In this document: positions 1 through 64,000 of the stretch, piece after piece
Position numbering within the stretch: position 1 is the stretch's first letter
Layout: every line of letters begins with the position of its first letter
Assembly (NCBI RefSeq): GCF_030143245.1
Contig: NZ_JARJNS010000003.1
Coordinates: 434,001-498,000, forward strand
Origin: Rhabdaerophilum sp. SD176
Lineage (GTDB): Bacteria; Pseudomonadota; Alphaproteobacteria; Rhizobiales; Beijerinckiaceae
DNA length: 64,000 nt
Reading direction: 5' to 3'
Program-made: the position numbers and the translations under genes
Notes under the pieces: model-generated
What the model was told of the DNA's origin: nothing
What the model saw: only the letters and a program-made list of their open reading frames with translations
Databases searched by the model: none

Positions 1-76
1 TGTTTCACTCATGCGAGCCAGATAAGTCCGGTTGGCAGGGCGAGCAAGCCCTGTCGTCACGCCGGAGGGAAAAGCC

Positions 77-1411
77 ATGGCCGCAAGGTTCGATACGGTG
101 CTGCACGGGGGCGAACTGGTCACGCCGGCAGGGCGGGGGCATGCCGATATCGGCATCGTCGGCGGTGTGATCACCGCGATCGGCGCCATCGGCACCGGCC
201 AGGCGGCGACGGATGTCGATTGCCGCGGCCTCACCATCCTGCCGGGCGTGATCGACACGCAGGTGCATTTCCGCGAGCCCGGCCTGACCCACAAGGAAGA
301 TCTGGAAACCGGTTCGCGCGCGGCCGTGCTCGGCGGGGTGACGGCAGTGTTCGAGATGCCGAACACCAACCCGAACACGACGAGCGCCGAAACGCTGGCC
401 GCCAAGCTCTCGGCCGCGCATCACCGCATGCATTGCGACCACGCCTTCTTCGTTGGCGGCACGGCGGAGAATATCGAAGAGATCCCGGCGCTGGAAAAGC
501 TGCCCGGCGCGGCGGGGATCAAGGTCTTCATCGGTTCCTCCACCGGCAACCTGCTGGTCGAGGATGACGAAAACCTCGCCCGCATTCTGAAGCAGATCAC
601 CCGGCGCGCCTCGTTCCATTGCGAGGACGAGCCCCGGCTGCGCGCACGGATGGGCCTGCGTGAACCCGGCAACCCCGCCTCGCACCCGGTCTGGCGCGAT
701 GTGGAGGCGGCTTTGCTTGCCACGAAGCGGCTGGTGACGCTGGCCCGCCGCCTGGGAAAGCGCGTCCATGTGCTGCATGTCTCGACCGGCGACGAGATCC
801 GCTGGCTGGTCGACCACAAGGATGTCGCCTCGATCGAGGTCACGCCGCATCACCTCACCTTGGCCGCGCCGGAATGCTACGAGCGCCTCGGCACCTACGC
901 CCAGATGAACCCGCCCGTGCGCGACAAGGCGCATCAGGACGTCCTCTGGTGGGGCATTGCCAATGGCGTGGTCGATATCCTCGGCTCCGACCATGCGCCG
1001 CACACGCATGAAGAGAAGCACCATGCCTATCCGGCCTCGCATTCGGGCATGACCGGTGTGCAGACGCTGGTGCCGACCATGCTCGACCATGTGAATGCCG
1101 GCCGGCTCAGCCTCGAGCGTTTCGTCGATCTCTCGGCGCATGGTCCGGCGCGGCTGTTCAATATCGCCCGCAAGGGCCGGCTGGTCGTTGGTTACGACGC
1201 CGATTTCACGATCGTCGATCTCAAGCGCCGCGAGACGATCACCCATGCCTGGATCGCCTCGAAATGCGGCTGGACGCCCTATGACGGCAAGACTGTCACC
1301 GGCTGGCCGGTCGGCACGTTCGTGCGCGGTCACCGCGTGATGTGGCAGGGCGAGCTCACCGGGCCGTCGCAAGGCGAGCCGGTTGTCTTCGGCGATGCGC
1401 TCCCGGCCTGA
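77..1411 (+). CDS. pyrC: Dihydroorotase (PyrC-type amidohydrolase)
   Basis: This cytoplasmic enzyme of de novo pyrimidine synthesis interconverts carbamoyl-aspartate and dihydroorotate. The 444-residue length is normal for the amidohydrolase type. The metal-binding loop reads IDTQVHFREPG near residue 64, with Gln where many relatives have the first His of the HxH pair; I recall the same substitution in rhizobial homologues. A second metal motif, GSDHAPH, lies near residue 303. The start at 77 was preferred over an ATG at 32 because GGAGGGA precedes it by 6 bases and the conserved fold starts there. A pyrB gene may lie just left of the window, but this cannot be seen. A cupin gene follows 10 bases downstream. 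Confidence 0.92.
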   Translation: MAARFDTVLHGGELVTPAGRGHADIGIVGGVITAIGAIGTGQAATDVDCRGLTILPGVIDTQVHFREPGLTHKEDLETGSRAAVLGGVTAVFEMPNTNPNTTSAETLAAKLSAAHHRMHCDHAFFVGGTAENIEEIPALEKLPGAAGIKVFIGSSTGNLLVEDDENLARILKQITRRASFHCEDEPRLRARMGLREPGNPASHPVWRDVEAALLATKRLVTLARRLGKRVHVLHVSTGDEIRWLVDHKDVASIEVTPHHLTLAAPECYERLGTYAQMNPPVRDKAHQDVLWWGIANGVVDILGSDHAPHTHEEKHHAYPASHSGMTGVQTLVPTMLDHVNAGRLSLERFVDLSAHGPARLFNIARKGRLVVGYDADFTIVDLKRRETITHAWIASKCGWTPYDGKTVTGWPVGTFVRGHRVMWQGELTGPSQGEPVVFGDALPA

Positions 1412-1421
1412 GGAAGAAGCG

Positions 1422-1745
1422 ATGTTCCAGTGCGATATTCCCGCCGTGCCGACGCTCCAGCAGGATGACGAGGCAATCCGCATCACGCGGTATGATTTCG
1501 AGCCCGGCGCGGTTACCGGCTGGCACCAGCATGGCTGGCCGTATTTCGTGATCATGCTGACGGATGGCATCCTGCGCATCCACAATGGCAGCGAGATCAC
1601 CGATGTGCCGCTGAAACAGGGCCAGTCCTATATGCGCGCTGCCGGCATCACCCATGATGTGATGAACGGCTCCGACCACCCGATCGCCTTTGTCGAGATC
1701 GAAGTGAAGAACCCGGCCGCGCTGACCCGGATGATGCTGGCGTGA
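1422..1745 (+). CDS. Cupin-domain protein
   Basis: A 107-residue single-domain cupin. The first cupin motif is visible as GWHQHGWPYFVIML near residues 31-44, and the second half carries a conserved ITHDV. Cupins this small can bind a metal and act as an isomerase, a dioxygenase or a ligand sensor, so no substrate can be assigned. The start at 1422 follows GAGGAAG, which overlaps the dihydroorotase stop; an upstream in-frame ATG at 1383 lies inside that gene and was rejected. It is probably cotranscribed with the dihydroorotase. An inverted repeat follows the stop codon. Confidence 0.85.
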   Translation: MFQCDIPAVPTLQQDDEAIRITRYDFEPGAVTGWHQHGWPYFVIMLTDGILRIHNGSEITDVPLKQGQSYMRAAGITHDVMNGSDHPIAFVEIEVKNPAALTRMMLA

Positions 1746-1763
1746 TGAGGCGCCGACATGGAA

Positions 1764-1785
1764 AAGGGCCGGAGAACCGGCCCTT
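1764..1785. terminator. Inverted repeat between convergent genes, probable terminator
   Basis: A perfect 9-bp stem (AAGGGCCGG / CCGGCCCTT) with the loop AGAA lies between the cupin gene and the oppositely oriented small gene at 1815-2075. There is no long T run on either side, so intrinsic termination is possible rather than certain. It could serve both strands. Confidence 0.5.
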
Positions 1786-1814
1786 CGAGCATTCGTCAAA
1801 CAAGGCCCGACCCG

Positions 1815-2075
1815 TCAGTTCTTCGTCGTCAGCGAATATTCGCCGGCCTTGATCCGGTCCGGCAGCTTTTCGGCGAATTTCGCCACGGCATCCTCGCCAT
1901 AGCTCGCCACGAGCTCGACAAAGGCGGCAAAAAGCGCGGCATGGGCGAGGCAATCGCCGTCGATCCCGTCATACCGCCCTTCCGCGAAGGCTTCGCTCAC
2001 ATAGGTATAGGCCGCGCGACGCTGGTCGGCGTAAAGCGAATCCCGGGATTGGCCAAGCTCGTCACTCGTTTGCAC
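1815..2075 (-). CDS. Small conserved-type hypothetical protein
   Basis: An 86-residue soluble protein that I do not recognise. It looks mostly helical and acidic, with the stretch HAALFAAFVELVASYGED in the middle and a Lys/Thr-rich end. The start is GTG at 2075, preceded by AGGAAGG at good spacing. Coding is supported by the ribosome binding site, by its place between an inverted repeat and the next gene, and by a protein-like residue mix. It has no signal peptide or membrane segment. It stands alone between convergent and co-directional genes. Confidence 0.7.
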   Translation of the reverse strand: MQTSDELGQSRDSLYADQRRAAYTYVSEAFAEGRYDGIDGDCLAHAALFAAFVELVASYGEDAVAKFAEKLPDRIKAGEYSLTTKN

Positions 2076-2284
2076 GGTCGCCTTCCTGTCTTCTCGCCCC
2101 CGGCTTTGCCAGGTGGCCTGTCTTTCGTCCCGGCTTGATGCCGGTTCCGGAAGCGGTCCCCACCGCCGTCAGTCCCACCGGAGCGGGCAGAAGGACCCTA
2201 GACCGCCCGGCACGGGAACGCGAGCCTTCTGTTGAGATTTCGTTAACGCGGCGAATCGAGTTTGTGGAAAGTGGCTGCTTTGCA

Positions 2285-2809
2285 TCAACTGCCGAAGCGG
2301 CGCTCGAGCTCGCGGGCCAGCCGCGCGGCCTCACGCGTCAGCGCCAGTCGGGCCGCTTCGGCCGCCGGCGTGCATTGCCGGTAAGTGGTGGCGTAATCCG
2401 AAAAGCCGGTATTGAACGCGCCGGCCATCTTCTCCCGCGCGCCGGAGGGCTCGCCCTCGGCCTCAAGCAGCACCTCCATCCGGGCCCGCCACGGATTGGG
2501 CTGGGCGCCGGGCTGGCAAAGCTGGCTGAGAAAGGCGAGGGCACCGACAACCTCCGAAAGGTCGACCAGCGGCTTTTCCTGCGCGGTCGAGACAGGCGGC
2601 GCCGGCCGGCTGGCGACCGGGTTCTCGCCTGCCGGCCGCCGGATCGAGGGGCGGGCCCGCAACGGCGCAACCGGCCCCGTCTGAGCCGGAGCGGAAGGCG
2701 TCAGGATGATGCGCGAGGGCGGCGTTTCCTGCGCCACGGACCGGATGCTTCCCGTCAGGGCAAGGAGCAGCATCGCACCGAGGATGGCAGACAGGTTCCG
2801 GCCAATCAT
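2285..2809 (-). CDS. TIGR02301-family secreted protein
   Basis: A 174-residue exported protein of unknown function. An N-terminal signal peptide (residues 1-26, hydrophobic core ILGAMLLLALTG) leads into a Pro/Arg-rich linker (about 30-78), then a helical domain with two conserved Cys (LSQLCQPG and YRQCTPAA) of the kind seen in TIGR02301 proteins of Hyphomicrobiales. The domain is usually about 120 residues, so the linker is an extra. The start overlaps the end of the NUDIX gene by 4 bases, so the two are translationally coupled, an arrangement I recall from related genomes. Confidence 0.85.
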   Translation of the reverse strand: MIGRNLSAILGAMLLLALTGSIRSVAQETPPSRIILTPSAPAQTGPVAPLRARPSIRRPAGENPVASRPAPPVSTAQEKPLVDLSEVVGALAFLSQLCQPGAQPNPWRARMEVLLEAEGEPSGAREKMAGAFNTGFSDYATTYRQCTPAAEAARLALTREAARLARELERRFGS

Positions 2810-3231
2810 CGCGCCACCATGGCGGCGGCCCGGGCGAGAATTTCCGGCAGGCGCCGCGTCATCGGCAGGTCACCCGGCGCATGCGGGTCAACCCAGAGCC
2901 AGTCGCTGACTTCGTCCGAGGGAACCGGCTCGCCGGAGCGCCAATGCCCGCAGAACGCAGCGATCACGGCATGGGCGCGGATTCCGCCCGTCTCATCCGC
3001 CTCGATATGCTCGACATGGTCGACAAAACCGACCAGTTCAGCCTCCAGCGCCAATTCTTCCTGCAATTCCCGCAAGACGCCGTCCCGCAAAGTCTCGCCG
3101 GCCTCGATCCGCCCGCCGGGCAGTGAATAGAGCCCGAGGGCCGGAGCCTTGGCGCGCTGGATCAGCAGCACCTTGCCGGCGCGGAAAACGGCGATCGAGG
3201 CAGCAAGGACCGGACGCTGGACGGCACTCAT
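2806..3231 (-). CDS. NUDIX hydrolase
   Basis: A 141-residue enzyme that hydrolyses a nucleoside diphosphate linked to another group X. The NUDIX box is complete: GGRIEAGETLRDGVLRELQEE at about residues 39-59 carries the G(x5)E(x7)REUxEE pattern with the metal-binding glutamates. The N terminus (VLAASIAVFRAGKVLLIQR) is the usual first strand, resembling the ADP-ribose pyrophosphatase or MutT-like subgroups. The substrate cannot be fixed from sequence. It is coupled to the TIGR02301 gene and lies 9 bases downstream of the SDR gene, so all three are probably one operon. Confidence 0.92.
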   Translation of the reverse strand: MSAVQRPVLAASIAVFRAGKVLLIQRAKAPALGLYSLPGGRIEAGETLRDGVLRELQEELALEAELVGFVDHVEHIEADETGGIRAHAVIAAFCGHWRSGEPVPSDEVSDWLWVDPHAPGDLPMTRRLPEILARAAAMVAR

Positions 3232-3240
3232 CCGGCGCCG

Positions 3241-3999
3241 TCACACATGCTGGCCGCCATTGATATGCAACTCGGCGCCCGTCACATAGGACGAGGCTTC
3301 CGTGCACAGGAAATAGATGGCCTTGGCCACCTCTTCCGGCGTGCCGAGCCGGCGCATGGGCAGCGTCTCGACAATCTTGTCCGTGCCGGGGGAAAGGATC
3401 GAGGTGTCGATCTCGCCCGGCGAGATGGCGTTGACGCGCACATCCATCGGGCCGAAATCCGCCGCCATCTCGCGCGTCAGCGAGGCAAGCGCCGCCTTGG
3501 ACGTGGCATAGGCTGCCCCGGCAAACGGGTGGACCCGGCTCCCGGCGATCGAGGTGACATTGACCACCGCGCCCTTGGTTGCATGCAGCTGTTCCTTCAG
3601 GCCGCGCGCCAGCATGATCGGCGCGAAGAAATTCACCTGAAAGACCTTCTGCCAGTCGGTCAGGGCAGTATCGATCGAAGACAGGCGCGCGCCTCCATCG
3701 CCCTTGGGTGAAATGCCGGCATTGTTGACAAGGGCATGCAGCTTGCCCTCCGGCAGGCGGCTCTTGATCTCCTCGATGGCGCGCAGGGTATCCTGCGGAT
3801 CGGCAAGATCGACCTGGACATGATCATCCTGGCCGCCTTCCCACGGGCAATTCTCGGGAAAGGGCTGCCGGGAACAGGCGATAACGCGCCAGCCGGCCGA
3901 GCCGAATCGCTTCACGGTGGCATGACCGATCCCGCGCGAGGCGCCGGTAAGCACGAGTATCCGGCGTTCGCCGGAAGAATTGCTGCGCTGGCTTTCCAT
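3241..3999 (-). CDS. SDR-family oxidoreductase
   Basis: A 252-residue classical short-chain dehydrogenase/reductase. It has the dinucleotide-binding motif TGASRGIG near residues 19-26, the NNAG motif, and the catalytic Ser with YATSK (Tyr-x3-Lys). The C-terminal GGQHV end is typical of the fold. The start at 3999 was chosen over an ATG at 4056 because a GGAG lies upstream and the extra 19 residues do not look like the family. It reduces or oxidises an unknown alcohol or ketone with NAD(P)(H). It is probably the first gene of an operon with the NUDIX and TIGR02301 genes. Confidence 0.9.
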   Translation of the reverse strand: MESQRSNSSGERRILVLTGASRGIGHATVKRFGSAGWRVIACSRQPFPENCPWEGGQDDHVQVDLADPQDTLRAIEEIKSRLPEGKLHALVNNAGISPKGDGGARLSSIDTALTDWQKVFQVNFFAPIMLARGLKEQLHATKGAVVNVTSIAGSRVHPFAGAAYATSKAALASLTREMAADFGPMDVRVNAISPGEIDTSILSPGTDKIVETLPMRRLGTPEEVAKAIYFLCTEASSYVTGAELHINGGQHV

Positions 4000-4182
4000 G
4001 ATCGCGACTCCAGGGATGTGGGACTGACGCCGGAAGGGGCAATGCGGACGGGGCAAGTCGGCGGGGAGTGATCCCCGAATTCCGGCACGAGTCCTAGCGC
4101 ATTTTCCAATCGGTCAGAAACAGGGTGATAGACGAAAAGACGGCGGAGAACGAGGATTGCAGAAGTCTTCGCCGTCCGGAAT

Positions 4183-4785
4183 TCACGGGTAGAGATGCTC
4201 GGTCCGGAACGGCGCATCCGGCCCGTCCCGTCGGAAGACCAGCCGGTCATGCAGGCGGAACGGCTTGTCCTGCCAGAACTCGATATAGGCGGGAACCAGG
4301 CGGAACCCTGTCCAGTGCGGCGGACGCGGCACATCGCCAAGGCCGAATCGCGCGGCTTCCCGCGCCACGGCCTTCTCGAGGGCGAAGCGGCTTTCCAGCG
4401 GCCGCGATTGCTGCGAGGCCCAGGCGCCGATCCGGCTGTCCCGGGGGCGCGAGGCGAAATAGGCATCGGCCTCGGCCTCGCTGACGCGCTCGAGCGCACC
4501 GCGGAACCGCACCTGCCGGCGCAGGCTCTTCCAGTGGAACACCACGGCTGCCTGGGCATTGGCGGTGATTTCCTGGCCCTTCTGGCTCTGCGTGTTGGTG
4601 TAGAAGACCACGCCCGCCGGATCGATCCCCTTCATCAGGACCATCCGGACATTCGGCAGGCCATCCGCATCCGCCGTGGCCAGAGCCATGGCGTTCGGAT
4701 CATTCGGCTCGCTGGCGCGGGCCTCGCCAAACCACGATTCGAACAGCCGAAACGGGTCCGGCATTTCTGGGGACTCACCGGTCAT
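4183..4785 (-). CDS. pdxH: Pyridoxamine/pyridoxine 5'-phosphate oxidase
   Basis: An FMN-dependent cytoplasmic enzyme making pyridoxal 5'-phosphate from pyridoxine or pyridoxamine phosphate. The 200-residue length matches the family. Diagnostic motifs are visible: [10 protein letters not shown] for FMN binding, [19 protein letters not shown], and the C-terminal block [17 protein letters not shown], ending in HLYP. The gene is transcribed divergently from the RT0821-type lipoprotein gene. In related genomes the same pair stands beside the J-domain and fabI genes, which supports the call. Confidence 0.96.
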
Positions 4786-4926
4786 TAACGCTTCCGTTCT
4801 TTAATAGCGTTTGTGTATCTCTGGGGTCGCGTCGTGCTGCGTTGCACAAAATTCCAAACAGGCAGGAGCATCATCCCTAGCCTCTTGCGCGCCGGAAGCA
4901 ACCGGCCTGCCGCCTTTGGATATAGG

Positions 4927-5508
4927 GTGGTCACGGCTTTCTGCAACGCACGTGCCGCCGTCCTTGCGCTTGTTCTCGCCTCCGGGTTGCCATTCGCGCT
5001 GGGTGGATGCAGCCTGACGATGCATCTCGCCTCCCTGCAGGAGGACCCCGAGAGTACCGCCTCCATCACCCGTCCTGTCTCGCCGCTTGACCCCTCGCTC
5101 GACGAGGAGGATTGGCGCCGGGCCCAGGCCGCCCTGTCGCTCGCGGTCGATCCACAGGGTTCCGGCCAGCCGGTCAACTGGGACAACCCTGCCAGCAAGC
5201 GCAAGGGCACATTCGTGGCATCCGGCAACCTCGTGCTGGTCGACAACACGATCTGCCGGCCCTTCACGGCCACGATCCAGCAGGCGGGCATCACGTCCCG
5301 CGAGATCCGCCACCAGGGCCAGGCCTGCCGGATCGGGCCGGGCGAATGGGCGTTGCGGCAGGTCCAGCCGGCCGGCGCCGAGACCACCGCCTCGTCCCGA
5401 ATCGGCGCCCCCGCCGCCGCTGCGGCTGCGGCCGAGCGCAACCAGCCCTTCCCGGCCCCTTCCACCTCCATGCTGGAGGAGGCGGGCGGCACCGTCCGGC
5501 GGCCCTGA
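4927..5508 (+). CDS. RT0821/Lpp0805-like surface lipoprotein
   Basis: A secreted lipoprotein of about 193 residues. The signal sequence (AAVLALVLASGLPFALGGC) ends in a lipobox whose Cys would be lipidated. The mature part carries the conserved central stretch GTFVASGNLVLVDNTICRPF and a Cys-containing GQACRIGPGEW, as in the 17-kDa-antigen-like RT0821/Lpp0805 family, followed by an Ala/Pro-rich tail. The start is uncertain. I chose GTG at 4927 because it gives a normal signal peptide and leaves promoter room opposite pdxH; an in-frame ATG at 4813 would add 38 residues of unlikely N terminus. Function is unknown. Confidence 0.72.
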   Translation: MVTAFCNARAAVLALVLASGLPFALGGCSLTMHLASLQEDPESTASITRPVSPLDPSLDEEDWRRAQAALSLAVDPQGSGQPVNWDNPASKRKGTFVASGNLVLVDNTICRPFTATIQQAGITSREIRHQGQACRIGPGEWALRQVQPAGAETTASSRIGAPAAAAAAAERNQPFPAPSTSMLEEAGGTVRRP

Positions 5509-5619
5509 GGCGAAAAACGTGACTGTTGCAAAAATGCTGCGCCATGCCCATCTCCATGGCGTATGGGCTGTTCCCCCGGCCCGATGACCGACCCGCCGGG
5601 CCCTGGCAGAGCTGAGGAC

Positions 5620-6522
5620 ATGATGCGCGATCCGTATACCGTTCTGGGAGTGAAGCGGGACGCTGGCGCCGAGGACATCAAGCGCGCCTTCCGCCGTCTC
5701 GCCAAGACCCATCATCCCGATCACAACAAGGACGATCCGAAAGCCAAGGAGCGTTTCGCCGAGGTCAATGCCGCCTACGAGATCCTGGGCGATGCCGTCA
5801 AGAAACGTGCCTTTGACCGCGGCGAGATCGATGCCGAGGGTCGCCCGAGGGCCGGTGCCGGCATGGGCTTCGACCCCGCCGGCGGTGCAGGGGGGCCGGG
5901 TGGCTTCCGGTTCGATTTCGGTTCGGGGGGTGGCCGTGCCGACCCGCGCGACATGTTTTCCGATCTCTTCCGCCAGTTCGAGACGCCGGGCCGCGATGAA
6001 CCGCGCGCGAGCCGCGCATCGCCCATCCCGGCGGGCGAGGATATCGAACTCGAGGCTGCCATCGCGCTGGAGGATGTGGTCGCCGGCGGTTCGCGCAGGA
6101 TCACCCTTCCGGATGGCCGCGCGGTCGAGGTGAACATTCCCCGGGGCGCGGCCAACGGCGCCACGTTGCGGCTGCGCGGGCAGGGCTATCCCTCGCCGTT
6201 CGGCGGGCCGAATGGCGATGTGCGCGTCACCTTGCGCTATCAGCGCCATCCCCGCTTCATGGTGGACGGGCAGGATCTCCGCCTCTCGGTGGCGGTCCCG
6301 ATCCGGGAGGCCGTGCTCGGCGGGACCATCCGCGTGCCCACATTGCAGGGCGAGGTCGAGGTTACCGTCCCGGCCTGGACGAGCGGCGGAAAGACCCTGC
6401 GCCTGCGCGGCAAGGGCCTGCCTGGCAAGGACAGTGCCGGGGATCTCTTGGTCTCGCTCGATATCGATCTCGGCCCGCCCGATCCCGAGATGGAAGGGTT
6501 TTTCCGCCGCCGGCGGGCCTGA
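5620..6522 (+). CDS. J-domain co-chaperone, CbpA-like
   Basis: A 300-residue DnaJ-class protein that would stimulate DnaK. The J domain spans residues 4-68 with the HPD tripeptide in THHPDHNKDD. A Gly-rich linker follows (about 83-120), then the two-lobed C-terminal substrate-binding domain (about 140-290) with KTLRLRGKGLPG. The Cys-rich zinc finger of true DnaJ is absent, so this is a type II, CbpA/DjlA-like J protein and not the main DnaJ. The start at 5620 follows GAGG; a GTG at 5563 would add unsupported residues. FabI lies downstream. Confidence 0.93.
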   Translation: MMRDPYTVLGVKRDAGAEDIKRAFRRLAKTHHPDHNKDDPKAKERFAEVNAAYEILGDAVKKRAFDRGEIDAEGRPRAGAGMGFDPAGGAGGPGGFRFDFGSGGGRADPRDMFSDLFRQFETPGRDEPRASRASPIPAGEDIELEAAIALEDVVAGGSRRITLPDGRAVEVNIPRGAANGATLRLRGQGYPSPFGGPNGDVRVTLRYQRHPRFMVDGQDLRLSVAVPIREAVLGGTIRVPTLQGEVEVTVPAWTSGGKTLRLRGKGLPGKDSAGDLLVSLDIDLGPPDPEMEGFFRRRRA

Positions 6523-6644
6523 AAGCCGGTGCAGGGCCGGCTGCCAAGGCTTGAACCTTCGCCGGAACCGGGTATGGAAGGCAGAAAGCCGGGCTGCTTC
6601 GCGTTGCGCGGCATCTTTCGTATGAGACCGAGGATCGAGGACGG

Positions 6645-7481
6645 ATGACCACGACGCAGGATGCAAACCCGATCAGCGGTGTGATGCGCGGCAAGCGCGG
6701 CCTCATCATGGGCGTTGCCAACAAGATGTCGATCGCCTGGGGCATTGCCAAGGCGGCACATGCCGCCGGCGCGGAACTGGCCTTCACCTATCAGGGCGAT
6801 GCGCTGAAGAAGCGCGTCGAGCCGCTGGCCGCCGAACTTGGTGCCCTCGTCGTCGGCCATTGTGATGTCACCGACAGCGCCACCATCGATACGGTCTTCG
6901 CCGAGGTCGAGAAGGCCTGGGGCAAGCTGGATTTCGTGGTCCACGCCATCGCTTTCTCCGACAAGGACGAGTTGACCGGCCGCTATGTCGAGACGTCTGA
7001 AGCCAATTTCTCTCGCACGATGCTGATCTCCTGCTACTCGCTGACGGCAGTGGCCCAGCGGGCGGAAAAGCTGATGACGGATGGCGGCTCCATCCTCACG
7101 CTGACCTATTACGGCGCCGAAAAATGGATGCCGCATTACAACGTGATGGGCGTGGCCAAGGCCGCACTCGAAGCCTCGGTGCGCTATCTCGCGGCCGATC
7201 TCGGCCCCAAGGCGATCCGCGTCAACGCCATCTCCGCCGGCCCGATCAAGACGCTCGCGGCTTCCGGGATCGGCGATTTCCGCTACATCCTGAAATGGAA
7301 TGAATACAACGCGCCGCTGCGCCGGACCGTGACGGCCGAGGAAGTCGGCCAGAGCGCGGTCTATTTCCTGTCGGACATGTCGCGCGGGGTGACCGGCGAG
7401 GTCAGCCACGTGGATGCAGGCTATCACATTGTTGGCATGAAAAACCCGGATGCTCCGGATCTCTCGCTCGACAAGGATTGA
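6645..7481 (+). CDS. fabI: Enoyl-[acyl-carrier-protein] reductase FabI
   Basis: An NADH-dependent enzyme of the last reduction step in type II fatty acid elongation. The 278 residues show the atypical SDR cofactor motif GVANKMSIAWGIAKA near residues 23-37, the GHCDVTD segment, and the catalytic pair Tyr-x6-Lys as YNVMGVAK. The C-terminal half reads PIKTLAASGI, the substrate-loop region contacted by triclosan-type inhibitors in this family. A purine-rich site (CGAGGACGG) precedes the ATG. It lies 122 bases after the J-domain gene in a recurrent alphaproteobacterial neighbourhood. Confidence 0.95.
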   Translation: MTTTQDANPISGVMRGKRGLIMGVANKMSIAWGIAKAAHAAGAELAFTYQGDALKKRVEPLAAELGALVVGHCDVTDSATIDTVFAEVEKAWGKLDFVVHAIAFSDKDELTGRYVETSEANFSRTMLISCYSLTAVAQRAEKLMTDGGSILTLTYYGAEKWMPHYNVMGVAKAALEASVRYLAADLGPKAIRVNAISAGPIKTLAASGIGDFRYILKWNEYNAPLRRTVTAEEVGQSAVYFLSDMSRGVTGEVSHVDAGYHIVGMKNPDAPDLSLDKD

Positions 7482-7492
7482 GGGAAGCCATC

Positions 7493-8008
7493 ATGCCGGC
7501 CACCATCGACAAGCGCCTTGTTTCCGCACGGTACCTTGCCGGGGTTGTCGCAGCCGGCCTCCTGTTCGCGCCGGCAACGGCCTCGGCCCAGGCCGTCAGC
7601 CCCCAGGTGCCCGGCCTCCAGCCGCTCTCGCAGACCGCCCCGGCCAACCAGCCGAAGCCCGAGCCAAAAATCGTGAAGACGGAAGTCGAGCGGAAAGGCC
7701 GCATCGGCCGCGAGGTCTTCATCAGCACCTACCTGACGTTATCGCGTGAATGCAAGGTCGGCCCGAACCCGCGCCTCGACACGACGGAAGCGCCGAAGAA
7801 CGGCAAGCTCTACACCCGGCCGAACGCGATCAACCTGCGGGCCGTGCCCGGTGCGCCGCGCACCAACTGCATCGGCACCTCGCCTTACGGACTGGGCGTG
7901 TTCTATCGCCCGGAACGGCGGTTCAAGGGCGAGGAGACCTTCCAGTTCAGAATCGTCTATCCCGATGGTGATATTCGCGAGATTTCCGCGAAGGTGATCG
8001 TCGAGTAG
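7493..8008 (+). CDS. Secreted hypothetical protein
   Basis: A 171-residue exported protein that I cannot place in a named family. It has a Sec signal peptide (about residues 8-32, ending ATASAQA), a Pro/Lys-rich linker, and a compact domain of about 100 residues rich in strands with two Cys (SRECKVGPNP and RTNCIGTSPYG) that could form a disulfide. The ATG at 7493 follows AGGGAAG, which overlaps the fabI stop; a TTG at 7478 is less likely. It is 4 bases ahead of the histidine phosphatase gene, so it is probably cotranscribed. Confidence 0.82.
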   Translation: MPATIDKRLVSARYLAGVVAAGLLFAPATASAQAVSPQVPGLQPLSQTAPANQPKPEPKIVKTEVERKGRIGREVFISTYLTLSRECKVGPNPRLDTTEAPKNGKLYTRPNAINLRAVPGAPRTNCIGTSPYGLGVFYRPERRFKGEETFQFRIVYPDGDIREISAKVIVE

Positions 8009-8012
8009 GGCG

Positions 8013-8627
8013 ATGACAACGATCTATTTCGTGCGCCATGGCGAGACCGACTGGAATCGCGAGGGGCGGCTGCAGGGCAGGACCGATACCGATCTCAATT
8101 CCCGCGGGCGTTCGCAGGCGAGGGCTGTGGCGGAAACCCTTCGCCTCGCGGTCGAGGCAGATTTCGGCGCCGGCGCCCTGAAGGATCTGCCGGTTTACGC
8201 CAGTCCGCTGAAGCGGACGCGGCAGACTGCCGATCTCCTGCTGGAAGCGCTCGCCAGGCCGGATCTCGCCTACGGGCTTGATCCCCGTCTGGCTGAGATC
8301 GGCTTTGGCCATTGGGAAGGCAAGACCTGGCCAGAAATCCGCGTGAGAGATCCGATCAATCACCGCGACCGCAACAAGGATCGCTGGCGTTTCGCCCCGC
8401 CGGGCGGTGAGAGCTATGCCGGCGTCGCGGAGCGCGTCGGCGGGTTTCTCGCGGAATCGGAGCGGCCCTGCTGCATTGTCTCGCATGGCGGGATCGCCCG
8501 GGTCATGATGTATCTCCTCGCCGATCTGCCGGCCGAGCAGGTGCTCCATGCCGATATCTGGCAGGGGCGCGTGCTTCGTTTCGCCGCAGGGCGGATGGCC
8601 TGGCTTCCGCATACGGGCCACGCCTGA
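8013..8627 (+). CDS. Histidine phosphatase family protein
   Basis: A 204-residue phosphoglycerate-mutase-like phosphatase. The phosphohistidine motif is complete at the N terminus (YFVRHGETDWN, residues 5-15), followed by the LNSRGRSQA block, a second Arg in SPLKRTRQTA, the acid FGHWEGKTW and the second catalytic His in CCIVSHGGIARV. This pattern fits broad-specificity phosphatases of the GpmB/CobC branch more than glycolytic mutase. The substrate is not known. It belongs to the pdxH-fabI-aroC neighbourhood, although the large NRPS-like gene separates it from aroC here. Confidence 0.91.
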   Translation: MTTIYFVRHGETDWNREGRLQGRTDTDLNSRGRSQARAVAETLRLAVEADFGAGALKDLPVYASPLKRTRQTADLLLEALARPDLAYGLDPRLAEIGFGHWEGKTWPEIRVRDPINHRDRNKDRWRFAPPGGESYAGVAERVGGFLAESERPCCIVSHGGIARVMMYLLADLPAEQVLHADIWQGRVLRFAAGRMAWLPHTGHA

Positions 8628-8811
8628 ATCCTCGTTCAGCCCCAATTCAGTTGCAGGGGAAGATACGCAGGGCCGATTGGTAGGACATGTCGGTGCCCGG
8701 CAGAGGCAGGGCAGTCGCGCCGGAGTGCATCCGGATTGACTAATGCTGTCGATCCGGCTGTGTTTCTGCCGCCTGAAGAAAATGCCCGGAAGGGCCAGCG
8801 GGGGATGGACG

Positions 8812-11800
8812 ATGATCGCGGAAGCTTCGCGGCTTGCGGAAGCCGAGCACCATGCGGTGCTGCACGGCATGCGCGATGCCAGCCTTCTCCGTCCCGAAAC
8901 ACTGGCGGATCTGTTCCGGGCCAGCGCAGCCCGAGAGGGCGCGCGCATTCTCTACCGTTCCGGCGACCGCACGGTCTCCTGGGCTGAGGCAGAAGCCCTG
9001 ACCGACCGTGCCGCCTCGCGCCTTGCCGCATCCGGTGCCGTTCCCGGCGCGGTAATCGGCCTCTGGATGCCGCGCGGCATCGACTTGCTTCTCGCGCAGG
9101 TCGCGATTGCCAAGAGCGGCGCCGCCTTCCTGCCTTTTGATGCGGATGCTCCGGTTGACCGGATCGCCACCTGCCTTGCCGATGCATCCGGCATTGCCTT
9201 GATTACCGACGAAGTCGGACTGACGAAAGCCCGTGAGATTACGCAGCCGCTGCTTTCGGCTGCGGCGCTGCTTTCGGAAGGCGACCTGCCGGACGCGCCG
9301 GTTGCTGCCGCCTCGCCGGCCGACCCGGCCTATCTGATCTACACCTCCGGCTCGACAGGCGTGCCCAAGGGCATCGTGATCAGCCAGCAGAATATCTGCC
9401 ATTTCCTGCGCTCGGCGAATGCCGTCTACGGCATCACGCGCGATGACATCGTCTTCCAGAGCGCCTCCGTCGCTTTCGATCTCTCCATGGAAGAGATCTG
9501 GGTGCCATATCTTGCCGGCGCGACCCTTGTCGTCGCCACGCCGGAGACCATGGCCGATATCGAGAGGCTGCCGCAGCTGCTCGACCAGGAAGGCGTGACC
9601 GTCATCGATACGGTGCCGACCCTGCTCTCCGTCATTCCGAAGGACATTCCCGGCCTCCGCCTTATCCTGCTCGGCGGCGAGGCGCTGCCGCCGGCCCTGG
9701 TCGAACGCTGGTCCCGCCCGGGCCGCCGGATCCTCAATACCTACGGTCCGACCGAGGCCACCGTTGTCGCCACGGTGGACGAGGTGATGCCCGGCCGCCC
9801 GGTCACGATCGGGAAGCCGATCCCCAATTACACCTGCTACATCGTCGACGAGACGCTGGCCCTCTGTCCGCCGGGCCGCGAGGGCGAGCTGCTGATCGGC
9901 GGGCCGGGCGTGGCGCAGGGCTATCTCGCCCGGCCGGAACTGACAGCCGAGAAATTCATCGCCAACCCGTTCGATGCCGACGGGCCGGACCCGATCCTCT
10001 ACCGCTCCGGTGATGCCGTCAGCCTCAACGCCGAGGGGAACATCGTCTTCCATGGCCGCATCGACGACCAGGTGAAGATCCGCGGCTTCCGCGTCGAACT
10101 TGGCGAGATCGAGAACGCGCTGGTCGATTGCGATGATATCGCCCAGGCTGCCGTCGTGGTGCGCAGCGATAGCGGCATGGACCGCCTCGTCGCCTTTGTC
10201 GTGCCCGAGGCCGAGAGCATCGTCGTCCCGACCACATTGCGCGAGGAACTCCGCCGCCGCCTGCCGGCCTACATGATCCCGGAACGGTTCGAGCCGGTGG
10301 AAAGCCTGCCGCGCCTGATTTCCGGCAAGACTGACCGCAAGGCGCTGAAGGCGATGACGCTTTCGGAGCAGATCGTGGCCGCGAATGACGAGGAGCCGCC
10401 GCGCACCGAGACCGAGGCCCTGCTGCTGACGGCAGCCCGCAAGGTGCTGCCGGGCCGCGCCATCACCTTCGAGGCGGATTTCTTCCTTGATCTCGGCGGC
10501 CACTCGTTGATCGCCGCGCAGTTTATCTCGATTGTGCGCGAGACGCCGGCCTTTGCCGGCATCACGCTGCAGGACATCTACCAGCTGCGCACCCTGCGCA
10601 AGATCGCCGCGATGCTGGACGAGCGCTTCGGCGCCATGCTCTCTGCGCCGCCGCCCGACCTGTCCTTCGTGCCGCCGAGCCGGATGAAGCGCTTCGCCTG
10701 CGGTGTCGCCCAGGCCCTGGCCATGCCGGTCATCCTCTCGGTCTCGACGCTGCAATGGCTCGGGGTGTTCATCACCTTCATGTTCATCAGCGAGCGCGAC
10801 CTTTCCTTCGGGATGACGGTGGCCGTGCTCTGCTCGGCCTATATGTGCATCAAGTTCGGTACGCTGGCGCTGGTTGTTGCGCTGAAATGGCTGGTCCTCG
10901 GCCGGACGCGCCCCGGCCGCTACCCGCTCTGGGGCGCATATTTCTACCGCTGGTGGTTCGTGCAGCGCCTCAATGCGCTGGTCCATCCGAGCTATCTCGC
11001 CAATTCGCCGATCATGCGGCTCTATCTGCGGCTGATGGGTGCGAAGATCGGTTCCGGCGTGCTGATCGCGCATGCCGAATTCGGTGCCGCCGACCTCGTG
11101 ACGATCGGCGCCGGCGCCTCGATCGGGCACAAGGCCAATGTCGCCAATGCCGAGATCGTTGCGGGCGAACTGATCATCGGCCGGGTCGAGATCGGCCGTG
11201 ATGCCTATATCGGCAACCAGTCGATCATTCCCGCCGGCTGCGTCATCGGCGCGGATGCCCGGATCGAGGACATGACGGCGCTTGCGGAAAACGCCCGGAT
11301 CGGCAATGCCGAGATCTGGGACGGATCACCCGCGCGGAAAATCGGCATGGTGGATCTGGCGGCATTGCCGCCGAAATCCTTGCCGGGCCGGCTCTGGGCG
11401 CATGTCCAGTACTGGGTCTATGGCACGCTGATCCTGGCCTTCTCGGCAATCGGCCTGATCCCGCTCTTCCCGGCCTTTTTCGTCTTCGATACGGTTGAAA
11501 CCCTGCTGGTGGACTCGCTCCCCGGTGTCGAATGGTATCATGTGCTGCCCTTCGTTGCCTGGCTGATGGGCGCGGCGCTCGTCCTCTTCACACTGGCCTT
11601 CGTCATCGCCATCCGCTGGATCCTGCTGCCGCGCCGGCTGCAGGAGGGCACGCATTCGATCCATTCCTTCTTCTATCTCCGGCAATGGATGGTGAACCTC
11701 GCCACCGAGGTCTCGCTCGACACGCTCTCTTCGCTCTACGCGACGATCTATATGCGCAACTGGTATCGCCTGATGGGTGCGCGGATCGGCAAGGGCGCGG

Positions 11801-12825
11801 AAATCTCGACCAATATCGGTGCCCGCTACGATCTGATCTCGATCGGTGAGGGGTCTTTCATGGCCGATGAATGCGTGCTTGGCGACGAGGACAACCATCG
11901 CGGCTGGGTCACCTTCCGCAAGACGGTGATTGAGGACCGTGTCTTTGTCGGCAACAATGCCGTGATTGCCCATGGTTCGCATCTGAAGGAAGGCGCGCTG
12001 ATCGGCGTGAAATCCCGGGCGCCGGAATCCGGCCTGGCGGAAAAGGAAGAGACCTGGTTCGGCTCCCCGCCGATCAAGTTTCCGGTCCGCCAGAAATTCG
12101 GCGATATCGCCGCCAACTGGACCTACGAGCCGCCCTTGCGCATGAAGCTCTGGCGGGCGGTTTTCGAGGCCATGCACACCACCTTCCCGACGATGCTGTT
12201 CCTGACGCTCGGCTCGATTGCGGTCTATTTCTTCATCGACCCCGCCTATGAGCGCGTGGCCTATGCGGCGGCGCTCGGCTGGTTCGTGGTGGCCAGCCTT
12301 GTCATGCCGATCATCATGGTCCTCTGTGTCTGCGCCATCAAATGGCTGCTGATGGGCGTCTACAAGCCGGTGGCCAAGCCGATGTGGTCCTGGTGGGCCA
12401 TGAAGACCGAGGCTGTCGCCGTGCTCTATTGGGGCCTTGGCGGCAAGGTCCTGCTCGAGCACCTCCGTGGAACGCCCTTCCTGCCGATGTTCCTCCGTCT
12501 CTTCGGCGCGAAGATCGGCGAGGGCGTGTATATGGACACGACCGACATCACCGAATTCGACTGCGTCAAGGTCGGCAACCATGTAGCCATGAACGATCTC
12601 TCCTGCCTCCAGACGCATCTCTACGAGGACCGCGTGATGAAGGTCGGCCGGGTCGAGATTGGCGACGGCGTGACAATCGGCTCCTTCGCCACGGTGCTCT
12701 ACGATACCCGTGTCGGCGATTATGCCCGCCTCAACCCGCTGACGCTGGTGATGAAGGGCGAGCAGATCCCCGCCAGCACGGTATGGGGCGGCGCGCCTGC
12801 AGTTCCGGTGGCCAGCACGCATTGA
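8812..12825 (+). CDS. Pls/PosA-type non-ribosomal peptide synthetase-like membrane enzyme
   Basis: A 1337-residue multidomain protein. An adenylation domain (about 20-520) has motif A3 YTSGSTGVPKG near 174-186, A5 NTYGPTEATV near 310, A7 YRSGD near 398, A8 DDQVKIRGFRVELGEIE near 418 and the A10 lysine in SGKTDRKAL near 507. A thiolation domain follows, with the phosphopantetheine Ser in LGGHSL near 564. The rest holds three repeats of membrane segments plus a left-handed beta-helix hexapeptide block (near 741-820, 985-1080 and 1228-1310), the TIGR02353-type terminal region shared with epsilon-poly-lysine synthetase. It should activate an amino acid and pass it to an acceptor at the membrane. 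There is no condensation or thioesterase domain. The start at 8812 has a GGGGGATGGA site; an ATG at 8743 has none. Confidence 0.9.
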   Translation: MIAEASRLAEAEHHAVLHGMRDASLLRPETLADLFRASAAREGARILYRSGDRTVSWAEAEALTDRAASRLAASGAVPGAVIGLWMPRGIDLLLAQVAIAKSGAAFLPFDADAPVDRIATCLADASGIALITDEVGLTKAREITQPLLSAAALLSEGDLPDAPVAAASPADPAYLIYTSGSTGVPKGIVISQQNICHFLRSANAVYGITRDDIVFQSASVAFDLSMEEIWVPYLAGATLVVATPETMADIERLPQLLDQEGVTVIDTVPTLLSVIPKDIPGLRLILLGGEALPPALVERWSRPGRRILNTYGPTEATVVATVDEVMPGRPVTIGKPIPNYTCYIVDETLALCPPGREGELLIGGPGVAQGYLARPELTAEKFIANPFDADGPDPILYRSGDAVSLNAEGNIVFHGRIDDQVKIRGFRVELGEIENALVDCDDIAQAAVVVRSDSGMDRLVAFVVPEAESIVVPTTLREELRRRLPAYMIPERFEPVESLPRLISGKTDRKALKAMTLSEQIVAANDEEPPRTETEALLLTAARKVLPGRAITFEADFFLDLGGHSLIAAQFISIVRETPAFAGITLQDIYQLRTLRKIAAMLDERFGAMLSAPPPDLSFVPPSRMKRFACGVAQALAMPVILSVSTLQWLGVFITFMFISERDLSFGMTVAVLCSAYMCIKFGTLALVVALKWLVLGRTRPGRYPLWGAYFYRWWFVQRLNALVHPSYLANSPIMRLYLRLMGAKIGSGVLIAHAEFGAADLVTIGAGASIGHKANVANAEIVAGELIIGRVEIGRDAYIGNQSIIPAGCVIGADARIEDMTALAENARIGNAEIWDGSPARKIGMVDLAALPPKSLPGRLWAHVQYWVYGTLILAFSAIGLIPLFPAFFVFDTVETLLVDSLPGVEWYHVLPFVAWLMGAALVLFTLAFVIAIRWILLPRRLQEGTHSIHSFFYLRQWMVNLATEVSLDTLSSLYATIYMRNWYRLMGARIGKGAEISTNIGARYDLISIGEGSFMADECVLGDEDNHRGWVTFRKTVIEDRVFVGNNAVIAHGSHLKEGALIGVKSRAPESGLAEKEETWFGSPPIKFPVRQKFGDIAANWTYEPPLRMKLWRAVFEAMHTTFPTMLFLTLGSIAVYFFIDPAYERVAYAAALGWFVVASLVMPIIMVLCVCAIKWLLMGVYKPVAKPMWSWWAMKTEAVAVLYWGLGGKVLLEHLRGTPFLPMFLRLFGAKIGEGVYMDTTDITEFDCVKVGNHVAMNDLSCLQTHLYEDRVMKVGRVEIGDGVTIGSFATVLYDTRVGDYARLNPLTLVMKGEQIPASTVWGGAPAVPVASTH

Positions 12826-12899
12826 TCCTTGCAGCAAGGTGGAGGCCGGCGATCGTGAGGCGATTGCGCAACTATGGCCATTCGCGCTAGATCGCGCGC

Positions 12900-13985
12900 A
12901 TGTCGCATAATTCCTTCGGTCATCTCTTCCGCTTCACAACCTTCGGCGAGAGCCACGGCCCGGCCATCGGCTGTGTGGTCGATGGCTGCCCGCCCATGAT
13001 CCCGCTCGTTGAGGCCGATATCCAGGCCGATCTCGATCGCCGCCGCCCGGGCCAGAGCCGCTACACGACCCAGCGGCAGGAGCCGGACGAGGTGAAGATC
13101 CTTTCCGGCGTCTATACCGAGTCGGACGGCATCCAGCGCACGACCGGCACCTCGATCGGCCTGCTCATCCAGAATGTCGACCAGCGATCGAAGGATTATT
13201 CAGCCATTGCCTCGGCCTATCGCCCGGGCCATGCCGATTTCACCTATGACGCGAAATATGGCATCCGCGATCCGCGCGGCGGCGGGCGTTCCTCCGCGCG
13301 CGAGACGGCGATGCGCGTGGCGGCGGGAGCCATTGCCCGCAAGATCGTGCCGGGCATGCGCGTGCGCGGTGCCCTTGTCCAGATGGGGCCGCACGCCATC
13401 GACCGCGGCCGCTGGAACTGGGATGAGGTCGGAAACAACCCGTTCTTCTGCCCGGATGCCGAAATGGCTGCCTTCTACGCCAGCTATCTCGATGGTATCC
13501 GGAAGAGTGGCTCCTCCGTCGGTGCAGTGCTGGAAATCGTGGCCGAGGGCGTGCCGGCGGGTCTCGGCGCGCCGATCTACGGCAAGCTCGACGCCGATCT
13601 CGCCTCGGCCATGATTTCGATCAACGCCGTCAAGGGCGTCGAGATCGGCGCTGGCTTCGGCGCGGCAGAACTGACCGGCGAGGAGAATGCCGACACGATG
13701 CGGATCGGCAATGATGGCAGGCCGGTTTTCATGGCCAATCATGCCGGCGGCATTCTCGGCGGCATCTCCACCGGCCAGCCCATCGTTGTCCGCTTCGCGG
13801 TGAAGCCGACCTCCTCCATTCTCACCCCGCGCGAGACGGTGGATCGCTTCGGCAACGAGACGGAGATCCTGACCAAGGGGCGGCATGATCCCTGTGTGGG
13901 CATCCGCGCGGTACCGGTCGGTGAGGCGATGATGGCCATCGTGCTGGCCGATCATTATCTCCGCCATCGCGGCCAGGTGGGCTGA
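12900..13985 (+). CDS. aroC: Chorismate synthase
   Basis: This FMNH2-dependent enzyme converts 5-enolpyruvylshikimate 3-phosphate to chorismate, the last common step to aromatic amino acids and folate. The 361 residues are full length and carry the three family signatures: [17 protein letters not shown] near residue 17, the Arg/Gly-rich [18 protein letters not shown] near residue 124, and the C-terminal [13 protein letters not shown] near residue 330. No strong ribosome binding site is seen before the ATG. It lies 74 bases after the NRPS-like gene, and a perfect inverted repeat follows. Confidence 0.97.
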
Positions 13986-14055
13986 GCGCTCCTGGCTGGC
14001 GACCGGCTTTGCTGGGCGAAGCGATCCTGCCTCCCTTGTTGCCGGGATCTTGAGG

Positions 14056-14088
14056 CGCAGGAATTTTATCTGAAATAAAATTCCTGCG
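14056..14088. promoter_or_regulatory. Perfect 14-bp inverted repeat upstream of HTH-ribB
   Basis: CGCAGGAATTTTAT and its exact reverse complement flank the 5-base spacer CTGAA. The element is AT-rich in GC-rich surroundings, 70 bases after the aroC stop and 53 bases before the ATG of a RibB protein with an N-terminal helix-turn-helix. It could be an operator, possibly for that protein itself, or an RNA hairpin ending aroC transcription. No T run follows it, which argues against a classical terminator. I see no FMN-riboswitch consensus in the gap. Confidence 0.6.
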
Positions 14089-14141
14089 ATTTCGTGATCA
14101 ATTTCATTGACGCCTTCGCTTTGAAGGGCCACATCACGGCC

Positions 14142-15437
14142 ATGAAACTTGCGGAATGGCTGAAACGGACCGGGACAAAGCGCATCGACTTCGCCGCGCG
14201 CATCGGCGTGTCGCCGGCAACCATTACCCAGCTCTGCCGCGAGAATGCGCCCTGGATTTCCCGCGAGACGGCCGAGGCCATCGCCCGCGAGACCGGCGGT
14301 ACGGTAACGCCCAATGATTTTCTCGGCCTCGCGCCCAATTCGAGAGGATTTCCCATGCAGGACACGACCCAGCGGATCGAGGAGGCCATCGCGGCCTATG
14401 CCCGCGGCGAAATCGTCGTCGTCACGGATGATGATGACCGCGAAGGCGAGGGCGATCTCATCGTCGCCGCCTCGCTCTGCACGGCGGAGAAGATGGCCTT
14501 CATCGTCCGCCACACCTCCGGCATCGTCTGCGCGCCGATTACCGTGGCCGAGGCACGCCGCCTCCGGCTGGACCCGATGGTCGCGGTGAATGACAGCGCG
14601 CATACGACAGCCTTCACCGTCTCGATCGATTACCGGGAGGGGCTGACCACTGGCATTTCCGCCGACGAGCGCACCGCCACCGTGCGCGCACTGACCAATG
14701 GCAATGTCCAGGCGAATGATTTCGTCCGTCCCGGCCATATCTTCCCGCTGATCGCCCGGGATGGTGGCGTGCTGATGCGCTCCGGCCATACCGAGGCCGC
14801 GGTCGATCTCTGCCGGCTGGCCGGCCTGCCGCCGGTCGGTGTGATTTCCGAACTTGTCAACGATGACGGCACGGTCACCAAAGGAAAGCAGGTGACCGAT
14901 TTCGCCGAAAAGCATGGCCTGCGGATTCTCACCATCGCCGATCTGATCGCCTACCGGCAGGCCCGCGAGAAACTGATCGACCGGGTCGCCACCTTCCCGG
15001 TGGAAACCTCGATCGGGCGTCTCACCGGCTATGCGTTCTCGACGCCCTTCGACGAGGTGCAGCATCTCGCGCTGGTCCATGGCCAGATCGGCGATGGCCG
15101 CAATGTGCTGACGCGCCTGCACCGCGCCAATGCGCTGACGGATGTGTTCGGCGGCGGAAAGACGATCGAGAAGGCCCTCCAGACCTTCAAGGCCGAGGGG
15201 CGCGGCGTGCTGGTCTATCTGCGGGACGGCACCGCCGGGGTGCCATCGGCCGGATTCGAGGCGCCCGCCAGTTCCGATGCGCTGCGCCAGAAGGCGTGGC
15301 GTGAGGTCGGGCTCGGCGCGCAGATCCTGCGGGATCTCGGCGTGTCGTCGATCCGCAACCTCTCGACCAGCGGCAGCCGCGCCTTTGTCGGCCTTGCGGC
15401 CTTCGGCATCGAGATCGAGAAGACCGAGCCGCTCTGA
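14142..15437 (+). CDS. ribB: HTH-fused 3,4-dihydroxy-2-butanone-4-phosphate synthase (RibBX-like)
   Basis: A 431-residue protein in three parts. Residues 1-60 form an XRE/YdaS-like helix-turn-helix (IDFAARIGVSPATITQLCRE). Residues 72-280 are RibB, making the four-carbon riboflavin precursor from ribulose 5-phosphate, with the acidic DDDDREGEGD loop and RSGHTEAAVDL. Residues 285-431 resemble GTP cyclohydrolase II (RibA) but lack the zinc-binding Cys cluster, so that activity should be absent, as in RibBX-type variants. A second start at 14355 (ATG after GAGAGG) would give RibB without the HTH. The first start has only a distant GAAGGG. Both forms might be made. Confidence 0.92.
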   Translation: MKLAEWLKRTGTKRIDFAARIGVSPATITQLCRENAPWISRETAEAIARETGGTVTPNDFLGLAPNSRGFPMQDTTQRIEEAIAAYARGEIVVVTDDDDREGEGDLIVAASLCTAEKMAFIVRHTSGIVCAPITVAEARRLRLDPMVAVNDSAHTTAFTVSIDYREGLTTGISADERTATVRALTNGNVQANDFVRPGHIFPLIARDGGVLMRSGHTEAAVDLCRLAGLPPVGVISELVNDDGTVTKGKQVTDFAEKHGLRILTIADLIAYRQAREKLIDRVATFPVETSIGRLTGYAFSTPFDEVQHLALVHGQIGDGRNVLTRLHRANALTDVFGGGKTIEKALQTFKAEGRGVLVYLRDGTAGVPSAGFEAPASSDALRQKAWREVGLGAQILRDLGVSSIRNLSTSGSRAFVGLAAFGIEIEKTEPL

Positions 15438-15447
15438 CCGGGCGCTT

Positions 15448-16374
15448 TCAGGCGCCCATCAGGGTCTCGACATGGGCAGCGACAGAGGTGGAAAGCCCTT
15501 CGAGATCATAGCCGCCTTCCAGCAGGCTGACGATGCGGCCACCGCAGAGGCTCCCGGCGAGAGCCATCAGCTCGGCCGTGGCCCAGGCGAAATCGGTTGC
15601 CTCCAGCCGGAGATTGGCGAGTGGGTCGCGCCGATGCGCGTCGAACCCGGCCGAGATCAGGATCAGGTCCGGCCGATGCGCCCGGATCCGTGGGAAGACG
15701 GCATTGCGGTAGGCCTCGCGAAAGACCGCGCCGTCATCGCCGGCCCGCAACGGCACATTGACGATCATGTCATTCTCGCCGCGTTCGCTTGCCGCGCCCG
15801 TGCCCGGGTAGAGCGGCATCTCGTGGCTCGAGATGAACATCACGTCGCGGTCGGCCCAGAAGATATCCTGCGTGCCATTGCCGTGATGCACATCCCAGTC
15901 GACGATGACCACCCGTTCCGCGCCCTGTTTCTGGGCGATCCGCGCCGCCACGGCGATTGTGTTGAACAGGCAGAACCCCATCGCCGTCTCGCGTTCGGCA
16001 TGGTGGCCGGGCGGCCGCGCCGCGACGAAGGCGTTGTTCACCTCGCCGCCCATCACCGCCGTGACCGCGCGCTCGGCGGAACCCATCGCGGCGAGCACCG
16101 CCGGCAACGATCCCGGTGACATCGAGGTGTCGCCGTCGAGATAGGCGAAGCCTGCCTGCGGAGAAAAGCCTGCAATATCCTCGACATAGCCAGCAGGGTG
16201 AACCAGCTCTGCAAGTCCGATCCGGCCGGTCGCCGCGCCTTCGCGCACCAGATCCGCGAATCGCGGCTCCGCCAGCGCCTCCTCGACGGCGCGCAGCCGG
16301 TCAGGGCGCTCGGGATGGCCAGCCGGCATGGCATGACCGAGAAAGACGGGGTCTGAGATCAGCAGCGTGGACAA
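15448..16374 (-). CDS. Histone-deacetylase-family (AcuC/acetylpolyamine amidohydrolase-like) deacylase
   Basis: A 308-residue zinc-dependent deacylase of the arginase/HDAC fold. The His pair RPPGHHAE near residues 120-127, the metal-binding DWDVHHGNGT near 157-166, SSHEMPLYPGTG, and the metal-binding Asp in SAGFDAH near 245 are all visible, so the active site looks complete. Bacterial members act on small acetylated amines or acyl-lysines. The start is TTG at 16374; no other in-frame start lies nearby. It converges on the ribB gene with only 10 bases between the stops. Confidence 0.93.
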   Translation of the reverse strand: MSTLLISDPVFLGHAMPAGHPERPDRLRAVEEALAEPRFADLVREGAATGRIGLAELVHPAGYVEDIAGFSPQAGFAYLDGDTSMSPGSLPAVLAAMGSAERAVTAVMGGEVNNAFVAARPPGHHAERETAMGFCLFNTIAVAARIAQKQGAERVVIVDWDVHHGNGTQDIFWADRDVMFISSHEMPLYPGTGAASERGENDMIVNVPLRAGDDGAVFREAYRNAVFPRIRAHRPDLILISAGFDAHRRDPLANLRLEATDFAWATAELMALAGSLCGGRIVSLLEGGYDLEGLSTSVAAHVETLMGA

Positions 16375-16534
16375 GGAGCAGCTCGGTTCTGGCGAAGGAG
16401 GGTTCAGGCTGTGCGATAGCGCACGTCCGGGTCAAGAAAAATCAAGGCTTGGAAGCAGTGTGTCTTTGCAGCACTATGCCGCTGATTCACATGCCATTAA
16501 GCAAACCGCAACCTTCCCTTGCTTTAGTTCGGCC

Positions 16535-17158
16535 ATGCACACGGATTTTTATCGATTCCTCCGCCCCATCGTCGCCCTCGGCCTTTGCCTGATGGCTGCG
16601 GCCTGCACGCAGTATTCGTCCTTCCCGGACCCGACCCTGTCGGCACGGGATGTGCAATTGCTCGCGCTGGCGCCGCAATCCCTCAATCGGGATCTTGATC
16701 CCAGGCGGGCCCGCTTCCGCATGCCGAACCCGACGAACGAGAAGGTTCCCGGTACGGTCGTTGTCGATTCGGATGCGCGCTTCCTCTATTATATCGAGGA
16801 AGGTGGCACGGCCCTCCGCTACGAGATCTCGCCGGGGATGGAAGCCCATCAATGGTCGGGCGTGGCCTATGTCGGCCGCAAGGTCGAATGGCCGTCCTGG
16901 ACACCGGGCAATACCGCCCGCCAGATGGTGCCCTCGCTGCCGGCCACGGTGTCGGGTGGCCCGAACAATCCGCTCGGCGCCCGCGGCATCTACCTGCATG
17001 ACGAGCGCGGCCGCGACACGGAATACCGCATCCATGGCACGAACGAGCCGGAAATGATCGGCATGCCGGTCTCGCTGGGCTGTATCCGGATGCACAACAT
17101 CGATGCGATCGACCTCTACAACCGCATCAAGGTCGGCGCGAAGGTCGTCGTCCGCTGA
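16535..17158 (+). CDS. L,D-transpeptidase (YkuD) lipoprotein
   Basis: A 207-residue periplasmic enzyme that crosslinks peptidoglycan stem peptides (3-3 links) or attaches proteins to them. The lipobox LMAAAC near residues 20-25 points to a lipid-anchored form. The YkuD domain (about 80-207) contains the catalytic block with His in IHGTNEP and the nucleophile Cys in SLGCIRMHNIDAIDLY. The start at 16535 gives a normal signal sequence; a longer in-frame ORF from 16367 runs across the promoter region opposite the deacylase gene. A strong intrinsic terminator follows the stop codon. Confidence 0.92.
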   Translation: MHTDFYRFLRPIVALGLCLMAAACTQYSSFPDPTLSARDVQLLALAPQSLNRDLDPRRARFRMPNPTNEKVPGTVVVDSDARFLYYIEEGGTALRYEISPGMEAHQWSGVAYVGRKVEWPSWTPGNTARQMVPSLPATVSGGPNNPLGARGIYLHDERGRDTEYRIHGTNEPEMIGMPVSLGCIRMHNIDAIDLYNRIKVGAKVVVR

Positions 17159-17183
17159 GCCGGGGCATTCCTGCAGACATCAC

Positions 17184-17211
17184 AAAGGCGGCCTTGCGGG
17201 CCGCCTTTTTT
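17184..17211 (+). terminator. Intrinsic terminator of the L,D-transpeptidase gene
   Basis: A GC-rich stem (AAAGGCGGCC / GGCCGCCTTT) with loop TTGCG ends in a run of six T at 17206-17211. It lies 25 bases after the stop codon and has the form of a rho-independent terminator. Confidence 0.87.
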
Positions 17212-17281
17212 GTTTTCGGTGCGGTAAAGCGCTTCGCTGGGGGGGCCGGGAAGGCCTCTGGAGGTCGGGGAGGGCGGTGCC

Positions 17282-17512
17282 TTAGAGCGCCGTATGATCC
17301 GGCAGCATCTCGGCCTGACGCAGGGTGGCGAGGCGCTTGCGCTGTTCGGCGATCCGGCGGGTTGCCGCGGCCAGGGCCGGCAATGCGATGGCCCGGTAGT
17401 TCCGGGACACATGGTCGCGCGAGGCAAGCCGTTCGCGCGTCACATGAATTTCTTCCGCATTCCGGACGGCTTCGGCAAGAATGGAGGCTCGATCGATCGA
17501 GGCCGGAATCAT
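17282..17512 (-). CDS. Small hypothetical protein
   Basis: A 76-residue, strongly helical, Ala/Arg/Glu-rich protein that I do not recognise. It has no signal peptide or membrane segment, and the whole length could form one or two long helices (for example ATRRIAEQRKRLATLRQAE). The start at 17512 has AAGGGG at seven bases; an ATG two codons upstream lies too close to that site. It is transcribed in the same direction as the MarR gene upstream but about 120 bases apart. Coding is likely but not certain. Confidence 0.55.
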   Translation of the reverse strand: MIPASIDRASILAEAVRNAEEIHVTRERLASRDHVSRNYRAIALPALAAATRRIAEQRKRLATLRQAEMLPDHTAL

Positions 17513-17634
17513 TGTCATCCCCTTGGTTGCATCGTCAGCCTTGATTGGCTGCTCTGACGGGGGATATGGCGGCTCATTCTGGGGGCCGTTTGACCAAAAA
17601 GCGGAGAAATCGCGGCAAACGGTTTCCGGGACGA

Positions 17635-18114
17635 TCAGCGCTGCGTGCTGCCCTGGCCATCCGGTCCGGGTTGCTCGAGCGCCCGGATCGTGTCGCGCCA
17701 GCGGGTGATCACCTGGTCGAGCAATTCAAGATCGCGCGGCGACAGTTTCCCCACCGTCTCGTTGACGAAGAGCTGCTGTGCCTCCATGCCGGCCTGCGCG
17801 ACCTTCCGGCCGGATTCGGTCAGATGTAGCGCGTAGGAGCGGCGGTCCCCCGGGATGGCGCGCCGATCGACCATGCCCGCCTCGACCAGCCGGTCGACAA
17901 GGCCCGACACATTGCCCTTGGTGACGTAGAGGCGCTCGGCAAGATCACGCTGCGTGATGCCCTCGGCTTCGGTCAGGGTGGAGAGCAGGTCGAACTGGGC
18001 AACCGAGAGACCCAGCAGGCGCAGGCGCTGGGCGATAGCGCCATGGCCGCGCTGGTGCAGACGGAGAAACCGGAACCAGATCCGGGCGGGGGTGACAGGC
18101 TGGCGATCGGTCAT
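17635..18114 (-). CDS. MarR-family transcriptional regulator
   Basis: A 159-residue winged-helix regulator. The helix-turn-helix is visible as ITQRDLAERLYVTKGNVSG (about residues 53-71), followed by the wing IPGDRRSYALHLTESGRK. N- and C-terminal helices for dimerisation are present, giving the usual length. It is transcribed divergently from the DUF898-M48-DUF1499 operon with a 167-base gap, so it may control that operon or itself. I did not find a clear palindromic operator in the gap. The ligand is unknown. Confidence 0.92.
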   Translation of the reverse strand: MTDRQPVTPARIWFRFLRLHQRGHGAIAQRLRLLGLSVAQFDLLSTLTEAEGITQRDLAERLYVTKGNVSGLVDRLVEAGMVDRRAIPGDRRSYALHLTESGRKVAQAGMEAQQLFVNETVGKLSPRDLELLDQVITRWRDTIRALEQPGPDGQGSTQR

Positions 18115-18281
18115 CGTTCATTCCATGCGCGGCGTCCGCCCCGGCACCGGGGCGCAAACCGCTGGGATCTTTTCATTCCCTGTGCCCCATGCCATAAACA
18201 CGCCGCTTGTTGCAAATCGGTTACCTCGCCGGTTCTGACACAATCGCTTCCGGTTGCCCGGATGAATGACGGAATCCGCTT

Positions 18282-19505
18282 ATGCATGTTCCCACGATCC
18301 AGCGGACCGCCGAGCCGTCTCCCTGGGGGCCGGCACAATCTTCTCCGGGGGAACAGTCTGATTCGCTCGACGCTGTCACCGCGCCGCTCGCCGGGCAGGT
18401 CGTCGCAGGAACGCTGCTGACCGTCATCACGCTCGGCATCTACCGTTTCTGGTACAAGACCGCCCTGCGCCGCTACTACTGGCGCAACACACGGCTGGCC
18501 GGCGACGGTTTTGAATATACCGGCACCGGGCGCGAGCTGTTCGTCGGCTTCCTGATCGCGCTGGCCATTGTCGTCCCGATCTATCTCGCCGGTACATTGG
18601 TCAGCCTATTCGGCGGGCAGGTTCTCGGGCCGACGCTCGCCGGCATCCTCGGCGTGCTGATCATGCCGGCTGTTGTCCAGATCCTGAGCTATCGCGCCCG
18701 CCGCTATCGGCTCACGCGCACGCGCTATCGCGGCGTCCAGTTCCACCAGTCCGGCAGCGGAACGGCCTATCTGCTCCGCACGATCGGGTGGCTGGTGCTG
18801 ACCATGGTCACGCTTGGCATCGCCTTCCCGTTCTTTCGCAGGGCGCTGGAGCGCTACAAGATCGAGAATACCTGGTTCGGCTCGGCACAGGGCAGCTTCG
18901 AATCGGAAGCACGCCCGTTGCTGGGGGCCTGGATGGCGCTCTGGGTGATGGCGCTCGTTGTCATCGTTTTGTTCGGCGGGTTGGCGAGAACAGCCGATGA
19001 GGGCGACATCGGTGCCATTTTCGGTGTGTTGCTTGCCCTGATTCTGGCCTTCACCGTGCTGCCCTTCCTCTGGATCCGGTATCGCGTGCATGAATTCCGC
19101 ACTTTCACCGCCGGAACACGCTTCGGCGTGATCACCTTCGCCTCGACCCTCACGACCGGCGCCGTCACCTGGATCTGGATCCGCTACTACCTCGCCCTGT
19201 TCGGGCTGATGCTGGCCTTCGGCGGGCTTATGGCCGTCACCGGCGGCCTGCCCGTCCTTGCCGCTGTGGCCAACCCGCTGGTGCTGCTCGGGCTCGCGCC
19301 TGTCCTTCTCATCGCTGCGGCGGGGTTCCTCGTCGCGCTCGCCCTCGTGACCGAGCTGGTCTTCCGCCGGCCGCTCTGGGCCCTGCGCGTCCGCTCGGTC
19401 ACCGTCAACCGCCTCGATGCGCTGGACGCGGTGGTACAGCAGGCCGGCCTCAACGCCACCGGCATCGGCGAGGCGTTCGATACCGGCTTCGACGTGGCGG
19501 GCTGA
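18282..19505 (+). CDS. YjgN-family (DUF898) multi-spanning membrane protein
   Basis: A 407-residue inner-membrane protein with about eight hydrophobic segments, in two similar halves (each starts with a Leu/Val-rich helix followed by FWYKTALRRYYWRNT- or IRYRVHEFRTFTAGT-like cytosolic stretches), as in DUF898/YjgN proteins. The function of the family is not established. Two genes follow at 3 and 9 bases (M48 peptidase and DUF1499 protein), so the three are almost surely one transcript. This repeated linkage suggests a shared envelope role, which is inference. Confidence 0.9.
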   Translation: MHVPTIQRTAEPSPWGPAQSSPGEQSDSLDAVTAPLAGQVVAGTLLTVITLGIYRFWYKTALRRYYWRNTRLAGDGFEYTGTGRELFVGFLIALAIVVPIYLAGTLVSLFGGQVLGPTLAGILGVLIMPAVVQILSYRARRYRLTRTRYRGVQFHQSGSGTAYLLRTIGWLVLTMVTLGIAFPFFRRALERYKIENTWFGSAQGSFESEARPLLGAWMALWVMALVVIVLFGGLARTADEGDIGAIFGVLLALILAFTVLPFLWIRYRVHEFRTFTAGTRFGVITFASTLTTGAVTWIWIRYYLALFGLMLAFGGLMAVTGGLPVLAAVANPLVLLGLAPVLLIAAAGFLVALALVTELVFRRPLWALRVRSVTVNRLDALDAVVQQAGLNATGIGEAFDTGFDVAG

Positions 19506-19508
19506 GCC

Positions 19509-20633
19509 ATGGACAGCCCCGGTCGCTATTTCGACGGCCAGCGCCCGGTTCCCCGATCGGTCACCGTCCGGCGGCTGGCTGCCGGCCTTGATATCCGGCC
19601 CGAGGATGACGGTCCGGCCATCATCTGGCCGCTCGGCGAGATCCGCCTCGAGCGTCACGGCGCGGAGGCGCATCTCCACCGCGTCACGGCCGATCGCGAT
19701 ACGGGCGAGCGGCTCACCCTGCCGCTGGCGGCTTTCGAGCTCATGATGGGTTCCGCCCTCGCTGCCCTGCCCAGCGGCCGGGCCGGTGAGGCCAGCAACC
19801 GCCGCATCCTTGTCTGGAGCGTGGCCGCCATTGCTTCGGTGGTCTTCCTCCTGCTGGTCGGTTTGCCGCTCTTCGCGCGGCTGGCCGTGCCGCTCGTGCC
19901 CTGGCGCTGGGAGGAGGCGATCGGCCGCAGCGTCGAGCCGCAGGTGGTGGAATTCCTCGCCGAGCGCTCGGGGCGGAGCATCCGCTTTTGCGGCCGCGAC
20001 AATCCGGCCGGCCGCGCGGCTCTGGATGCCATGGTCTCCCGGCTGACTGCCGGAACAACCTTGCGCGGGCCACTTGTCGTGGATGTGGTCGATATCCCGC
20101 TCGTCAATGCCTTCGCCATGCCCGGCGGGCGGATCTACCTGTTCCGCCCCATTCTCGACATGGCCGAAGGGCCGGACGAGGTGGCCGGCGTTCTTGCCCA
20201 TGAGATCGGCCATGTCCGCAACCGTGATTCGCTCCGCGCGATCATCCATGGCGGCGCGCTCTCGCTGGTCATCGGCCTCGTCATCGGCGATGTGACCGGC
20301 GGCTCGACCCTTGCCATCATGGGCAAGGTGCTCGCCGGGCAGGCCTATTCCCGCGAGAATGAATCCGAGGCCGACCGCGTCAGCGTCGAGCTGATGCGAA
20401 AGGCCGGCGCGGATCCGCGCGCGATCAACCTGTTCTTCCGCCGGATCAGCCCGTTCGGGCAGGCCAGCCGCTCGGTTACCGATCTGCTGGCGGCCCACCC
20501 GGTCACCGAGGACCGGATCGCCGAAGTGGAGCGGCTTGCAGCCGGAAGTGCCGGCCAGCCGCGCGGCCCCATTCTCGACACGGGCGAATGGCAGGCCCTG
20601 AAGTCGATCTGCGGCGCCGCCCGCAAACCGTGA
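19509..20633 (+). CDS. Membrane-anchored M48-family metallopeptidase
   Basis: A 374-residue zinc peptidase. An N-terminal cytosolic part of about 90 residues is followed by a transmembrane helix (near 98-120, SVAAIASVVFLLLVGLPLF), then the peptidase domain with the zinc motif AHEIGH near residues 228-233 and the third ligand Glu in ENESEADRVS near 283. The active site looks intact. M48 relatives such as BepA and HtpX handle misfolded envelope proteins; the exact substrate here is unknown. It sits between the DUF898 and DUF1499 genes with 3- and 9-base gaps. Confidence 0.92.
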   Translation: MDSPGRYFDGQRPVPRSVTVRRLAAGLDIRPEDDGPAIIWPLGEIRLERHGAEAHLHRVTADRDTGERLTLPLAAFELMMGSALAALPSGRAGEASNRRILVWSVAAIASVVFLLLVGLPLFARLAVPLVPWRWEEAIGRSVEPQVVEFLAERSGRSIRFCGRDNPAGRAALDAMVSRLTAGTTLRGPLVVDVVDIPLVNAFAMPGGRIYLFRPILDMAEGPDEVAGVLAHEIGHVRNRDSLRAIIHGGALSLVIGLVIGDVTGGSTLAIMGKVLAGQAYSRENESEADRVSVELMRKAGADPRAINLFFRRISPFGQASRSVTDLLAAHPVTEDRIAEVERLAAGSAGQPRGPILDTGEWQALKSICGAARKP

Positions 20634-20642
20634 GAACAGGCG

Positions 20643-21413
20643 ATGCTCTTTGCGCTTCCGCCCCGGCCTGAATCGCGCCTCGCCCGCTGGGCCGAGCGCC
20701 TCGCTTGGGCGTCTGTGCCGGTCATCCTCGGCGCGATCCTGATTCTCCGCGCCCGGGCCCTGCCGGTCGAGATCGGCATGCTGGTTTTCCTCGGATCGGC
20801 AATTCTCGCGGCCGCGGCGCTGGCAGTCGCCATGGTGGCGGCCCTCGAGATCTGGCAGAAGGGGCGCGTGGGGCTTGCTCCCTTGGCCCGCGCCCTGCTG
20901 GTGGCCATGCTGGTTCTCGCCTGGCCGGGCTATCTCGCCTTTCAGGCTGTTCGCCTGCCCGTGCTGAACGACATCAGCACGAATATCGAGGACCCGCCGC
21001 TCTTCTCGCGCTCGCAGGCGGCTTTCACCGCCCGCGAGGGTCATATCCCGCCGTCGGTCGACCGCGCCCTGCGCGAACGCCAGCGTCGGGCCTATCCGCA
21101 GGTCCGCACACTGGTGCTGGACAACGAGCCAGCCGAGGCCTTCCAGCTCGTCCAGCGGGCGGTGAAGACGCTGAAATGGCGCGTCATCGAGGAGACACCG
21201 CCGGATGAGCGCCGGGGCATCGGCCGGCTCGATGCCGTGGCGGAAACTTTCCTGATGCGCTTCCGGGATGACATCACCATCCGCCTGCGCTGGACCGGCA
21301 GCCAGACGCGGATCGACATCCGTTCGGCTTCGCGCGTCGGCCGGCACGATTTCGGCGCCAATGCCAAGCGCATTCTCCGCCTCGTCGAGGAGATCAACAA
21401 TCCCGAGGGGTGA
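20643..21413 (+). CDS. DUF1499 membrane protein
   Basis: A 256-residue protein with three hydrophobic helices in the first 110 residues, then a soluble DUF1499 domain (about 110-256) containing the family-type NDISTNIEDPPLF and the C-terminal RIDIRSASRVGRHDFGANA block. DUF1499 proteins are common in alphaproteobacteria, usually secreted or membrane-bound, and have no assigned activity. It is the last gene of the DUF898-M48 operon and converges on the MBL-fold hydrolase gene with 21 bases between the stops. Confidence 0.88.
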   Translation: MLFALPPRPESRLARWAERLAWASVPVILGAILILRARALPVEIGMLVFLGSAILAAAALAVAMVAALEIWQKGRVGLAPLARALLVAMLVLAWPGYLAFQAVRLPVLNDISTNIEDPPLFSRSQAAFTAREGHIPPSVDRALRERQRRAYPQVRTLVLDNEPAEAFQLVQRAVKTLKWRVIEETPPDERRGIGRLDAVAETFLMRFRDDITIRLRWTGSQTRIDIRSASRVGRHDFGANAKRILRLVEEINNPEG

Positions 21414-21434
21414 GAACGCCCCGTGCCTTCCCGC

Positions 21435-22370
21435 CTAGGTCCGGCTGTAGAGCGCGTCCAGCGTCACCGGCCCATCCGCCATCACCAGCCCACGGACCGC
21501 GAGATCCTCGAGATGCGCGAAGGTGGAAAGCCCGGCTGCCCCGACAAGGCGCGGATCGAGGCCCTGGTAATTTGCGGCGACAAGCTGCGGTATCCGCGCG
21601 GGCCCGCGGCCCAGCACATCGAGAATCTGCATTTCCCGCTGCCGCCGATGGCTGAGCAACGCCCGCGTGAACCGCCGCGGATCCGCCACCGGGCCACCAT
21701 GGCCGGGCCAGTAGGCGCGGTCATCCTCGCGGGCGAGCAGCTTGTCGAGGCTGGCGAGATAGGCCGACATGGCCCCGTCCGGCGGGGCGACAATCGAGGT
21801 TGACCACCCCATCACATGGTCGCCGGAAAACATCATGCCGGTGCCTTCCAGCGCGAAGGCGAGATGGTTGGCGGTGTGCCCCGGCGTCTCGATGACGGTG
21901 AAGGCATGGTCATCGCCTTCAACGCGATCGCCCTCGGCCAGCACCCGGTCAGGGGCATGGTCGAGATCGGCGCTGGCATCGAGCCGCGGCGCCTCGCTGT
22001 CGAGCGCCGTGCGGGAGGCCCTGTGCGGCGCACAGCCGAGGATGGCGGCGCCCGTCCGCTCTGCCAGCAGCCGCGCGCCCGGGGAATGGTCGCGATGGGT
22101 ATGCGTGACGAGAATGCGGGCAATGCGTTCATTGCGGAGCGCGAGCAGCAGCGCCTCGATATGCGCGCCATCCTCCGGGCCAGGATCGATGACGCTGACC
22201 TCGCCAGTCCCCACCACATAGGTGCAGGTGCCCGTGAAGGTGAAAGGCCCGGGATTATTGGCGATGATCCGGCGGATGCCTTCGGCGACGGGCAGCAGGA
22301 TGCCCGATTGGGCAGGGGGGGATCGATCGAAAGCGGGGTCCAAAGCCACGACTCCTTGGCAGGAAAACAT
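21435..22370 (-). CDS. MBL-fold metallo-hydrolase (LACTB2-like)
   Basis: A 311-residue metallo-beta-lactamase-fold hydrolase. The HxHxDH motif is clear as THTHRDHSPG near residues 88-97, with further ligands in TPGHTANH and GDHVMGW, then a C-terminal winged helix (about 225-305) as in the LACTB2/BLACT_WH group, whose members act on RNA or thioesters. The start is uncertain: ATG at 22370 is listed, but a TTG at 22343 preceded by AAGGAG would remove nine residues of weakly family-like sequence. It is divergent from bioY. Confidence 0.9.
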   Translation of the reverse strand: MFSCQGVVALDPAFDRSPPAQSGILLPVAEGIRRIIANNPGPFTFTGTCTYVVGTGEVSVIDPGPEDGAHIEALLLALRNERIARILVTHTHRDHSPGARLLAERTGAAILGCAPHRASRTALDSEAPRLDASADLDHAPDRVLAEGDRVEGDDHAFTVIETPGHTANHLAFALEGTGMMFSGDHVMGWSTSIVAPPDGAMSAYLASLDKLLAREDDRAYWPGHGGPVADPRRFTRALLSHRRQREMQILDVLGRGPARIPQLVAANYQGLDPRLVGAAGLSTFAHLEDLAVRGLVMADGPVTLDALYSRT

Positions 22371-22550
22371 GCGCCTCGGTGCATTTTACCTTTGGCTCGG
22401 AGTTGCTTATACGAGGGAAGCCGCGTTGGGAATCGTGAAGCCGACGGCAGCCTGTTCCGCCCGGAAGCCTGTTTCCGTTGCGGGCAGGGTGGCCACCAGC
22501 TTCGCCGCCCCGGAGCGGCGGCGTCATTCAGGTTGATAAGGAGATGCTTT

Positions 22551-23129
22551 ATGCGTGTTGCTACCGCAACCCTGATCCAGCAGGCCCTCGGTTCCCGCGA
22601 GCGCAATATTCTGCGCGATGGCATGCTCGTGCTGGTCGGCACGATGCTGCTCGCCCTTTCGGCGAAAATCCAGATCCCGTTCCATCCGGTGCCGATGACC
22701 ATGCAATCGCTGGTCGTGATGATGATCGGCGCGGCCTATGGCTGGAAGTTGGGCGGCCTCACCATCCTCGCCTATCTCGCGGAAGGTGCGCTCGGCCTGC
22801 CGGTCTTCGCCTCGGGCGCCGGTCTCGCCTACATGATGGGTCCGACCGGCGGCTATCTCGTCGGCTTCCTGCTCGCTGCCATGGCCACCGGCTATCTTGC
22901 CGAGCGGGGCTACACGCATTCGGTGGTCGGCGCGCTGGCGGTGCTCTCGCTGGGCCATGTGATCAACTTCGCGCCTGGTTACGCCTGGCTCGCCACGCTG
23001 ATCGGCCCGGAACTCGCCTTCGCCAAGGGCGTCGCGCCCTTCGGCTATGCCACGCTGCTGAAGGTCGGCCTCGGGGCTGCCCTGCTGCCGGCGAGCTGGT
23101 GGGCCGTCCGCAGCTGGCGCAAGGGCTGA
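22551..23129 (+). CDS. bioY: Biotin transporter S component BioY
   Basis: A 192-residue integral membrane protein with six predicted helices. It shows the BioY features FHPVPMTMQSLVVMM and GPTGGYLVGFLLAA. It captures biotin, alone or with shared ECF ATPase and T subunits, which are not in this window. TAAGGAG precedes the ATG at 22551. A longer in-frame ORF from 21816 runs antisense through the hydrolase gene and was rejected. A possible promoter (TTTACC, 17 bases, TATACG near 22385-22413) lies upstream, but no clear BioR-type palindrome was seen. Confidence 0.95.
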   Translation: MRVATATLIQQALGSRERNILRDGMLVLVGTMLLALSAKIQIPFHPVPMTMQSLVVMMIGAAYGWKLGGLTILAYLAEGALGLPVFASGAGLAYMMGPTGGYLVGFLLAAMATGYLAERGYTHSVVGALAVLSLGHVINFAPGYAWLATLIGPELAFAKGVAPFGYATLLKVGLGAALLPASWWAVRSWRKG

Positions 23130-23136
23130 GGTCCTC

Positions 23137-23658
23137 TCAGGCTGCGAGGGGCACCATCGGCGTGATGCTGGCGGCATCCAGACCTGCCAGCCATTGATTG
23201 ACAGGCTTGCCCCGGATCACCAGGTCCGGGGCTATTTCGTTCAGCGGCACCAGCACAAACGCCCGCTCGGTCATCGCCGGATGGGGGAGCGTCAGGGTGT
23301 CGGTGGCCAGCACGGCATCGCCATGCGCCAGCACGTCGATATCGATGATCCGCGGGCCCCAGCGTTCACGGCGGACGCGCCCGAGCTGGCGCTCGATTTC
23401 AAGTACCGCCGCCAGCAGCGCCGCTGGTGACAGGTTCGTTTCCACGCTCAGGGCTGCATTGGCAAACCAGTCCTGATCGGTCTTGCCCCAGGGCGGTGTG
23501 CGGTAGATCGAGGACTGCGCGAGGATCCGCGTCTGTGGAAGCTGCGCGATCGCTGTTGCAGCCTGGCGCAGATGCCCGACCTTGTCGCCGAGATTGCTGC
23601 CCAGCGCGAGATAGGCCATCACGCGGGACGCGTCCTCCGCCAGTTCAGTCACCACCAT
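23137..23658 (-). CDS. folK: 2-amino-4-hydroxy-6-hydroxymethyldihydropteridine diphosphokinase
   Basis: This enzyme transfers pyrophosphate from ATP to the pterin alcohol before FolP acts in folate synthesis. The 173-residue product has LALGSNLGDK near the N terminus, FANAALSVET, and the signature GPRIIDIDVLAHGD, followed by LPHPAMTERAFVLVPL. The ATG at 23658 is listed; a GTG three codons upstream would overlap folB by 8 bases. It is the last gene of the folP-folB-folK operon and converges on bioY with a 7-base gap. Confidence 0.95.
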   Translation of the reverse strand: MVVTELAEDASRVMAYLALGSNLGDKVGHLRQAATAIAQLPQTRILAQSSIYRTPPWGKTDQDWFANAALSVETNLSPAALLAAVLEIERQLGRVRRERWGPRIIDIDVLAHGDAVLATDTLTLPHPAMTERAFVLVPLNEIAPDLVIRGKPVNQWLAGLDAASITPMVPLAA

Positions 23659-23659
23659 G

Positions 23660-24046
23660 TCAGGCACCCCGGACGCGGTGGATCGTCACCGAAAGCGTCT
23701 CGAGGATCGCCATGACCGCAGCATGCGGTTTCTCGACCGTCACCGCCACTTCGCGCAGCCGCGGAAAATTCGCCAGCAGGTCGCCGGCAATCGCCTCGGC
23801 CAGCGCCTCGATGATCTGGAAGCGCTGGCTGACGGCGATTTCCTGAACACGCGTTGCGATATCAGCATAGGAGACGGTCTGGTTGAGGTCGTCGCTGCGC
23901 CCGGCCGGGCCAAGATCAAGCCCGAGTTCGAGCGTCAGGTAGAAGCGCTGGCCGAGTCGCCCCTCTTCCTCGTACACGCCGTGATAGGCGAAAATGCCGA
24001 TGCGGCTGAGGCGGATGACGTCGCCCCTGATGAGACCTGTGGTCAT
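23660..24046 (-). CDS. folB: Dihydroneopterin aldolase
   Basis: A 128-residue enzyme converting 7,8-dihydroneopterin to the hydroxymethyl pterin used by FolK. The N-terminal block IFAYHGVYEEEGRLGQRFYL is the FolB signature with the pterin-binding Glu, and a second conserved stretch reads IIEALAEAIAGDLL. The length is normal. Its ATG overlaps the folP stop by 4 bases, and its stop adjoins folK, so the three folate genes are tightly coupled. Confidence 0.95.
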   Translation of the reverse strand: MTTGLIRGDVIRLSRIGIFAYHGVYEEEGRLGQRFYLTLELGLDLGPAGRSDDLNQTVSYADIATRVQEIAVSQRFQIIEALAEAIAGDLLANFPRLREVAVTVEKPHAAVMAILETLSVTIHRVRGA

Positions 24047-24939
24047 GCCCGGCTCCTTGGCGTGGCGGAAAGAGGGAAGGGCGGCCGGCTGTCCTGCGCG
24101 AGGGCCGCGAGAACGCGCAAGGCATCCCGGTGTGGCGCCACGTCATGGACGCGGAGAATATCGGCGCCGGCCAGCAGGCCATAGAAGCCTGCCGCCAGCG
24201 TGCCCGGCAGGCGTTCCGTCACCGGGCGGTCGGTCAGCAGGCCGAGGAAGGATTTCCGCGAGACGCCGAGCAGGACGGCATGACCGAATTCCGCCTTGAT
24301 CGCGGGGATGCCCCGGATGGCCGCAAGATTTTGCTCGAGAGTCTTGCCGAAGCCGATGCCGGGATCGAGCACGATCCTTTCTCCCGGAATGCCCGCGCGG
24401 GAAGCAATGGCCAGCGACCGCGCGAAGAACGTCTTCATGTCCTCGACAATGTCGATGGCCGGGTCCTTCATGTCGCGGTTATGCATCAGGCAGAGCCCGG
24501 CGCCGGCTGCCTGCGCCACATCCGCCAGTGCCGGCTCCCGCTGCAGGCCCCAGACATCATTGGCGATGCGTGCGCCGGCCGCCAGCGCCTCCCGCGTTGT
24601 CCCGGCCTTGTAGCTGTCGATCGAGATGACCGGCAGGCCCGTATCGGCTGCCAAGGCGCGGATCACCGGCACGACACGGGAAATCTCTTCCTCCAGCCCG
24701 ACGCCCGCCGCGCCAGGGCGGGTTGATTCGCCGCCGATATCGAGAATGTCGGCCCCCTCGGCCGCCAGCCGGCGTGCCTGCGCAATCGCCGCGGCATGCG
24801 TTTCGAACTGCCCGCCATCCGAGAAGGAATCCGGCGTCACATTGACAATGCCCATGAGCAGCGGGCCCGTTTCCGGCAAAGCCGGCCAGGGCGCCGCGAG
24901 CCGGACCGGAGCGGCGGTGGTCAGGGGCGGATCGATCAT
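24043..24939 (-). CDS. folP: Dihydropteroate synthase
   Basis: A 298-residue TIM-barrel enzyme joining p-aminobenzoate to the pterin pyrophosphate; it is the sulfonamide target. The two signatures are intact: GIVNVTPDSFSDGG near residues 31-44 and DILDIGGESTRPGA near 65-78. The late motifs LLGVSRKSFLG and RVHDV are also present. The start at 24939 was chosen because a 39-residue upstream extension from 25056 has no family features and would reach into the promoter region opposite the epimerase gene. It heads the folP-folB-folK operon. Confidence 0.95.
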   Translation of the reverse strand: MIDPPLTTAAPVRLAAPWPALPETGPLLMGIVNVTPDSFSDGGQFETHAAAIAQARRLAAEGADILDIGGESTRPGAAGVGLEEEISRVVPVIRALAADTGLPVISIDSYKAGTTREALAAGARIANDVWGLQREPALADVAQAAGAGLCLMHNRDMKDPAIDIVEDMKTFFARSLAIASRAGIPGERIVLDPGIGFGKTLEQNLAAIRGIPAIKAEFGHAVLLGVSRKSFLGLLTDRPVTERLPGTLAAGFYGLLAGADILRVHDVAPHRDALRVLAALAQDSRPPFPLSATPRSRA

Positions 24940-25112
24940 GGTGCTGGCCGGGGCCCTTGTCTCGCGGAACGGAATGCCGTGGCTCTTAGCGCTTCGCTCG
25001 AATCGTGACAACGGACCCGGGCACGATCCTGCCGAAAAGGGATGGATCGTAACCAAAAATGGACGAACGGCATGGTAAACGATTCGCCTCTGGATGAAAC
25101 AAGGGGTGCTCC

Positions 25113-26294
25113 ATGACCGCAGCGACGGGCATGGCTCAACGCAAGGCAGGGCCGGGACGCCTGCCTTCGGCCGCGAGCGAGCAACTGGTGACCTGGCTGA
25201 AGCGCGATGCGCTGCCCTTCTGGTTCGAGAAGGGCTGGGACGCGAAACGCGGCGGCTTTCACGAAACCTTCTTTTTTGACGGCACGCCGGACACGCTGGT
25301 CCTGCGCAGCACGGCCGTGCAATGGCAGCAGATCTATGTCTGCACCCAGGCCTGGCAACTCGGCTGGGGTGATGGCATCCGGCTCGCCTGCCGCGGCCTC
25401 GAACGGATGATCGAGAAAGCCTGGGCGCCGGATGGCCAGCCCGGCTTCGTACACATGCTCGCGCCGAACGGGTCGGTGGCCGATCCGCAGCGCGATACGA
25501 TCGATCACGCCTATGCCATCATGGCGCTCACAGCCCTGGCCCGAGCGACCGGCGATCCGAAGCTTCGCGCGTTGCTCGACATGGTGATGACCTTCGTGGA
25601 GACCGCGCTGACCGATGCCGCCGGCGATCTGCGGGATGGCCTGCCCGATGGTGACCGACGCCACCAGGCGACAACCCTCGCAATCCTCGCGGCCCTTCTG
25701 GGGGCGGTCGAGCATCTCAGCCATCCCGAAGCCGCCCTGCGAGCCACGCGGCATCGCCGTCTCCTCGAACGCGCCCTGCTGGACAAGACGACGGGCCTGC
25801 TGCCGGAAGCCTATGACCATGCCTGGCGGCCGATTCGCGATGAGAACGACGCCTCGGTCGTCGTTCCGGCGCAGATGGCGGAATGGACCGCGATCATCCG
25901 GCGCTACGAGCGCCTGTATGGCCAGCCCGCCTCGCCACTGGCGACACATTTCCTTGGTGCGGCGCTGCGTGCGGCCGAACCGAGACATGGCTTCCTGATC
26001 GATGCAATCAATACCCATCAGGAAGTCGTCTCCGGCACCCGAAGCCTTGCCTCGCAATCGGCCTTGATCCGCGCATGGCTGGCGCAGGCCGAAGCCGGGA
26101 TTGACCGGGCCGATGAAGCCGCCGATCCGATGATCGAGGCCCTAATCTCGACCTATCTGTCCGGACCGTTCCGGGGCGGCTGGTACGAGAAGTTCAATGC
26201 TTCAGGCGAGGTATCGATCGACACCGTGCCGGCCAGCGGGCTCTTCCAGGTCTTTCTCGTCGCGCAGGACGCCCGGCGCTATTACGGGGCGTGA
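25113..26294 (+). CDS. AGE-family sugar epimerase/isomerase
   Basis: A 393-residue alpha/alpha-barrel protein of the N-acylglucosamine 2-epimerase / mannose isomerase family. Typical features are WFEKGWDAKRGGFHET near residue 35, DHAYAIMAL near 132, the conserved HQEVVSGTRSL region near 305, and GGWYEKF near the end. The specificity (GlcNAc epimerase, mannose or cellobiose type) cannot be read from the sequence. It stands alone between the folate operon, which is divergent, and the tRNA-Pro gene. Confidence 0.9.
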   Translation: MTAATGMAQRKAGPGRLPSAASEQLVTWLKRDALPFWFEKGWDAKRGGFHETFFFDGTPDTLVLRSTAVQWQQIYVCTQAWQLGWGDGIRLACRGLERMIEKAWAPDGQPGFVHMLAPNGSVADPQRDTIDHAYAIMALTALARATGDPKLRALLDMVMTFVETALTDAAGDLRDGLPDGDRRHQATTLAILAALLGAVEHLSHPEAALRATRHRRLLERALLDKTTGLLPEAYDHAWRPIRDENDASVVVPAQMAEWTAIIRRYERLYGQPASPLATHFLGAALRAAEPRHGFLIDAINTHQEVVSGTRSLASQSALIRAWLAQAEAGIDRADEAADPMIEALISTYLSGPFRGGWYEKFNASGEVSIDTVPASGLFQVFLVAQDARRYYGA

Positions 26295-26369
26295 GGACAG
26301 TATCAGGTTCCGGAGGACCGCTTTCGCGGCCGAAACCCTGAAAGATGGTGCGGGAAGCGGGAAACCGGC

Positions 26370-26446
26370 TGGTCGGAGTGGCAGGATTCGAACCTGCGAC
26401 CCCCTCGTCCCGAACGAGGTGCGCTACCAGGCTGCGCTACACTCCG
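26370..26446 (-). tRNA. tRNA-Pro (anticodon CGG), CCA encoded
   Basis: The reverse strand folds as a cloverleaf: acceptor CGGAGTG / CACTCCG, D-arm with AGCCTGGTAGCGC, anticodon stem CCTCG / CGAGG around the loop TTCGGGA (anticodon CGG), T-arm with GGTTCGAATCC, and an encoded ACCA end. Confidence 0.97.
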
Positions 26447-26650
26447 AAGACCAGCGGAGGCGCCCGTATAGAACTCTCTCGTCGGCAGGGCAAGGGTGCA
26501 TGGCGGGAAAAAGGAAGGCACGGCAGGAATTTTTGACCGGCCGTGTTTTTCCCCTCGCCGGCGGCCCATGCGGCAAGAATGGCACCCGGACCCGGAAAAT
26601 CCGCTGTTGCTGACCGGATGCGAAGCGGCTAAACGGATGCCCTCAGGTCT

Positions 26651-26725
26651 TGGGGCGTAGCCAAGCGGTAAGGCAGTGGATTTTGATTCCGCCATGCCCA
26701 GGTTCGAATCCTGGCGCCCCAGCCA
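26651..26725 (+). tRNA. tRNA-Gln (anticodon TTG), CCA encoded
   Basis: The cloverleaf has acceptor TGGGGCG / CGCCCCA, D-arm GCCAAGCGGTAAGGC, an anticodon loop around TTTTGAT (anticodon TTG), T-arm with GGTTCGAATCC, and GCCA at the 3' end. A degraded integrase gene begins about 110 bases downstream, so this tRNA may have served as an integration site. I did not find a second copy of its 3' end in the window. Confidence 0.96.
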
Positions 26726-26837
26726 GATTTTCCCGTCAAGTCACTGATATTGTTGGGAAAATGCTCGAGAATCTTCGTGATTTTCGAGCTCCTGTACACC
26801 CGACTGTACGCGCTCCTGTACACAAGGAGCCATAAAG

Positions 26838-27998
26838 TTGCCATTATGTTCTCATTTTTATCGTCGCGGAGCCATGTACTGGTGGCGGCGGCGTCTGAGT
26901 TGTCTGGACGGCACGACAGTTGTTGCGTTCAGTCTCAACGAGCGTGAACCGTCCCGGGCAATCTCGCTGGCGATCGCGATAACGGCTGCCTCGGAGGACG
27001 TCATGCAGCTTTATCCTATTGGTTCCGCCCGCCAGCAGCTACAGGCCCATCTTGCGAGCCTCCATCTTGCAACCCGGCAGCGGGTAGAAGATGACAGACG
27101 TGCGGTCTCGCCGCGCGCGCCCGGGGTGACCACAAAGCCGATCAACTCCTCAGAGAGAGGCAAAGTCAGGCCCGGATTTATGCGGCGTTGAACCGGATTG
27201 CCGCGGAGGAAGGGGATGTGGTCGAGGATCCAGCGGCCGCGATCCGCAAGCTTGATCGGCCGAAACTGACGGAATTTGAAACCGCCAAGGTCCTCCATCG
27301 CCTCAAACATGGCTATGCTCGTGAAGCCTATCGTCCAGGGTCTGGTGTCGCCAATGTGCCCGATCTGGCTTTGCTTGATCGCGCATGCATGGAGGAGGGA
27401 AGTTTTGGTGATGAAGCGGTGCGATCGATCTGTGCCGGCCTCGCCAAGCGGCGTGCCGAGATCGAATGCGAGGCTGACAATCTTTATACGAAGGCGCTGA
27501 ATGCGCCCGAGGAGCCCGTCACGAAAGGCGAGCCAAAGGTCTGTTTTGATGGTTGTGAGCATGCCTGGACCCGTCCGGCCCATCAGATGGGTGACCTGAT
27601 TGCGAGCGACAACATTCTGATTGACCTCACGGAGGAAGGTGCCGCGGTTTCTCCGATGACTTTGTCTCCACCCCTGACGGCACCACCTATCGCAACCGTA
27701 ACGGAACTTCCCAGGAATGTTGTCATCCCTGTGCCGGCCGACACGGTCACGACTGATCCTGATTTTTCTGACGAAACCGGGATTTCCATTGATCAGCTGG
27801 TTGAGGATCTGATCGGGACAGGCACCTGGGGAGCAAAAACCGCAGCGCAAGTGCGAGGAGTTGCTCATCTTTTCCAGCGCATGGCCGGGTCGCAACACAC
27901 CTCAGCCCTCAATGAACATAACTTTGTCCGCTATCGCCAGCTTCTGACACGCATTTCCTGCAACTACGGCAAGTCACCCCGGATTTCGAGCTTTCTCT
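26838..27998 (+). pseudogene. Decayed tyrosine recombinase (integrase), frameshifted and lacking its catalytic domain
   Basis: The reading frame from 26838 (TTG) starts with a motif of alphaproteobacterial phage-type integrases (YRRGAMYWWRRRL), then SLNEREPSRAISLAIAITAA. Near 27115-27130 the frame shifts: residues matching the family continue in another frame (ADQLLRERQSQARIYAALN, then the ORF from 27188). That frame runs on to HLFQRMAGSQHTSALNEHNF and LLTRISCNYGKSP, the usual core-binding domain, and is then cut at 27998 by IS sequence. The catalytic half with the Arg-His-Arg-Tyr residues is missing. Its position next to tRNA-Gln fits an old integrative element. Confidence 0.77.
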
Positions 27999-28110
27999 TG
28001 ATCGGCCCCCACCAAGTAGTCCAATTTCAACGTCAGTGCATTGACGGCCTCGACGCCAGCGCGGGCGGCGAAGCTGGTCGGGGTTGCGCTGCCGTCTGTG
28101 CGGCCATGGC
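27999..28110 (-). mobile_element. Remnant of an IS3-family element (right end only)
   Basis: Read on the minus strand, this stretch matches the right end of the IS3-family copy at 52896-54211 at most positions, including the last codons of its transposase (GCTTCGCCGCCCGCGCTGGC) and the inverted repeat GGTGGGGGCCGATC. It differs at scattered bases, so it comes from a relative rather than from this very copy. It begins exactly where the integrase frame stops matching. The rest of the element is gone. Bases 28111-28329 hold nothing that I recognise. Confidence 0.75.
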
Positions 28111-28329
28111 AGCGCACTGTCAACGCGGACAGATGCAGGGAAAAACCAATGTTTAGCTTGAGATTGCCAAGGAGCTAAGGTTGGATTGCGCCGCCGGAGC
28201 GGTCGCTGTAGCTGTACGATGCTTTGCTCAAAACCAGTCATTCGTTGGCCTACAGGAAACTCGAGGCCATAGAAGCAGTGCCGACAACGAATCTGATCTC
28301 GTAACGCTAGCCTGCTTTTTTGGTCGGAC

Positions 28330-29103
28330 TCAATTTTCCGCCAATACCCTGCCAACAAGCGCTACCCAAACCGTTCGGTCGCTTGGCGACCCAGCTTCTG
28401 CCCACTGATAGAGATGTCGTCCCAGTTCGGTCCAACGGCCATGGCTTTGATCGTAAGGCTCGGTGGAGAGTAGCCACTTCCCTTGATGTGAGGTCCAATG
28501 TTGCTGGTTTTGCAAAAGGGCGGAGACTTGTTTGTCGATCCATTGGCATAGAGAAATGACGTCGTCATCGGCGTAACGATCGGAAGGCGCGACCAGGGAC
28601 AACAATGCCAACGCCAGAAATGGACCCTCAGCCGCGTGCTGGTCTAGGCGAGCAAGCGTGCAGACGCACCAGGCCAAAAAGCGAACGCCTTCCTGTACAA
28701 TTGGTCCATCGATTGCCCTTAGACTGTCGACGAGCCGAATGGCGGTTTCGTTGAAGCTGAGCGAGAGTTTTTGGTTCTCAGGCCTTTCATACGCCCGGAG
28801 CAGTAGTGCACATACGAAGACTCGAAGATAGTGCCCCCTTATACCTGCCAAGCCGGGCTTCCATTCCGGTTGTTCTGGTTCCGACCATTGGATCAGCTCA
28901 AGAACTTCCAGTGGATGCCAATTCAGGATGGGAACAATCCGGTGATCTCGAAACTGGAGCAGAGGAGCAAGGTGTTGCTCGATGTCCCGGCCATAATCCG
29001 CGGCGGCAATCTCTTGGAGCATGTCGGCTGAAACGATCGGCAGAAGCACTTCAAAAAGCGCATCCGAATCCGGGCCAAACGTTTCAAGCCATCTTTCGGT
29101 CAT
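28330..29103 (-). CDS. Hypothetical protein next to an AAA ATPase
   Basis: A 257-residue protein of no family that I recognise. It looks soluble and helical, rich in Leu, Trp and acidic residues, with the stretches HLYQWAEAGSPSDRTVW near the end, VRFLAWCVCTLARLDQHAAEG in the middle, and an N terminus MTERWLETFGPDSDALFEVL. The ATG is preceded by AAAGAG. It lies 143 bases downstream of the AAA ATPase gene in the same direction, so it may share its transcript. Its placement beside a decayed integrase suggests accessory, perhaps defence-related, function; that is inference only. Confidence 0.75.
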   Translation of the reverse strand: MTERWLETFGPDSDALFEVLLPIVSADMLQEIAAADYGRDIEQHLAPLLQFRDHRIVPILNWHPLEVLELIQWSEPEQPEWKPGLAGIRGHYLRVFVCALLLRAYERPENQKLSLSFNETAIRLVDSLRAIDGPIVQEGVRFLAWCVCTLARLDQHAAEGPFLALALLSLVAPSDRYADDDVISLCQWIDKQVSALLQNQQHWTSHQGKWLLSTEPYDQSHGRWTELGRHLYQWAEAGSPSDRTVWVALVGRVLAEN

Positions 29104-29246
29104 CGCTCTTTCGACCCGCGGTTCCTTGTCCGAATTGTGGAAGCAACGTGCCGGTTCGCAGCCTCCAACGACAGGCGGATGCCAGAAGCATACCTACATC
29201 AAGTCCATCATGCCGTGGATGCCAAGTGGCGCCAAGACTTTCGATC

Positions 29247-30413
29247 CTATCGCTCCGGCCATGTCCATGCCGGCCCGTCAAGCGGCGCACAACCCCGGAT
29301 ATGGGTTTCGCCGAACCTCTTCTTGAGTTCGATCGCCGAGCAGCTCGCCTCCGCCTGAAGCCCGGAGATCAGGGCTTTGGCGTGCGAGACGACAAGGACC
29401 TGCGAGCGAAGGGCGGCATCGATGATCAGGCGTGCAAGCGCCGGCAAGAGTTCTGGATGAAGGCTCGTCTCCGGCTCGTTCAAGATCAGAAGTTCGGGAG
29501 GCCGCGGCGACATCAAAGCGGTGGCAAGGAGCAGATATCTCAAGGTCCCGTCAGACAGTTCCGCTGGCCCGAGCGGGCGGAGCAATCCATGCTGATGCAT
29601 CTCCAAGGCAAAGTGCCCGCGCTCGCTTGAGATTTCGATCGTCGAGCCTGGAAACGCGTCGTCGATCGCTGCGGCGAACCGATCCCGATCGCCAATCTCG
29701 AAAATCGTCTGGATTGCAGCGGCAAGATCCGCGCCATCGTGGGAGAGAACCGGCGTTCTCGTCCCGATTTGCACCTGACGCGCGGGCGAGCCGGCATCCG
29801 TTCGGAAGTGATCGTAGAAGCGCCAGGCCCGAATACGCTCACGCAAACCGAGCAATTCAGGCGTGCTCCTCGGATCCGCACAATGCGTCATGAGGCTTTC
29901 GAAGGGCGCCAGTCGGATCGGGAGATCTTGCCATTTGCCGGCCTCGTTCCGGACCCGAATCGCGGGCCCATGCCGGTCGACCAGCATGGAACTCGGCCTG
30001 GCCTGCTCCCCGGCAAAAAGAACCTCGCGCTTGATCTCTGGATCGAGGTGGAATGCAGATCTCGGGATTGGCGGAGGTAGTCCGAGGTCAATCAGATATC
30101 CGAAATCCGCTGTCGCGAATCCCAGCCGCAACTGCACTGACTTCGAACGTACCGTCCCTTCAACAGCGTAGTCTCCCGAGAGAACCTTCCGGCCGAACTT
30201 TTCAGGACCGGCCCAAAGCGTGGAGGGCAGGCCGCCCTCGAGGGCAAGCGTTGGAATGATGCCGCCCTGTGCTGTTTGCGCGAGAAGCCGCAAGGACCTG
30301 TACACGCTCGACTTGCCGGTGCCATTGGCGCCAGTGATCAGGGTCAAGTGGCTAAGCGGGATCACGAGATCGCGCAGGGACCGATAGTTTGCGATGGCGA
30401 GCGTCAGGATCAT
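29247..30413 (-). CDS. AAA-family ATPase (RecF/SMC-like, AAA_21 type)
   Basis: A 388-residue ABC-type ATPase without a membrane part. The Walker A is GANGTGKSS at residues 28-36 after the usual start ILTLAIANYRSL. The signature motif is LSDGTLRYL near 298, the Walker B LLILNEPETSLHP near 321, and the switch His is in VVSHAKAL. The insert between the halves is short and there is no TOPRIM nuclease domain, so it is not an OLD or Gabija-type nuclease. The start at 30413 was preferred to 30422 because it matches the conserved first strand. Relatives occur in defence islands and mobile elements. Confidence 0.9.
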   Translation of the reverse strand: MILTLAIANYRSLRDLVIPLSHLTLITGANGTGKSSVYRSLRLLAQTAQGGIIPTLALEGGLPSTLWAGPEKFGRKVLSGDYAVEGTVRSKSVQLRLGFATADFGYLIDLGLPPPIPRSAFHLDPEIKREVLFAGEQARPSSMLVDRHGPAIRVRNEAGKWQDLPIRLAPFESLMTHCADPRSTPELLGLRERIRAWRFYDHFRTDAGSPARQVQIGTRTPVLSHDGADLAAAIQTIFEIGDRDRFAAAIDDAFPGSTIEISSERGHFALEMHQHGLLRPLGPAELSDGTLRYLLLATALMSPRPPELLILNEPETSLHPELLPALARLIIDAALRSQVLVVSHAKALISGLQAEASCSAIELKKRFGETHIRGCAPLDGPAWTWPER

Positions 30414-30772
30414 CGCATCCAAAATGCCGGCCGTTAGGGGTATCGTCTAGCCCGTCTCGATGCCGGTTCTGACAACAGAGCCGAAAAAATCATTGCAGGG
30501 CATTCGTCCAGCCGACAAGAAACATCCGATATGGATTGCACCAAAAGGTCTGGAGTCAAAATCATGCTTACGGCCTCGTTCCTAGGGCGTTCGGCACACC
30601 ACCGTGATCGATTGATACCAAAAACTTGATGCTCAGCGGAAAAAGAAGCGTTATTTCAATCCAATCCTTAACCAACACATCAGCTTAACTCCCGACGGAA
30701 AGCAATAAAAGTCGGAATATTTATGATCTGCAAGATACTGCCTCCCTCCACAAAGTGCCGCAGGAGGAGAGC
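30414..30772. other. Intergenic region, AT-rich, no gene seen
   Basis: This 359-base gap lies between the divergent ATPase and TPR genes. I see no convincing ORF, RNA gene or palindrome. It is more AT-rich than the core and presumably holds both promoters. Confidence 0.5.
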
Positions 30773-31951
30773 TTGAGGCAAGCCAAACCATTGAATGGCT
30801 CAATTTTGCTGGGCCTGTTGATCGCTTTTTTTGCATCCGCCGGGAGGGCGCAGGCTTCGGAAGTCCGCTGCGACAATGCCAGTCTGGCAGCGGAACCAAT
30901 AAACGTGATCCCGGTCTGCTCGCGCCTGCTGGCTGCCGATGGAATTGACGCCAAGACCCGGGCCGGTCTGCTCTACATCCTTGGCCGTGGCTATCATCGC
31001 ACCAACCGGATTGCCGAGGCGATCGAAAACTATGATGCGGCGCTGGCGCTGGACAGTTCCTCGGCCGACATTTTCGTCAGCCGTGCCTGGGCGGCGATGG
31101 AGCTCAAGGATGGCGATGGCATGGTGCATTTTGCGCAAGAAGCCATCAAAGCTGATCCGACGAGCGCACGTGCCTGGGACATGATGGGAGCGATTAGGGC
31201 CGAGTTGGGAAACCCCGTTGCAGCCCTTGAAGCTTATGATCACGCATTGCGCGTCGATCCGAAGTACAGCCTGGCCCTGCTGCATCGCGGTGAAATCTTG
31301 ATCCGCATGGGCCGCCCCGACCGGGCCGTGGAGGATTACGAAACGATTTTGGCCATGCCACCGGCCGAGGTGGAAACAGGCAATCTCATCGGGCAAAATG
31401 GCAAACCGGCAAGCTTCCGGGCGGCCGCGTTCGAGGGCCGTGCGAATGCGCGATGGAACAGCGCATCGCTCGATGCGGTGGAGACGGATCTCCGTGCTGC
31501 GATCGCCACAGAGGCCACGCCGTTCCGCCATCGCCAGCTGGCGCAGCATTTCCGACGGCAGCCCGGCCGCATGGATGAAGCGGTTGGCGCCATTCGTGCT
31601 GCCTATGACATGGCGCCCTACCTCATCCAGTTGCAGCATGAGCTTGGCGAATATCTGCTCTATGCCGGAAAAGAAGAGGAGGGGCTGGCTGAGCTCGAAC
31701 GTGTTATCAAAAAGGCCCCGGGCTACATGAATGTGCACAGCACAACGGTGATCTATTTCCAGCGAAAAAACCGCATTGATGAGGCGGTCAATGCGTTGGT
31801 GGCCGGCTATAATGCCAACCCGCGTTCCTATCTCTGGCTCCTGAATCGGTTGGTCAAGGGCGGCTACTGGGATGGGAAAAACATTCCAGAAAAGATCACG
31901 CCCAAGCTGAAGGCGGCCTTCCGGAAATGCCTTGCCGCAAAATGTGCCTAA
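30773..31951 (+). CDS. Secreted TPR-repeat protein
   Basis: A 392-residue exported protein. A signal peptide (hydrophobic ILLGLLIAFFASAG) is followed by several tetratricopeptide repeats, clear at about residues 65-170 (AIENYDAALALD, AVEDYETIL) and again at about 245-350. It ends in a Cys-containing KCLAAKC. TPRs bind other proteins, so a scaffold role in the periplasm is likely. The TTG at 30773 was chosen because AGGAGGAGAGC stands directly before it; a GTG at 30755 lacks such a site. It stands alone on its strand. Confidence 0.85.
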   Translation: MRQAKPLNGSILLGLLIAFFASAGRAQASEVRCDNASLAAEPINVIPVCSRLLAADGIDAKTRAGLLYILGRGYHRTNRIAEAIENYDAALALDSSSADIFVSRAWAAMELKDGDGMVHFAQEAIKADPTSARAWDMMGAIRAELGNPVAALEAYDHALRVDPKYSLALLHRGEILIRMGRPDRAVEDYETILAMPPAEVETGNLIGQNGKPASFRAAAFEGRANARWNSASLDAVETDLRAAIATEATPFRHRQLAQHFRRQPGRMDEAVGAIRAAYDMAPYLIQLQHELGEYLLYAGKEEEGLAELERVIKKAPGYMNVHSTTVIYFQRKNRIDEAVNALVAGYNANPRSYLWLLNRLVKGGYWDGKNIPEKITPKLKAAFRKCLAAKCA

Positions 31952-32229
31952 GGCCGGGTTGCCTGCTGGGGCAATCCGACCTCGCGAGCTTAGCGACACT
32001 GACCATGAATTCCTGCTGCGCAATCGACGCAGGCTCTAGGGTTGGCATCTCCGTGGCCGTCTTCGGCGGCTTCGCCCGCCAATTGGCCGCTCACCAGGCA
32101 TCAGGTGAACACCAGAAGCCGCCATTCTCCCAAGCCAATTCAATTCGAGCGTTGCGTGAAGCCGGTCGGTCACATTCCGAGCGCTGAATGGCTTCGTGGC
32201 CAACTGCACCGGCCGGAGCCTGGCGAGGG

Positions 32230-33741
32230 TCAGGCTAGCCCAACAGGAACGGAATTGGGGCGTATATCGTTCGGCCTTGATAGGAGAAGACGGGTCAACA
32301 CCGACTGCAGCTCGGAATACTCCGCCTGGTCGTAGATATTGTTCACTTCATGCGGGTCGGCTTGGAGATCATACATCTCACCTGTCATCGTCTTGAGCTC
32401 GATGGTCAGCTTGGCATGCTTGGTCCGAACCGTCCGCAGGCTGAGACCGACACCGACGCGCCCCGGCAACAATTCCCATTCGCTCAATGCATGCGAGCGT
32501 TCTTCGCTTCCTGCGATGACATTGCGGATCGACCGCCCGTGGATTGGCATCAGGCTTTCTGCCCCTGCCCAATCCATGAAGGTCGCTCCCAGGTCCAGCG
32601 TCGACACGGGCTCATGGATCACTTGCCCGAACGGGATATCCGGGCCCTTCACGATTGCGCGAACATTGAGGAGACCTTCGAATGGCATGGGGCCCTTGAG
32701 GACGAGCCCGTGATCACCCAGCCAATCGCCATGGTCGGACGTAAAGACGATATAGGTATTTTTCTCCAGACCGGCCGCTTCCAACGCTGTAAGGATCCTC
32801 CCGACGGAATGATCGATCAGAGAAATCTGGCCGTATGTATTTGCCGTTATTTCTCGCAAGTGTTCGTCAGAAAGCTCTGCAATTCTTGAATATTTTTGGC
32901 GAATTTCGCGATGTTCGGCCGGAATCTCGGATTCCAAGGCAGCCTTGTGCCACCACGGGCGCCCTTCCAGGTTCCGGCGACGGTACGGCGGCAGATCGAC
33001 ATGCTCGGGTCGATGCAGGGAGGCCCAGGGTTCCGGGGCATCAAAAGGGTGGTGCGGATCCGGGAAGGAAACCCACAGGCAGAACGGCTTGTTGTGATCT
33101 TGACGGATGAAGTCGATGGCACGGTCTGCTGTCCAGGTGGAGTTGTGCCACGCGACGGGCAACTTTGACGACCAGGTCTGCGGCGCGCCCTTGTGATCTT
33201 GCGATGATTCCCAAAGAAGCTTGTTCTTCAGATCGCCGCGGCCGTCGCCATAGTACCAATTCTCGTAATGGAGCCCCCCAGGGGGCCTCTCCGGCAGCCA
33301 CCAATTGTGTCCGACAATCATCAATTCGACATGGTCGAACCCCATGTACGGGCCGCGCCAGTCCGGTGGCACGTGACGCGAGCCGGACACACTTTCAACC
33401 GTGCCTGTATCCGCAAATGTGTGATAGGTCGCGAAATGCGCCTTTCCTATCTTGGCGGTTGAATAGCCGGCCCTGGAAAGCGAGCCGGCAAATCCGCGTT
33501 CACCAATCGACGGATCCAGATCAATTCCGTTGTCATGCACGCCATGCGTGCGTGGCAGGAGTCCGGTGAGGATCGAAGCCCGTGCCGGCTGACAGACGAC
33601 GCAGGGGGTGATGACTGTTTCAAGACTTGTGCCTTCCGCTGCGAGCAGATCAAGATGCGGAGTGGAAACTCTTCGGCCTCGAAACCCGTAGCAATCCCCA
33701 CGCTGCTGGTCAGATGTGATGAAGAGAATGTTAGGTTTCAC
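32230..33741 (-). CDS. Sulfatase (arylsulfatase/choline-sulfatase-like)
   Basis: A 503-residue cytoplasmic sulfatase. The N-terminal metal site is NILFITSDQQRGD, and the formylglycine motif C-x-P-x-R is present as CQPARASILTG near residue 51, so the Cys can be modified. Metal ligands recur in FTSDHGDWLGDHG near residue 315. No signal peptide is seen, unlike many secreted arylsulfatases. It starts with GTG 9 bases after the TctC-type receptor gene, so the two form an operon in which an imported sulfated organic anion may be desulfated. The substrate is unknown. Confidence 0.92.
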   Translation of the reverse strand: MKPNILFITSDQQRGDCYGFRGRRVSTPHLDLLAAEGTSLETVITPCVVCQPARASILTGLLPRTHGVHDNGIDLDPSIGERGFAGSLSRAGYSTAKIGKAHFATYHTFADTGTVESVSGSRHVPPDWRGPYMGFDHVELMIVGHNWWLPERPPGGLHYENWYYGDGRGDLKNKLLWESSQDHKGAPQTWSSKLPVAWHNSTWTADRAIDFIRQDHNKPFCLWVSFPDPHHPFDAPEPWASLHRPEHVDLPPYRRRNLEGRPWWHKAALESEIPAEHREIRQKYSRIAELSDEHLREITANTYGQISLIDHSVGRILTALEAAGLEKNTYIVFTSDHGDWLGDHGLVLKGPMPFEGLLNVRAIVKGPDIPFGQVIHEPVSTLDLGATFMDWAGAESLMPIHGRSIRNVIAGSEERSHALSEWELLPGRVGVGLSLRTVRTKHAKLTIELKTMTGEMYDLQADPHEVNNIYDQAEYSELQSVLTRLLLSRPNDIRPNSVPVGLA

Positions 33742-33750
33742 GGTTTCAGT

Positions 33751-34833
33751 TCAGTTCTTTGCTTGAAGGCCCGCTTCCCGGACAAGTCGGCCGTATTTCT
33801 CAAAATCGACAGCCAATTGCCGAGCAAGCGCCTCCGGAGTCCCGCCAACAGGGTCCAACGCCTGGTCCGCAAGTTTTTGGCGCAATCCCGGATCCGCTAG
33901 CGCTCGATCCACCGCGCGATTCAGACGTGCAACGATGTCCGGCGGCGTGCTGGCTGGCGCGAAGGCCGCCATCCATTGTTCGAGAACGATGTCTGAAAAG
34001 CCAAGTTCTACCAGGGTCGGAAGCTCGGGAAGAGCCTGAGAGCGGACAGCCCCAGACTGCGCGATCGCCGTGAGTGTCCCCGCCTTCACGTAGGGAAGAA
34101 TAGGGGTTGCTCCGAGCGAGCCCAGCTTGATGTGGCCGGCCGCAAGGTCATTGATGGCCGCGCCGCCACCGCGATATGGCACGTGAACAAGTTTCATGCC
34201 TGCACGCTTCGAAAGCCATTCTCCCAGAAGATGATGGCTTGTGCCGGCGCCGGCTGTCGCGAACGGCATGCCCGGTTGCTCACGCACCTTGGAGACAAGT
34301 TCGCCGAATGTCTTGACGCCGAGAGAGGGATGCGCAGCAAACACAATCGGTTGCCGGGTCAGCTGAATGATGGGCGAAAAATCCTTGAGCGGATCAAAAC
34401 TTGCTTTCGAGACATGCGGCGCACTCGCAATCGGATCACCCGAGATCAGGATAGTATATCCGTCACCATCACTCTTTGCGACCGTTGCTGCCCCGACATT
34501 GCCACCGGCGCCACCGATATTCTCGACAATGACGGATTGATTGAGTTCGCGCGAGAGCGAATCACCAACGAGCCTTGCCGTGACATCGACGGCACCCCCG
34601 GCAGGAAACGGCACAACGATGCGGATGGGCCGGGCATTCGGCCAGGTTTGCGCCATTGCGGGCAGAAGTGACGCGAGCAACATCGCAAATATCAACGACG
34701 CAAACGCGACGGCTGTCGGCCGTGTGCGGACATGGGGACGCGATGCGCGGCAAAGACATGCCAGCCGTTTTAGAGGCGGGCAATGACCTTGCAGGGACTG
34801 GCGTGAAACCTGAACTCGCAGAATCGCCGTCAT
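33751..34833 (-). CDS. TctC/Bug-family substrate-binding protein
   Basis: A 360-residue periplasmic receptor of the tripartite tricarboxylate transporter type. After a long N-terminal region with a signal sequence (LIFAMLLASLLPAMAQ) it shows the family hallmarks PIRIVVPFPAGGAVDVTAR, ENIGGAGGNVGA and HVPYRGGGAAINDL. The first 35 residues before the signal sequence look atypical, so a later start is possible. TctA and TctB membrane partners are absent, as is common for orphan Bug receptors. It precedes the sulfatase gene and faces a MarR gene across a palindromic site. Confidence 0.92.
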   Translation of the reverse strand: MTAILRVQVSRQSLQGHCPPLKRLACLCRASRPHVRTRPTAVAFASLIFAMLLASLLPAMAQTWPNARPIRIVVPFPAGGAVDVTARLVGDSLSRELNQSVIVENIGGAGGNVGAATVAKSDGDGYTILISGDPIASAPHVSKASFDPLKDFSPIIQLTRQPIVFAAHPSLGVKTFGELVSKVREQPGMPFATAGAGTSHHLLGEWLSKRAGMKLVHVPYRGGGAAINDLAAGHIKLGSLGATPILPYVKAGTLTAIAQSGAVRSQALPELPTLVELGFSDIVLEQWMAAFAPASTPPDIVARLNRAVDRALADPGLRQKLADQALDPVGGTPEALARQLAVDFEKYGRLVREAGLQAKN

Positions 34834-34902
34834 GTTGCCTCCCGACTTGGCAGATCTTATTTTGTTGATCGCTCAATGAAATGCAAAAGCTGCCAAATTT
34901 CG

Positions 34903-34916
34903 ATTGACCTGTCAAT
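34903..34916. promoter_or_regulatory. Palindromic operator, probably for the adjacent MarR regulator
   Basis: The perfect dyad ATTGAC-CT-GTCAAT lies in the 129-base gap between the divergent TctC-type and MarR genes, 46 bases before the MarR start. Size and form fit MarR-family operators. Binding would allow control of both the receptor-sulfatase operon and the regulator itself. Confidence 0.65.
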
Positions 34917-34962
34917 TAAACAGATGCAATCGCGAAATCGCACAGACGTGAGGAGCAACCGG

Positions 34963-35487
34963 ATGGATGGTTCCGCGAAGACGACACCCGAATGGCTCGG
35001 ATCTTCAGGCCCACCGGAAGATTATGTCCTCGAAAGGTTTCTGACCTTCGGGCTGATCCGATTGACCAACCGGCTAAATCGGCAGGCGATGCGCATCGTT
35101 GACGTGACAACCGGCCTGCGGCTCCCGGAATGGCGATGCCTTGTCTTTATCTGCGCAAAACGCGGCATCACGCTGCATGAAATCGTTGATCGCACGGGAA
35201 TGGATCGTGCCCTCATCACGCGTGCTGTGCAGGGACTTGTTGAAAAGGGGCTCGTCAAAGTCGAACGGGATGATGAAGACCGGCGGATGGTTGCTGCTCA
35301 AGCCACGGCCCAGGGCAGCGAGGTCTATCAGCAGGCTTTGCCCGTCATGCAGGCACGTCAGGCGCGTCTTCTATCAGCCTTATCGGAGCCGGATCGCGAG
35401 GCTGTGTATCGGATTGTTCATGCCCTCAACGCGTGCCTTGATGCGTGGCCCGAGGAGCAGGGCTCGAGGCCAGGGCACTCAGCATAA
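34963..35487 (+). CDS. MarR-family transcriptional regulator
   Basis: A 174-residue regulator. The winged helix spans roughly residues 55-125, with recognition-helix region ITLHEIVDRTGMDRALITRA and wing VERDDEDRRMVAAQAT. The start at 34963 follows GAGGAG; an in-frame ATG at 34876 would overlap the palindrome and was rejected. It is divergent from the TctC-type receptor and sulfatase operon and likely represses it until a ligand, perhaps an aromatic or sulfated acid, binds. The ligand is an inference from MarR biology in general. Confidence 0.88.
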   Translation: MDGSAKTTPEWLGSSGPPEDYVLERFLTFGLIRLTNRLNRQAMRIVDVTTGLRLPEWRCLVFICAKRGITLHEIVDRTGMDRALITRAVQGLVEKGLVKVERDDEDRRMVAAQATAQGSEVYQQALPVMQARQARLLSALSEPDREAVYRIVHALNACLDAWPEEQGSRPGHSA

Positions 35488-35720
35488 GGAATATGGCTGG
35501 TTTGCGCCGCCATTCCGGACATTCACGGTATCGAGGAGACACACCGACATTGGACATTCATTGGGTCGAGAAAACTGTGGGCGATTCAAGCGGCATGTTA
35601 ACCCCACCCGCGTGCCGATAAAGGATCGTCAATTATACCGACAAGCGGGACGTGGTGGAAAAACGACGCTCACGCTGAGCCGCACTAATATGAGGCCGGG
35701 GTGGCACACCCGCCCTCCAC

Positions 35721-36620
35721 CTATCGCGACGGCAAGCTCGTCATGATGGACCCGATCATGATGAGGATCCCAGGGAGAAGAAGCGTTAAACCTATGGTTT
35801 CAGAGAAGGCAACATACCCGACGCCAGCCATCATCGGGAGCCGAAGAACGTCAGCTGCACAGAGCTGCAATGGACTGCCATACCGCGAAGCGCTGGCCAA
35901 TGAAGCCTGCGTCACGTAGCCCGCAGCAATCAGCGCAAAGCATGCTATCGCAATGCCAATCCAGGTTGAAAAAGTCGCATTCTGTGAGACATTCCGCACC
36001 GATTGAAACCAATCCGGATAAATAAAAAACAAAAGAATGACATATATTGGTAATTGAACAAGGTGCATCTTAAAAATTATTGCTGAAGAAGACTCCGTTT
36101 TTGCGAGATCGGCCAACATCAAGTTTGTGACTGTCAATATGCATACAGCGCTCAAAGCAACTAACAAAATATATCCGTAATCACTTGTATTGTTAAGCGC
36201 GAGCGTGATTACGATACCAAAAAACATTAAAGCCAATCCTATACGGGGGTATGTCTCCATTTTGTTCTTAAAAACAAAAATTCCTACCAACGCCGCAAAT
36301 ATCGGACCAACAAATTCAATTGTTGATACGAGCGCTACTGGCATGTTTACCAGACTCCAAACGAAAGCCAATGATCCGACAATATGCAATGCGCTCCTTG
36401 TCACTTCATGAAAGCTAAACTTCGAATTCAGTGAAATCCCACTCTTGGCCAGAACAACCCCGGCCACCAAGAGAGATCCTGCCGATCGAATTGCCACAAT
36501 TTCGATGATGTTAAAGAATTCCGACAGGTGCCGTATCGACAATGCTACTGCAATATACGCAGAAAGATATAGGAACATCCACATCAAAAACTTAGCGAAA
36601 TTGTTATTTATCCGGTCCAT
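35721..36620 (-). CDS. EamA/DMT-family transporter
   Basis: A 299-residue inner-membrane protein with about ten hydrophobic helices in two EamA halves (for example NIIEIVAIRSAGSLLVAG in the first half and YVTQASLASASRYGSP in the second). Such proteins usually export amino acids or small metabolites. The base composition is strikingly AT-rich compared with the core. It overlaps the end of the carbamoyltransferase-like gene by 13 bases, so it is translationally linked to that enzyme and may export its product. The substrate is unknown. Confidence 0.9.
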   Translation of the reverse strand: MDRINNNFAKFLMWMFLYLSAYIAVALSIRHLSEFFNIIEIVAIRSAGSLLVAGVVLAKSGISLNSKFSFHEVTRSALHIVGSLAFVWSLVNMPVALVSTIEFVGPIFAALVGIFVFKNKMETYPRIGLALMFFGIVITLALNNTSDYGYILLVALSAVCILTVTNLMLADLAKTESSSAIIFKMHLVQLPIYVILLFFIYPDWFQSVRNVSQNATFSTWIGIAIACFALIAAGYVTQASLASASRYGSPLQLCAADVLRLPMMAGVGYVAFSETIGLTLLLPGILIMIGSIMTSLPSR

Positions 36621-37612
36621 GGAGTTCCTGATAACATTCTTTCAAGTATAGCCATACGAATGGGTGTCGATAGCTTTACTTGCTGGAAATAGCCTGCGTT
36701 TGGAAGAGAATCGCATGAGGTATCCAGTTCCGAAAACCTCGGCAGCGGATTCAAAATCAAAGTGTTTGAGTTATGTTCTAGAATTTTCTTGGCTGTGATG
36801 GTGAACGGCTCCGTCTCTTGCTCTTTATCTACCGCGTCATACCCAAGAGATGCGTTAGAAAATTTGCTCATGTCCTGCATCTGGATGCTCAAAACATCGT
36901 GATCCAACGTTTCCACAACATTATGCACAACCGAGACAAGCGTGCCTAGACTGTGCAGGCGTTCCATGGCCTCCCGGACGGCAGGATTGATTGCAATTCC
37001 CGGCAGGCAGCAAAGCGTGAATCGTTGAGGCGGCCAAAGACGCAGCATCTTGACAAACGAGACGGCAAAACGAGCCTTTGTATCGCAGGAAAGGGCGATC
37101 GAAAGCTTGGAAAGATCACCCCGCATTTTGTAGATGGCGTAAATATCTATCATCGCCTGTGTTGGATGTTCGTCAGACCCGTTACCAGCATTGATGATGG
37201 GGAGATAGCTTAGCCGCGCGACTTTATACGGGAGATCCTCCAGGTGAGAGCGGACGATGATAAGGTCGCTGTAGGCCTCCACTGTCTTGATGTGATCCTC
37301 GATGGTTTCCCCAGTTGCATGGCCCATCCGACTACGATCCGGATCAAATACGTCAATTGATTGGTGCCCCAGTCTGCCCGCAGCAACCTGGAATCCGAGC
37401 CTTGTCCGTGTACTCCGCTGGTCAAACAGCGTTGCAACCATTTTGGGTCGGCGCCGGACAACATTGACAAATTGACTTTCGGCACTTTCATCGGCCAGAT
37501 TTAATTCTATCCAGTGCCTGTCGGCTCTTTCTAAAACATCACCGAGGTCAGCCTGTGAGACGGCCTCCGCACTCAGCAGGTCTTTTCCGCTAGGATAATT
37601 AGGCCTAGACAT
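36608..37612 (-). CDS. Divergent aspartate-carbamoyltransferase-like enzyme
   Basis: A 334-residue member of the ATCase/OTCase family closest in layout to E. coli PyrB. The carbamoyl-phosphate sites are kept: STRTRLGF near residue 66, HPTQAMIDI near 149, and NPLPRFSELD in the C-terminal part. By eye, the loop that carries the catalytic Lys in PyrB (LGKKGET) reads MGHATGET, and the aspartate-binding Arg/Gln segment (MTRVQKER) reads IQMQDMSK. It may therefore carbamoylate another amine or be a non-catalytic relative. No PyrI partner is visible. It precedes and overlaps an exporter gene. The base composition is low-GC. Confidence 0.88.
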   Translation of the reverse strand: MSRPNYPSGKDLLSAEAVSQADLGDVLERADRHWIELNLADESAESQFVNVVRRRPKMVATLFDQRSTRTRLGFQVAAGRLGHQSIDVFDPDRSRMGHATGETIEDHIKTVEAYSDLIIVRSHLEDLPYKVARLSYLPIINAGNGSDEHPTQAMIDIYAIYKMRGDLSKLSIALSCDTKARFAVSFVKMLRLWPPQRFTLCCLPGIAINPAVREAMERLHSLGTLVSVVHNVVETLDHDVLSIQMQDMSKFSNASLGYDAVDKEQETEPFTITAKKILEHNSNTLILNPLPRFSELDTSCDSLPNAGYFQQVKLSTPIRMAILERMLSGTPWTG

Positions 37613-37653
37613 TTCAAACCCAAAATCTACGGCATGCTTTTTCGCCGACCAAA

Positions 37654-39654
37654 TTACGCGATACCCGACGATTTCTTGGCTGAGGATTCGGTCTGATCGA
37701 CCACAGCTTGTTTTTGCGCCTTCTGCTTTTTATTGATCCTTACGTCAATGACATCGCGGAGTGCAATATCACTCATTGGCTTCGCATATACGTACCCTTG
37801 AATGCCATGAACGCTGTATTGCTGAATAACCGCCAATTGCTCATCGGTTTCAATACCTTCGACGATAATCATGAGATCGAGGTCATGGGCCAGCTGCGTA
37901 ATTGCACTCATCAAAGCCCTTGCCCTTTGTGATGTTTCAATTTCGCGGCAAAATGACTTATCGATCTTCAAGATATTGATCGGAAGCCATGCCAAATAAC
38001 TCAATGATGAAAAACCAGTGCCAAAATCATCGAGCGCAATTCTGACGCCCATGCCTCGAAGCTTCTTGAGTGTATCAACAATAAATGTTTGTTCACCGAC
38101 GATTGTTGACTCTGTCACCTCGATAATAAAGCGATTGGCGGGCAGTCCTGATTTCGCCAGCGCCGCACTGATGATAGCGGCGATATCGTGATCTTGGTCG
38201 AACTGGAACGGAGATACGTTGACGCTAATTTTCACCGAGCGCTCGAAGGAAGCAGCCGTGCGCGCCGCCTCCTCTAGCGCCCAGGCGCCGAGCACCTTGA
38301 TCAATCCGGTTCTCTCGGCAACCGGAATAAATTCTGCGGGACTTACCGATCCGCGGGTTGGGTGCGCCCAACGCATCAAGGCTTCGACATGGGTCACCGT
38401 CCCAGATCTCGGGTTGTAGATCGGCTGATAGGCCAACCAAAACTGGCCTTGCCGGATGCCTTCGCGCATTTCCGCTTCCAGCGCCACCTGGTCATTATAG
38501 GCCTTGCTCAGAGCGGGTGAGTAACTGACACAGCGGTTCCGCCCATCCGATTTTGCCTTGTAGAGCGCGATATCGACGCGCTTCATGGCTTCTTCAGACG
38601 GGAGACCTCCCTCGGCTTCAACAATTCCGATGCTGACCGTTACAGTCAAGGTGCGATTGGCCACGAGCCGTTGAACTTGTGCGAGGTGGAGGAGTCTTGT
38701 TGCCAACTGGCTGGCAGACTGGGCGTGACCCGCGGTCGCGATCATGAATTCGTCCCCGCCCATGCGCGCCGCTACGCCAGATCGGCCAATCAGTTCCGCA
38801 ATATCTGCACTCAACGAGCATATCAGGGCATCGCCAACATCATGCCCATATGTATCGTTGATGTTTTTGAAATTATCGATATCGAGTGATAGCAGTGTGT
38901 ATTTGTTATCCGAATCCGAAAGACGTTTTAGCTCGATAACAAAGCCACGACGATTGAATAGATTAGTCAAGGGATCGAGATTGACCATCTTCACAAGTTC
39001 TAAAAGTGTCTTTTGACGCGAGACAAAGACTTTATATATGACAGTGGCGCTTGAGAACGTCAGAATGACAGTCAACAACACTGTCAACCCAATAAGGATG
39101 TACGTAGGCTTGCCGGTCGCAATCAGCACAAAAACGAAGGGCAGCGAGACAGCCAACGTTTGAACACGTGTTATAACGGGTCGGGAGGTGTTCCGCCCCG
39201 AAAGGCCCGCCAGATAGCCGATCGTTTGCGCTATGGCCAGCACGGATACCGGTTGAGATTCATAATACGCGATCGCATAGGCACCAAATGAGCCGATGGT
39301 CGCCGCAGTGGTCCATGCGCCAAACATTGCCATGTATTCAAAATTATGAATTCTTATAGTTTGAAAATTGTATGTTTTAGATAATCTATATAGGTAGTGA
39401 GAATAAAGCCGAATGGCACCGATTGCCGTCATTATTGCCGCGAACACATAAAAATTTTTATCGTGACCAGAAATTATGCCAGCCCCGCCCATGACGACCG
39501 CGACGGTAGTTGCTCCGATGATTATAGGCCCGGGAGTACCGTACAGCGCATCAATCAATTCTCGATGGATTGACGCAGCGTCATCCTCTTGAATGCGAAC
39601 TTGCCCCACTTGCTTACCTACCCTCTGCAAGCACTCGCGCTTGACGTGAACCAT
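37654..39654 (-). CDS. Membrane-bound GGDEF-EAL protein (cyclic di-GMP turnover)
   Basis: A 666-residue sensor-type enzyme. About six transmembrane helices occupy residues 40-205. The GGDEF domain (about 215-375) has an intact MGGDEF active site, while the upstream RxxD inhibitory site is not evident. The EAL domain (about 385-640) keeps EALMRW, the metal ligand region DDFGTGFSSLSYL, LKIDKSF and VEGIET, so both activities are possible. The start region before the first helix is unusually long. It lies just downstream of a 577-base gap and is not obviously operonic with the carbamoyltransferase gene 41 bases beyond its stop. The composition is AT-rich. Confidence 0.95.
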   Translation of the reverse strand: MVHVKRECLQRVGKQVGQVRIQEDDAASIHRELIDALYGTPGPIIIGATTVAVVMGGAGIISGHDKNFYVFAAIMTAIGAIRLYSHYLYRLSKTYNFQTIRIHNFEYMAMFGAWTTAATIGSFGAYAIAYYESQPVSVLAIAQTIGYLAGLSGRNTSRPVITRVQTLAVSLPFVFVLIATGKPTYILIGLTVLLTVILTFSSATVIYKVFVSRQKTLLELVKMVNLDPLTNLFNRRGFVIELKRLSDSDNKYTLLSLDIDNFKNINDTYGHDVGDALICSLSADIAELIGRSGVAARMGGDEFMIATAGHAQSASQLATRLLHLAQVQRLVANRTLTVTVSIGIVEAEGGLPSEEAMKRVDIALYKAKSDGRNRCVSYSPALSKAYNDQVALEAEMREGIRQGQFWLAYQPIYNPRSGTVTHVEALMRWAHPTRGSVSPAEFIPVAERTGLIKVLGAWALEEAARTAASFERSVKISVNVSPFQFDQDHDIAAIISAALAKSGLPANRFIIEVTESTIVGEQTFIVDTLKKLRGMGVRIALDDFGTGFSSLSYLAWLPINILKIDKSFCREIETSQRARALMSAITQLAHDLDLMIIVEGIETDEQLAVIQQYSVHGIQGYVYAKPMSDIALRDVIDVRINKKQKAQKQAVVDQTESSAKKSSGIA

Positions 39655-40231
39655 TTAAGGGGCCCTCATCGTTACGAGAATTGAAAAAATTACGATATCA
39701 AATGCATGATCAATTTAAGAAAATGATAAGTTTCAGCCTGGCCGCTGTGTTGCTGGACAGGGGGCTGCGAGAAGAACCCAAAATGGTGCTGGTCAAGGCC
39801 GCAAAAAATGCTGCGGTTTATCGACACCTATTCGGCCTTAACGCCCCATAACCGGTCTGTCCGCCATCGGCCCCATCCCCGTCATTCATATGGCCAGAGT
39901 GTCTTTTGGGGAAAAGGCACTATTCGATTGCGACGCTCCGCCGGGAACGGGGCCGGAAAGAGACTGGCCGGTTTCAGGAGACCGCTCTGGCTTAGGGGGC
40001 ATTCGTCAAGCCAAGGTGAGGCGACAGCATCCGCCTCCCCAAACGGCCGCTCACATCGTTTCGGGCCAAGCCAGAAAAGCGGGCACTCCACAGGCGGTTG
40101 CGCCCCGGCGCAGCCAACTTGAGCGAAACACAGAGAAAACACCAATCAAGCAGCAGCCTGAACATGCTGGCCAGCCGAGATCGCGGCAACCTGGCTCGTT
40201 GATGTGGTGCAAGCTTAACGAAACCGCTCTG
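39655..40231. other. Intergenic region without a recognisable gene
   Basis: This 577-base stretch changes from AT-rich (39,655-39,740) to GC-rich (39,900-40,100), which suggests a junction between DNA of different origin. Short ORFs on both strands have no protein-like features. I see no RNA gene or clear inverted repeat; a remnant of a lost gene is possible. Confidence 0.5.
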
Positions 40232-41134
40232 TCATGCACCCCTTGGCCAGCTTTCACGCAAGATATCGCGGAACCTCGTTGCAGCAGGAGACAAGCGTCC
40301 ATTGCGCCGCTCTACGATGCCAATGGTTCTGACAACTGTCGGATTGTTGATCGGCTTCGTCACAATGGTCGGATGCCCATCCCTGGGAGTCGCGAGCCGA
40401 GGCAGAACTGATATTCCAACCCCTTCCTCAACAAGGCCGAGGGATGTCGAGAGATGATGCACTTCATAGAACCAGTTGAGACGCACATCGAGATTGGCAA
40501 GCGCATTGTCGAGGATCGTCCGGTTGCCCGAGTGACGGCTGACACCGATCAGCAGATGATCCGCAAGATCACGCCACTGAACATCATGCCTTCCCGCGAG
40601 GGGATGATCGCGGCGGCAGGCCAGCACAAACGGATCCTCCATCAACGGTGTGAACGTCAGATCGGGGTCGGCTGAGCCCAGCATGCTGATTCCGAACTCG
40701 CTTTCGCCGGTTGCAACGCTCCGGAGGCCCTCGCTGGCCGAAAGATCCAGTATCCGAATCCGGATATGCTGATGCAGCGCGTGGAACTTCTTGATGACCT
40801 GCGGCAGAAAATAGAAGGCTGCTGTCGGCACGCAGGCGATCGTTACCTGCCCATGCTGTAGTTTTCCGGTGGAGTTCATCGAAAGGACGGAAGTCTCCAG
40901 CTCGTCGAGCAGGCGGATGAGGAGAGGCTGCAGATCGCGTCCGGCCGCTGTAGGGGCAATGCGCCTTGTGGTTCGCTCAAGGAGGGGCGCACCGATCACT
41001 GTCTCAAGCTGCTTGATGCGCCGGCTAAGCGCCGGTTGTGACAGATTCAGCTGTTCGGCAGCCCGGTGGAAGCTTCCGCTGTCCAGCACCGCCAGAAAGG
41101 CCCTGAGGTCGAGCAATTCGCAATTGATCCGCAT
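40232..41134 (-). CDS. LysR-family transcriptional regulator
   Basis: A 300-residue regulator. The N-terminal winged HTH (about residues 5-65) contains FHRAAEQLNLSQPALSRRIKQLE, and the rest is the two-lobed periplasmic-binding-like effector domain. It is divergent from the tautomerase-TctC pair with 130 bases between the starts, the standard arrangement for a LysR activator of a small catabolic operon. The effector is likely a dicarboxylic acid related to the tautomerase substrate, which is inference. Confidence 0.93.
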   Translation of the reverse strand: MRINCELLDLRAFLAVLDSGSFHRAAEQLNLSQPALSRRIKQLETVIGAPLLERTTRRIAPTAAGRDLQPLLIRLLDELETSVLSMNSTGKLQHGQVTIACVPTAAFYFLPQVIKKFHALHQHIRIRILDLSASEGLRSVATGESEFGISMLGSADPDLTFTPLMEDPFVLACRRDHPLAGRHDVQWRDLADHLLIGVSRHSGNRTILDNALANLDVRLNWFYEVHHLSTSLGLVEEGVGISVLPRLATPRDGHPTIVTKPINNPTVVRTIGIVERRNGRLSPAATRFRDILRESWPRGA

Positions 41135-41207
41135 ATTGGAATAATATCGTCAATTTTTGCATTTAACAAGCGCTAACGGCTGCGCTACGTTCTGAATTCT
41201 GGATAAA

Positions 41208-41222
41208 TCATCGAAATTGATG
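41208..41222. promoter_or_regulatory. Possible LysR box (T-N11-A with CATC/GATG dyad)
   Basis: TCATCGAAATTGATG contains a T-N11-A pattern around the dyad CATC-N6-GATG. It lies in the gap between the divergent LysR and tautomerase genes, 43 bases before the tautomerase start. The match is short, so this is a weak call. Confidence 0.4.
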
Positions 41223-41264
41223 CTTATCCTGCAATAAAATTTGTCTCCCACGCAGGAGTGACAG

Positions 41265-42374
41265 ATGGAGACCCGGCAGATCCCCTGCATGCTGATGCGT
41301 GGTGGTACATCGCGTGGCCCATTCTTTCTCGCCGGTGATCTGCCTGCCGATCGCGACACACGGGACGCGGCTCTCATTTCCGCGATGGGCGCGGGCCATG
41401 ATTTGCAAATCGATGGCATCGGCGGCGGCAGTCCGCTCACGAGCAAGGTGGCGATAGTCTCGCGCTCGAACCGCCCCAATGCCGATGTCGATTATCTCTT
41501 CGCGCAGGTGACGGTAGCGGGACGCCGGGTCGATACCTCGCCAAATTGTGGCAATATGCTTAGCGGTGTGGGCCCTTTCGCCATTGAGAAGGGACTTGTG
41601 CAGGCCTCCTCTGGCGAAACATACGTTCGTATTTTCAATGTAAATACCGGCAAGCGGATCGAAGCCCTGATCCAGACCCCTGGAGGCCGTGTCACCTATG
41701 AGGGTGATTGCCGTATCGACGGGGTGCCCGATGCTGCTGCACCCATCCGACTTACATTTCTGGATTCTGCAGGCGCAAAGACAGGCAAACTGTTGCCATC
41801 GGGCGCGGCCATTGACGTGATCGGCGGGGTCTCTTGCACCTTGATCGATGCTGCCATGCCGCTGATGATCGTTCGTGCCGAAGATCTCGGAAAGACCGGA
41901 CAGGAGAGCCCGGCTGACCTTGATGCGGATCGCGATTTCATGGCGCGCCTTGAGGCTCTCCGCATCCAGGCTGGCCTTCGAATGGGTCTGGGCGATGTGC
42001 GCTCGCTCGTGGTTCCGAAGCCGGTTCTGATTTCAGCACCAGTCAAAGGCGGAACCCTGGCCGTACGTTATTTCATGCCGCATGCCACGCATAAGGCACT
42101 TGCTGTCACAGGTGCGGTAGGCATTGCCACGGCCTGCGCGACCGCCGGCACCATCGCCAATGCCCTTGTTCCTCATGCTGGAGTTGGAACTCCAATCCGC
42201 ATCGAACACCCGGCAGGATCCATAGAGCTGACCCTCAACCAACGGTGCGCGGATGGCCCAATCGAGGCTTCGCTTATCCGCACAGCCCGAAAAATCTTCG
42301 ACGGCTCCGTCTTTGTCCGGTTGCCAGAAACGGCTCTGCAGGACGTTGCCACACCCTTCGCCAAATCCGCCTGA
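41265..42374 (+). CDS. 4-oxalomesaconate tautomerase / PrpF-type isomerase
   Basis: A 369-residue protein of the PrpF fold (two diaminopimelate-epimerase-like halves). Family features are MLMRGGTSRGPFF at residues 6-18, DGIGGGSPLTSKVAIV near 50, SPNCGNMLSGVGPFAIE near 91 with the active-site Cys, and RVTYEGDCRIDGVPD. Relatives isomerise aconitate, methylitaconate or 4-oxalomesaconate in gallate, protocatechuate or propionate catabolism; the substrate here cannot be fixed. A CAGGAG site precedes the ATG. It is the first gene of a two-gene operon with a TctC-type receptor. Confidence 0.88.
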   Translation: METRQIPCMLMRGGTSRGPFFLAGDLPADRDTRDAALISAMGAGHDLQIDGIGGGSPLTSKVAIVSRSNRPNADVDYLFAQVTVAGRRVDTSPNCGNMLSGVGPFAIEKGLVQASSGETYVRIFNVNTGKRIEALIQTPGGRVTYEGDCRIDGVPDAAAPIRLTFLDSAGAKTGKLLPSGAAIDVIGGVSCTLIDAAMPLMIVRAEDLGKTGQESPADLDADRDFMARLEALRIQAGLRMGLGDVRSLVVPKPVLISAPVKGGTLAVRYFMPHATHKALAVTGAVGIATACATAGTIANALVPHAGVGTPIRIEHPAGSIELTLNQRCADGPIEASLIRTARKIFDGSVFVRLPETALQDVATPFAKSA

Positions 42375-42396
42375 CAACAAGATTAGGGAGAAAACC

Positions 42397-43374
42397 GTGA
42401 TCATCAATCGCCGCCAAATGACCCTTGGCCTTGCCGCTTCCACTCTTGGCCTCGCCTCAGCCCGTGCTCAGCAGCAGTATCCGTCCAAGCCCATCAAGCT
42501 GATCGTGCCCTACGCTGCTGGCGGTGGCACAGACACGATCGCCCGTGCCGTTGCACAGGGAATCGGAGAGGCAATCGGCCAGACGATGATTGTCGAGAAC
42601 AACGGCGCTGCGGGGGGCAATATCGCGACACAACAGGCGGCCTTCGCCGAGAAGGACGGCTACACGGTTCTTATGGCCAATCAGGGCCCGATGGTTGTCA
42701 ATCCCCATCTCTTCAAGTCGATGAAAGTGGATACGCTCAAGGCGTTCGACCCGGTTACGCTGCTGGCCTCTGCGCCGCTGGTCGTCGTTGTGCCCAAAGA
42801 TTCGAAATTCAAGACCCTTCAGGAACTGATTGCGTTTGGCAGGGCCAATACCGGGAAGCTCAATTACGGTTCGGCCGGCAACGGTTCCGCGAGCCATCTT
42901 GCGACAATGCTGCTGGAAAGAGCTTCGGGATTGAACGCAATCCACATTCCCTACCGCGGTGCCGGGCCGGCCATCAGCGACCTCATCTCGGCCAAGACGG
43001 ATTTCATGGTCACCACCTTCCCCTCGGTGCTGGGGCAGATCCAAGGTGGCTTGCTTCGGGCCCTTGCCGAGACCTCGAAGAAGCGCTCGCCGATAGCGCC
43101 CGAGATTCCTGCGGTGGCCGAACTGGGCTGGCCGGATTACGAAGCCGGCGCCTGGTATGGGTTCGTTGTTCCTACGGGTACGCCAAAACCGATTATCGAA
43201 CGGCTTCGGGCAGCAACATTGGAAGCTCTGAAATCTCCGCTCCTCATGGATCGCCTCGCAAAAGATGGCGCAACGCCAATTGGCAATTCACCCGAAGAAT
43301 TCGGGACGATGATGGCCAATGAGCACAAGCGTTGGGGCGAACTCATCGCCACTGCCGGGCTGAAACATGATTGA
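42397..43374 (+). CDS. TctC/Bug-family substrate-binding protein
   Basis: A 325-residue periplasmic receptor. The signal peptide is Tat-like in spacing (NRRQMTLGLAASTLGLASARAQ). The mature part has PIKLIVPYAAGGGTDTIARA, ENNGAAGGNIATQQAA and HIPYRGAGPAISDL, all family hallmarks. The GTG at 42397 follows AGGGAG. It probably binds the carboxylic acid that the preceding tautomerase acts on. No TctA/TctB genes are nearby, so it must use membrane partners encoded elsewhere or act as a sensor. Confidence 0.92.
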   Translation: MIINRRQMTLGLAASTLGLASARAQQQYPSKPIKLIVPYAAGGGTDTIARAVAQGIGEAIGQTMIVENNGAAGGNIATQQAAFAEKDGYTVLMANQGPMVVNPHLFKSMKVDTLKAFDPVTLLASAPLVVVVPKDSKFKTLQELIAFGRANTGKLNYGSAGNGSASHLATMLLERASGLNAIHIPYRGAGPAISDLISAKTDFMVTTFPSVLGQIQGGLLRALAETSKKRSPIAPEIPAVAELGWPDYEAGAWYGFVVPTGTPKPIIERLRAATLEALKSPLLMDRLAKDGATPIGNSPEEFGTMMANEHKRWGELIATAGLKHD

Positions 43375-43784
43375 TAACTGCCGGGCCTGACGAGGCATCG
43401 CTCCTTCAGGGGCGGGCCTCGGTTGTGACCTAATGCCGGGCTTCGATGATGTCCGCTTTCGCTATGCTGGCGCCGAAACCCGCCATTGCGCTTCCGGCCC
43501 CATTCCGGTCTATTGCTTTCCGGGCACATTTAACGCCCGGCCCATGGCCAGCCTGACAGCGGTTCGCAACTTAACAAGCGATGTGGTGCGCCACGTAGAT
43601 ATCAAACCATTCGGGTGCGATTCAACATCATTTCTCCGGAAAACTCCCTCCAGAAACGGAAACATGCCAATTCTGTGCGACGGTCCAGCGTCGACCTGTT
43701 TTGGCAATGATGGTGCCGGGAAATCTGCAGTTGCAGCTGGAGCTTGGCTTAGCTTGCACGGCGAGAAACGGCAGGTACTTGATC
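43375..43784. other. Intergenic region without a recognisable gene
   Basis: This 410-base gap separates the tautomerase operon from the convergent LacI gene. A loose hairpin (GAGGC / GCCTC) just after the TctC stop near 43392-43420 might end transcription. ORFs on both strands here look like chance readings. Confidence 0.5.
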
Positions 43785-44807
43785 CTAGCTCGCAGAGTGG
43801 ATGCCCAGCCGCGCAGGTCGTTCGACAATCCTGTGATCTAGCACGATCTGATTGGTCGGTTTTGGAAACAGGAGCGCCTCGACGATTGCAGCACCATAGG
43901 CGTCGTAGGGGATGCGGACGGAACTGAGTTCGGGCGCAAGCCATTCGTTGATTGGGGAGTCATCGAAGCCGATCATGCGCGGCGTGGGGACCTCCGGTCC
44001 TGCTTCCCGCCAGGCCCTTGCCGCGCCAAACGCAATAAGGTCACTCGTTCCAATCACGAGATCCGGGACATGCCGGTCGCCGATGAGCCGCCTTGCAGAT
44101 TCAAAGCCGATATTGAGGTGGTCCACGGCATCCGGTGACAGCACCCAAGACTTTGGCAAGGGCGCCCCTGCCGCGGCGAAGCCCGTGAGGATTCCAGAGA
44201 CACGATCGCGCGTCGCCGAGGAGGTGATCGGCGCATGGATCAGCGCTGCCTTTCGCAGGCCGCGCGCCATGGCCCAGGCGGCGACATCTTCCCCTGCCCG
44301 ACGATTGTCAATGCCGATGAACGTGCTCTCGCGTCCCGTCGGATCCTGACGATTGACGAACACGACCGGCGTTGCCGGGTCCTGAAGACGTCGCAACGCC
44401 GGGCTATCAACGGCGCCAAGGAGCACGATCGCGCGCGCCTGTTGTGCAAGCATCTCGCGCAGGAACTCATCCTGAAGCTCCGGCTGGTCGTGCGTGTCGC
44501 ACAGAACCATGACGAGGCCGGCGCCCCGGATCGCAACTTCGGCTGAAGCGGCAATCGCCGCCATCACCGGATTGGCCAGATTGGAAGCAAGAACGGCGAC
44601 AAGCCGGCTGGTGCGTTGCCTCAGATCGCGCCCCGCACTGGTGGTTCGATAGTCGAGAGTCGCGATGGCCTTGCGCACACGCTCGATGGTGTCGGCCGAT
44701 GCCTTGTTCGCCACACCATTCACGACACGTGAAACCGTGGCGATCGAAACCCCGGCAAGCGCAGCGACATCCTTGATGGAACTCGACTGGACCGTTCGCC
44801 GCACCAT
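43785..44807 (-). CDS. LacI-family transcriptional regulator
   Basis: A 340-residue sugar-responsive repressor. The HTH with hinge is near the N terminus (SIKDVAALAGVSIATVSRVVNG, residues 10-31 in the listed frame), followed by a periplasmic-binding-like sensor domain (GIDNRRAGEDVAAWAM and IGFDDSPINEWL). The ATG at 44807 was chosen; a GTG at 44846 would run to the edge of the operator. It is divergent from the ABC transporter operon and should repress it until a sugar is bound. Confidence 0.93.
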   Translation of the reverse strand: MVRRTVQSSSIKDVAALAGVSIATVSRVVNGVANKASADTIERVRKAIATLDYRTTSAGRDLRQRTSRLVAVLASNLANPVMAAIAASAEVAIRGAGLVMVLCDTHDQPELQDEFLREMLAQQARAIVLLGAVDSPALRRLQDPATPVVFVNRQDPTGRESTFIGIDNRRAGEDVAAWAMARGLRKAALIHAPITSSATRDRVSGILTGFAAAGAPLPKSWVLSPDAVDHLNIGFESARRLIGDRHVPDLVIGTSDLIAFGAARAWREAGPEVPTPRMIGFDDSPINEWLAPELSSVRIPYDAYGAAIVEALLFPKPTNQIVLDHRIVERPARLGIHSAS

Positions 44808-44848
44808 GTCGCTTGAAGTTTTTCTCGCCAATGATAGGGTTGCCACAA

Positions 44849-44862
44849 GGAAAACGTTTTCC
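44849..44862. promoter_or_regulatory. LacI-type operator (perfect 14-bp palindrome)
   Basis: GGAAAACGTTTTCC is a perfect palindrome with the central CG step usual for LacI-family operators. It lies between the LacI gene and the ABC transporter operon, 63 bases before the first transporter start. Confidence 0.8.
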
Positions 44863-44925
44863 CTTGTTTTCCCTGAAAGTCAAGAACCGGCTTACCGGCA
44901 AATTGTCAGCCCTTGGGAGGAAAAA

Positions 44926-46206
44926 ATGGGCATTTTACGCATAATCGCATGCGCGACCTTCGCGGCAGCCGTGTCCACCCTGCCAGCAAAGGCCCAGCAA
45001 CTCACCGTTTGGCATGATCTCGGGGATAACGGGATCAAGTGGTTTGAGGCGCTCTCGGCGGAATTTGCCAAGCAGAAACCCGGCGTCACCGTGCGTTCGC
45101 AGAGTTTCCCCACGGACCAATGGTTTGGCCGCGTGATCAGTGCGTTGAATACCGACACGGCGCCGGACCTGATTTTCAACAACTACGAGCGCGTCATCCG
45201 CATACAGAACCAGACGAACAAGGTGATGGATCTGAAGGAATTGACCGGAAAGATTTCGGACAAGGCCTTCCTCTCGGCGGACGATATGAGGGTTGCGACC
45301 TTCAAGGGTCGTCAGATCATCATCCCGATCCAGCGGGTGCAGATGGCCTTCGGGCTGCGCAAGAGCTGGCTCGAGAAGAATGGCGGCAAGTTCCCGGACA
45401 CCTGGGAAGAGGTAAAGACGCTTGCCGCTGCCTTCCGCGACAACGACCCCGATGGCAACGGAAAGGCCGACACCTTCGGCCTGGCGCTGCAGGCTGCCAA
45501 GCCGCGCGACCTCATCCACATGCTCGACCTGTTCATGTTTGGCTCGGGTCTCCGCCATACGCTGATCGATCCCGAGGGCAAGATCACCATCGACCAGCCT
45601 GCCCATGCGCAGGTGCTTGAAGAGTTCCTGAAGACCTATTCGAGCTACAAATTCGTCTCGCCCGATACAATCAATCACTCCTTCGCCGAAATGTATCAGG
45701 TGATCGAGGGGGGGCGCGGCGGCATGTTCCGCGTCGGCGACTGGAACGTGCGCAAGTGGGACGGCGCACAGGTGCTCAACGGAGATTTCGTTTCCGGTCC
45801 GTGGCCGAAATTCGCGGCGGATCGTCCGAATGCTGTCGTGATCGGTGGCATGCGTGGCGTCGCCGTGCCGGAAAACTCGCCCAACAAAGCACTGGCTCAG
45901 GAATTTGCCGCCTTCATGCTCTCCAAGGCCGCACAGCAGGCTTCGCTTGAGAATATCGGCGCTGGCGTCCGCAAGGATCTCGATGTTTCGAAGCTCTCGC
46001 CCCGCTCGCAGTATTTCGCCAAGGCGGAACACCGGCTTGTGGCCTATGACTTTCCGGAATCGATCCACGCCTTCTATCCGGAGCTCGAAGCAGCTTTCCA
46101 CCGCAAGCTGCTGTCCGGCATCGCCAATCCGCCGGCGGACTGGAAGGCCTTTATCGCCGAGACAGCGAAGGAAATGCGCGACCTTGCTACCAAGCTGAAG
46201 GGCTGA
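44926..46206 (+). CDS. Sugar ABC transporter substrate-binding protein (family 1)
   Basis: A 426-residue periplasmic sugar receptor. A signal peptide (residues 1-24, ending PAKAQ) leads into LTVWHDLGDNGIKWFEAL and the typical family 1 pattern, including TWEEVKTLAAAFRDNDPDGN and a C-terminal ENIGAGVRKDLD region. GGGAGG precedes the ATG; a longer ORF from 44665 runs back through the regulator gene and was rejected. It is the first gene of an operon with two permeases, a toroid-like protein and a GH2 glycosidase. The ligand is probably an oligosaccharide or glycoside. Confidence 0.95.
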   Translation: MGILRIIACATFAAAVSTLPAKAQQLTVWHDLGDNGIKWFEALSAEFAKQKPGVTVRSQSFPTDQWFGRVISALNTDTAPDLIFNNYERVIRIQNQTNKVMDLKELTGKISDKAFLSADDMRVATFKGRQIIIPIQRVQMAFGLRKSWLEKNGGKFPDTWEEVKTLAAAFRDNDPDGNGKADTFGLALQAAKPRDLIHMLDLFMFGSGLRHTLIDPEGKITIDQPAHAQVLEEFLKTYSSYKFVSPDTINHSFAEMYQVIEGGRGGMFRVGDWNVRKWDGAQVLNGDFVSGPWPKFAADRPNAVVIGGMRGVAVPENSPNKALAQEFAAFMLSKAAQQASLENIGAGVRKDLDVSKLSPRSQYFAKAEHRLVAYDFPESIHAFYPELEAAFHRKLLSGIANPPADWKAFIAETAKEMRDLATKLKG

Positions 46207-46270
46207 GCAACATGCCATTGCGACCGCCGGCCCTGATCGGTAGGCGGTCGTTCAATCGGGATGCGGGTCA

Positions 46271-47161
46271 ATGACGGAACTTCTCGGAAATCTGTCCCGT
46301 GACAGGGTGTTCTATCTTCTTGTCGCCCCGTTCGCGGCGCTGACAATCCTGCTCGGCATCTGGCCAATCCTGCTCTCGATCCAGGTCTCGTTTACCGCGT
46401 CTGCCACGGCGCTGCGGCCCAACCCTACTTATGTTGGTTTTGCCAATTATCTGGCCGTTCTCTCTGACTCGATTTTTCTCGCCTCGCTGTGGCGCACGTT
46501 GCTCTACACCGTGCTGTCGGTGATCGCGAACCTGGCTTTTGCGCTTGGCTTTGCGATCCTGCTCGATTCAACGCTCCTGAAGCGTGGCAACCTCTTTTTC
46601 CGGCTCGCCATCTTCCTGCCTGTTATCACGCCGGATGTTGCGGGCTATGTGGTCTGGCGCTGGCTCTATGACCGGTCTTTCGGCGCGCTGAACGCTGCCC
46701 TCGAGCTGTTGGGCTTGCCGGCTTTCGGCGGGCTTTCGAGCGTGGATACGGCGTTGCTTTCGATCTTGATCGCCGAGCTCTGGCACCATGCGGGCTTCTA
46801 CATGATCATCTTCCTCGCCAATCTCTCCATCCGGGATCGCGCCTTGGAAGAGGCCGCCCAGATCGATGGCGCCACGACATGGCAGCGCTGGCGGTATGTG
46901 ATCCTGCCGCAATTGAGGCCGGCGCTCGTAATCAACACCGTATACGCGCTGATCCAGTTTCTGAAGACGTTCACCGTCGTGGTGGTGATGACAAAGGGCG
47001 GCCCGAACGACCAGACGAATTTTGTCAGCTATTACGCCTATCAGCTCTTTGATCAGGCCCGCTATGGCGAGGCGACCGCCATGGCCACGATCCTCTTCGC
47101 CATCGTGATCGGCTTGTCGCTGACAGCCTACAGAATCGGAGATCGGGAGCCAGGGCGATGA
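46271..47161 (+). CDS. Sugar ABC transporter permease (MalF/UgpA type)
   Basis: A 296-residue inner-membrane protein with six helices. The EAA loop that docks the ATPase is visible as EEAAQIDGATTWQRWRYVIL near residue 195, and FVSYYAYQLFD is typical of the MalF group. The gene follows the receptor by 64 bases, and its stop overlaps the next permease start by 4 bases. No ATPase gene is present in the operon, so a shared MsmK/UgpC-like ATPase is needed. Confidence 0.95.
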   Translation: MTELLGNLSRDRVFYLLVAPFAALTILLGIWPILLSIQVSFTASATALRPNPTYVGFANYLAVLSDSIFLASLWRTLLYTVLSVIANLAFALGFAILLDSTLLKRGNLFFRLAIFLPVITPDVAGYVVWRWLYDRSFGALNAALELLGLPAFGGLSSVDTALLSILIAELWHHAGFYMIIFLANLSIRDRALEEAAQIDGATTWQRWRYVILPQLRPALVINTVYALIQFLKTFTVVVVMTKGGPNDQTNFVSYYAYQLFDQARYGEATAMATILFAIVIGLSLTAYRIGDREPGR

Positions 47162-48003
47162 CAGACGGCATGCGCGCCAACCGATTGTTGCAGGCAGCCG
47201 CCTACACCGTCGCGATCGGCACAAGCCTGCTTTTCCTCTACCCCTACTGGTGGATGCTCGTGTCTGCTTTCCGGCCGACGCGTGCGATCATGTCTGCGCC
47301 GCTGCGGCCCTGGCCCGAGACCTTCAGCTTCCAGATCTTTTCGGAGATCGGCAGGATTGGAGGTGTGAATCTCTCAACCTATGTCTTCAACTCGCTTACC
47401 ATCACCACATTATCGACTTTGCTGAGCGTCATCGTGACGGCACTCGGCGCCTACGCGCTGACGCGGCGGCCAAAAGCGCCGGGCTTCGGCCTGATACGCT
47501 ACGGCTTTCTCATCACGATCATGTATCCCTACATGCTGCTGGTGATCCCGGTTTACCTGGTGATGTTCAAGCTGGGGCTGCTCGGCTCGTATGCCGGCAT
47601 CATCCTGTTTCTCGCGCTCGGACCGCTGCAATTCTTCCTTTTCGAGCAGTTCTTCCGCAAAATCCCGAATGAGGTCATCGAGGCGGCGGTGATCGATGGC
47701 GCGAGCGAGTGGCAAATCCTGACCAAGGTCGTGCTGCCTATGGCCATGCCGATCACCGCAACCGTTTCGCTCATCACATTCCTGCTCAACTGGTCGCAGT
47801 GGTTCCCGATCATGGTCATCTCGCGTTCGCCCGATACCTACACGCTGCCGGTGGCGCTGCTGTCCATGAATAGCGAACTCGGCTCCAACTTTCAGGGCAT
47901 CATGGCACTGGCCGTGCTGACCACATTGCCGGTGGCTGCGCTGTTCCTCCTGGCGCAGAAGCGCGTGATGGAAGGCATGGCGGCCGGAGCCGTGAAGGGG
48001 TAG
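47158..48003 (+). CDS. Sugar ABC transporter permease (MalG/UgpE type)
   Basis: A 281-residue inner-membrane partner of the upstream permease. Six helices are visible, with the MalG-type N terminus FLYPYWWMLVSAFRPTRAIM and the EAA loop EAAVIDGASEWQILTKVVLP near residue 180. ATGA overlap with the previous gene shows coupling. Its stop is 4 bases before the toroid-like gene. Confidence 0.95.
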   Translation: MTDGMRANRLLQAAAYTVAIGTSLLFLYPYWWMLVSAFRPTRAIMSAPLRPWPETFSFQIFSEIGRIGGVNLSTYVFNSLTITTLSTLLSVIVTALGAYALTRRPKAPGFGLIRYGFLITIMYPYMLLVIPVYLVMFKLGLLGSYAGIILFLALGPLQFFLFEQFFRKIPNEVIEAAVIDGASEWQILTKVVLPMAMPITATVSLITFLLNWSQWFPIMVISRSPDTYTLPVALLSMNSELGSNFQGIMALAVLTTLPVAALFLLAQKRVMEGMAAGAVKG

Positions 48004-48007
48004 ACCG

Positions 48008-49174
48008 ATGCTCAGGTCATTTGACAACCATGAGAAACTCGCTATCGGCATCGAAACCGCGCGAGAGGCCACGATCGGCTGGCTGAAGTCGATGCAAGCC
48101 TCGGGCATGCCGAAAGGCTGCATGCGCATCAGCGCGATGCATGAGGCATCCCGCTGGCCCGGCGTGCTCCTGCCGGGAACCTATAACGGCATCATGTGCC
48201 TCGACCTGCTTGGCGGCCTTGCCGATTGGTCCGCGGACGAACGGACGAAGCTCGTCCAATGGCTGGAGCTGAGCCGTCATCCCGATGGGCGCTTCCGTAT
48301 GGTTGGCATGCGAGAAGCCGATGTCTTTAAAAAGTCGGATATCAACGAAACCTGGCGCTACATCGATTTCCACGTCACGAATTACGCACTCGGGGCGATC
48401 GAGGCACTTGCGCCGGAGCGTCGGCCGATCCTCGATTTTGTGAAGGACTATCTCGACGAGAAAACGCTCGGCCATTGGCTGAGCCTGCGTGATCTGCGCG
48501 ACCCCTGGCAGGAAGGGAACAACATCGTCAATCTCGCGAGCTTCCTGCTCCTGCTGCGCCAGCATGGTGACGGGCAGGCGGACGGCGAGAACTATCGACC
48601 GGCTGTGGATCGGGCACTCGATCAACTCTTCGACTGGCATGACCGCCTGCGCGAACCGACGACCGGGTTCTGGGGCGTCGGCCAGCTTTCGGACGATATC
48701 CAGCTGCTGCATGCCTTTGCCGGCTCCATGCACAATTTCCATCTCTGGTATCACGAGGGGCGTGTGCTCGAAGGGCAGGATCGTGCGGTGGACTATTGCC
48801 TCTCACTGCCGCCGCGGATCGATAGCGCCTGCATCGACGTGGATGCGGTCGACCTGCTCGTCCATGGCTGGCGACTGCTCGCCTATCGCCGCCATGATAT
48901 CGAGGCCTGGCTTGCCGCCCTGCTGCCGGAACTTCTGGCCTTCCAGAACGCAGATGGAGGCTTTTGCGATGTCCGCGAGGGCACGCGCCGGCAAGATGGG
49001 TGGGTGAAGGGCTACGAAGAACCGCAAGGCGCTTCCAACACCTTCGCCACCTGGTTCCGTTGGATTGCGATTGCCATGATCGCCGATGTGCTTTGGCCCG
49101 GGCGTTGGACCTGGAACTTCCGGCGAATGATCGGTATCGGTTATCGTGTCTCCCGGTGGAGCCCGAAGGCATGA
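48008..49174 (+). CDS. Alpha/alpha-toroid-like protein of unknown function
   Basis: A 388-residue protein that I do not recognise by name. Trp/Gly/Asp-rich repeats such as LSRHPDGRFRMVG, WQEGNNIVNLASFLLLL, TTGFWGVG and NADGGFCDVREG recall alpha/alpha-toroid enzymes (terpene cyclase/prenyltransferase-like or glycan-active barrels). There is no signal peptide, so it acts in the cytoplasm. It lies between sugar permeases and a GH2 enzyme, and ATGA overlap couples it to the latter. A role in handling the imported glycoside is likely; a catalytic role is not shown. Confidence 0.8.
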   Translation: MLRSFDNHEKLAIGIETAREATIGWLKSMQASGMPKGCMRISAMHEASRWPGVLLPGTYNGIMCLDLLGGLADWSADERTKLVQWLELSRHPDGRFRMVGMREADVFKKSDINETWRYIDFHVTNYALGAIEALAPERRPILDFVKDYLDEKTLGHWLSLRDLRDPWQEGNNIVNLASFLLLLRQHGDGQADGENYRPAVDRALDQLFDWHDRLREPTTGFWGVGQLSDDIQLLHAFAGSMHNFHLWYHEGRVLEGQDRAVDYCLSLPPRIDSACIDVDAVDLLVHGWRLLAYRRHDIEAWLAALLPELLAFQNADGGFCDVREGTRRQDGWVKGYEEPQGASNTFATWFRWIAIAMIADVLWPGRWTWNFRRMIGIGYRVSRWSPKA

Positions 49175-50943
49175 CCGCGCATGAGGCCGATGATCCCTTC
49201 GCGCATCTGCACGACGAGGACTACGCTCGCCCCTTCTCGCGCCGCCTGGCAACAGCCGAAACGCTGGTCGCCCTCTCGGGCCGCAAGGCGCACTCGCTTG
49301 ATGGCGAATGGCACATGACGCTCGACCTTTTCGATGAGGGATTGCGGCAACGCTGGTACGAGCTTGACGAGACTCCGCCATCGCAATGGGCGACGCCACG
49401 CGACTATGAGATCGAAGCCGGCGAATGCGTCCATGTGCCCTCGTGCTGGAATGTGCTGAAGCCGGAATGGTTCCATTTCGAGGGCGCAGCCTGGTACACG
49501 CGGTGGCTGAATTGGGAACCGGGCGAGGCGGCCGAGCGCGTTTTCCTGAGCTTTGGGGCGGCGAATTATGCAGCCCTCGTCTTTCTGAACGGTGCCTATT
49601 TGGGGGGGCATCAAGGCGGATCCACGCCGTTCTGCGTCGAGGCGAGCGCCCATCTCAAGCCCGGTCGCAATCGACTGCAGGTCTATGTCGAGAACCGCCG
49701 ACGGCATGACCGTGTGCCGATGCACCATATCGACTGGTTCAATTATGGCGGGCTTTATCGCGAAGTTGCTTTGTTGCGCCTGCCGCAGGTGTTTATCCGC
49801 AACGCGAGCGCGTCGCTTACTCCCGACGGTGCTGCCGTGCATTTCCGTTTGTCCGCATCGGAGCCTGTTTCCGGTATGGCTGAATTGGAAATCGCAGAAC
49901 TCGACCTGCGTGCCAGCATGCGGGTGGAAAGCGGCAAGGGAGAGGTCACCGTCCCTGTCTCAGTCACGCGCTGGTCGCCGGCCGAGCCGAAACTCTACGA
50001 GGTGCGCGTTGCCTTCGCAGGCGACATCGTCATCGAGCGGATCGGCTTTCGAACAATCGAGACACGCGGCACCGAAATCCTGCTGAACGGCGAGCCGATC
50101 TGGCTCAAGGGCATCTGTGTGCACGAGGACGATCTGGAACACGGCAAGGTCTCCACCGAGGCAGATATCCGCCGACGCTTCCGACACGCCAAGGAACTGG
50201 GCTGCAATTTTCTGCGCCTGGCGCATTACCCGCACCATGAGCTGGCAGCGCGCATTGCCGATGAAGAAGGATTGCTGCTCTGGGCGGAGATCCCGGTCTA
50301 TTGGGCGATCGATTTTTCCAATCCGGCAACGCTCGCCGACGCGCGCAACCAGCTTTGCGAACTTATCCTCCGGGATATGAATCGGGCCAGCGTCATCATC
50401 TGGGGAGTCGGCAATGAGAACGCCGATACCGATGCCCGCCTTGCCTTCATGGGGGATCTCGCAGCAACGGCGAAACGGCTTGATCCATCCCGGTTGACGT
50501 CAGCGGCTTGCCTTATCAATCGCGAGCACTTCACCATCGAGGACCGGCTTGCGGATCACCTCGATATCATCGGCCTGAACGAATATTTCGGCTGGTATGA
50601 GGCTGACTTCTCCGGGCTGGACCGGCTTCTGGCCAATTCCAACCCCGGCAAGCCTGTCATTGTCAGCGAGACGGGCGCGGATGCCGTGACGGGTAATCGC
50701 GGAGCGGGTCGGGTGCTCTTCACAGAGGATTGGCAGGCGGAATTTTATCGTGAGCAGTTTCGACGCATCTTGGCGACGCCCTATATCGCCGGGCTTGCGG
50801 CCTGGTTGCTCTATGATTTCCGCACCGAACGCAGACAGACCGGGTTCCAGCGCGGCTATAACCGCAAAGGGCTCATTGGTTCGGACAAGACAACGAAGAA
50901 ACTGGCCTTCGAGGTCCTGACTGACTGTTACCGCGACAAGTAG
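49171..50943 (+). CDS. Glycoside hydrolase family 2 (beta-glucuronidase/beta-galactosidase-like)
   Basis: A 590-residue cytoplasmic glycosidase. The order is a jelly-roll sugar-binding domain (about 40-230), an immunoglobulin-like domain (about 235-330) and a TIM barrel. The acid/base Glu lies in IIWGVGNEN near residue 410 and the nucleophile Glu in VIVSETGAD near 500, so the site is complete. Size and barrel motifs are nearest to UidA-type beta-glucuronidase, though galactosidase activity cannot be excluded. The start at 49171 overlaps the preceding stop by 4 bases; a longer ORF from 48964 lies inside the previous gene. Confidence 0.92.
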   Translation: MTAHEADDPFAHLHDEDYARPFSRRLATAETLVALSGRKAHSLDGEWHMTLDLFDEGLRQRWYELDETPPSQWATPRDYEIEAGECVHVPSCWNVLKPEWFHFEGAAWYTRWLNWEPGEAAERVFLSFGAANYAALVFLNGAYLGGHQGGSTPFCVEASAHLKPGRNRLQVYVENRRRHDRVPMHHIDWFNYGGLYREVALLRLPQVFIRNASASLTPDGAAVHFRLSASEPVSGMAELEIAELDLRASMRVESGKGEVTVPVSVTRWSPAEPKLYEVRVAFAGDIVIERIGFRTIETRGTEILLNGEPIWLKGICVHEDDLEHGKVSTEADIRRRFRHAKELGCNFLRLAHYPHHELAARIADEEGLLLWAEIPVYWAIDFSNPATLADARNQLCELILRDMNRASVIIWGVGNENADTDARLAFMGDLAATAKRLDPSRLTSAACLINREHFTIEDRLADHLDIIGLNEYFGWYEADFSGLDRLLANSNPGKPVIVSETGADAVTGNRGAGRVLFTEDWQAEFYREQFRRILATPYIAGLAAWLLYDFRTERRQTGFQRGYNRKGLIGSDKTTKKLAFEVLTDCYRDK

Positions 50944-51078
50944 GGACAAGGCAGCGACAGAGCAGGTTTTCGGAGAACCGAATTATCGGGATCTAAAAGG
51001 AGAACTCGACCGTCCATGCGCTCGATCCCACAAAGCCCTTGTAGGAGACGGGCTGCGCCGCATTCTGCAGGGGCTAAG

Positions 51079-52272
51079 CTACCTCGCGATCACGCCAGCC
51101 GTCGCAAAAGCCTCGATCTCCTGCGCCGAATAGCCGGAGGCCGCAAGGATCGCACGCGTATGTTCGCCAAGGCGCGGCGGCTGCGTCTCGAGGCCGGGAC
51201 GCACTCGATCATCGCCGAATTCCAGCGGGAGCGCCGGCAATCCCACCTCAACGCCACCGCCAAGTGCACCCAAAGCGACATTGAGAAGACCGCCCGCCGC
51301 GAGATGCGGATCAGCCGCGAGTTCATCCGGCCGCCCGACGCGCGCGAAGGGGATGTTCGCGGCTTCGCAGCGCTCGAGAATATCGCCCATGTCGAACGGG
51401 TCGAGGCGTTGCTGCAGCTCCGGCAGCAGCCATTCGCGCGCATCGCAGCGCCTGGCATTGCCCTGCATATGCGGCGCATCACGCCAGTCCTTGAAGCCGA
51501 AGGCGTCACAGAAGCGGTGCCATTGCGGATCATTGGTGATGCCGATGAAGACCTGACCGCCGCGCGCATTGAACACGTCATAAACGCCCCACGCGCTCTT
51601 GCGCGCGGGCATCGGCGGCATCGGCTGGCCGGTCACGGCCGACCCCGCCATCATCGAGGCCAAGAGGAACACCGCACTCTCGAAAAGCGACGAACTCACG
51701 CGTTGCCCGCGCCCGGTGACATCGCGCTCACGCAAGGCGGCAAGCGCAGCAACCACGCCAAACACGCCGCCGAGAATATCGACAATTGGCGCGCCCGCAC
51801 GCAGGGGCCGGCCCGGCGGGCCTGTCATATAGGCGAGGCCCGATTGCATCTGCACGACCTCATCGAGCGCGCCGCGATGCTCGTAAGGGCCGGCGAGAAA
51901 TCCCTTCATCGTGAGGAAGATCAGGCGCGGATTGACAGCTGAGAGCGTCTCCCAGCCGCAATCAAGGCGTTCGATCGTGCCCGGCCCAAAATTCTCAAGC
52001 ACGACATCTGCATCCTTGACGAGCCGATGCACAATCGCACGCCCCGCCTCGCTCTTGAGATCAACAGCGACCGAGCGCTTGTTGCGATTGAAGGTCGCGA
52101 AGAAGCCGGAGGCAAAACCGGGCAACCGTCGCGTGGGATCGCCCTCCACCGACTCGATCTTGATGACGTCAGCGCCAAGATCGGCCATCACATGCCCGGC
52201 ACAGGGGCCCATGATCGTGTGCCCGAAATCGAGCACGCGCAGACCAGCCAGGGGTTTCGCTGCCTTGCTCAT
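51079..52272 (-). CDS. CaiB/BaiF-family CoA-transferase
   Basis: A 397-residue class III CoA-transferase moving CoA between carboxylic acids. The N terminus LAGLRVLDFGHTIMGPCAGH, DADVVLENFGPGTIERLD with the catalytic Asp region near residue 95, the SGLAYMTGPPG segment, and RVGRPDELAADPHL near the end are family features. It overlaps the HMG-CoA lyase remnant by 4 bases, so the pair once formed one catabolic operon that activates and cleaves a hydroxy-acid. The partner is now broken. Confidence 0.93.
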   Translation of the reverse strand: MSKAAKPLAGLRVLDFGHTIMGPCAGHVMADLGADVIKIESVEGDPTRRLPGFASGFFATFNRNKRSVAVDLKSEAGRAIVHRLVKDADVVLENFGPGTIERLDCGWETLSAVNPRLIFLTMKGFLAGPYEHRGALDEVVQMQSGLAYMTGPPGRPLRAGAPIVDILGGVFGVVAALAALRERDVTGRGQRVSSSLFESAVFLLASMMAGSAVTGQPMPPMPARKSAWGVYDVFNARGGQVFIGITNDPQWHRFCDAFGFKDWRDAPHMQGNARRCDAREWLLPELQQRLDPFDMGDILERCEAANIPFARVGRPDELAADPHLAAGGLLNVALGALGGGVEVGLPALPLEFGDDRVRPGLETQPPRLGEHTRAILAASGYSAQEIEAFATAGVIAR

Positions 52273-52895
52273 GCCGCGCGCTTCCGGAAGGTGTCGATCG
52301 TGCCGGAGCGCAGGGCCGCGCTCGGCAATTGCCGCCCGACGATACGCTCGGCGAGACGACCTGCCTCCATGAGTGCATCGAGATCAATGCCCGTTGCGAT
52401 ACCCATTTCCTCGCACATCAGCACGAGCTCTTCAGTGGCGATGTTTCCCGGCGCGCCCGGATGGCCGGCGAAGGGACAACCGCCGAGGCCAGCAACGGCT
52501 GCATCGAAATAGCGAACCCCGAGCCGCAAACCCTCATAAGCCGAGGCGATGCCAAGCCCGCGCGTGTCGTGGAGGTGGAGCGAAATCGGCAGTTCGGGCC
52601 ATGTCTCGCGCAACGCGCCGATCACGCGGCTGATGCGCTGCGGCGTCGCCCAGCCCATGGAATCAGCAATGGAGACTTTCTCGAATGCGAGCCCCGCTTC
52701 GTTCGCGATCGTAAACCCATCAGCGACCGCTTCGACCACGGCGGAGGGCGGCACATCACCCTGATAATTGCAACCAAAGGCGGCCATCACGGTGAGGCGC
52801 GTCACCGGAACGCCAGCGGCTTTGTGGGCCGCAATATGCTCGCGCATAGCCGCGATCTGGCCGGGCCGGTCCCGATTGAGGTTCTTGCGAGTGAA
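52269..52895 (-). pseudogene. Hydroxymethylglutaryl-CoA lyase, N-terminal third lost at an IS element
   Basis: The remaining 208 residues are the C-terminal two-thirds of an HMG-CoA-lyase-type TIM barrel: SIADSMGWATPQRISRVIG, the metal ligands in LHLHDTRGLGIA, and the signature GLGGCPFAGHPGAPGNIATE with the catalytic Cys. The frame is cut exactly where the IS3-family element begins; about 90-100 N-terminal residues with the first catalytic residues are missing and do not appear on the far side of the element. The enzyme should be inactive. It was coupled to the CoA-transferase gene. Confidence 0.9.
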
Positions 52896-52961
52896 TGATC
52901 CACCCCCAATGAATTGGTCCACCTTGAAGTATGTCTTGTGGCCACGAGGAGGATCCTGTTC

Positions 52962-53240
52962 ATGCCGAGAAAGCGTCACAAGCCCGAAGAGATCGTCGCG
53001 AAGCTGCGACAGGTCGATGTCCTGGTTTCGCAGGGCAAATCCGTCGCCGATGCCGTTCGCGATATTGGCGTGACGGAGGTCACGTATTGCCGCTGGCGGC
53101 AGGAGTTCGGCGGGCTGAAGAGTGATCAGGTCAAGCGGATGAAGGATCTCGAGGCGGAAAATGCCCGGTTGCGACGCGCCGTCTCCGATCTCACGCTCGA
53201 CAAGATGATCCTGAAGGAAGCAGCCTCGGGAAACTTCTGA
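52962..53240 (+). CDS. IS3-family transposase OrfA
   Basis: A 92-residue DNA-binding protein. The HTH is seen in SVADAVRDIGVTEVTYCRW (about residues 27-45), followed by a leucine-zipper-like stretch (MKDLEAENARLRRAVSDL, about 60-77). GAGGAGG precedes the ATG. In intact elements a -1 frameshift near the end (GGAAACTTC) joins it to OrfB. Confidence 0.9.
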   Translation: MPRKRHKPEEIVAKLRQVDVLVSQGKSVADAVRDIGVTEVTYCRWRQEFGGLKSDQVKRMKDLEAENARLRRAVSDLTLDKMILKEAASGNF

Positions 53241-54177
53241 GCCCTGCGCGGCGTCGCGCCTGCATTGATCATGTTCGATCCGAACTGAAGCTGCAAAAAG
53301 ACGCTCTCTTGGCGGCGGGTCTGCCGGGTGCTCGGGCAGCATCGCTCGACACAGCGCCGGCGCCCCAAGGGGCCTGATGACGAAAAGGCGCTGATCGACG
53401 ACATGACTGTGTTGGTCCGGCGATATGGTCGCTACGGCTATCGGAAGATCGCCGAACTTCTGCGTTCGACAGCCGGCTGGGTCATCAACGACAAGCGGGT
53501 TGAACGCCTTTGGCGGCGCGAAGGGTTCAAGGTTCCAGCGAAGCAGCCGAAGAAAGGCCGGCTTTGGTTGGCCGATGGTTCCTGCATCCGACTGCGTGCG
53601 GAATACCCAAACCATGTCTGGAGCTACGACTTCGTCGAGGATCGCACCCATGAGGGGAAGAAATACCGGATGCTCAACATCATCGACGAGTTCACCCACG
53701 AATGCCTGGCGATCCGCGTTGACCGGCGATTGAAATCGATCGACGTGATCGATGTCCTGTCCGATCTCTTCATCCTGCGGGGCGTCCCTGGCCACATTCG
53801 TTCAGACAATGGGCCCGAGTTCGTCGCCAAAGCCGTTCAGAAGTGGATCACGGCAGTCGGGGCCAAGACGGCCTACATTACGCCAGGATCGCCATGGGAA
53901 AACCACGCTTCGCGCAATTCCTTTGGAATTTATCGAGAGCTTCAATGCTCGGCTCAGGGATGAATTGCTCGATGGTGAGATCTTCTACTCGCTCGCCGAG
54001 GCCAAGATCGTCATTGAGAACTGGCGGCGCCACTACAACACCGTGCGCCCACACGGTTCGTTGGGCTACAAGCCCCCTGCGCCGGAGGTCTTCGTGCCAG
54101 CCATGGCTGCGCGGGCGGCTGCGCAAACCCATCCAGCTTCGCCGCCCGCGCTGGCGTTGAGGCCGTCAATGCACTAA
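53240..54177 (+). pseudogene. IS3-family transposase OrfB, two frameshifts
   Basis: The DDE integrase half reads through three frames. It begins as SPARRRACIDHVRSELK, shifts near 53290-53325 to RVLGQHRSTQRRRP and the rve domain (HVWSYDFVEDRTHEGKKY with the first Asp, RSDNGPEF with the second), then shifts near 53905-53930 to FIESFNARLRDELL with the catalytic Glu. The second break has about 22 extra bases where PWENGFIE would be expected. The copy cannot make a full transposase. Confidence 0.85.
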
Positions 54178-54208
54178 CATTCCAACTGGACCACTCAGTG
54201 GGGGCCGA

Positions 54209-54403
54209 TCACCCGATGGCCCCGCTGCCCAGCATTTTTGTGCCCATGCCCACGGCACTGCCGATGGCGGATGCCCAATCGGACGACTGGCCGATCATTT
54301 GGGCGCCAATCGCCTGATCCACAGACAGGGATGACCGGGCCGAAGCAGCGCCTGCGCCAAGAACCAGAAGGCCCGCGGTGAGAAAAACGGACAAGGGCGT
54401 CAT
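54209..54403 (-). CDS. Small secreted protein, possibly cut by the IS element
   Basis: A 64-residue product. The first 22 residues form a signal peptide (FLTAGLLVLGAGAASA). The rest (VDQAIGAQMIGQSSDWASAI) is Gly/Ser-rich and not recognised. The ATG at 54403 has GGAG at good spacing. The stop codon lies in the last three bases of the IS element, so the native protein was probably longer or its end has been replaced. Confidence 0.6.
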   Translation of the reverse strand: MTPLSVFLTAGLLVLGAGAASARSSLSVDQAIGAQMIGQSSDWASAIGSAVGMGTKMLGSGAIG

Positions 54404-54568
54404 GCGGGGCTCCATAAAGAAGCTCAGGCTTAGATTTTATGATGTCGAGACAGCGTACAGCAAGAGCATGACGATGCGGCGAAAGAGCCGCTTGAGCCTT
54501 CCTCCCCGCAAGCATCCGGCGGCTCTCTGCAAGATCGCAAGCGTCGGGTGACGGGCGTGCTGCGCTGC

Positions 54569-54600
54569 GGTCAGGTTGCGCTGCAGCGCGCCCGAGGGCC
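54569..54600 (+). repeat. 32-bp repeat, copy 1
   Basis: The copy begins GGTCAGGTTGCGCTGCAGCG. It differs from copy 2 at 61592-61623 at three positions. It lies just downstream of the VapC toxin gene at 54616. No function is known to me. Confidence 0.6.
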
Positions 54601-54615
54601 AGATCGTTGGGGTGG

Positions 54616-55032
54616 TCAGCCTCTGAACGGATTGGAGAGTTTCAGGCCTAGGGTCTCGAAGTCCTTCAGGTTGCGGCTGACGAGCGCAAGATCCCGAACG
54701 ACGGCGGTGGCCGCCATCATGGAATCGGCGACGGTGAGGATGCGCCCGTTGGCTTTCTCGAAGGCTCGGAGGCGCCCTGCGGTTTCCGCGATCTCAAGGT
54801 CAACCGGGATTGCGGATTTTCCGAAGCGTTCCCGAAGACCAGCGACAAAGATCGTCAGACGCGGCTTCTGCTCCGGGTTGGCTGTCTCGAGGCCATAGGT
54901 CAGCTCGTGGAACAGGATCGTGCTGACCTGAAGCCTGGGCTGTTCTGCGATGAATGCGATGACACCCGGATCCGGGCTCTTCCGGGCGAGTTCCGATACG
55001 ACGTTGGTGTCGAGCAGGTAAGGTCCGTCCAT
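54616..55032 (-). CDS. VapC/FitB-like PIN-domain toxin
   Basis: A 138-residue PIN-domain ribonuclease of a type II toxin-antitoxin pair. The acidic active site is intact: Asp in LLDTNVVSEL near residue 8, Glu in LFHELTYGLE near 42, and Asp in LTVADSMMAATA near 98. The end SRNLKDF matches the FitB-like subgroup. The ATG at 55032 is listed; a GTG at 55038 would overlap the antitoxin stop (GTGA), so the pair is translationally coupled either way. Confidence 0.93.
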   Translation of the reverse strand: MDGPYLLDTNVVSELARKSPDPGVIAFIAEQPRLQVSTILFHELTYGLETANPEQKPRLTIFVAGLRERFGKSAIPVDLEIAETAGRLRAFEKANGRILTVADSMMAATAVVRDLALVSRNLKDFETLGLKLSNPFRG

Positions 55033-55034
55033 GC

Positions 55035-55292
55035 TCACTCGCCAAACCCCGGATCAGCACGATCCTCCCGCCGCGAGGGCAGGGGGATATCAAGACCGAG
55101 CCGTGAAGACATATCGATCAGCCATTTGCCGTCGTGATCGGCTTCGGCGAGCCGGTTCTGATAGGTCTCGAGGGAAACGACAACGCAAGGATCCTGCGTG
55201 CCGATCACCTGGGGCGATCCACCGCGTGCCTTGCGCAGGACCTCGGAGAGTTGAGCCTTGGCTTCAGCGACTGACCACATCACGAACCCCAT
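55035..55292 (-). CDS. Phd/YefM-family antitoxin
   Basis: An 85-residue antitoxin. The N-terminal Phd/YefM fold is visible as WSVAEAKAQLSEVLRKARGG followed by PQVIGTQDPCVVVSLETY. The C-terminal half should wrap around the toxin. The ATG at 55292 is listed, and 55280 is an alternative. A 17-bp dyad directly upstream is the likely operator for autoregulation. Confidence 0.9.
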   Translation of the reverse strand: MGFVMWSVAEAKAQLSEVLRKARGGSPQVIGTQDPCVVVSLETYQNRLAEADHDGKWLIDMSSRLGLDIPLPSRREDRADPGFGE

Positions 55293-55300
55293 AAATGGAC

Positions 55301-55317
55301 TAGTATGGTCTATACTA
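55301..55317. promoter_or_regulatory. Operator of the Phd/VapC module
   Basis: TAGTAT-GGTCT-ATACTA is a perfect 6-5-6 dyad, 8 bases before the antitoxin start. It contains TATACT on one strand and so may overlap the -10 box, as expected for repression by the antitoxin-toxin complex. Confidence 0.7.
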
Positions 55318-55337
55318 CTTTCGATGATCGGCGGCAA

Positions 55338-55754
55338 CCTGTCTCATGAGGGCCGGCAATCTCCCGATTGACATCGTACCGGAGCTTTTGCCCGCAAACA
55401 TGAGGGCACAGCGTTGGCCTTTCGCCAAATCACGCCAGGCCCTCAGGATGGACCAGAGCAAACGTTCCATGAGTGTCCCGTTTGACGCAGTAAGGCCAGC
55501 CGTTGCTAAAGCGGGCCTTTCGAAAGATTTTTTCCATCAACGCGTGTTTACCAGCGCCCAAGCAAATAAAGACCAACCTGCATAGACGGTCGAGATTTCT
55601 CCATAGACCTCTATGTTCCCGATGCGGTTTTGCGCCCCATCGAATATTTCGATCAACGTGTCGCCCTGCCGACCTGACCTTGCCCCTCGGGCCGATCCAG
55701 CGTGAAGGCTGTTCCGGCCGCATGGAAAGAGCGGGAACATGAAGCGCTGCGGGT
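55338..55754. other. Region without a clear gene; two tiny coupled ORFs on the minus strand
   Basis: No known gene fits here. On the minus strand, an ORF at 55537-55740 (ending IEVYGEISTVYAGWSLFAW) overlaps by TGATG a 35-residue ORF at 55430-55537 (MEKIFRKARFSNGWPYC). Their residue mix is protein-like, but both are short. They might be small proteins or remnants of one frameshifted gene. Confidence 0.35.
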
Positions 55755-56537
55755 TCAGCGTTCGCGCGTTCCGGCTGCCGTGACCCAGCGCGGCCGGCCG
55801 GCAGCCTGGCTCAACCGATCGACGAGAATCGCGAGCAGGACGATCCCGAGGCCGCCAACCGCGCCCTGTCCTGCATCTGCGCGCTGGAGGCCAATCAGCA
55901 CGGTCTCGCCGATACCCCGTGCCCCGATCATGGAGGCGATCACGACCATGCCGAGGGCACCCATGACGGACTGGTTGATGCCCGCCATGATCGCGGGGCG
56001 TGCCAGTGGCAGCTCGACCAGCCAGAGCATGAGGAAATTCGACAGTCCGAGGGATCGCGCTGCATCGCGATCCTCGATCCGCACGGAGCGGAGGCCGAGA
56101 TCTGTCATCCGGGCGACCGGCGGTACCGCAACGATGATCGTGGCGAACAGCGCCGGTGCGGTGCCAAGGCCGAGCAGCATGGCGGCCGGGATGAGATAGA
56201 CAAAGCTCGGCACAGTCTGCATCAGGTCATAGAGAATGCGCGCGACCTGTCCGAAGCGTGGATAGCGTGCGCCCGCAATGCCCAGGGGCAGGCCAATCAT
56301 CACGGCGGCGGATACGGCAACGCTGACAAGGGCCAGCGAACGCATGGCCTCCGACCAGAGGCCGAGCAGCCAGAGACCGGCGGGCAGGGACGCCATCGCG
56401 AGGCCGAACCGGCCGGAACGCCCCAACCTCCAGCCAAGGGCGCCAATCGCAAGACCGGTTATCCAGGCTGGCGGAAGCATCAAGCTCCATTCGAGCCCGC
56501 GCACGGGCGCAGCCAGAGCCCGCCCGAAGGCCTCCAC
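55755..56537 (-). CDS. Glycine betaine/choline-type ABC transporter permease (ProW-like)
   Basis: A membrane protein of at least 260 residues with about six helices. The binding-protein-dependent permease loop is visible (ARSLGLSNFLMLWLVELPLA) together with LMQTVPSFVYLIPAAMLLG, typical of ProW/OpuAB. The GTG at 56537 is listed, but the same frame continues upstream with family-like sequence to about 56621 without an ATG or GTG, so the true start may be a CTG near 56621 or the gene may have lost its start. No ProV ATPase gene follows. Confidence 0.85.
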   Translation of the reverse strand: MEAFGRALAAPVRGLEWSLMLPPAWITGLAIGALGWRLGRSGRFGLAMASLPAGLWLLGLWSEAMRSLALVSVAVSAAVMIGLPLGIAGARYPRFGQVARILYDLMQTVPSFVYLIPAAMLLGLGTAPALFATIIVAVPPVARMTDLGLRSVRIEDRDAARSLGLSNFLMLWLVELPLARPAIMAGINQSVMGALGMVVIASMIGARGIGETVLIGLQRADAGQGAVGGLGIVLLAILVDRLSQAAGRPRWVTAAGTRER

Positions 56538-56633
56538 GCCGTCCGGATTGACCTGCAGGAGGCGCTCGACGCCTCGATTGACGAGCTGGCGCAGGACCGC
56601 GCCCAGATCTCCACCGTCCAGCTTTCAGGCCCC

Positions 56634-57629
56634 CTACAGCGCGTTCGCGACGCGGCTGGCGATTTCCGCCGGCACCCACCGACGCCATGTTTCGGGTTTT
56701 TCCTTCATGTAACGCAAGGCGGCCTGCTCCACGGAAATGCCGGCGGCCCTGCCGGCCGCCAGCGCGGCGGAGGTTTCGGCCGAACTCGAACGATAGGCGC
56801 GCAGGAAGGTCGCAATCTTTGGCGCGGCATCGACAAAGCGTGCATTGGCGCCGATCACGACCTCCGAGACCGGATAGGCCGTAGCCCGGTCCGGCCGGGC
56901 CTCGGCCAGCATCTTCGCCCAGATCTCGCGGTCGAAGCCGGGCTCCTCGAGCTTCACGAGGTCATGGGCACCGACCAGCCAGCTCGGGGACCAATGGTAG
57001 AACAGCACCGGGCGGCCCCGCTTCAGGCCGGAATCGATGGCGGCCACCAAGGCCTCGCTCGCGCCGGGACGCACATTCGTAAAATGCGCCTCGAGGCCGT
57101 AGGCGGTGAGCTTCTTGGTGTTGACCAATTCGCACTGCCATCCCGGCACGCAATTGTAGAACAGGCCTTTCGACGGGTTGTCCGGATCAGGGAAAAGCGC
57201 CTTGTGCGCGACGAGATCGGACACGTTCCGGAGAGTCGGCGCTTTCGCATTGGGCCCTTCGACCAGCGCCCGGGGCACGTACCAGCCCTCCGTTGCATCC
57301 GGGAAGGTGGTGCCGAGGCGGACGACCTTCCTGTCACGTTCGGCATCGATCCAGGGCTGGACCGGATTGGCGAGCCAGATTTCCATGGTGATGTCGACAT
57401 CGCCGCGGGCCAGGCCATTCACGAGCGGAATGGTGGCGCCCGGCACGCGCTCGGTCTTGCAACCGAAGCCCTTCTCGAGAATCGTGCGCGCCATGGTGGT
57501 GTGGAAGGCGGCGGAATCGTAATCGAGGCCGGCGAGCCTGATGGGCCTGTCCAGCTCGCAGGCCGAAGCCGCCGAAAGGGCCAGCCACAGCGATGTGAGC
57601 CCGATGCCCAAGCGTGTCAGAACTCTCAC
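56634..57629 (-). CDS. Glycine betaine/choline-type ABC substrate-binding protein (OpuAC/ProX)
   Basis: A 331-residue periplasmic receptor. A signal peptide (LTRLGIGLTSLWLALSAASA) leads to the domain with IRLAGLDYDSAAFHTTMA, DVDITMEIWLAN near residue 80, and FYHWSPSWLVGAHDLVKL, where aromatic residues could form the quaternary-amine cage. The GTG at 57629 was chosen because AAGGAGGGG lies just before it; an ATG six codons upstream has no such site. The permease follows directly downstream, but the ATPase subunit is missing. Confidence 0.92.
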   Translation of the reverse strand: MRVLTRLGIGLTSLWLALSAASACELDRPIRLAGLDYDSAAFHTTMARTILEKGFGCKTERVPGATIPLVNGLARGDVDITMEIWLANPVQPWIDAERDRKVVRLGTTFPDATEGWYVPRALVEGPNAKAPTLRNVSDLVAHKALFPDPDNPSKGLFYNCVPGWQCELVNTKKLTAYGLEAHFTNVRPGASEALVAAIDSGLKRGRPVLFYHWSPSWLVGAHDLVKLEEPGFDREIWAKMLAEARPDRATAYPVSEVVIGANARFVDAAPKIATFLRAYRSSSAETSAALAAGRAAGISVEQAALRYMKEKPETWRRWVPAEIASRVANAL

Positions 57630-57773
57630 CGTCCCCTCCTTCGTCATGTCCAGCTCAATCCTAGTGCTGTCTTCCTCGATTGGCCATTCGTCATCGTGGC
57701 TCTCACCAAGAGGTGAGCGGCCGGTGAATACGAGAACCTGCTTGCCCGAGTGATCGTGTCGGCGGGGCCCGGG

Positions 57774-58784
57774 TCAGGCGATGCCATCTCCGAAACGACC
57801 CTCCGGTCCCAGAAACGTATCGACCAGTCGGATCGGCAGGTGCATGCGCTGGCGCATGTCCTCCAGTCGGGGGGCGCAATCGAGCATCGAGGCGCCCAGC
57901 GGCAGTTGAGCCACGATCGAGGTGCCGGAAACTGCCAGCAGGAATCGATCCTCGACAAAGGCGGCCGCAAGAGCAGGCGGTTTTCCGTCTTCGGGACGGG
58001 CGAAGGCCAGCAGGGCATCAAGGAACGCACCGCTGATATAGGCCCGGGCGGCTTCGGGATGATCAGCCCGGACCTCGAACGCGGATTCGAAGGCGGGGTG
58101 GTCAATCGTCACGGGCATCAATCCCTTGAAGTGCTTGTCGAAAAATCCGGACATGGCATTGATCACGGATCCCCCATCGCCCCGGATAACAATGCGCCCC
58201 GGCGCGGGCCGGTCCAGCGACAGCGTGGCGATGACGCCCTGGAAAACCAGCCGCTTTGTCCAGCGCGTCTTGCCATCGCTGTTCTCCTCCTGCTCGCGAC
58301 GGGTCAGCCAGAGATCGCAGGCGGAAACCGAGAGGCCGCGATAAAGACCGGACAGCCCGTTCCGGAACGCTTCCTGGTCATGGTCCGGCAGCAGCGCCGA
58401 CCGCGTGAAGGGCGCGAGATCCGGTCGTTCCTCGGCGGCGAGGTCGAATCGCAAACCGAGGAAGGCGGCGATGGGCGGGCAGATCTCTGCCCTGACCCGA
58501 TCCTGGAACGCTTCCTCGCTGATGCTGCTGACCAGCACGAACGCCGTCAAGGCGCCGAACGCGACAAACGCACAGAGGATTGCGGCCAGCATCGTGTCGT
58601 CGATCGCCAGCAAGGCAAGCAAGGCCAACCCGGCCGCAATCGTGCCGACAAGGCCACGCCGGAACCGCCGTCGCGCCAGCTCGCCTTGCCGTTCCTGTTC
58701 AAGGATGGCGAGGCGCGGCAGGATTTCCCGCTCGACCAGCGTGGCAAAGGCCCGCCGCGAGGCATGATCATCCGGTATGGCCAT
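57774..58784 (-). CDS. DUF3137 membrane protein
   Basis: A 336-residue protein with two adjacent hydrophobic helices near residues 45-90 (GLALLALLAIDDTMLAAILC) and a large soluble part (about 95-336) of the DUF3137 type, including FDKHFKGLMPVTIDHPAFESAFEV in pieces. Its function is unknown; relatives are found as single genes near envelope or secretion genes. It stands alone, 126 bases from the betaine receptor start. Confidence 0.85.
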   Translation of the reverse strand: MAIPDDHASRRAFATLVEREILPRLAILEQERQGELARRRFRRGLVGTIAAGLALLALLAIDDTMLAAILCAFVAFGALTAFVLVSSISEEAFQDRVRAEICPPIAAFLGLRFDLAAEERPDLAPFTRSALLPDHDQEAFRNGLSGLYRGLSVSACDLWLTRREQEENSDGKTRWTKRLVFQGVIATLSLDRPAPGRIVIRGDGGSVINAMSGFFDKHFKGLMPVTIDHPAFESAFEVRADHPEAARAYISGAFLDALLAFARPEDGKPPALAAAFVEDRFLLAVSGTSIVAQLPLGASMLDCAPRLEDMRQRMHLPIRLVDTFLGPEGRFGDGIA

Positions 58785-59040
58785 CAGGAATACGATCCTC
58801 CTTCACCGGGATGGGGATTGTGCCCTGCCCCGGGGATTTCATCCAGCCATGGCCGCGTTTCCATTGCATGCCGGGCCCGCCCCGGATCTCCGCCGGTCAC
58901 CACCGAATGGAGGTTAGCGCCATCGACGTCTGGCGATAGGCCATCCCGCGCCGGCGTCTCGCTCTATCAAGGCCAGATGCGCAAACGCCGAAAGCCGACA
59001 CTGAGGAGCTTCTCATGACGTCCGGCAATCCGGGGGCGGT

Positions 59041-59550
59041 TCACCGGAACAGTTGCGCAATATCCGCCATGGGCAGGAACAGCTTCATAGGCTGGTCGGG
59101 GAAAGGCAGGAAGCTCTCGCGCTGATAGAAGCGGCGCGCGTTTTCGTCCTTGGCATCGACGATCACGGCAAAAGAGGCGATTTCGCTGCGGCAGGAGCGG
59201 AACAGCGCATCCGCCAGCAGGAACCTTCCATATCCCTTGCCCCGATGGCGCCGGTCCACCGCGAGCCGGCCCAGCAGGGTTGCGGGCAGGAGGGGATATC
59301 GCGGCAGCTTCTTTGCCGTTGGCTCGGGGAGCTCTGTGAGGCTGATCGCCGTCGCTGAGAGGGTGTAATAGCCCGCGACAGTGCCATCGAAGAGGACGAG
59401 CACGAACGGAGCGGCAAGGTTCTTCCGCGCGTCCTGCCCTGCCTGCATCCGCAAATAGCGGTCCAGCGGCTCGGCACCGCAATTGAATGAAGACCGGTTA
59501 TGTCCTGCACCAAGTGGTTCGATGCGAAAATCGTCTCCAGAGGTCGTCAC
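59041..59550 (-). CDS. GNAT-family acetyltransferase toxin (TacT-like)
   Basis: A 169-residue N-acetyltransferase of the kind that acetylates aminoacyl-tRNA in TacA/TacT systems. The acetyl-CoA loop is in LGRLAVDRRHRGKGYGRFLL near residues 92-111 (R-x-x-G-x-G/A), and the N-terminal FNCGAEPLDRYLRMQAGQD is typical of the toxin group. It follows the DUF1778 antitoxin gene by 3 bases in the same direction, which supports the toxin role. Confidence 0.93.
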   Translation of the reverse strand: MTTSGDDFRIEPLGAGHNRSSFNCGAEPLDRYLRMQAGQDARKNLAAPFVLVLFDGTVAGYYTLSATAISLTELPEPTAKKLPRYPLLPATLLGRLAVDRRHRGKGYGRFLLADALFRSCRSEIASFAVIVDAKDENARRFYQRESFLPFPDQPMKLFLPMADIAQLFR

Positions 59551-59553
59551 GTC

Positions 59554-59856
59554 TCAGTTGCCGGTCTTCTGGCGATAGCGGTTGACCGTGTCGCGCAGGC
59601 GATCGTTGACGGGCTGCGGATTGAGAAGCGCCTCGACAAAGGCTGCGCTGTCCCTGACAGAGAGATCGAGACGCTGATGTTCCTCGATGGTCCGGCGTGC
59701 TGCTTCCTGGACGCTCGAGAGGACAAAATCCGTGACGGACCGGCTTTGGAGGGCAGCGGCGCGTTCAATGAGATTTTTCTGGTCGAGCGTGATGCGTGTC
59801 TCGAGGCGCGCGCTGCGCACCCGGCCCCGGGACGACGATGTTGCAGATTGAGCCAT
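59554..59856 (-). CDS. DUF1778 antitoxin (TacA-like)
   Basis: A 100-residue antitoxin. A ribbon-helix-helix DNA-binding part (RLETRITLDQKNLIERAAAL, about residues 17-36) is followed by the toxin-binding tail (LDLSVRDSAAFVEALLNPQP, about 63-82), as in TacA. GGAGGAG precedes the ATG. It is head to head with the VapB/VapC module; the starts are 113 bases apart. Confidence 0.93.
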   Translation of the reverse strand: MAQSATSSSRGRVRSARLETRITLDQKNLIERAAALQSRSVTDFVLSSVQEAARRTIEEHQRLDLSVRDSAAFVEALLNPQPVNDRLRDTVNRYRQKTGN

Positions 59857-59881
59857 GACTGTTCTCCTCCGTCTCTATGTA

Positions 59882-59894
59882 CGGCCATTGGCCG
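59882..59894. promoter_or_regulatory. Palindrome between two divergent toxin-antitoxin modules
   Basis: CGGCCA-T-TGGCCG is a perfect 6-1-6 dyad, 25 bases before the TacA start and 75 bases before the VapB start. It is a candidate site for TacA-TacT autoregulation. Confidence 0.5.
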
Positions 59895-59969
59895 GAAAAA
59901 TCAATCTAGCCTCTCATACCTTTACATGATATGCTTTGCGCAATGACAAAATTGCAAAGGCAGTTTCCG

Positions 59970-60215
59970 ATGGCTGCTCCTCTCAACATCCGTGATCCCC
60001 GCGCGCGGGAGCTTGCGCGCGAACTCGCGGCGCGGCGCAAGACAAGCATCACGGCAGCAGTCATCGAGGCCCTGGAGCATGAATTGGCGCGCGAGCGTGA
60101 GGCTATTCCCCTGGCGACCCGCCTCGCAAAAATCGCCGAGCGGGCAAACGCTCAGGCGGGGCCAGACGCGCGCCCTGTCAGTGAAGCCGAGCGCGACGCG
60201 ATGTGGACCCGCTGA
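59970..60215 (+). CDS. VapB-type antitoxin
   Basis: An 81-residue antitoxin. The N-terminal part (PLNIRDPRARELARELAARR) is the Rv0623/PSK-type DNA-binding region, and the tail (ARPVSEAERDAMW) would bind the toxin. ATGs at 59943 and 59970 are both in frame. The second is listed because AAAGG precedes it and the conserved region starts there. Its stop overlaps the toxin start (TGATG). Confidence 0.88.
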   Translation: MAAPLNIRDPRARELARELAARRKTSITAAVIEALEHELAREREAIPLATRLAKIAERANAQAGPDARPVSEAERDAMWTR

Positions 60216-60619
60216 TGTTTATCGATACCTCCGTGTTCGTGGCCATCCTTTGCCAGGAGGAAGAAGCGGAGCGATTTGCCCGGGCGATCGAGGGTGCCAA
60301 GGCGAAATTCACATCGCCACTGGTCCGACTTGAAGCTTCCATGGTGCTCGCAACGCGTCAGGGGCGAATGCCTCATGCTGTGCAAGCTGACTTTGACGCT
60401 GTTCTGCACGAAGCGCGAATCGAGGTCATGACGATCACCGATGAGGTCAGCCGGCTGTCGGTCGAGGCCTTCGAGCGTTACGGCAAGGGCAGGGGGCATC
60501 CGGCCCAGCTTAACCTTGCAGATTGCCTCTCCTATGCCTGCGCCAGGGCGTATCAGGTGCCGATCCTCTTCAAAGGGCGGGATTTTGCAAAGACGGATTT
60601 GCCGACGGTACCCTACTGA
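60215..60619 (+). CDS. VapC-type PIN-domain toxin
   Basis: A 134-residue PIN ribonuclease. Active-site acids are visible: Asp in MFIDTSVFVAIL, Glu in LVRLEASMVLA near residue 44, and Asp in LNLADCLSYACA near 100, followed by LFKGRDFAKTDL. The start at 60215 overlaps the VapB stop by 1 base, a typical coupling. Another frame start at 60203 lies inside the antitoxin gene. Confidence 0.93.
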   Translation: MFIDTSVFVAILCQEEEAERFARAIEGAKAKFTSPLVRLEASMVLATRQGRMPHAVQADFDAVLHEARIEVMTITDEVSRLSVEAFERYGKGRGHPAQLNLADCLSYACARAYQVPILFKGRDFAKTDLPTVPY

Positions 60620-60724
60620 CCTGCCCGAAGGTGGCGCACCAAACAGCTTGTTATCCGTCCCGATGCAGGGGACCCGGATGATTGAAAGGCCCGGCTGGAG
60701 CATCCGGACAGATCGCGCCTTCAC

Positions 60725-61480
60725 TTAACGTCCTTCCTCGCGTATCGAGTCGATGAAGCTTTTGACGTCCTGGAGAATGGGATCCCATTCTTCGGGGGCT
60801 CTGTCCTTGATGTCCACCGTGAGACTTCCGTGTGGTTTCCCGAGACCGTCGGCGCCGATATAGAGCCTCCACCAAATCGTATGGGGTTGGACGACCGCCG
60901 ACATGCATGTTGCCCGGATTTTCCCGCCAAAATTGGTAGGATAAACCGAAATCAGATCCTGATCGCAGGTCCTGCCGGTGCGCACAGGGCTGCTTCGATA
61001 GTGATATCGTCCGCTCTCCGAAAGCGTCATTCCCTCGACAAAACGTCCCTCATTCATCCATTCATTGGATGAGGGGATGTTGTCGATTGTGATCATCGTG
61101 ACGCTTTCCAACTCCGGAAGCTGTGGCGAAAGGCGTTTGATGATGGCATCGCGGGTGTCATAGCCATCGTTTTTCCTGCTGGTCTCGCGCTCCAGGTGGA
61201 TCCGAATTCCGTCGACGTCCTGATGGCCGTCCCGCTTGCAATACCGGTACTTCAGGCGCTTTCCCTCCTGATAATAGTTTTGCAAGAACACATAGAAGGT
61301 CTTGTCACGACCATCTACGTGCTTGAAGTGTGGCTGGTAGCTGGCCGGTATCGCGTAGCGGTTTCCGCCGAGGTTGATCTGAACAGGATCGACAGGGCTG
61401 CAGGCCCTGGAATCGTCGCTATCCGAACACCCGGCGAGACAAAGAACGGCTGCAAACAGTCCGACGGCGCGAAACGTCAT
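60725..61480 (-). CDS. Hypothetical lipoprotein
   Basis: A 251-residue exported lipoprotein with signal sequence and lipobox (FAAVLCLAGC, Cys at residue 18). The mature part has no family that I recognise; it carries several Cys and Tyr/Arg-rich segments such as RLKYRYCKRDGHQD, and a conserved-looking CMSAVVQPHTIWWRLYIG. It stands alone among toxin-antitoxin modules and 105 bases from VapC, convergent with it. Confidence 0.8.
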   Translation of the reverse strand: MTFRAVGLFAAVLCLAGCSDSDDSRACSPVDPVQINLGGNRYAIPASYQPHFKHVDGRDKTFYVFLQNYYQEGKRLKYRYCKRDGHQDVDGIRIHLERETSRKNDGYDTRDAIIKRLSPQLPELESVTMITIDNIPSSNEWMNEGRFVEGMTLSESGRYHYRSSPVRTGRTCDQDLISVYPTNFGGKIRATCMSAVVQPHTIWWRLYIGADGLGKPHGSLTVDIKDRAPEEWDPILQDVKSFIDSIREEGR

Positions 61481-61591
61481 TCGTCAATGGATCCGGAGCG
61501 GAAACAGAAGAGAGTGCAATAGGGGATGCACCTAGCAATCCCTGAGCGGCAAGGCAAGGCGGCCATCCCGGCCACGAAGGCGAAGCGCGCT

Positions 61592-61623
61592 GGTCAGGTT
61601 GCGCTGTAGCGAGCCTGAGGGCC
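61592..61623 (+). repeat. 32-bp repeat, copy 2
   Basis: The copy begins GGTCAGGTTGCGCTGTAGCG. It differs from copy 1 at three of 32 positions. It lies about 60 bases before the HigB-type reading frame. Confidence 0.6.
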
Positions 61624-61681
61624 GGACCCAGCTTTCCGATCCCAGTTTGACCCCACCAAGATTGTAGTTTAAAGACGACAA

Positions 61682-61978
61682 ATGATTGAACTGAAGCAGA
61701 CAGAGTCCTTCCGCAAATGGCGTCTCGGGCTGCGGGATATCCGGGCCAGGGCGGCAATTGCCTCACGCCCTGACCGGCTGGCCTTCGGGCAAGCCGGTGA
61801 TGTCGAGCCGGTTGGCGACGGGATCAGCGAGCTTCGGATTCATTATGGCCCGGGATGCCGGGTTTATTTTTAGCGGCGGGGCAACACAATCATCATTCTG
61901 CTTTGTGGCGGCGACAAAAGCACACAAGCGCGGGATATCCGGACGGCCAAGCGTCTTCTGGACGAATGGAGCGAGTGA
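61682..61978 (+). pseudogene. HigB-type toxin with an in-frame amber codon
   Basis: The frame starts MIELKQTESFRKWRLGLRD and continues to ISELRIHYGPGCRVYF, as in the HigB/RelE-type toxins encoded next to HigA. At 61871-61873 a TAG stop interrupts it, where relatives carry Gln or Lys. The same frame then runs on with intact family sequence (RRGNTIIILLCGGDKSTQ, then ARDIRTAKRLLDEWSE) to a natural TGA at 61978. A single-base change would restore it, so the loss is recent, unless amber suppression occurs. HigA follows directly. Confidence 0.85.
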
Positions 61979-61979
61979 G

Positions 61980-62267
61980 ATGGGCGAAAAACTGACGACT
62001 TTTGACCCTGCCGAGGATCTCTCGTCGGATAAGGCGATTGCCGTCTTCATGGAAAAGGCGTTCAAGACTGGGGATGTTGGCTATATCGCCCACGCTCTGG
62101 GTGTTGTGGCGCGCGCCAAGGGGATGACGCAGATCGCGAACCAGACCGGGCTTTCGAGAGAACAGCTCTACCGGTCCTTCAGCGAGAACGGCAATCCGAC
62201 CCTGAAAACCACGATTGCCGTGATGAAGGCCCTGGGCGTCGAGCTGACCGTGAAGCCTCACGCCTGA
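61980..62267 (+). CDS. HigA-type antitoxin
   Basis: A 95-residue antitoxin of the addiction-module antidote family. The HTH is visible near residues 45-70 (MTQIANQTGLSREQLYRSF), followed by NPTLKTTIAVMKALGVEL. The start is 2 bases after the toxin-frame stop. With the toxin interrupted, it may persist for regulation or protection against related toxins. Confidence 0.92.
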   Translation: MGEKLTTFDPAEDLSSDKAIAVFMEKAFKTGDVGYIAHALGVVARAKGMTQIANQTGLSREQLYRSFSENGNPTLKTTIAVMKALGVELTVKPHA

Positions 62268-62272
62268 TTGTT

Positions 62273-62303
62273 GTCGGATTGCACTTTAGCGAGCCTGAGA
62301 GCC
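62273..62303 (+). repeat. 32-bp repeat, copy 3 (degenerate)
   Basis: GTCGGATTGCACTTTAGCGA begins this copy. It matches copy 2 at about 26 of 31 positions. It lies directly after the HigA stop codon. Confidence 0.5.
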
Positions 62304-62542
62304 TACCGTACCACGGAGATCCTCGACCAGCCGGCATTGTGCAGCATGGCCATCCGGATCACCTCGAGAATTCCGTCATAGTCGGCTGGTGATGAAGACA
62401 GGACGGTGATCGCGATCCCGGTTTCACGCAAACCGGCGATAGCTGCGGGTTCAAGCAGATCGGCAGCGACCTAATAATCGGCTCCCTGATCGAAATTTCG
62501 GGGAATCGCCTCTTTCGACAGAACGACAGTCACTTCGGTCAT
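62303..62542 (-). pseudogene. Small reading frame with an internal amber codon, unknown protein
   Basis: From ATG at 62542 the frame gives MTEVTVVLSKEAIPRNFDQG, meets TAG at 62471-62473, then continues with protein-like sequence (VAADLLEPAAIAGLRETG, then ITVLSSSPADYDGILEVIR) to TAG at 62303. The continuity of codon character on both sides suggests a 79-residue gene that lost one sense codon. I do not recognise the family. It stands beside the HigA gene, convergent with it. Confidence 0.5.
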
Positions 62543-62683
62543 GCTCGTGAAGCCTCCGTTGCGAATCTCGTCGCTGCTTCCATTCAGTCAGTTTTCCATT
62601 CGAACAAGACCCGCAAACTCCCGATCGGCATAGTAGCGGAGCTTGCGGGCGACGACGGGCCGTGATCCGGCGAGGACGAGCGG

Positions 62684-62787
62684 CTCTGTCGGCAGCAGGC
62701 CGTCGTCTTTCTTCTTCGAGGTGAAGGAGGTCGCTTGGCTGATCCCGGCCTCGCGGCCGATTTCCGCCGCGGCCAGGTCGTCAGCCC
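62684..62787 (-). mobile_element. Fragment of an IS3-family (IS407-like) transposase OrfA
   Basis: The minus strand translates as EIGREAGISQATSFTSKKKD followed by DGLLPTE, the HTH region of IS407-group OrfA proteins, with two apparent substitutions and no start or partner. Flanking bases 62543-62683 and 62788-63020 hold no recognisable gene, so the region is a graveyard of mobile DNA. It is unrelated in sequence to the IS at 52896-54211. Confidence 0.6.
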
Positions 62788-63020
62788 TTCACTTGAGCAT
62801 GATTGCCTTCGGCGTGTCCGAACCGGAGGTCTGCGCAAGCGAAAACTTGCTTGCCTTCATCGACTTCCGCTGCTGCCAGCCCAAGGAAAAATGGCAAGGA
62901 AAACTCTAACCAAAAAAGGTCCAGTTTGGCGGGAGAAGATCATTGGCAGCCTATGGGTTCGGCACCGAGGGGATGGCTCGGAAGCCCCGGCGCGACCATT
63001 GCCGGAACGACAATCCCTTC

Positions 63021-63578
63021 TCAATAAAAGGAAACCTCGCGGATTTCGATCTCGGCCTCGTGATCGCGGCCATAGGCAACGATGCCGATCGAGGTGAGGC
63101 TTGTGGCCCGAGCGGTTGCGGCCAGCATGGCGCCGGAGGGCTTGAAACTGCCAAGGGGCAGGCGAACCTCTTTCCAGCTGGCGCCAGCCTCGAAACCCGC
63201 CTGATAATATTGCCAGGGCAAAAGCGTGCCCGATGTCCGGAGATGGATGAAATAGCGCTGCCGGTTGCCGCGCACGACCAGCTTCACGCCCTGGATATCG
63301 GCCGGCGGCGGGTTGGCGAGATCCATCCGGATCTGGATAAAGCCGCCCCTGTTCGCCGTGCTGACCTTGCCCGTCATCCGGGCATGGACACGCCCGCCTT
63401 CGGAGACAAAATCAAGCTGTCCTTTCGAGACCCCGCCCATCACGGTGTCGGTGAAAAAACGCCAGCGCGTCTCGGGGGCGCCGGTGAAGGTCTCGATCAT
63501 CGGCTGGGCCTCGGCAGGGGAGGCGAGGGTCGCAAGGCCGAGCAGAGCGGCGAGGCGGCAGGCAGATCGCAAGAGCAT
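63021..63578 (-). CDS. CIA30-family secreted protein
   Basis: A 185-residue exported protein. A signal peptide (LAALLGLATLASPAEA) precedes a galactose-binding-like CIA30 domain: WRFFTDTVMGGVSKGQLDF near residues 31-49, GGFIQIRMDL, LVVRGNRQRYFIHLRT and the end EIEIREVSFY. CIA30 relatives in mitochondria help assemble complex I; the bacterial role is not known. The ATG at 63578 follows GAGGATC; an upstream ATG at 63602 would spoil the signal peptide. Confidence 0.88.
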   Translation of the reverse strand: MLLRSACRLAALLGLATLASPAEAQPMIETFTGAPETRWRFFTDTVMGGVSKGQLDFVSEGGRVHARMTGKVSTANRGGFIQIRMDLANPPPADIQGVKLVVRGNRQRYFIHLRTSGTLLPWQYYQAGFEAGASWKEVRLPLGSFKPSGAMLAATARATSLTSIGIVAYGRDHEAEIEIREVSFY

Positions 63579-63629
63579 GGCGTGATCCTCATGGGGGCAC
63601 ATGGTCCTTCCGGGCCCCCGACCCGGCGT

Positions 63630-64000
63630 TCAGCCGTTCAGGAACCGGGCGAGCACATAGCCGGCCATTCCGATATGGGCCAGCGTGATGAAAACGGAAA
63701 GCCCGTGCAGGATCTGGAAACGTGCCTTCTGTTTGTGATCGGTGGCACGGTTGATGGCAGGCATCAACACCTGCCGTGTCGGCAGGGTGGTGATCGCGAT
63801 CAGGGCCAGCAAGGCGGCGCCGGTCCCGTCATGGCTCGCCAGCAAGGCGGCAGCCAGCGCCGAACCAGCCATAACGAAAAGATAGAAATGCGGGAAGGCC
63901 CGCCGGATTGTCGGGCCGGCCACATCCGGCGGCAGGGCCGTAAAGAGGAAGGCGGCAAACCCGAAGGCATAGAGAACCATGCCGCCGAAGAGCAAAGCGG
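63630..64000 (-). CDS. DUF4149 membrane protein (N terminus outside the window)
   Basis: At least 123 residues of a small membrane protein with four hydrophobic helices (for example LYAFGFAAFLFTALP and YLFVMAGSALAAALLA) and the conserved polar stretch LMPAINRATD, as in DUF4149 proteins. The reading frame is open to the window edge, so the true start lies beyond 64000. Function is unknown. It precedes the CIA30 gene in the same direction by 51 bases. Confidence 0.85.
   Translation of the reverse strand, partial: ALLFGGMVLYAFGFAAFLFTALPPDVAGPTIRRAFPHFYLFVMAGSALAAALLASHDGTGAALLALIAITTLPTRQVLMPAINRATDHKQKARFQILHGLSVFITLAHIGMAGYVLARFLNG

Follow-up and report, generated by a model that had tools for sequence, protein, structure and literature searches.

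A diverged transcarbamylase linked to a membrane GGDEF-EAL protein suggests a chemical signalling unit in soil bacteria

A gene for a transcarbamylase-like enzyme adjoins, on the same strand, a gene for a membrane GGDEF-EAL protein in all 40 genomes in which relatives of the enzyme were scored; the GGDEF-EAL gene lies upstream in 38 of them and downstream, beyond an EamA transporter gene, in two, and the enzyme was never seen without this partner. The cluster of enzyme and GGDEF-EAL protein, usually accompanied by the exporter, suggests that soil bacteria have a chemical signalling unit not yet described. The 40 genomes comprise 6 of 17 from the genus of the window (the whole stretch of DNA analysed, 64,000 nucleotides), 29 of 67 from genus g12, all three from g105 and two of four from g11; thirteen named relatives (loci L001-L013), which overlap with the genomes of this main survey, stand outside the count. 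An earlier note on this DNA had proposed a two-gene unit that makes and exports a carbamoylated compound. It stopped one gene short, leaving out the GGDEF-EAL gene at 37654-39654, and its unit has to be redrawn: the GGDEF-EAL protein is the constant partner (40/40), and a full-length EamA neighbour was not found in nine of the 40 genomes.

In the open reading frame list of the window, three minus-strand genes form one run, in the order GGDEF-EAL protein, transcarbamylase-like enzyme and EamA transporter, with the following features:

37654-39654, minus strand: gene for the GGDEF-EAL membrane protein, first in the unit (666 aa; Pfam EAL 6.2e-68, GGDEF 3.7e-36)
39010-39654, minus strand: N-terminal six-helix membrane domain, a putative sensor (residues 1-215; AlphaFold2 model; strong matches nearly confined to enzyme carriers)
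38533-38982, minus strand: GGDEF domain (residues 225-374; Pfam)
37777-38472, minus strand: EAL domain (residues 395-626; Pfam)
36608-37612, minus strand: transcarbamylase gene, new subfamily (334 aa; Pfam OTCace_N 4.8e-30, OTCace 2.9e-09)
37403-37414, minus strand: STRT carbamoyl-phosphate motif (enzyme residues 67-70; kept in 40/40)
37301-37345, minus strand: 80s loop (enzyme residues 90-104; S80 becomes R95 and K84 becomes T100 in the PyrB alignment)
37157-37168, minus strand: HPTQ motif (enzyme residues 149-152; H134 and Q137 equivalents kept in 40/40)
36863-36895, minus strand: 240s loop (enzyme residues 240-250; R229 becomes M245 and Q231 becomes D247 in the PyrB alignment)
36737-36748, minus strand: PLPR motif (enzyme residues 289-292; P266, L267 and P268 kept in 40/40)
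36608-36620, minus strand: 13-base overlap of the enzyme 3' end with the start of the EamA gene (from the open reading frame coordinates)
35721-36620, minus strand: gene for an EamA (DMT) family transporter, the usual but not constant third gene (299 aa; Pfam EamA)

The placement of the enzyme and EamA genes and their overlap, both described in the earlier note, are borne out by these coordinates. The end of the GGDEF-EAL gene is separated from the start of the enzyme gene by 41 bases on the same strand, and the identical 13-base overlap of enzyme and EamA genes recurs in 18 of the 31 EamA-bearing genomes, the window included. Translational coupling of enzyme and EamA through this overlap is likely, and the three genes probably form one transcription unit with a presumed shared transcript. 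No Rfam RNA, riboswitches included, reached its gathering score between 33500 and 42500 of the window, and neither the promoter scan (8 hits, 5.5 expected) nor the terminator scan (6 hits, 5.3 expected) gave a clear excess. The genes are AT-rich, as had been noticed, with a GC content of 0.46 at 36-38 kb against about 0.57-0.69 in most of the window, and of 0.503 in the enzyme gene against 0.617 for the whole window. The flanks (40232-43374 and 33751-34833) encode a LysR regulator, a 4-oxalomesaconate tautomerase and a TctC-type binding protein, and a second TctC-type protein was recognised by eye at 42253-43374; this is a catabolic neighbourhood, the link of which to the three-gene unit is not evident.

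Linkage of the enzyme to EamA, on which the two-gene proposal had leaned, is recurrent but incomplete: a full-length EamA gene lies beside the enzyme in 31 of 40 genomes and is not found or incomplete in nine, a count that leaves out L018 and L020 (short matches inside the enzyme gene) and L114 (a 43-residue piece), and for five of the nine (L090-L093 and L107) the view reached about 1.5 kb past the enzyme. The window's own EamA protein scores 30.5 bits (5.1e-07) against a Pfam gathering score of 28.2. With nine of 40 genomes lacking a full-length neighbour, the exporter is ruled out as the defining partner. In a comparison of 26 loci by mechanical open reading frame calls, no other family was found next to these genes in all subfamilies.

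The six-helix domain of the GGDEF-EAL protein follows the enzyme closely. In genus g12 it was found at E < 1e-30 in all 29 enzyme carriers and in none of 38 other genomes; at 1e-5, some match is present in 59 of the 67 genomes, the weak ones being paralogues at about 21-29% identity. In the 29 carriers the enzyme and the domain are encoded on one contig, with their lower coordinates 1,932-2,420 bases apart. The domain is likewise present in six of six enzyme carriers and one of 11 other genomes of the window's genus, and, at E < 1e-70 in a family sample of 199, in eight of eight carriers and one of 191 others (G009); the Fisher P values for these co-occurrences ignore relatedness. Distances between enzymes and distances between receptors are correlated over 19 loci (r = 0.94, and 0.92 for the plain GGDEF-EAL part alone), which shows co-inheritance rather than contact. 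Over evolution, the enzyme and its c-di-GMP partner have been passed on together.

Two genomes carry the GGDEF-EAL protein in another setting. In G009 (L121, C1:266001-284000) it is intact, and the enzyme has suffered a large internal deletion, its remnants matching residues 1-23 and 316-330 of the enzyme of G011 (L048), the setting of which is similar. In G197, a second GGDEF-EAL copy of the same type (L122, C81:1-14000) has no enzyme within the 14 kb read, and at the other locus of this genome (L050) EamA appears only as a 43-residue match. This asymmetry, with receptors lacking an enzyme, suits a receptor that can outlive its synthase, but it also suits a partner with other inputs.

The earlier note had read the enzyme as keeping its carbamoyl-phosphate motifs while its acceptor loops were altered, and an alignment to PyrB (aspartate carbamoyltransferase, ATCase) agrees on both points in the relatives from the 40 genomes (positions are given in E. 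coli PyrB numbering). The window enzyme carries STRTR, HPTQ and PLPR, and the donor-site residues S52, T53, R54, T55, R105, H134, Q137, P266, L267 and P268, as well as R167, are kept in 40/40 relatives, whereas K84, R229 and Q231 are each found in 0/40. In the window enzyme S80 is replaced by R, K84 by T, R229 by M and Q231 by D; across the relatives, Arg stands at the S80 position in all 40, position 84 is T in 28, Q in six, N in four and S in two, and position 231 is D in 34. The segment corresponding to R229x231 reads MxD, TxD, TxK, TxR or PxD, in a register anchored at a nearby Asp, such that a shift by one residue alters the letters and still yields no RxQ. In ATCases, the aspartate β-carboxylate is bound by R229 and Q231 and the α-carboxylate by R167 and K84, and the RxQ of the 240s loop is described as the ATCase signature (PMC4581275). 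The residue pattern fits an enzyme with a working donor site and an acceptor other than aspartate, although the step from residues to substrate is ours. Because residue 231 differs between subfamilies (D, K or R), a single acceptor common to all of them is not certain.

The AlphaFold2 model of the enzyme (16 sequences, pLDDT 83.4) superimposes over most of its length on solved ATCases, with a best Z of 33.7 (rmsd 2.0 over 289 residues); confidence is lowest in segments that include residues 92-99 and 253-260, at or close to the two acceptor loops. Besides this fold, the enzyme shares with PyrB the STRT, HP[TS]Q and PLP motifs, R105 and R167; it differs in the absence of K84, R229 and Q231 and the change of S80 to R in all 40 relatives, in forming a clade of its own and in being linked to a c-di-GMP gene. 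The best-scoring NCBIfam models are those for PyrB, but the enzyme falls below every listed cut-off (TIGR00670, 167.7 vs 236.95 bits; NF002032, 162.1 vs 263). Purifying selection acts on the enzyme (omega 0.05-0.10 in six pairs); these values, together with 40 open copies, rule out a decaying pseudogene.

How the enzyme relates to the rest of the superfamily was addressed with a tree of 43 rows, drawn from PyrB, OTC and the relatives, with PTCase, AOTCase, SOTCase, UGTCase, DPTCase and DBTCase outside its scope. The 21 relatives form a single clade (support 99/98) that contains no PyrB or OTC row, a separation from the rows sampled that suits the earlier note's doubts about PyrB; the clade lies within the ATCase branch, where its grouping with the PyrBs of the window's genus is weakly supported (81/65) and the program warned of long branches meeting. 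Two rows labelled PyrB (L069 and L072) group with OTC, probably because another open reading frame was picked for them. The three pseudo-ATCase groups defined by motif (PMC4016543), which include ureidoglycine transcarbamylase (UGTCase), are likewise ATCase-branch paralogues with a kept donor site and a changed acceptor motif (PMC4016543; PMC4581275). In contrast to the HPLA, H[ST]LP and HSLP motifs listed for groups 1-3 at positions 265-268 in Table 1 of PMC4016543 (numbering of that paper), the relatives have NPLP (35/40) or HPLP (5/40), and in place of AIA/AIS/SIA, GX[SC] and VXP at positions 230-232 they have the MxD to PxD series given above. In addition, UGTCase retains the K84 equivalent (PMC4581275, Table 1), which is lost here, and the neighbours described for pseudo-ATCases in these papers are mostly purine or hydantoin genes, not a c-di-GMP gene. 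By these published motifs the enzyme family is set apart and, at the level of sequence, appears to fit none of the three groups.

Other assignments were tried and rejected. The OTCase motifs HCLP and DxxxSMG are absent from the 40 relatives (which have NPLP or HPLP and no SMG), and TIGR00658 gives 81.4 against 280.85; the putrescine transcarbamylase model TIGR04384 gives 47.3 against a cut-off of 500 bits, matching residues 56-164 only; and the YgeW-type insert of the extended 120s loop, typical of the knotted group (YgeW, AOTCase and SOTCase), is absent from 12 aligned relatives. Ornithine, putrescine and knotted transcarbamylases are therefore ruled out on motifs and cut-offs. An ordinary PyrB, or a duplicate of it, is ruled out by the residues, the cut-offs and the separate PyrB of the host, the tree alone being insufficient for this. 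The host genome has two further carbamoyltransferases, one grouping with OTC and the other with the PyrBs of the genus, and its own PyrB has K84, R229 and Q231. Since a separate PyrB and OTC are present, pyrimidine synthesis is probably not the job of the enzyme, and to that extent the note's claim of a role unrelated to it stands, as a probability. Neither of the two results that the note had named as refuting its proposal came about, even though the position of the clade among the PyrBs is weakly supported.

In the GGDEF-EAL protein, the motif residues of both domains vary little or not at all across 19 aligned relatives (one reads SGDEF), and both catalytic domains look intact from their sequences. 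The gene evolves with omega values of 0.04-0.16 in six pairs. A Pfam scan found no PAS domain in the protein, and for the six-helix domain of the window member no Pfam family was found at E<=0.1. The AlphaFold2 model of this domain (19 sequences, pLDDT 88.4) and hydropathy give six membrane-spanning helices flanked by a leading helix and a linker helix. Foldseek returned no match in the PDB at E<=0.001, and the top match with VIA-align is the diguanylate cyclase ImcA (PDB 8wcn; Z 10.8, rmsd 4.0, 187 residues, 8% identity), which is within the chance range for helical bundles and too weak to claim kinship. Both proteins combine a membrane domain of six helices with a cyclase domain, but the partner of Pseudomonas aeruginosa ImcA is the CHASE4 protein IsmP and not a transcarbamylase (PMC10904736). 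Weaker relatives of the six-helix domain occur in 49 further genomes of the family sample, mostly in open frames of about 650-890 aa, and the enzyme was not found in these genomes; the domain belongs to a wider family, without a Pfam entry for the window member.

Scoring up to five candidates per genome, so that a member may have been overlooked, we found the enzyme in five of 397 genomes sampled from the order, and none outside the order in 398 genomes from the phylum and 385 from the class. In the phylum sample 53 of 398 genomes pass E 1e-50, but only G000 and G005 exceed 550 bits, the other 51, at 173-204 bits, being read as ordinary PyrB; the two positive genomes of the class sample (2/385) were both among the relatives already collected. 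The thirteen named relatives from another collection, ten of them recorded as Bosea, are 70-73% identical; the type strain B. thiooxidans DSM 9653 (L008) is an example of a Bosea with the unit. The window enzyme shares 72% identity with its counterpart in G173 (genus g12) and only about 51% with those of G003 and G012, which belong to its own genus, whereas the PyrBs of G003 and G012 are 89% identical to that of the window genome. The comparison suggests transfer between genera. In G002 (C24; L047, L123 and L126) the unit lies on a contig of 40,643 bases whose ends are identical over 127 bases and which has a RepC-like open reading frame recognised by eye; this contig is probably a circular plasmid. 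Among plasmid proteins, 22 records matched, with identities of 30-33%; the annotation is aspartate carbamoyltransferase or pyrB in 14, and, judged on the level of identity alone, none was taken as a member of the subfamily. Among these, 12 Staphylococcus plasmid matches (H3-H12, H14 and H15) are about 31% identical, 11 of the 12 being annotated as aspartate carbamoyltransferase, and ten of the plasmids, of 8-26 kb, are from S. epidermidis.

The model that we tentatively prefer, while giving it somewhat less than an even chance, is one in which the product of a neofunctionalised transcarbamylase sets c-di-GMP through the GGDEF-EAL partner, in a unit of synthase, receptor and, usually, exporter. 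Carbamoyl phosphate would bind at the intact ATCase donor site, and the kept Arg167 would probably hold the α-carboxylate of the acceptor, which, because Arg229, Gln231 and Lys84 are lost, is expected to be an amine other than aspartate, in all likelihood an amino acid. Its carbamoylated form would be the signal. Where present, EamA would take it out of the cytoplasm, although dedicated export appears not to be essential, since a full-length EamA gene was not found beside the enzyme in 9/40 genomes, and the six-helix membrane domain would sense it and shift the balance of c-di-GMP synthesis and breakdown. A signal looks likelier than a simple exported metabolite as the product of the enzyme because the partner present in every case is the membrane GGDEF-EAL protein, whereas a full-length EamA was not always found. 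The anatomy of the unit, its linkage, the selection on it and its residue changes are observed, and from them we infer the enzyme activity, the acceptor, the direction of transport and the sensing. The survival of the GGDEF-EAL protein without the enzyme in G009, and as the second copy in G197, counts against a signal unit.

The closest working parallel is, by analogy, RpfF/RpfR of Burkholderia, in which the gene for RpfF, which synthesises a signal, and that for its GGDEF-EAL receptor RpfR are transcribed convergently as a pair and the product of RpfF activates the phosphodiesterase of RpfR (PMC6361424). In both cases a gene for a small-molecule enzyme adjoins a gene for a dual GGDEF-EAL protein (here in 40/40). 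The Burkholderia system has a fatty-acid signal, convergent genes and PAS sensing, whereas the present one has a transcarbamylase, co-directional genes, a six-helix membrane domain and usually EamA; it would work in an RpfF/RpfR-like manner, but with another enzyme, with a receptor in the membrane and with an exporter. E. coli strains mutated in the pyrimidine pathway, carB and pyrB mutants among them, showed altered curli and cellulose, with no measurable difference in c-di-GMP reported for carB mutants (PMC3281075), a weak hint of a link. A bolder extension, which we regard as doubtful, is mobile, self-contained cell-cell signalling, with an N-carbamoylated amino acid (ureido acid) as autoinducer, an ATCase-derived synthase, export by EamA, a six-helix GGDEF-EAL receptor and receptor-only genomes as listeners. 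In the literature searched (titles and abstract openings), we recognised no description of the linkage between enzyme and GGDEF-EAL protein among the matches listed, nor was carbamoylated amino-acid signal chemistry of the proposed kind found among them.

The main rival to a diffusible signal is direct contact, in which the enzyme, loaded with carbamoyl phosphate and an amino acid, is a cytosolic sensor that binds the GGDEF-EAL protein and alters its output, catalysis being secondary and EamA handling an unrelated or feeding metabolite. We hold this to be possible but rather less than probable. It accounts for the constancy of the pair (40/40, with the exporter in 31/40) and has precedents in RpfR, which binds its synthase RpfF (PMC6361424), and in the six-transmembrane diguanylate cyclase ImcA, which is inhibited by its partner IsmP (PMC10904736) and also heads the structures that match the membrane domain (Z 10.8). 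That match, however, is weak for a helical bundle, about one Z above an unrelated row, all 40 relatives retain the donor-site residues, which have a catalytic role as well, and the overlap of enzyme and exporter genes in 18 genomes suggests a product to move.

The logic may also run in reverse, the unit making and exporting a carbamoylated metabolite, as the earlier note proposed, and the GGDEF-EAL protein, responding to an outside cue, acting as a local regulator of production or export through c-di-GMP. The altered acceptor loops beside an intact donor site and the recurrence of EamA (31/40) agree with this. We nevertheless consider it unlikely: the regulator is found more consistently than the exporter, it persists where the enzyme is deleted (G009), and Pfam, at E<=0.001, gave no c-di-GMP-binding domain for either the enzyme or EamA.

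A catabolic use, in which the enzyme runs backwards to turn a ureido compound imported by EamA into carbamoyl phosphate while the GGDEF-EAL protein reports nutrient status, is to our minds improbable, EamA proteins being mostly known as exporters. Within the superfamily, several relatives have known or proposed catabolic roles (PMC4581275; PMC4016543), but the catabolic ones described in these papers adjoin carbamate kinase, purine or hydantoin genes, and here no further family recurs in every subfamily, in a comparison made by gene family without a name search for carbamate kinase. That the enzyme is a surplus PyrB which has diverged but still acts as an aspartate carbamoyltransferase, next to unrelated genes by chance, is scarcely credible: the best models are PyrB models, the fold is that of ATCase and the clade lies within the ATCase branch, but K84, R229 and Q231 occur in 0/40, the score is under every listed NCBIfam PyrB cut-off, the clade is separate (99/98), the host has its own PyrB and the neighbour is conserved in 40/40.

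To our knowledge, the ligands of many membrane GGDEF-EAL proteins are not known, and a receptor paired with what appears to be its own synthase offers a way to find the ligand from the product of the enzyme. According to a review, the transcarbamylase superfamily still contains clades whose function is not known (PMC4581275). If the synthase-receptor reading is true, it would add a function to this superfamily and would lead directly to c-di-GMP from carbamoyl phosphate, where the arginine and pyrimidine pathways part.
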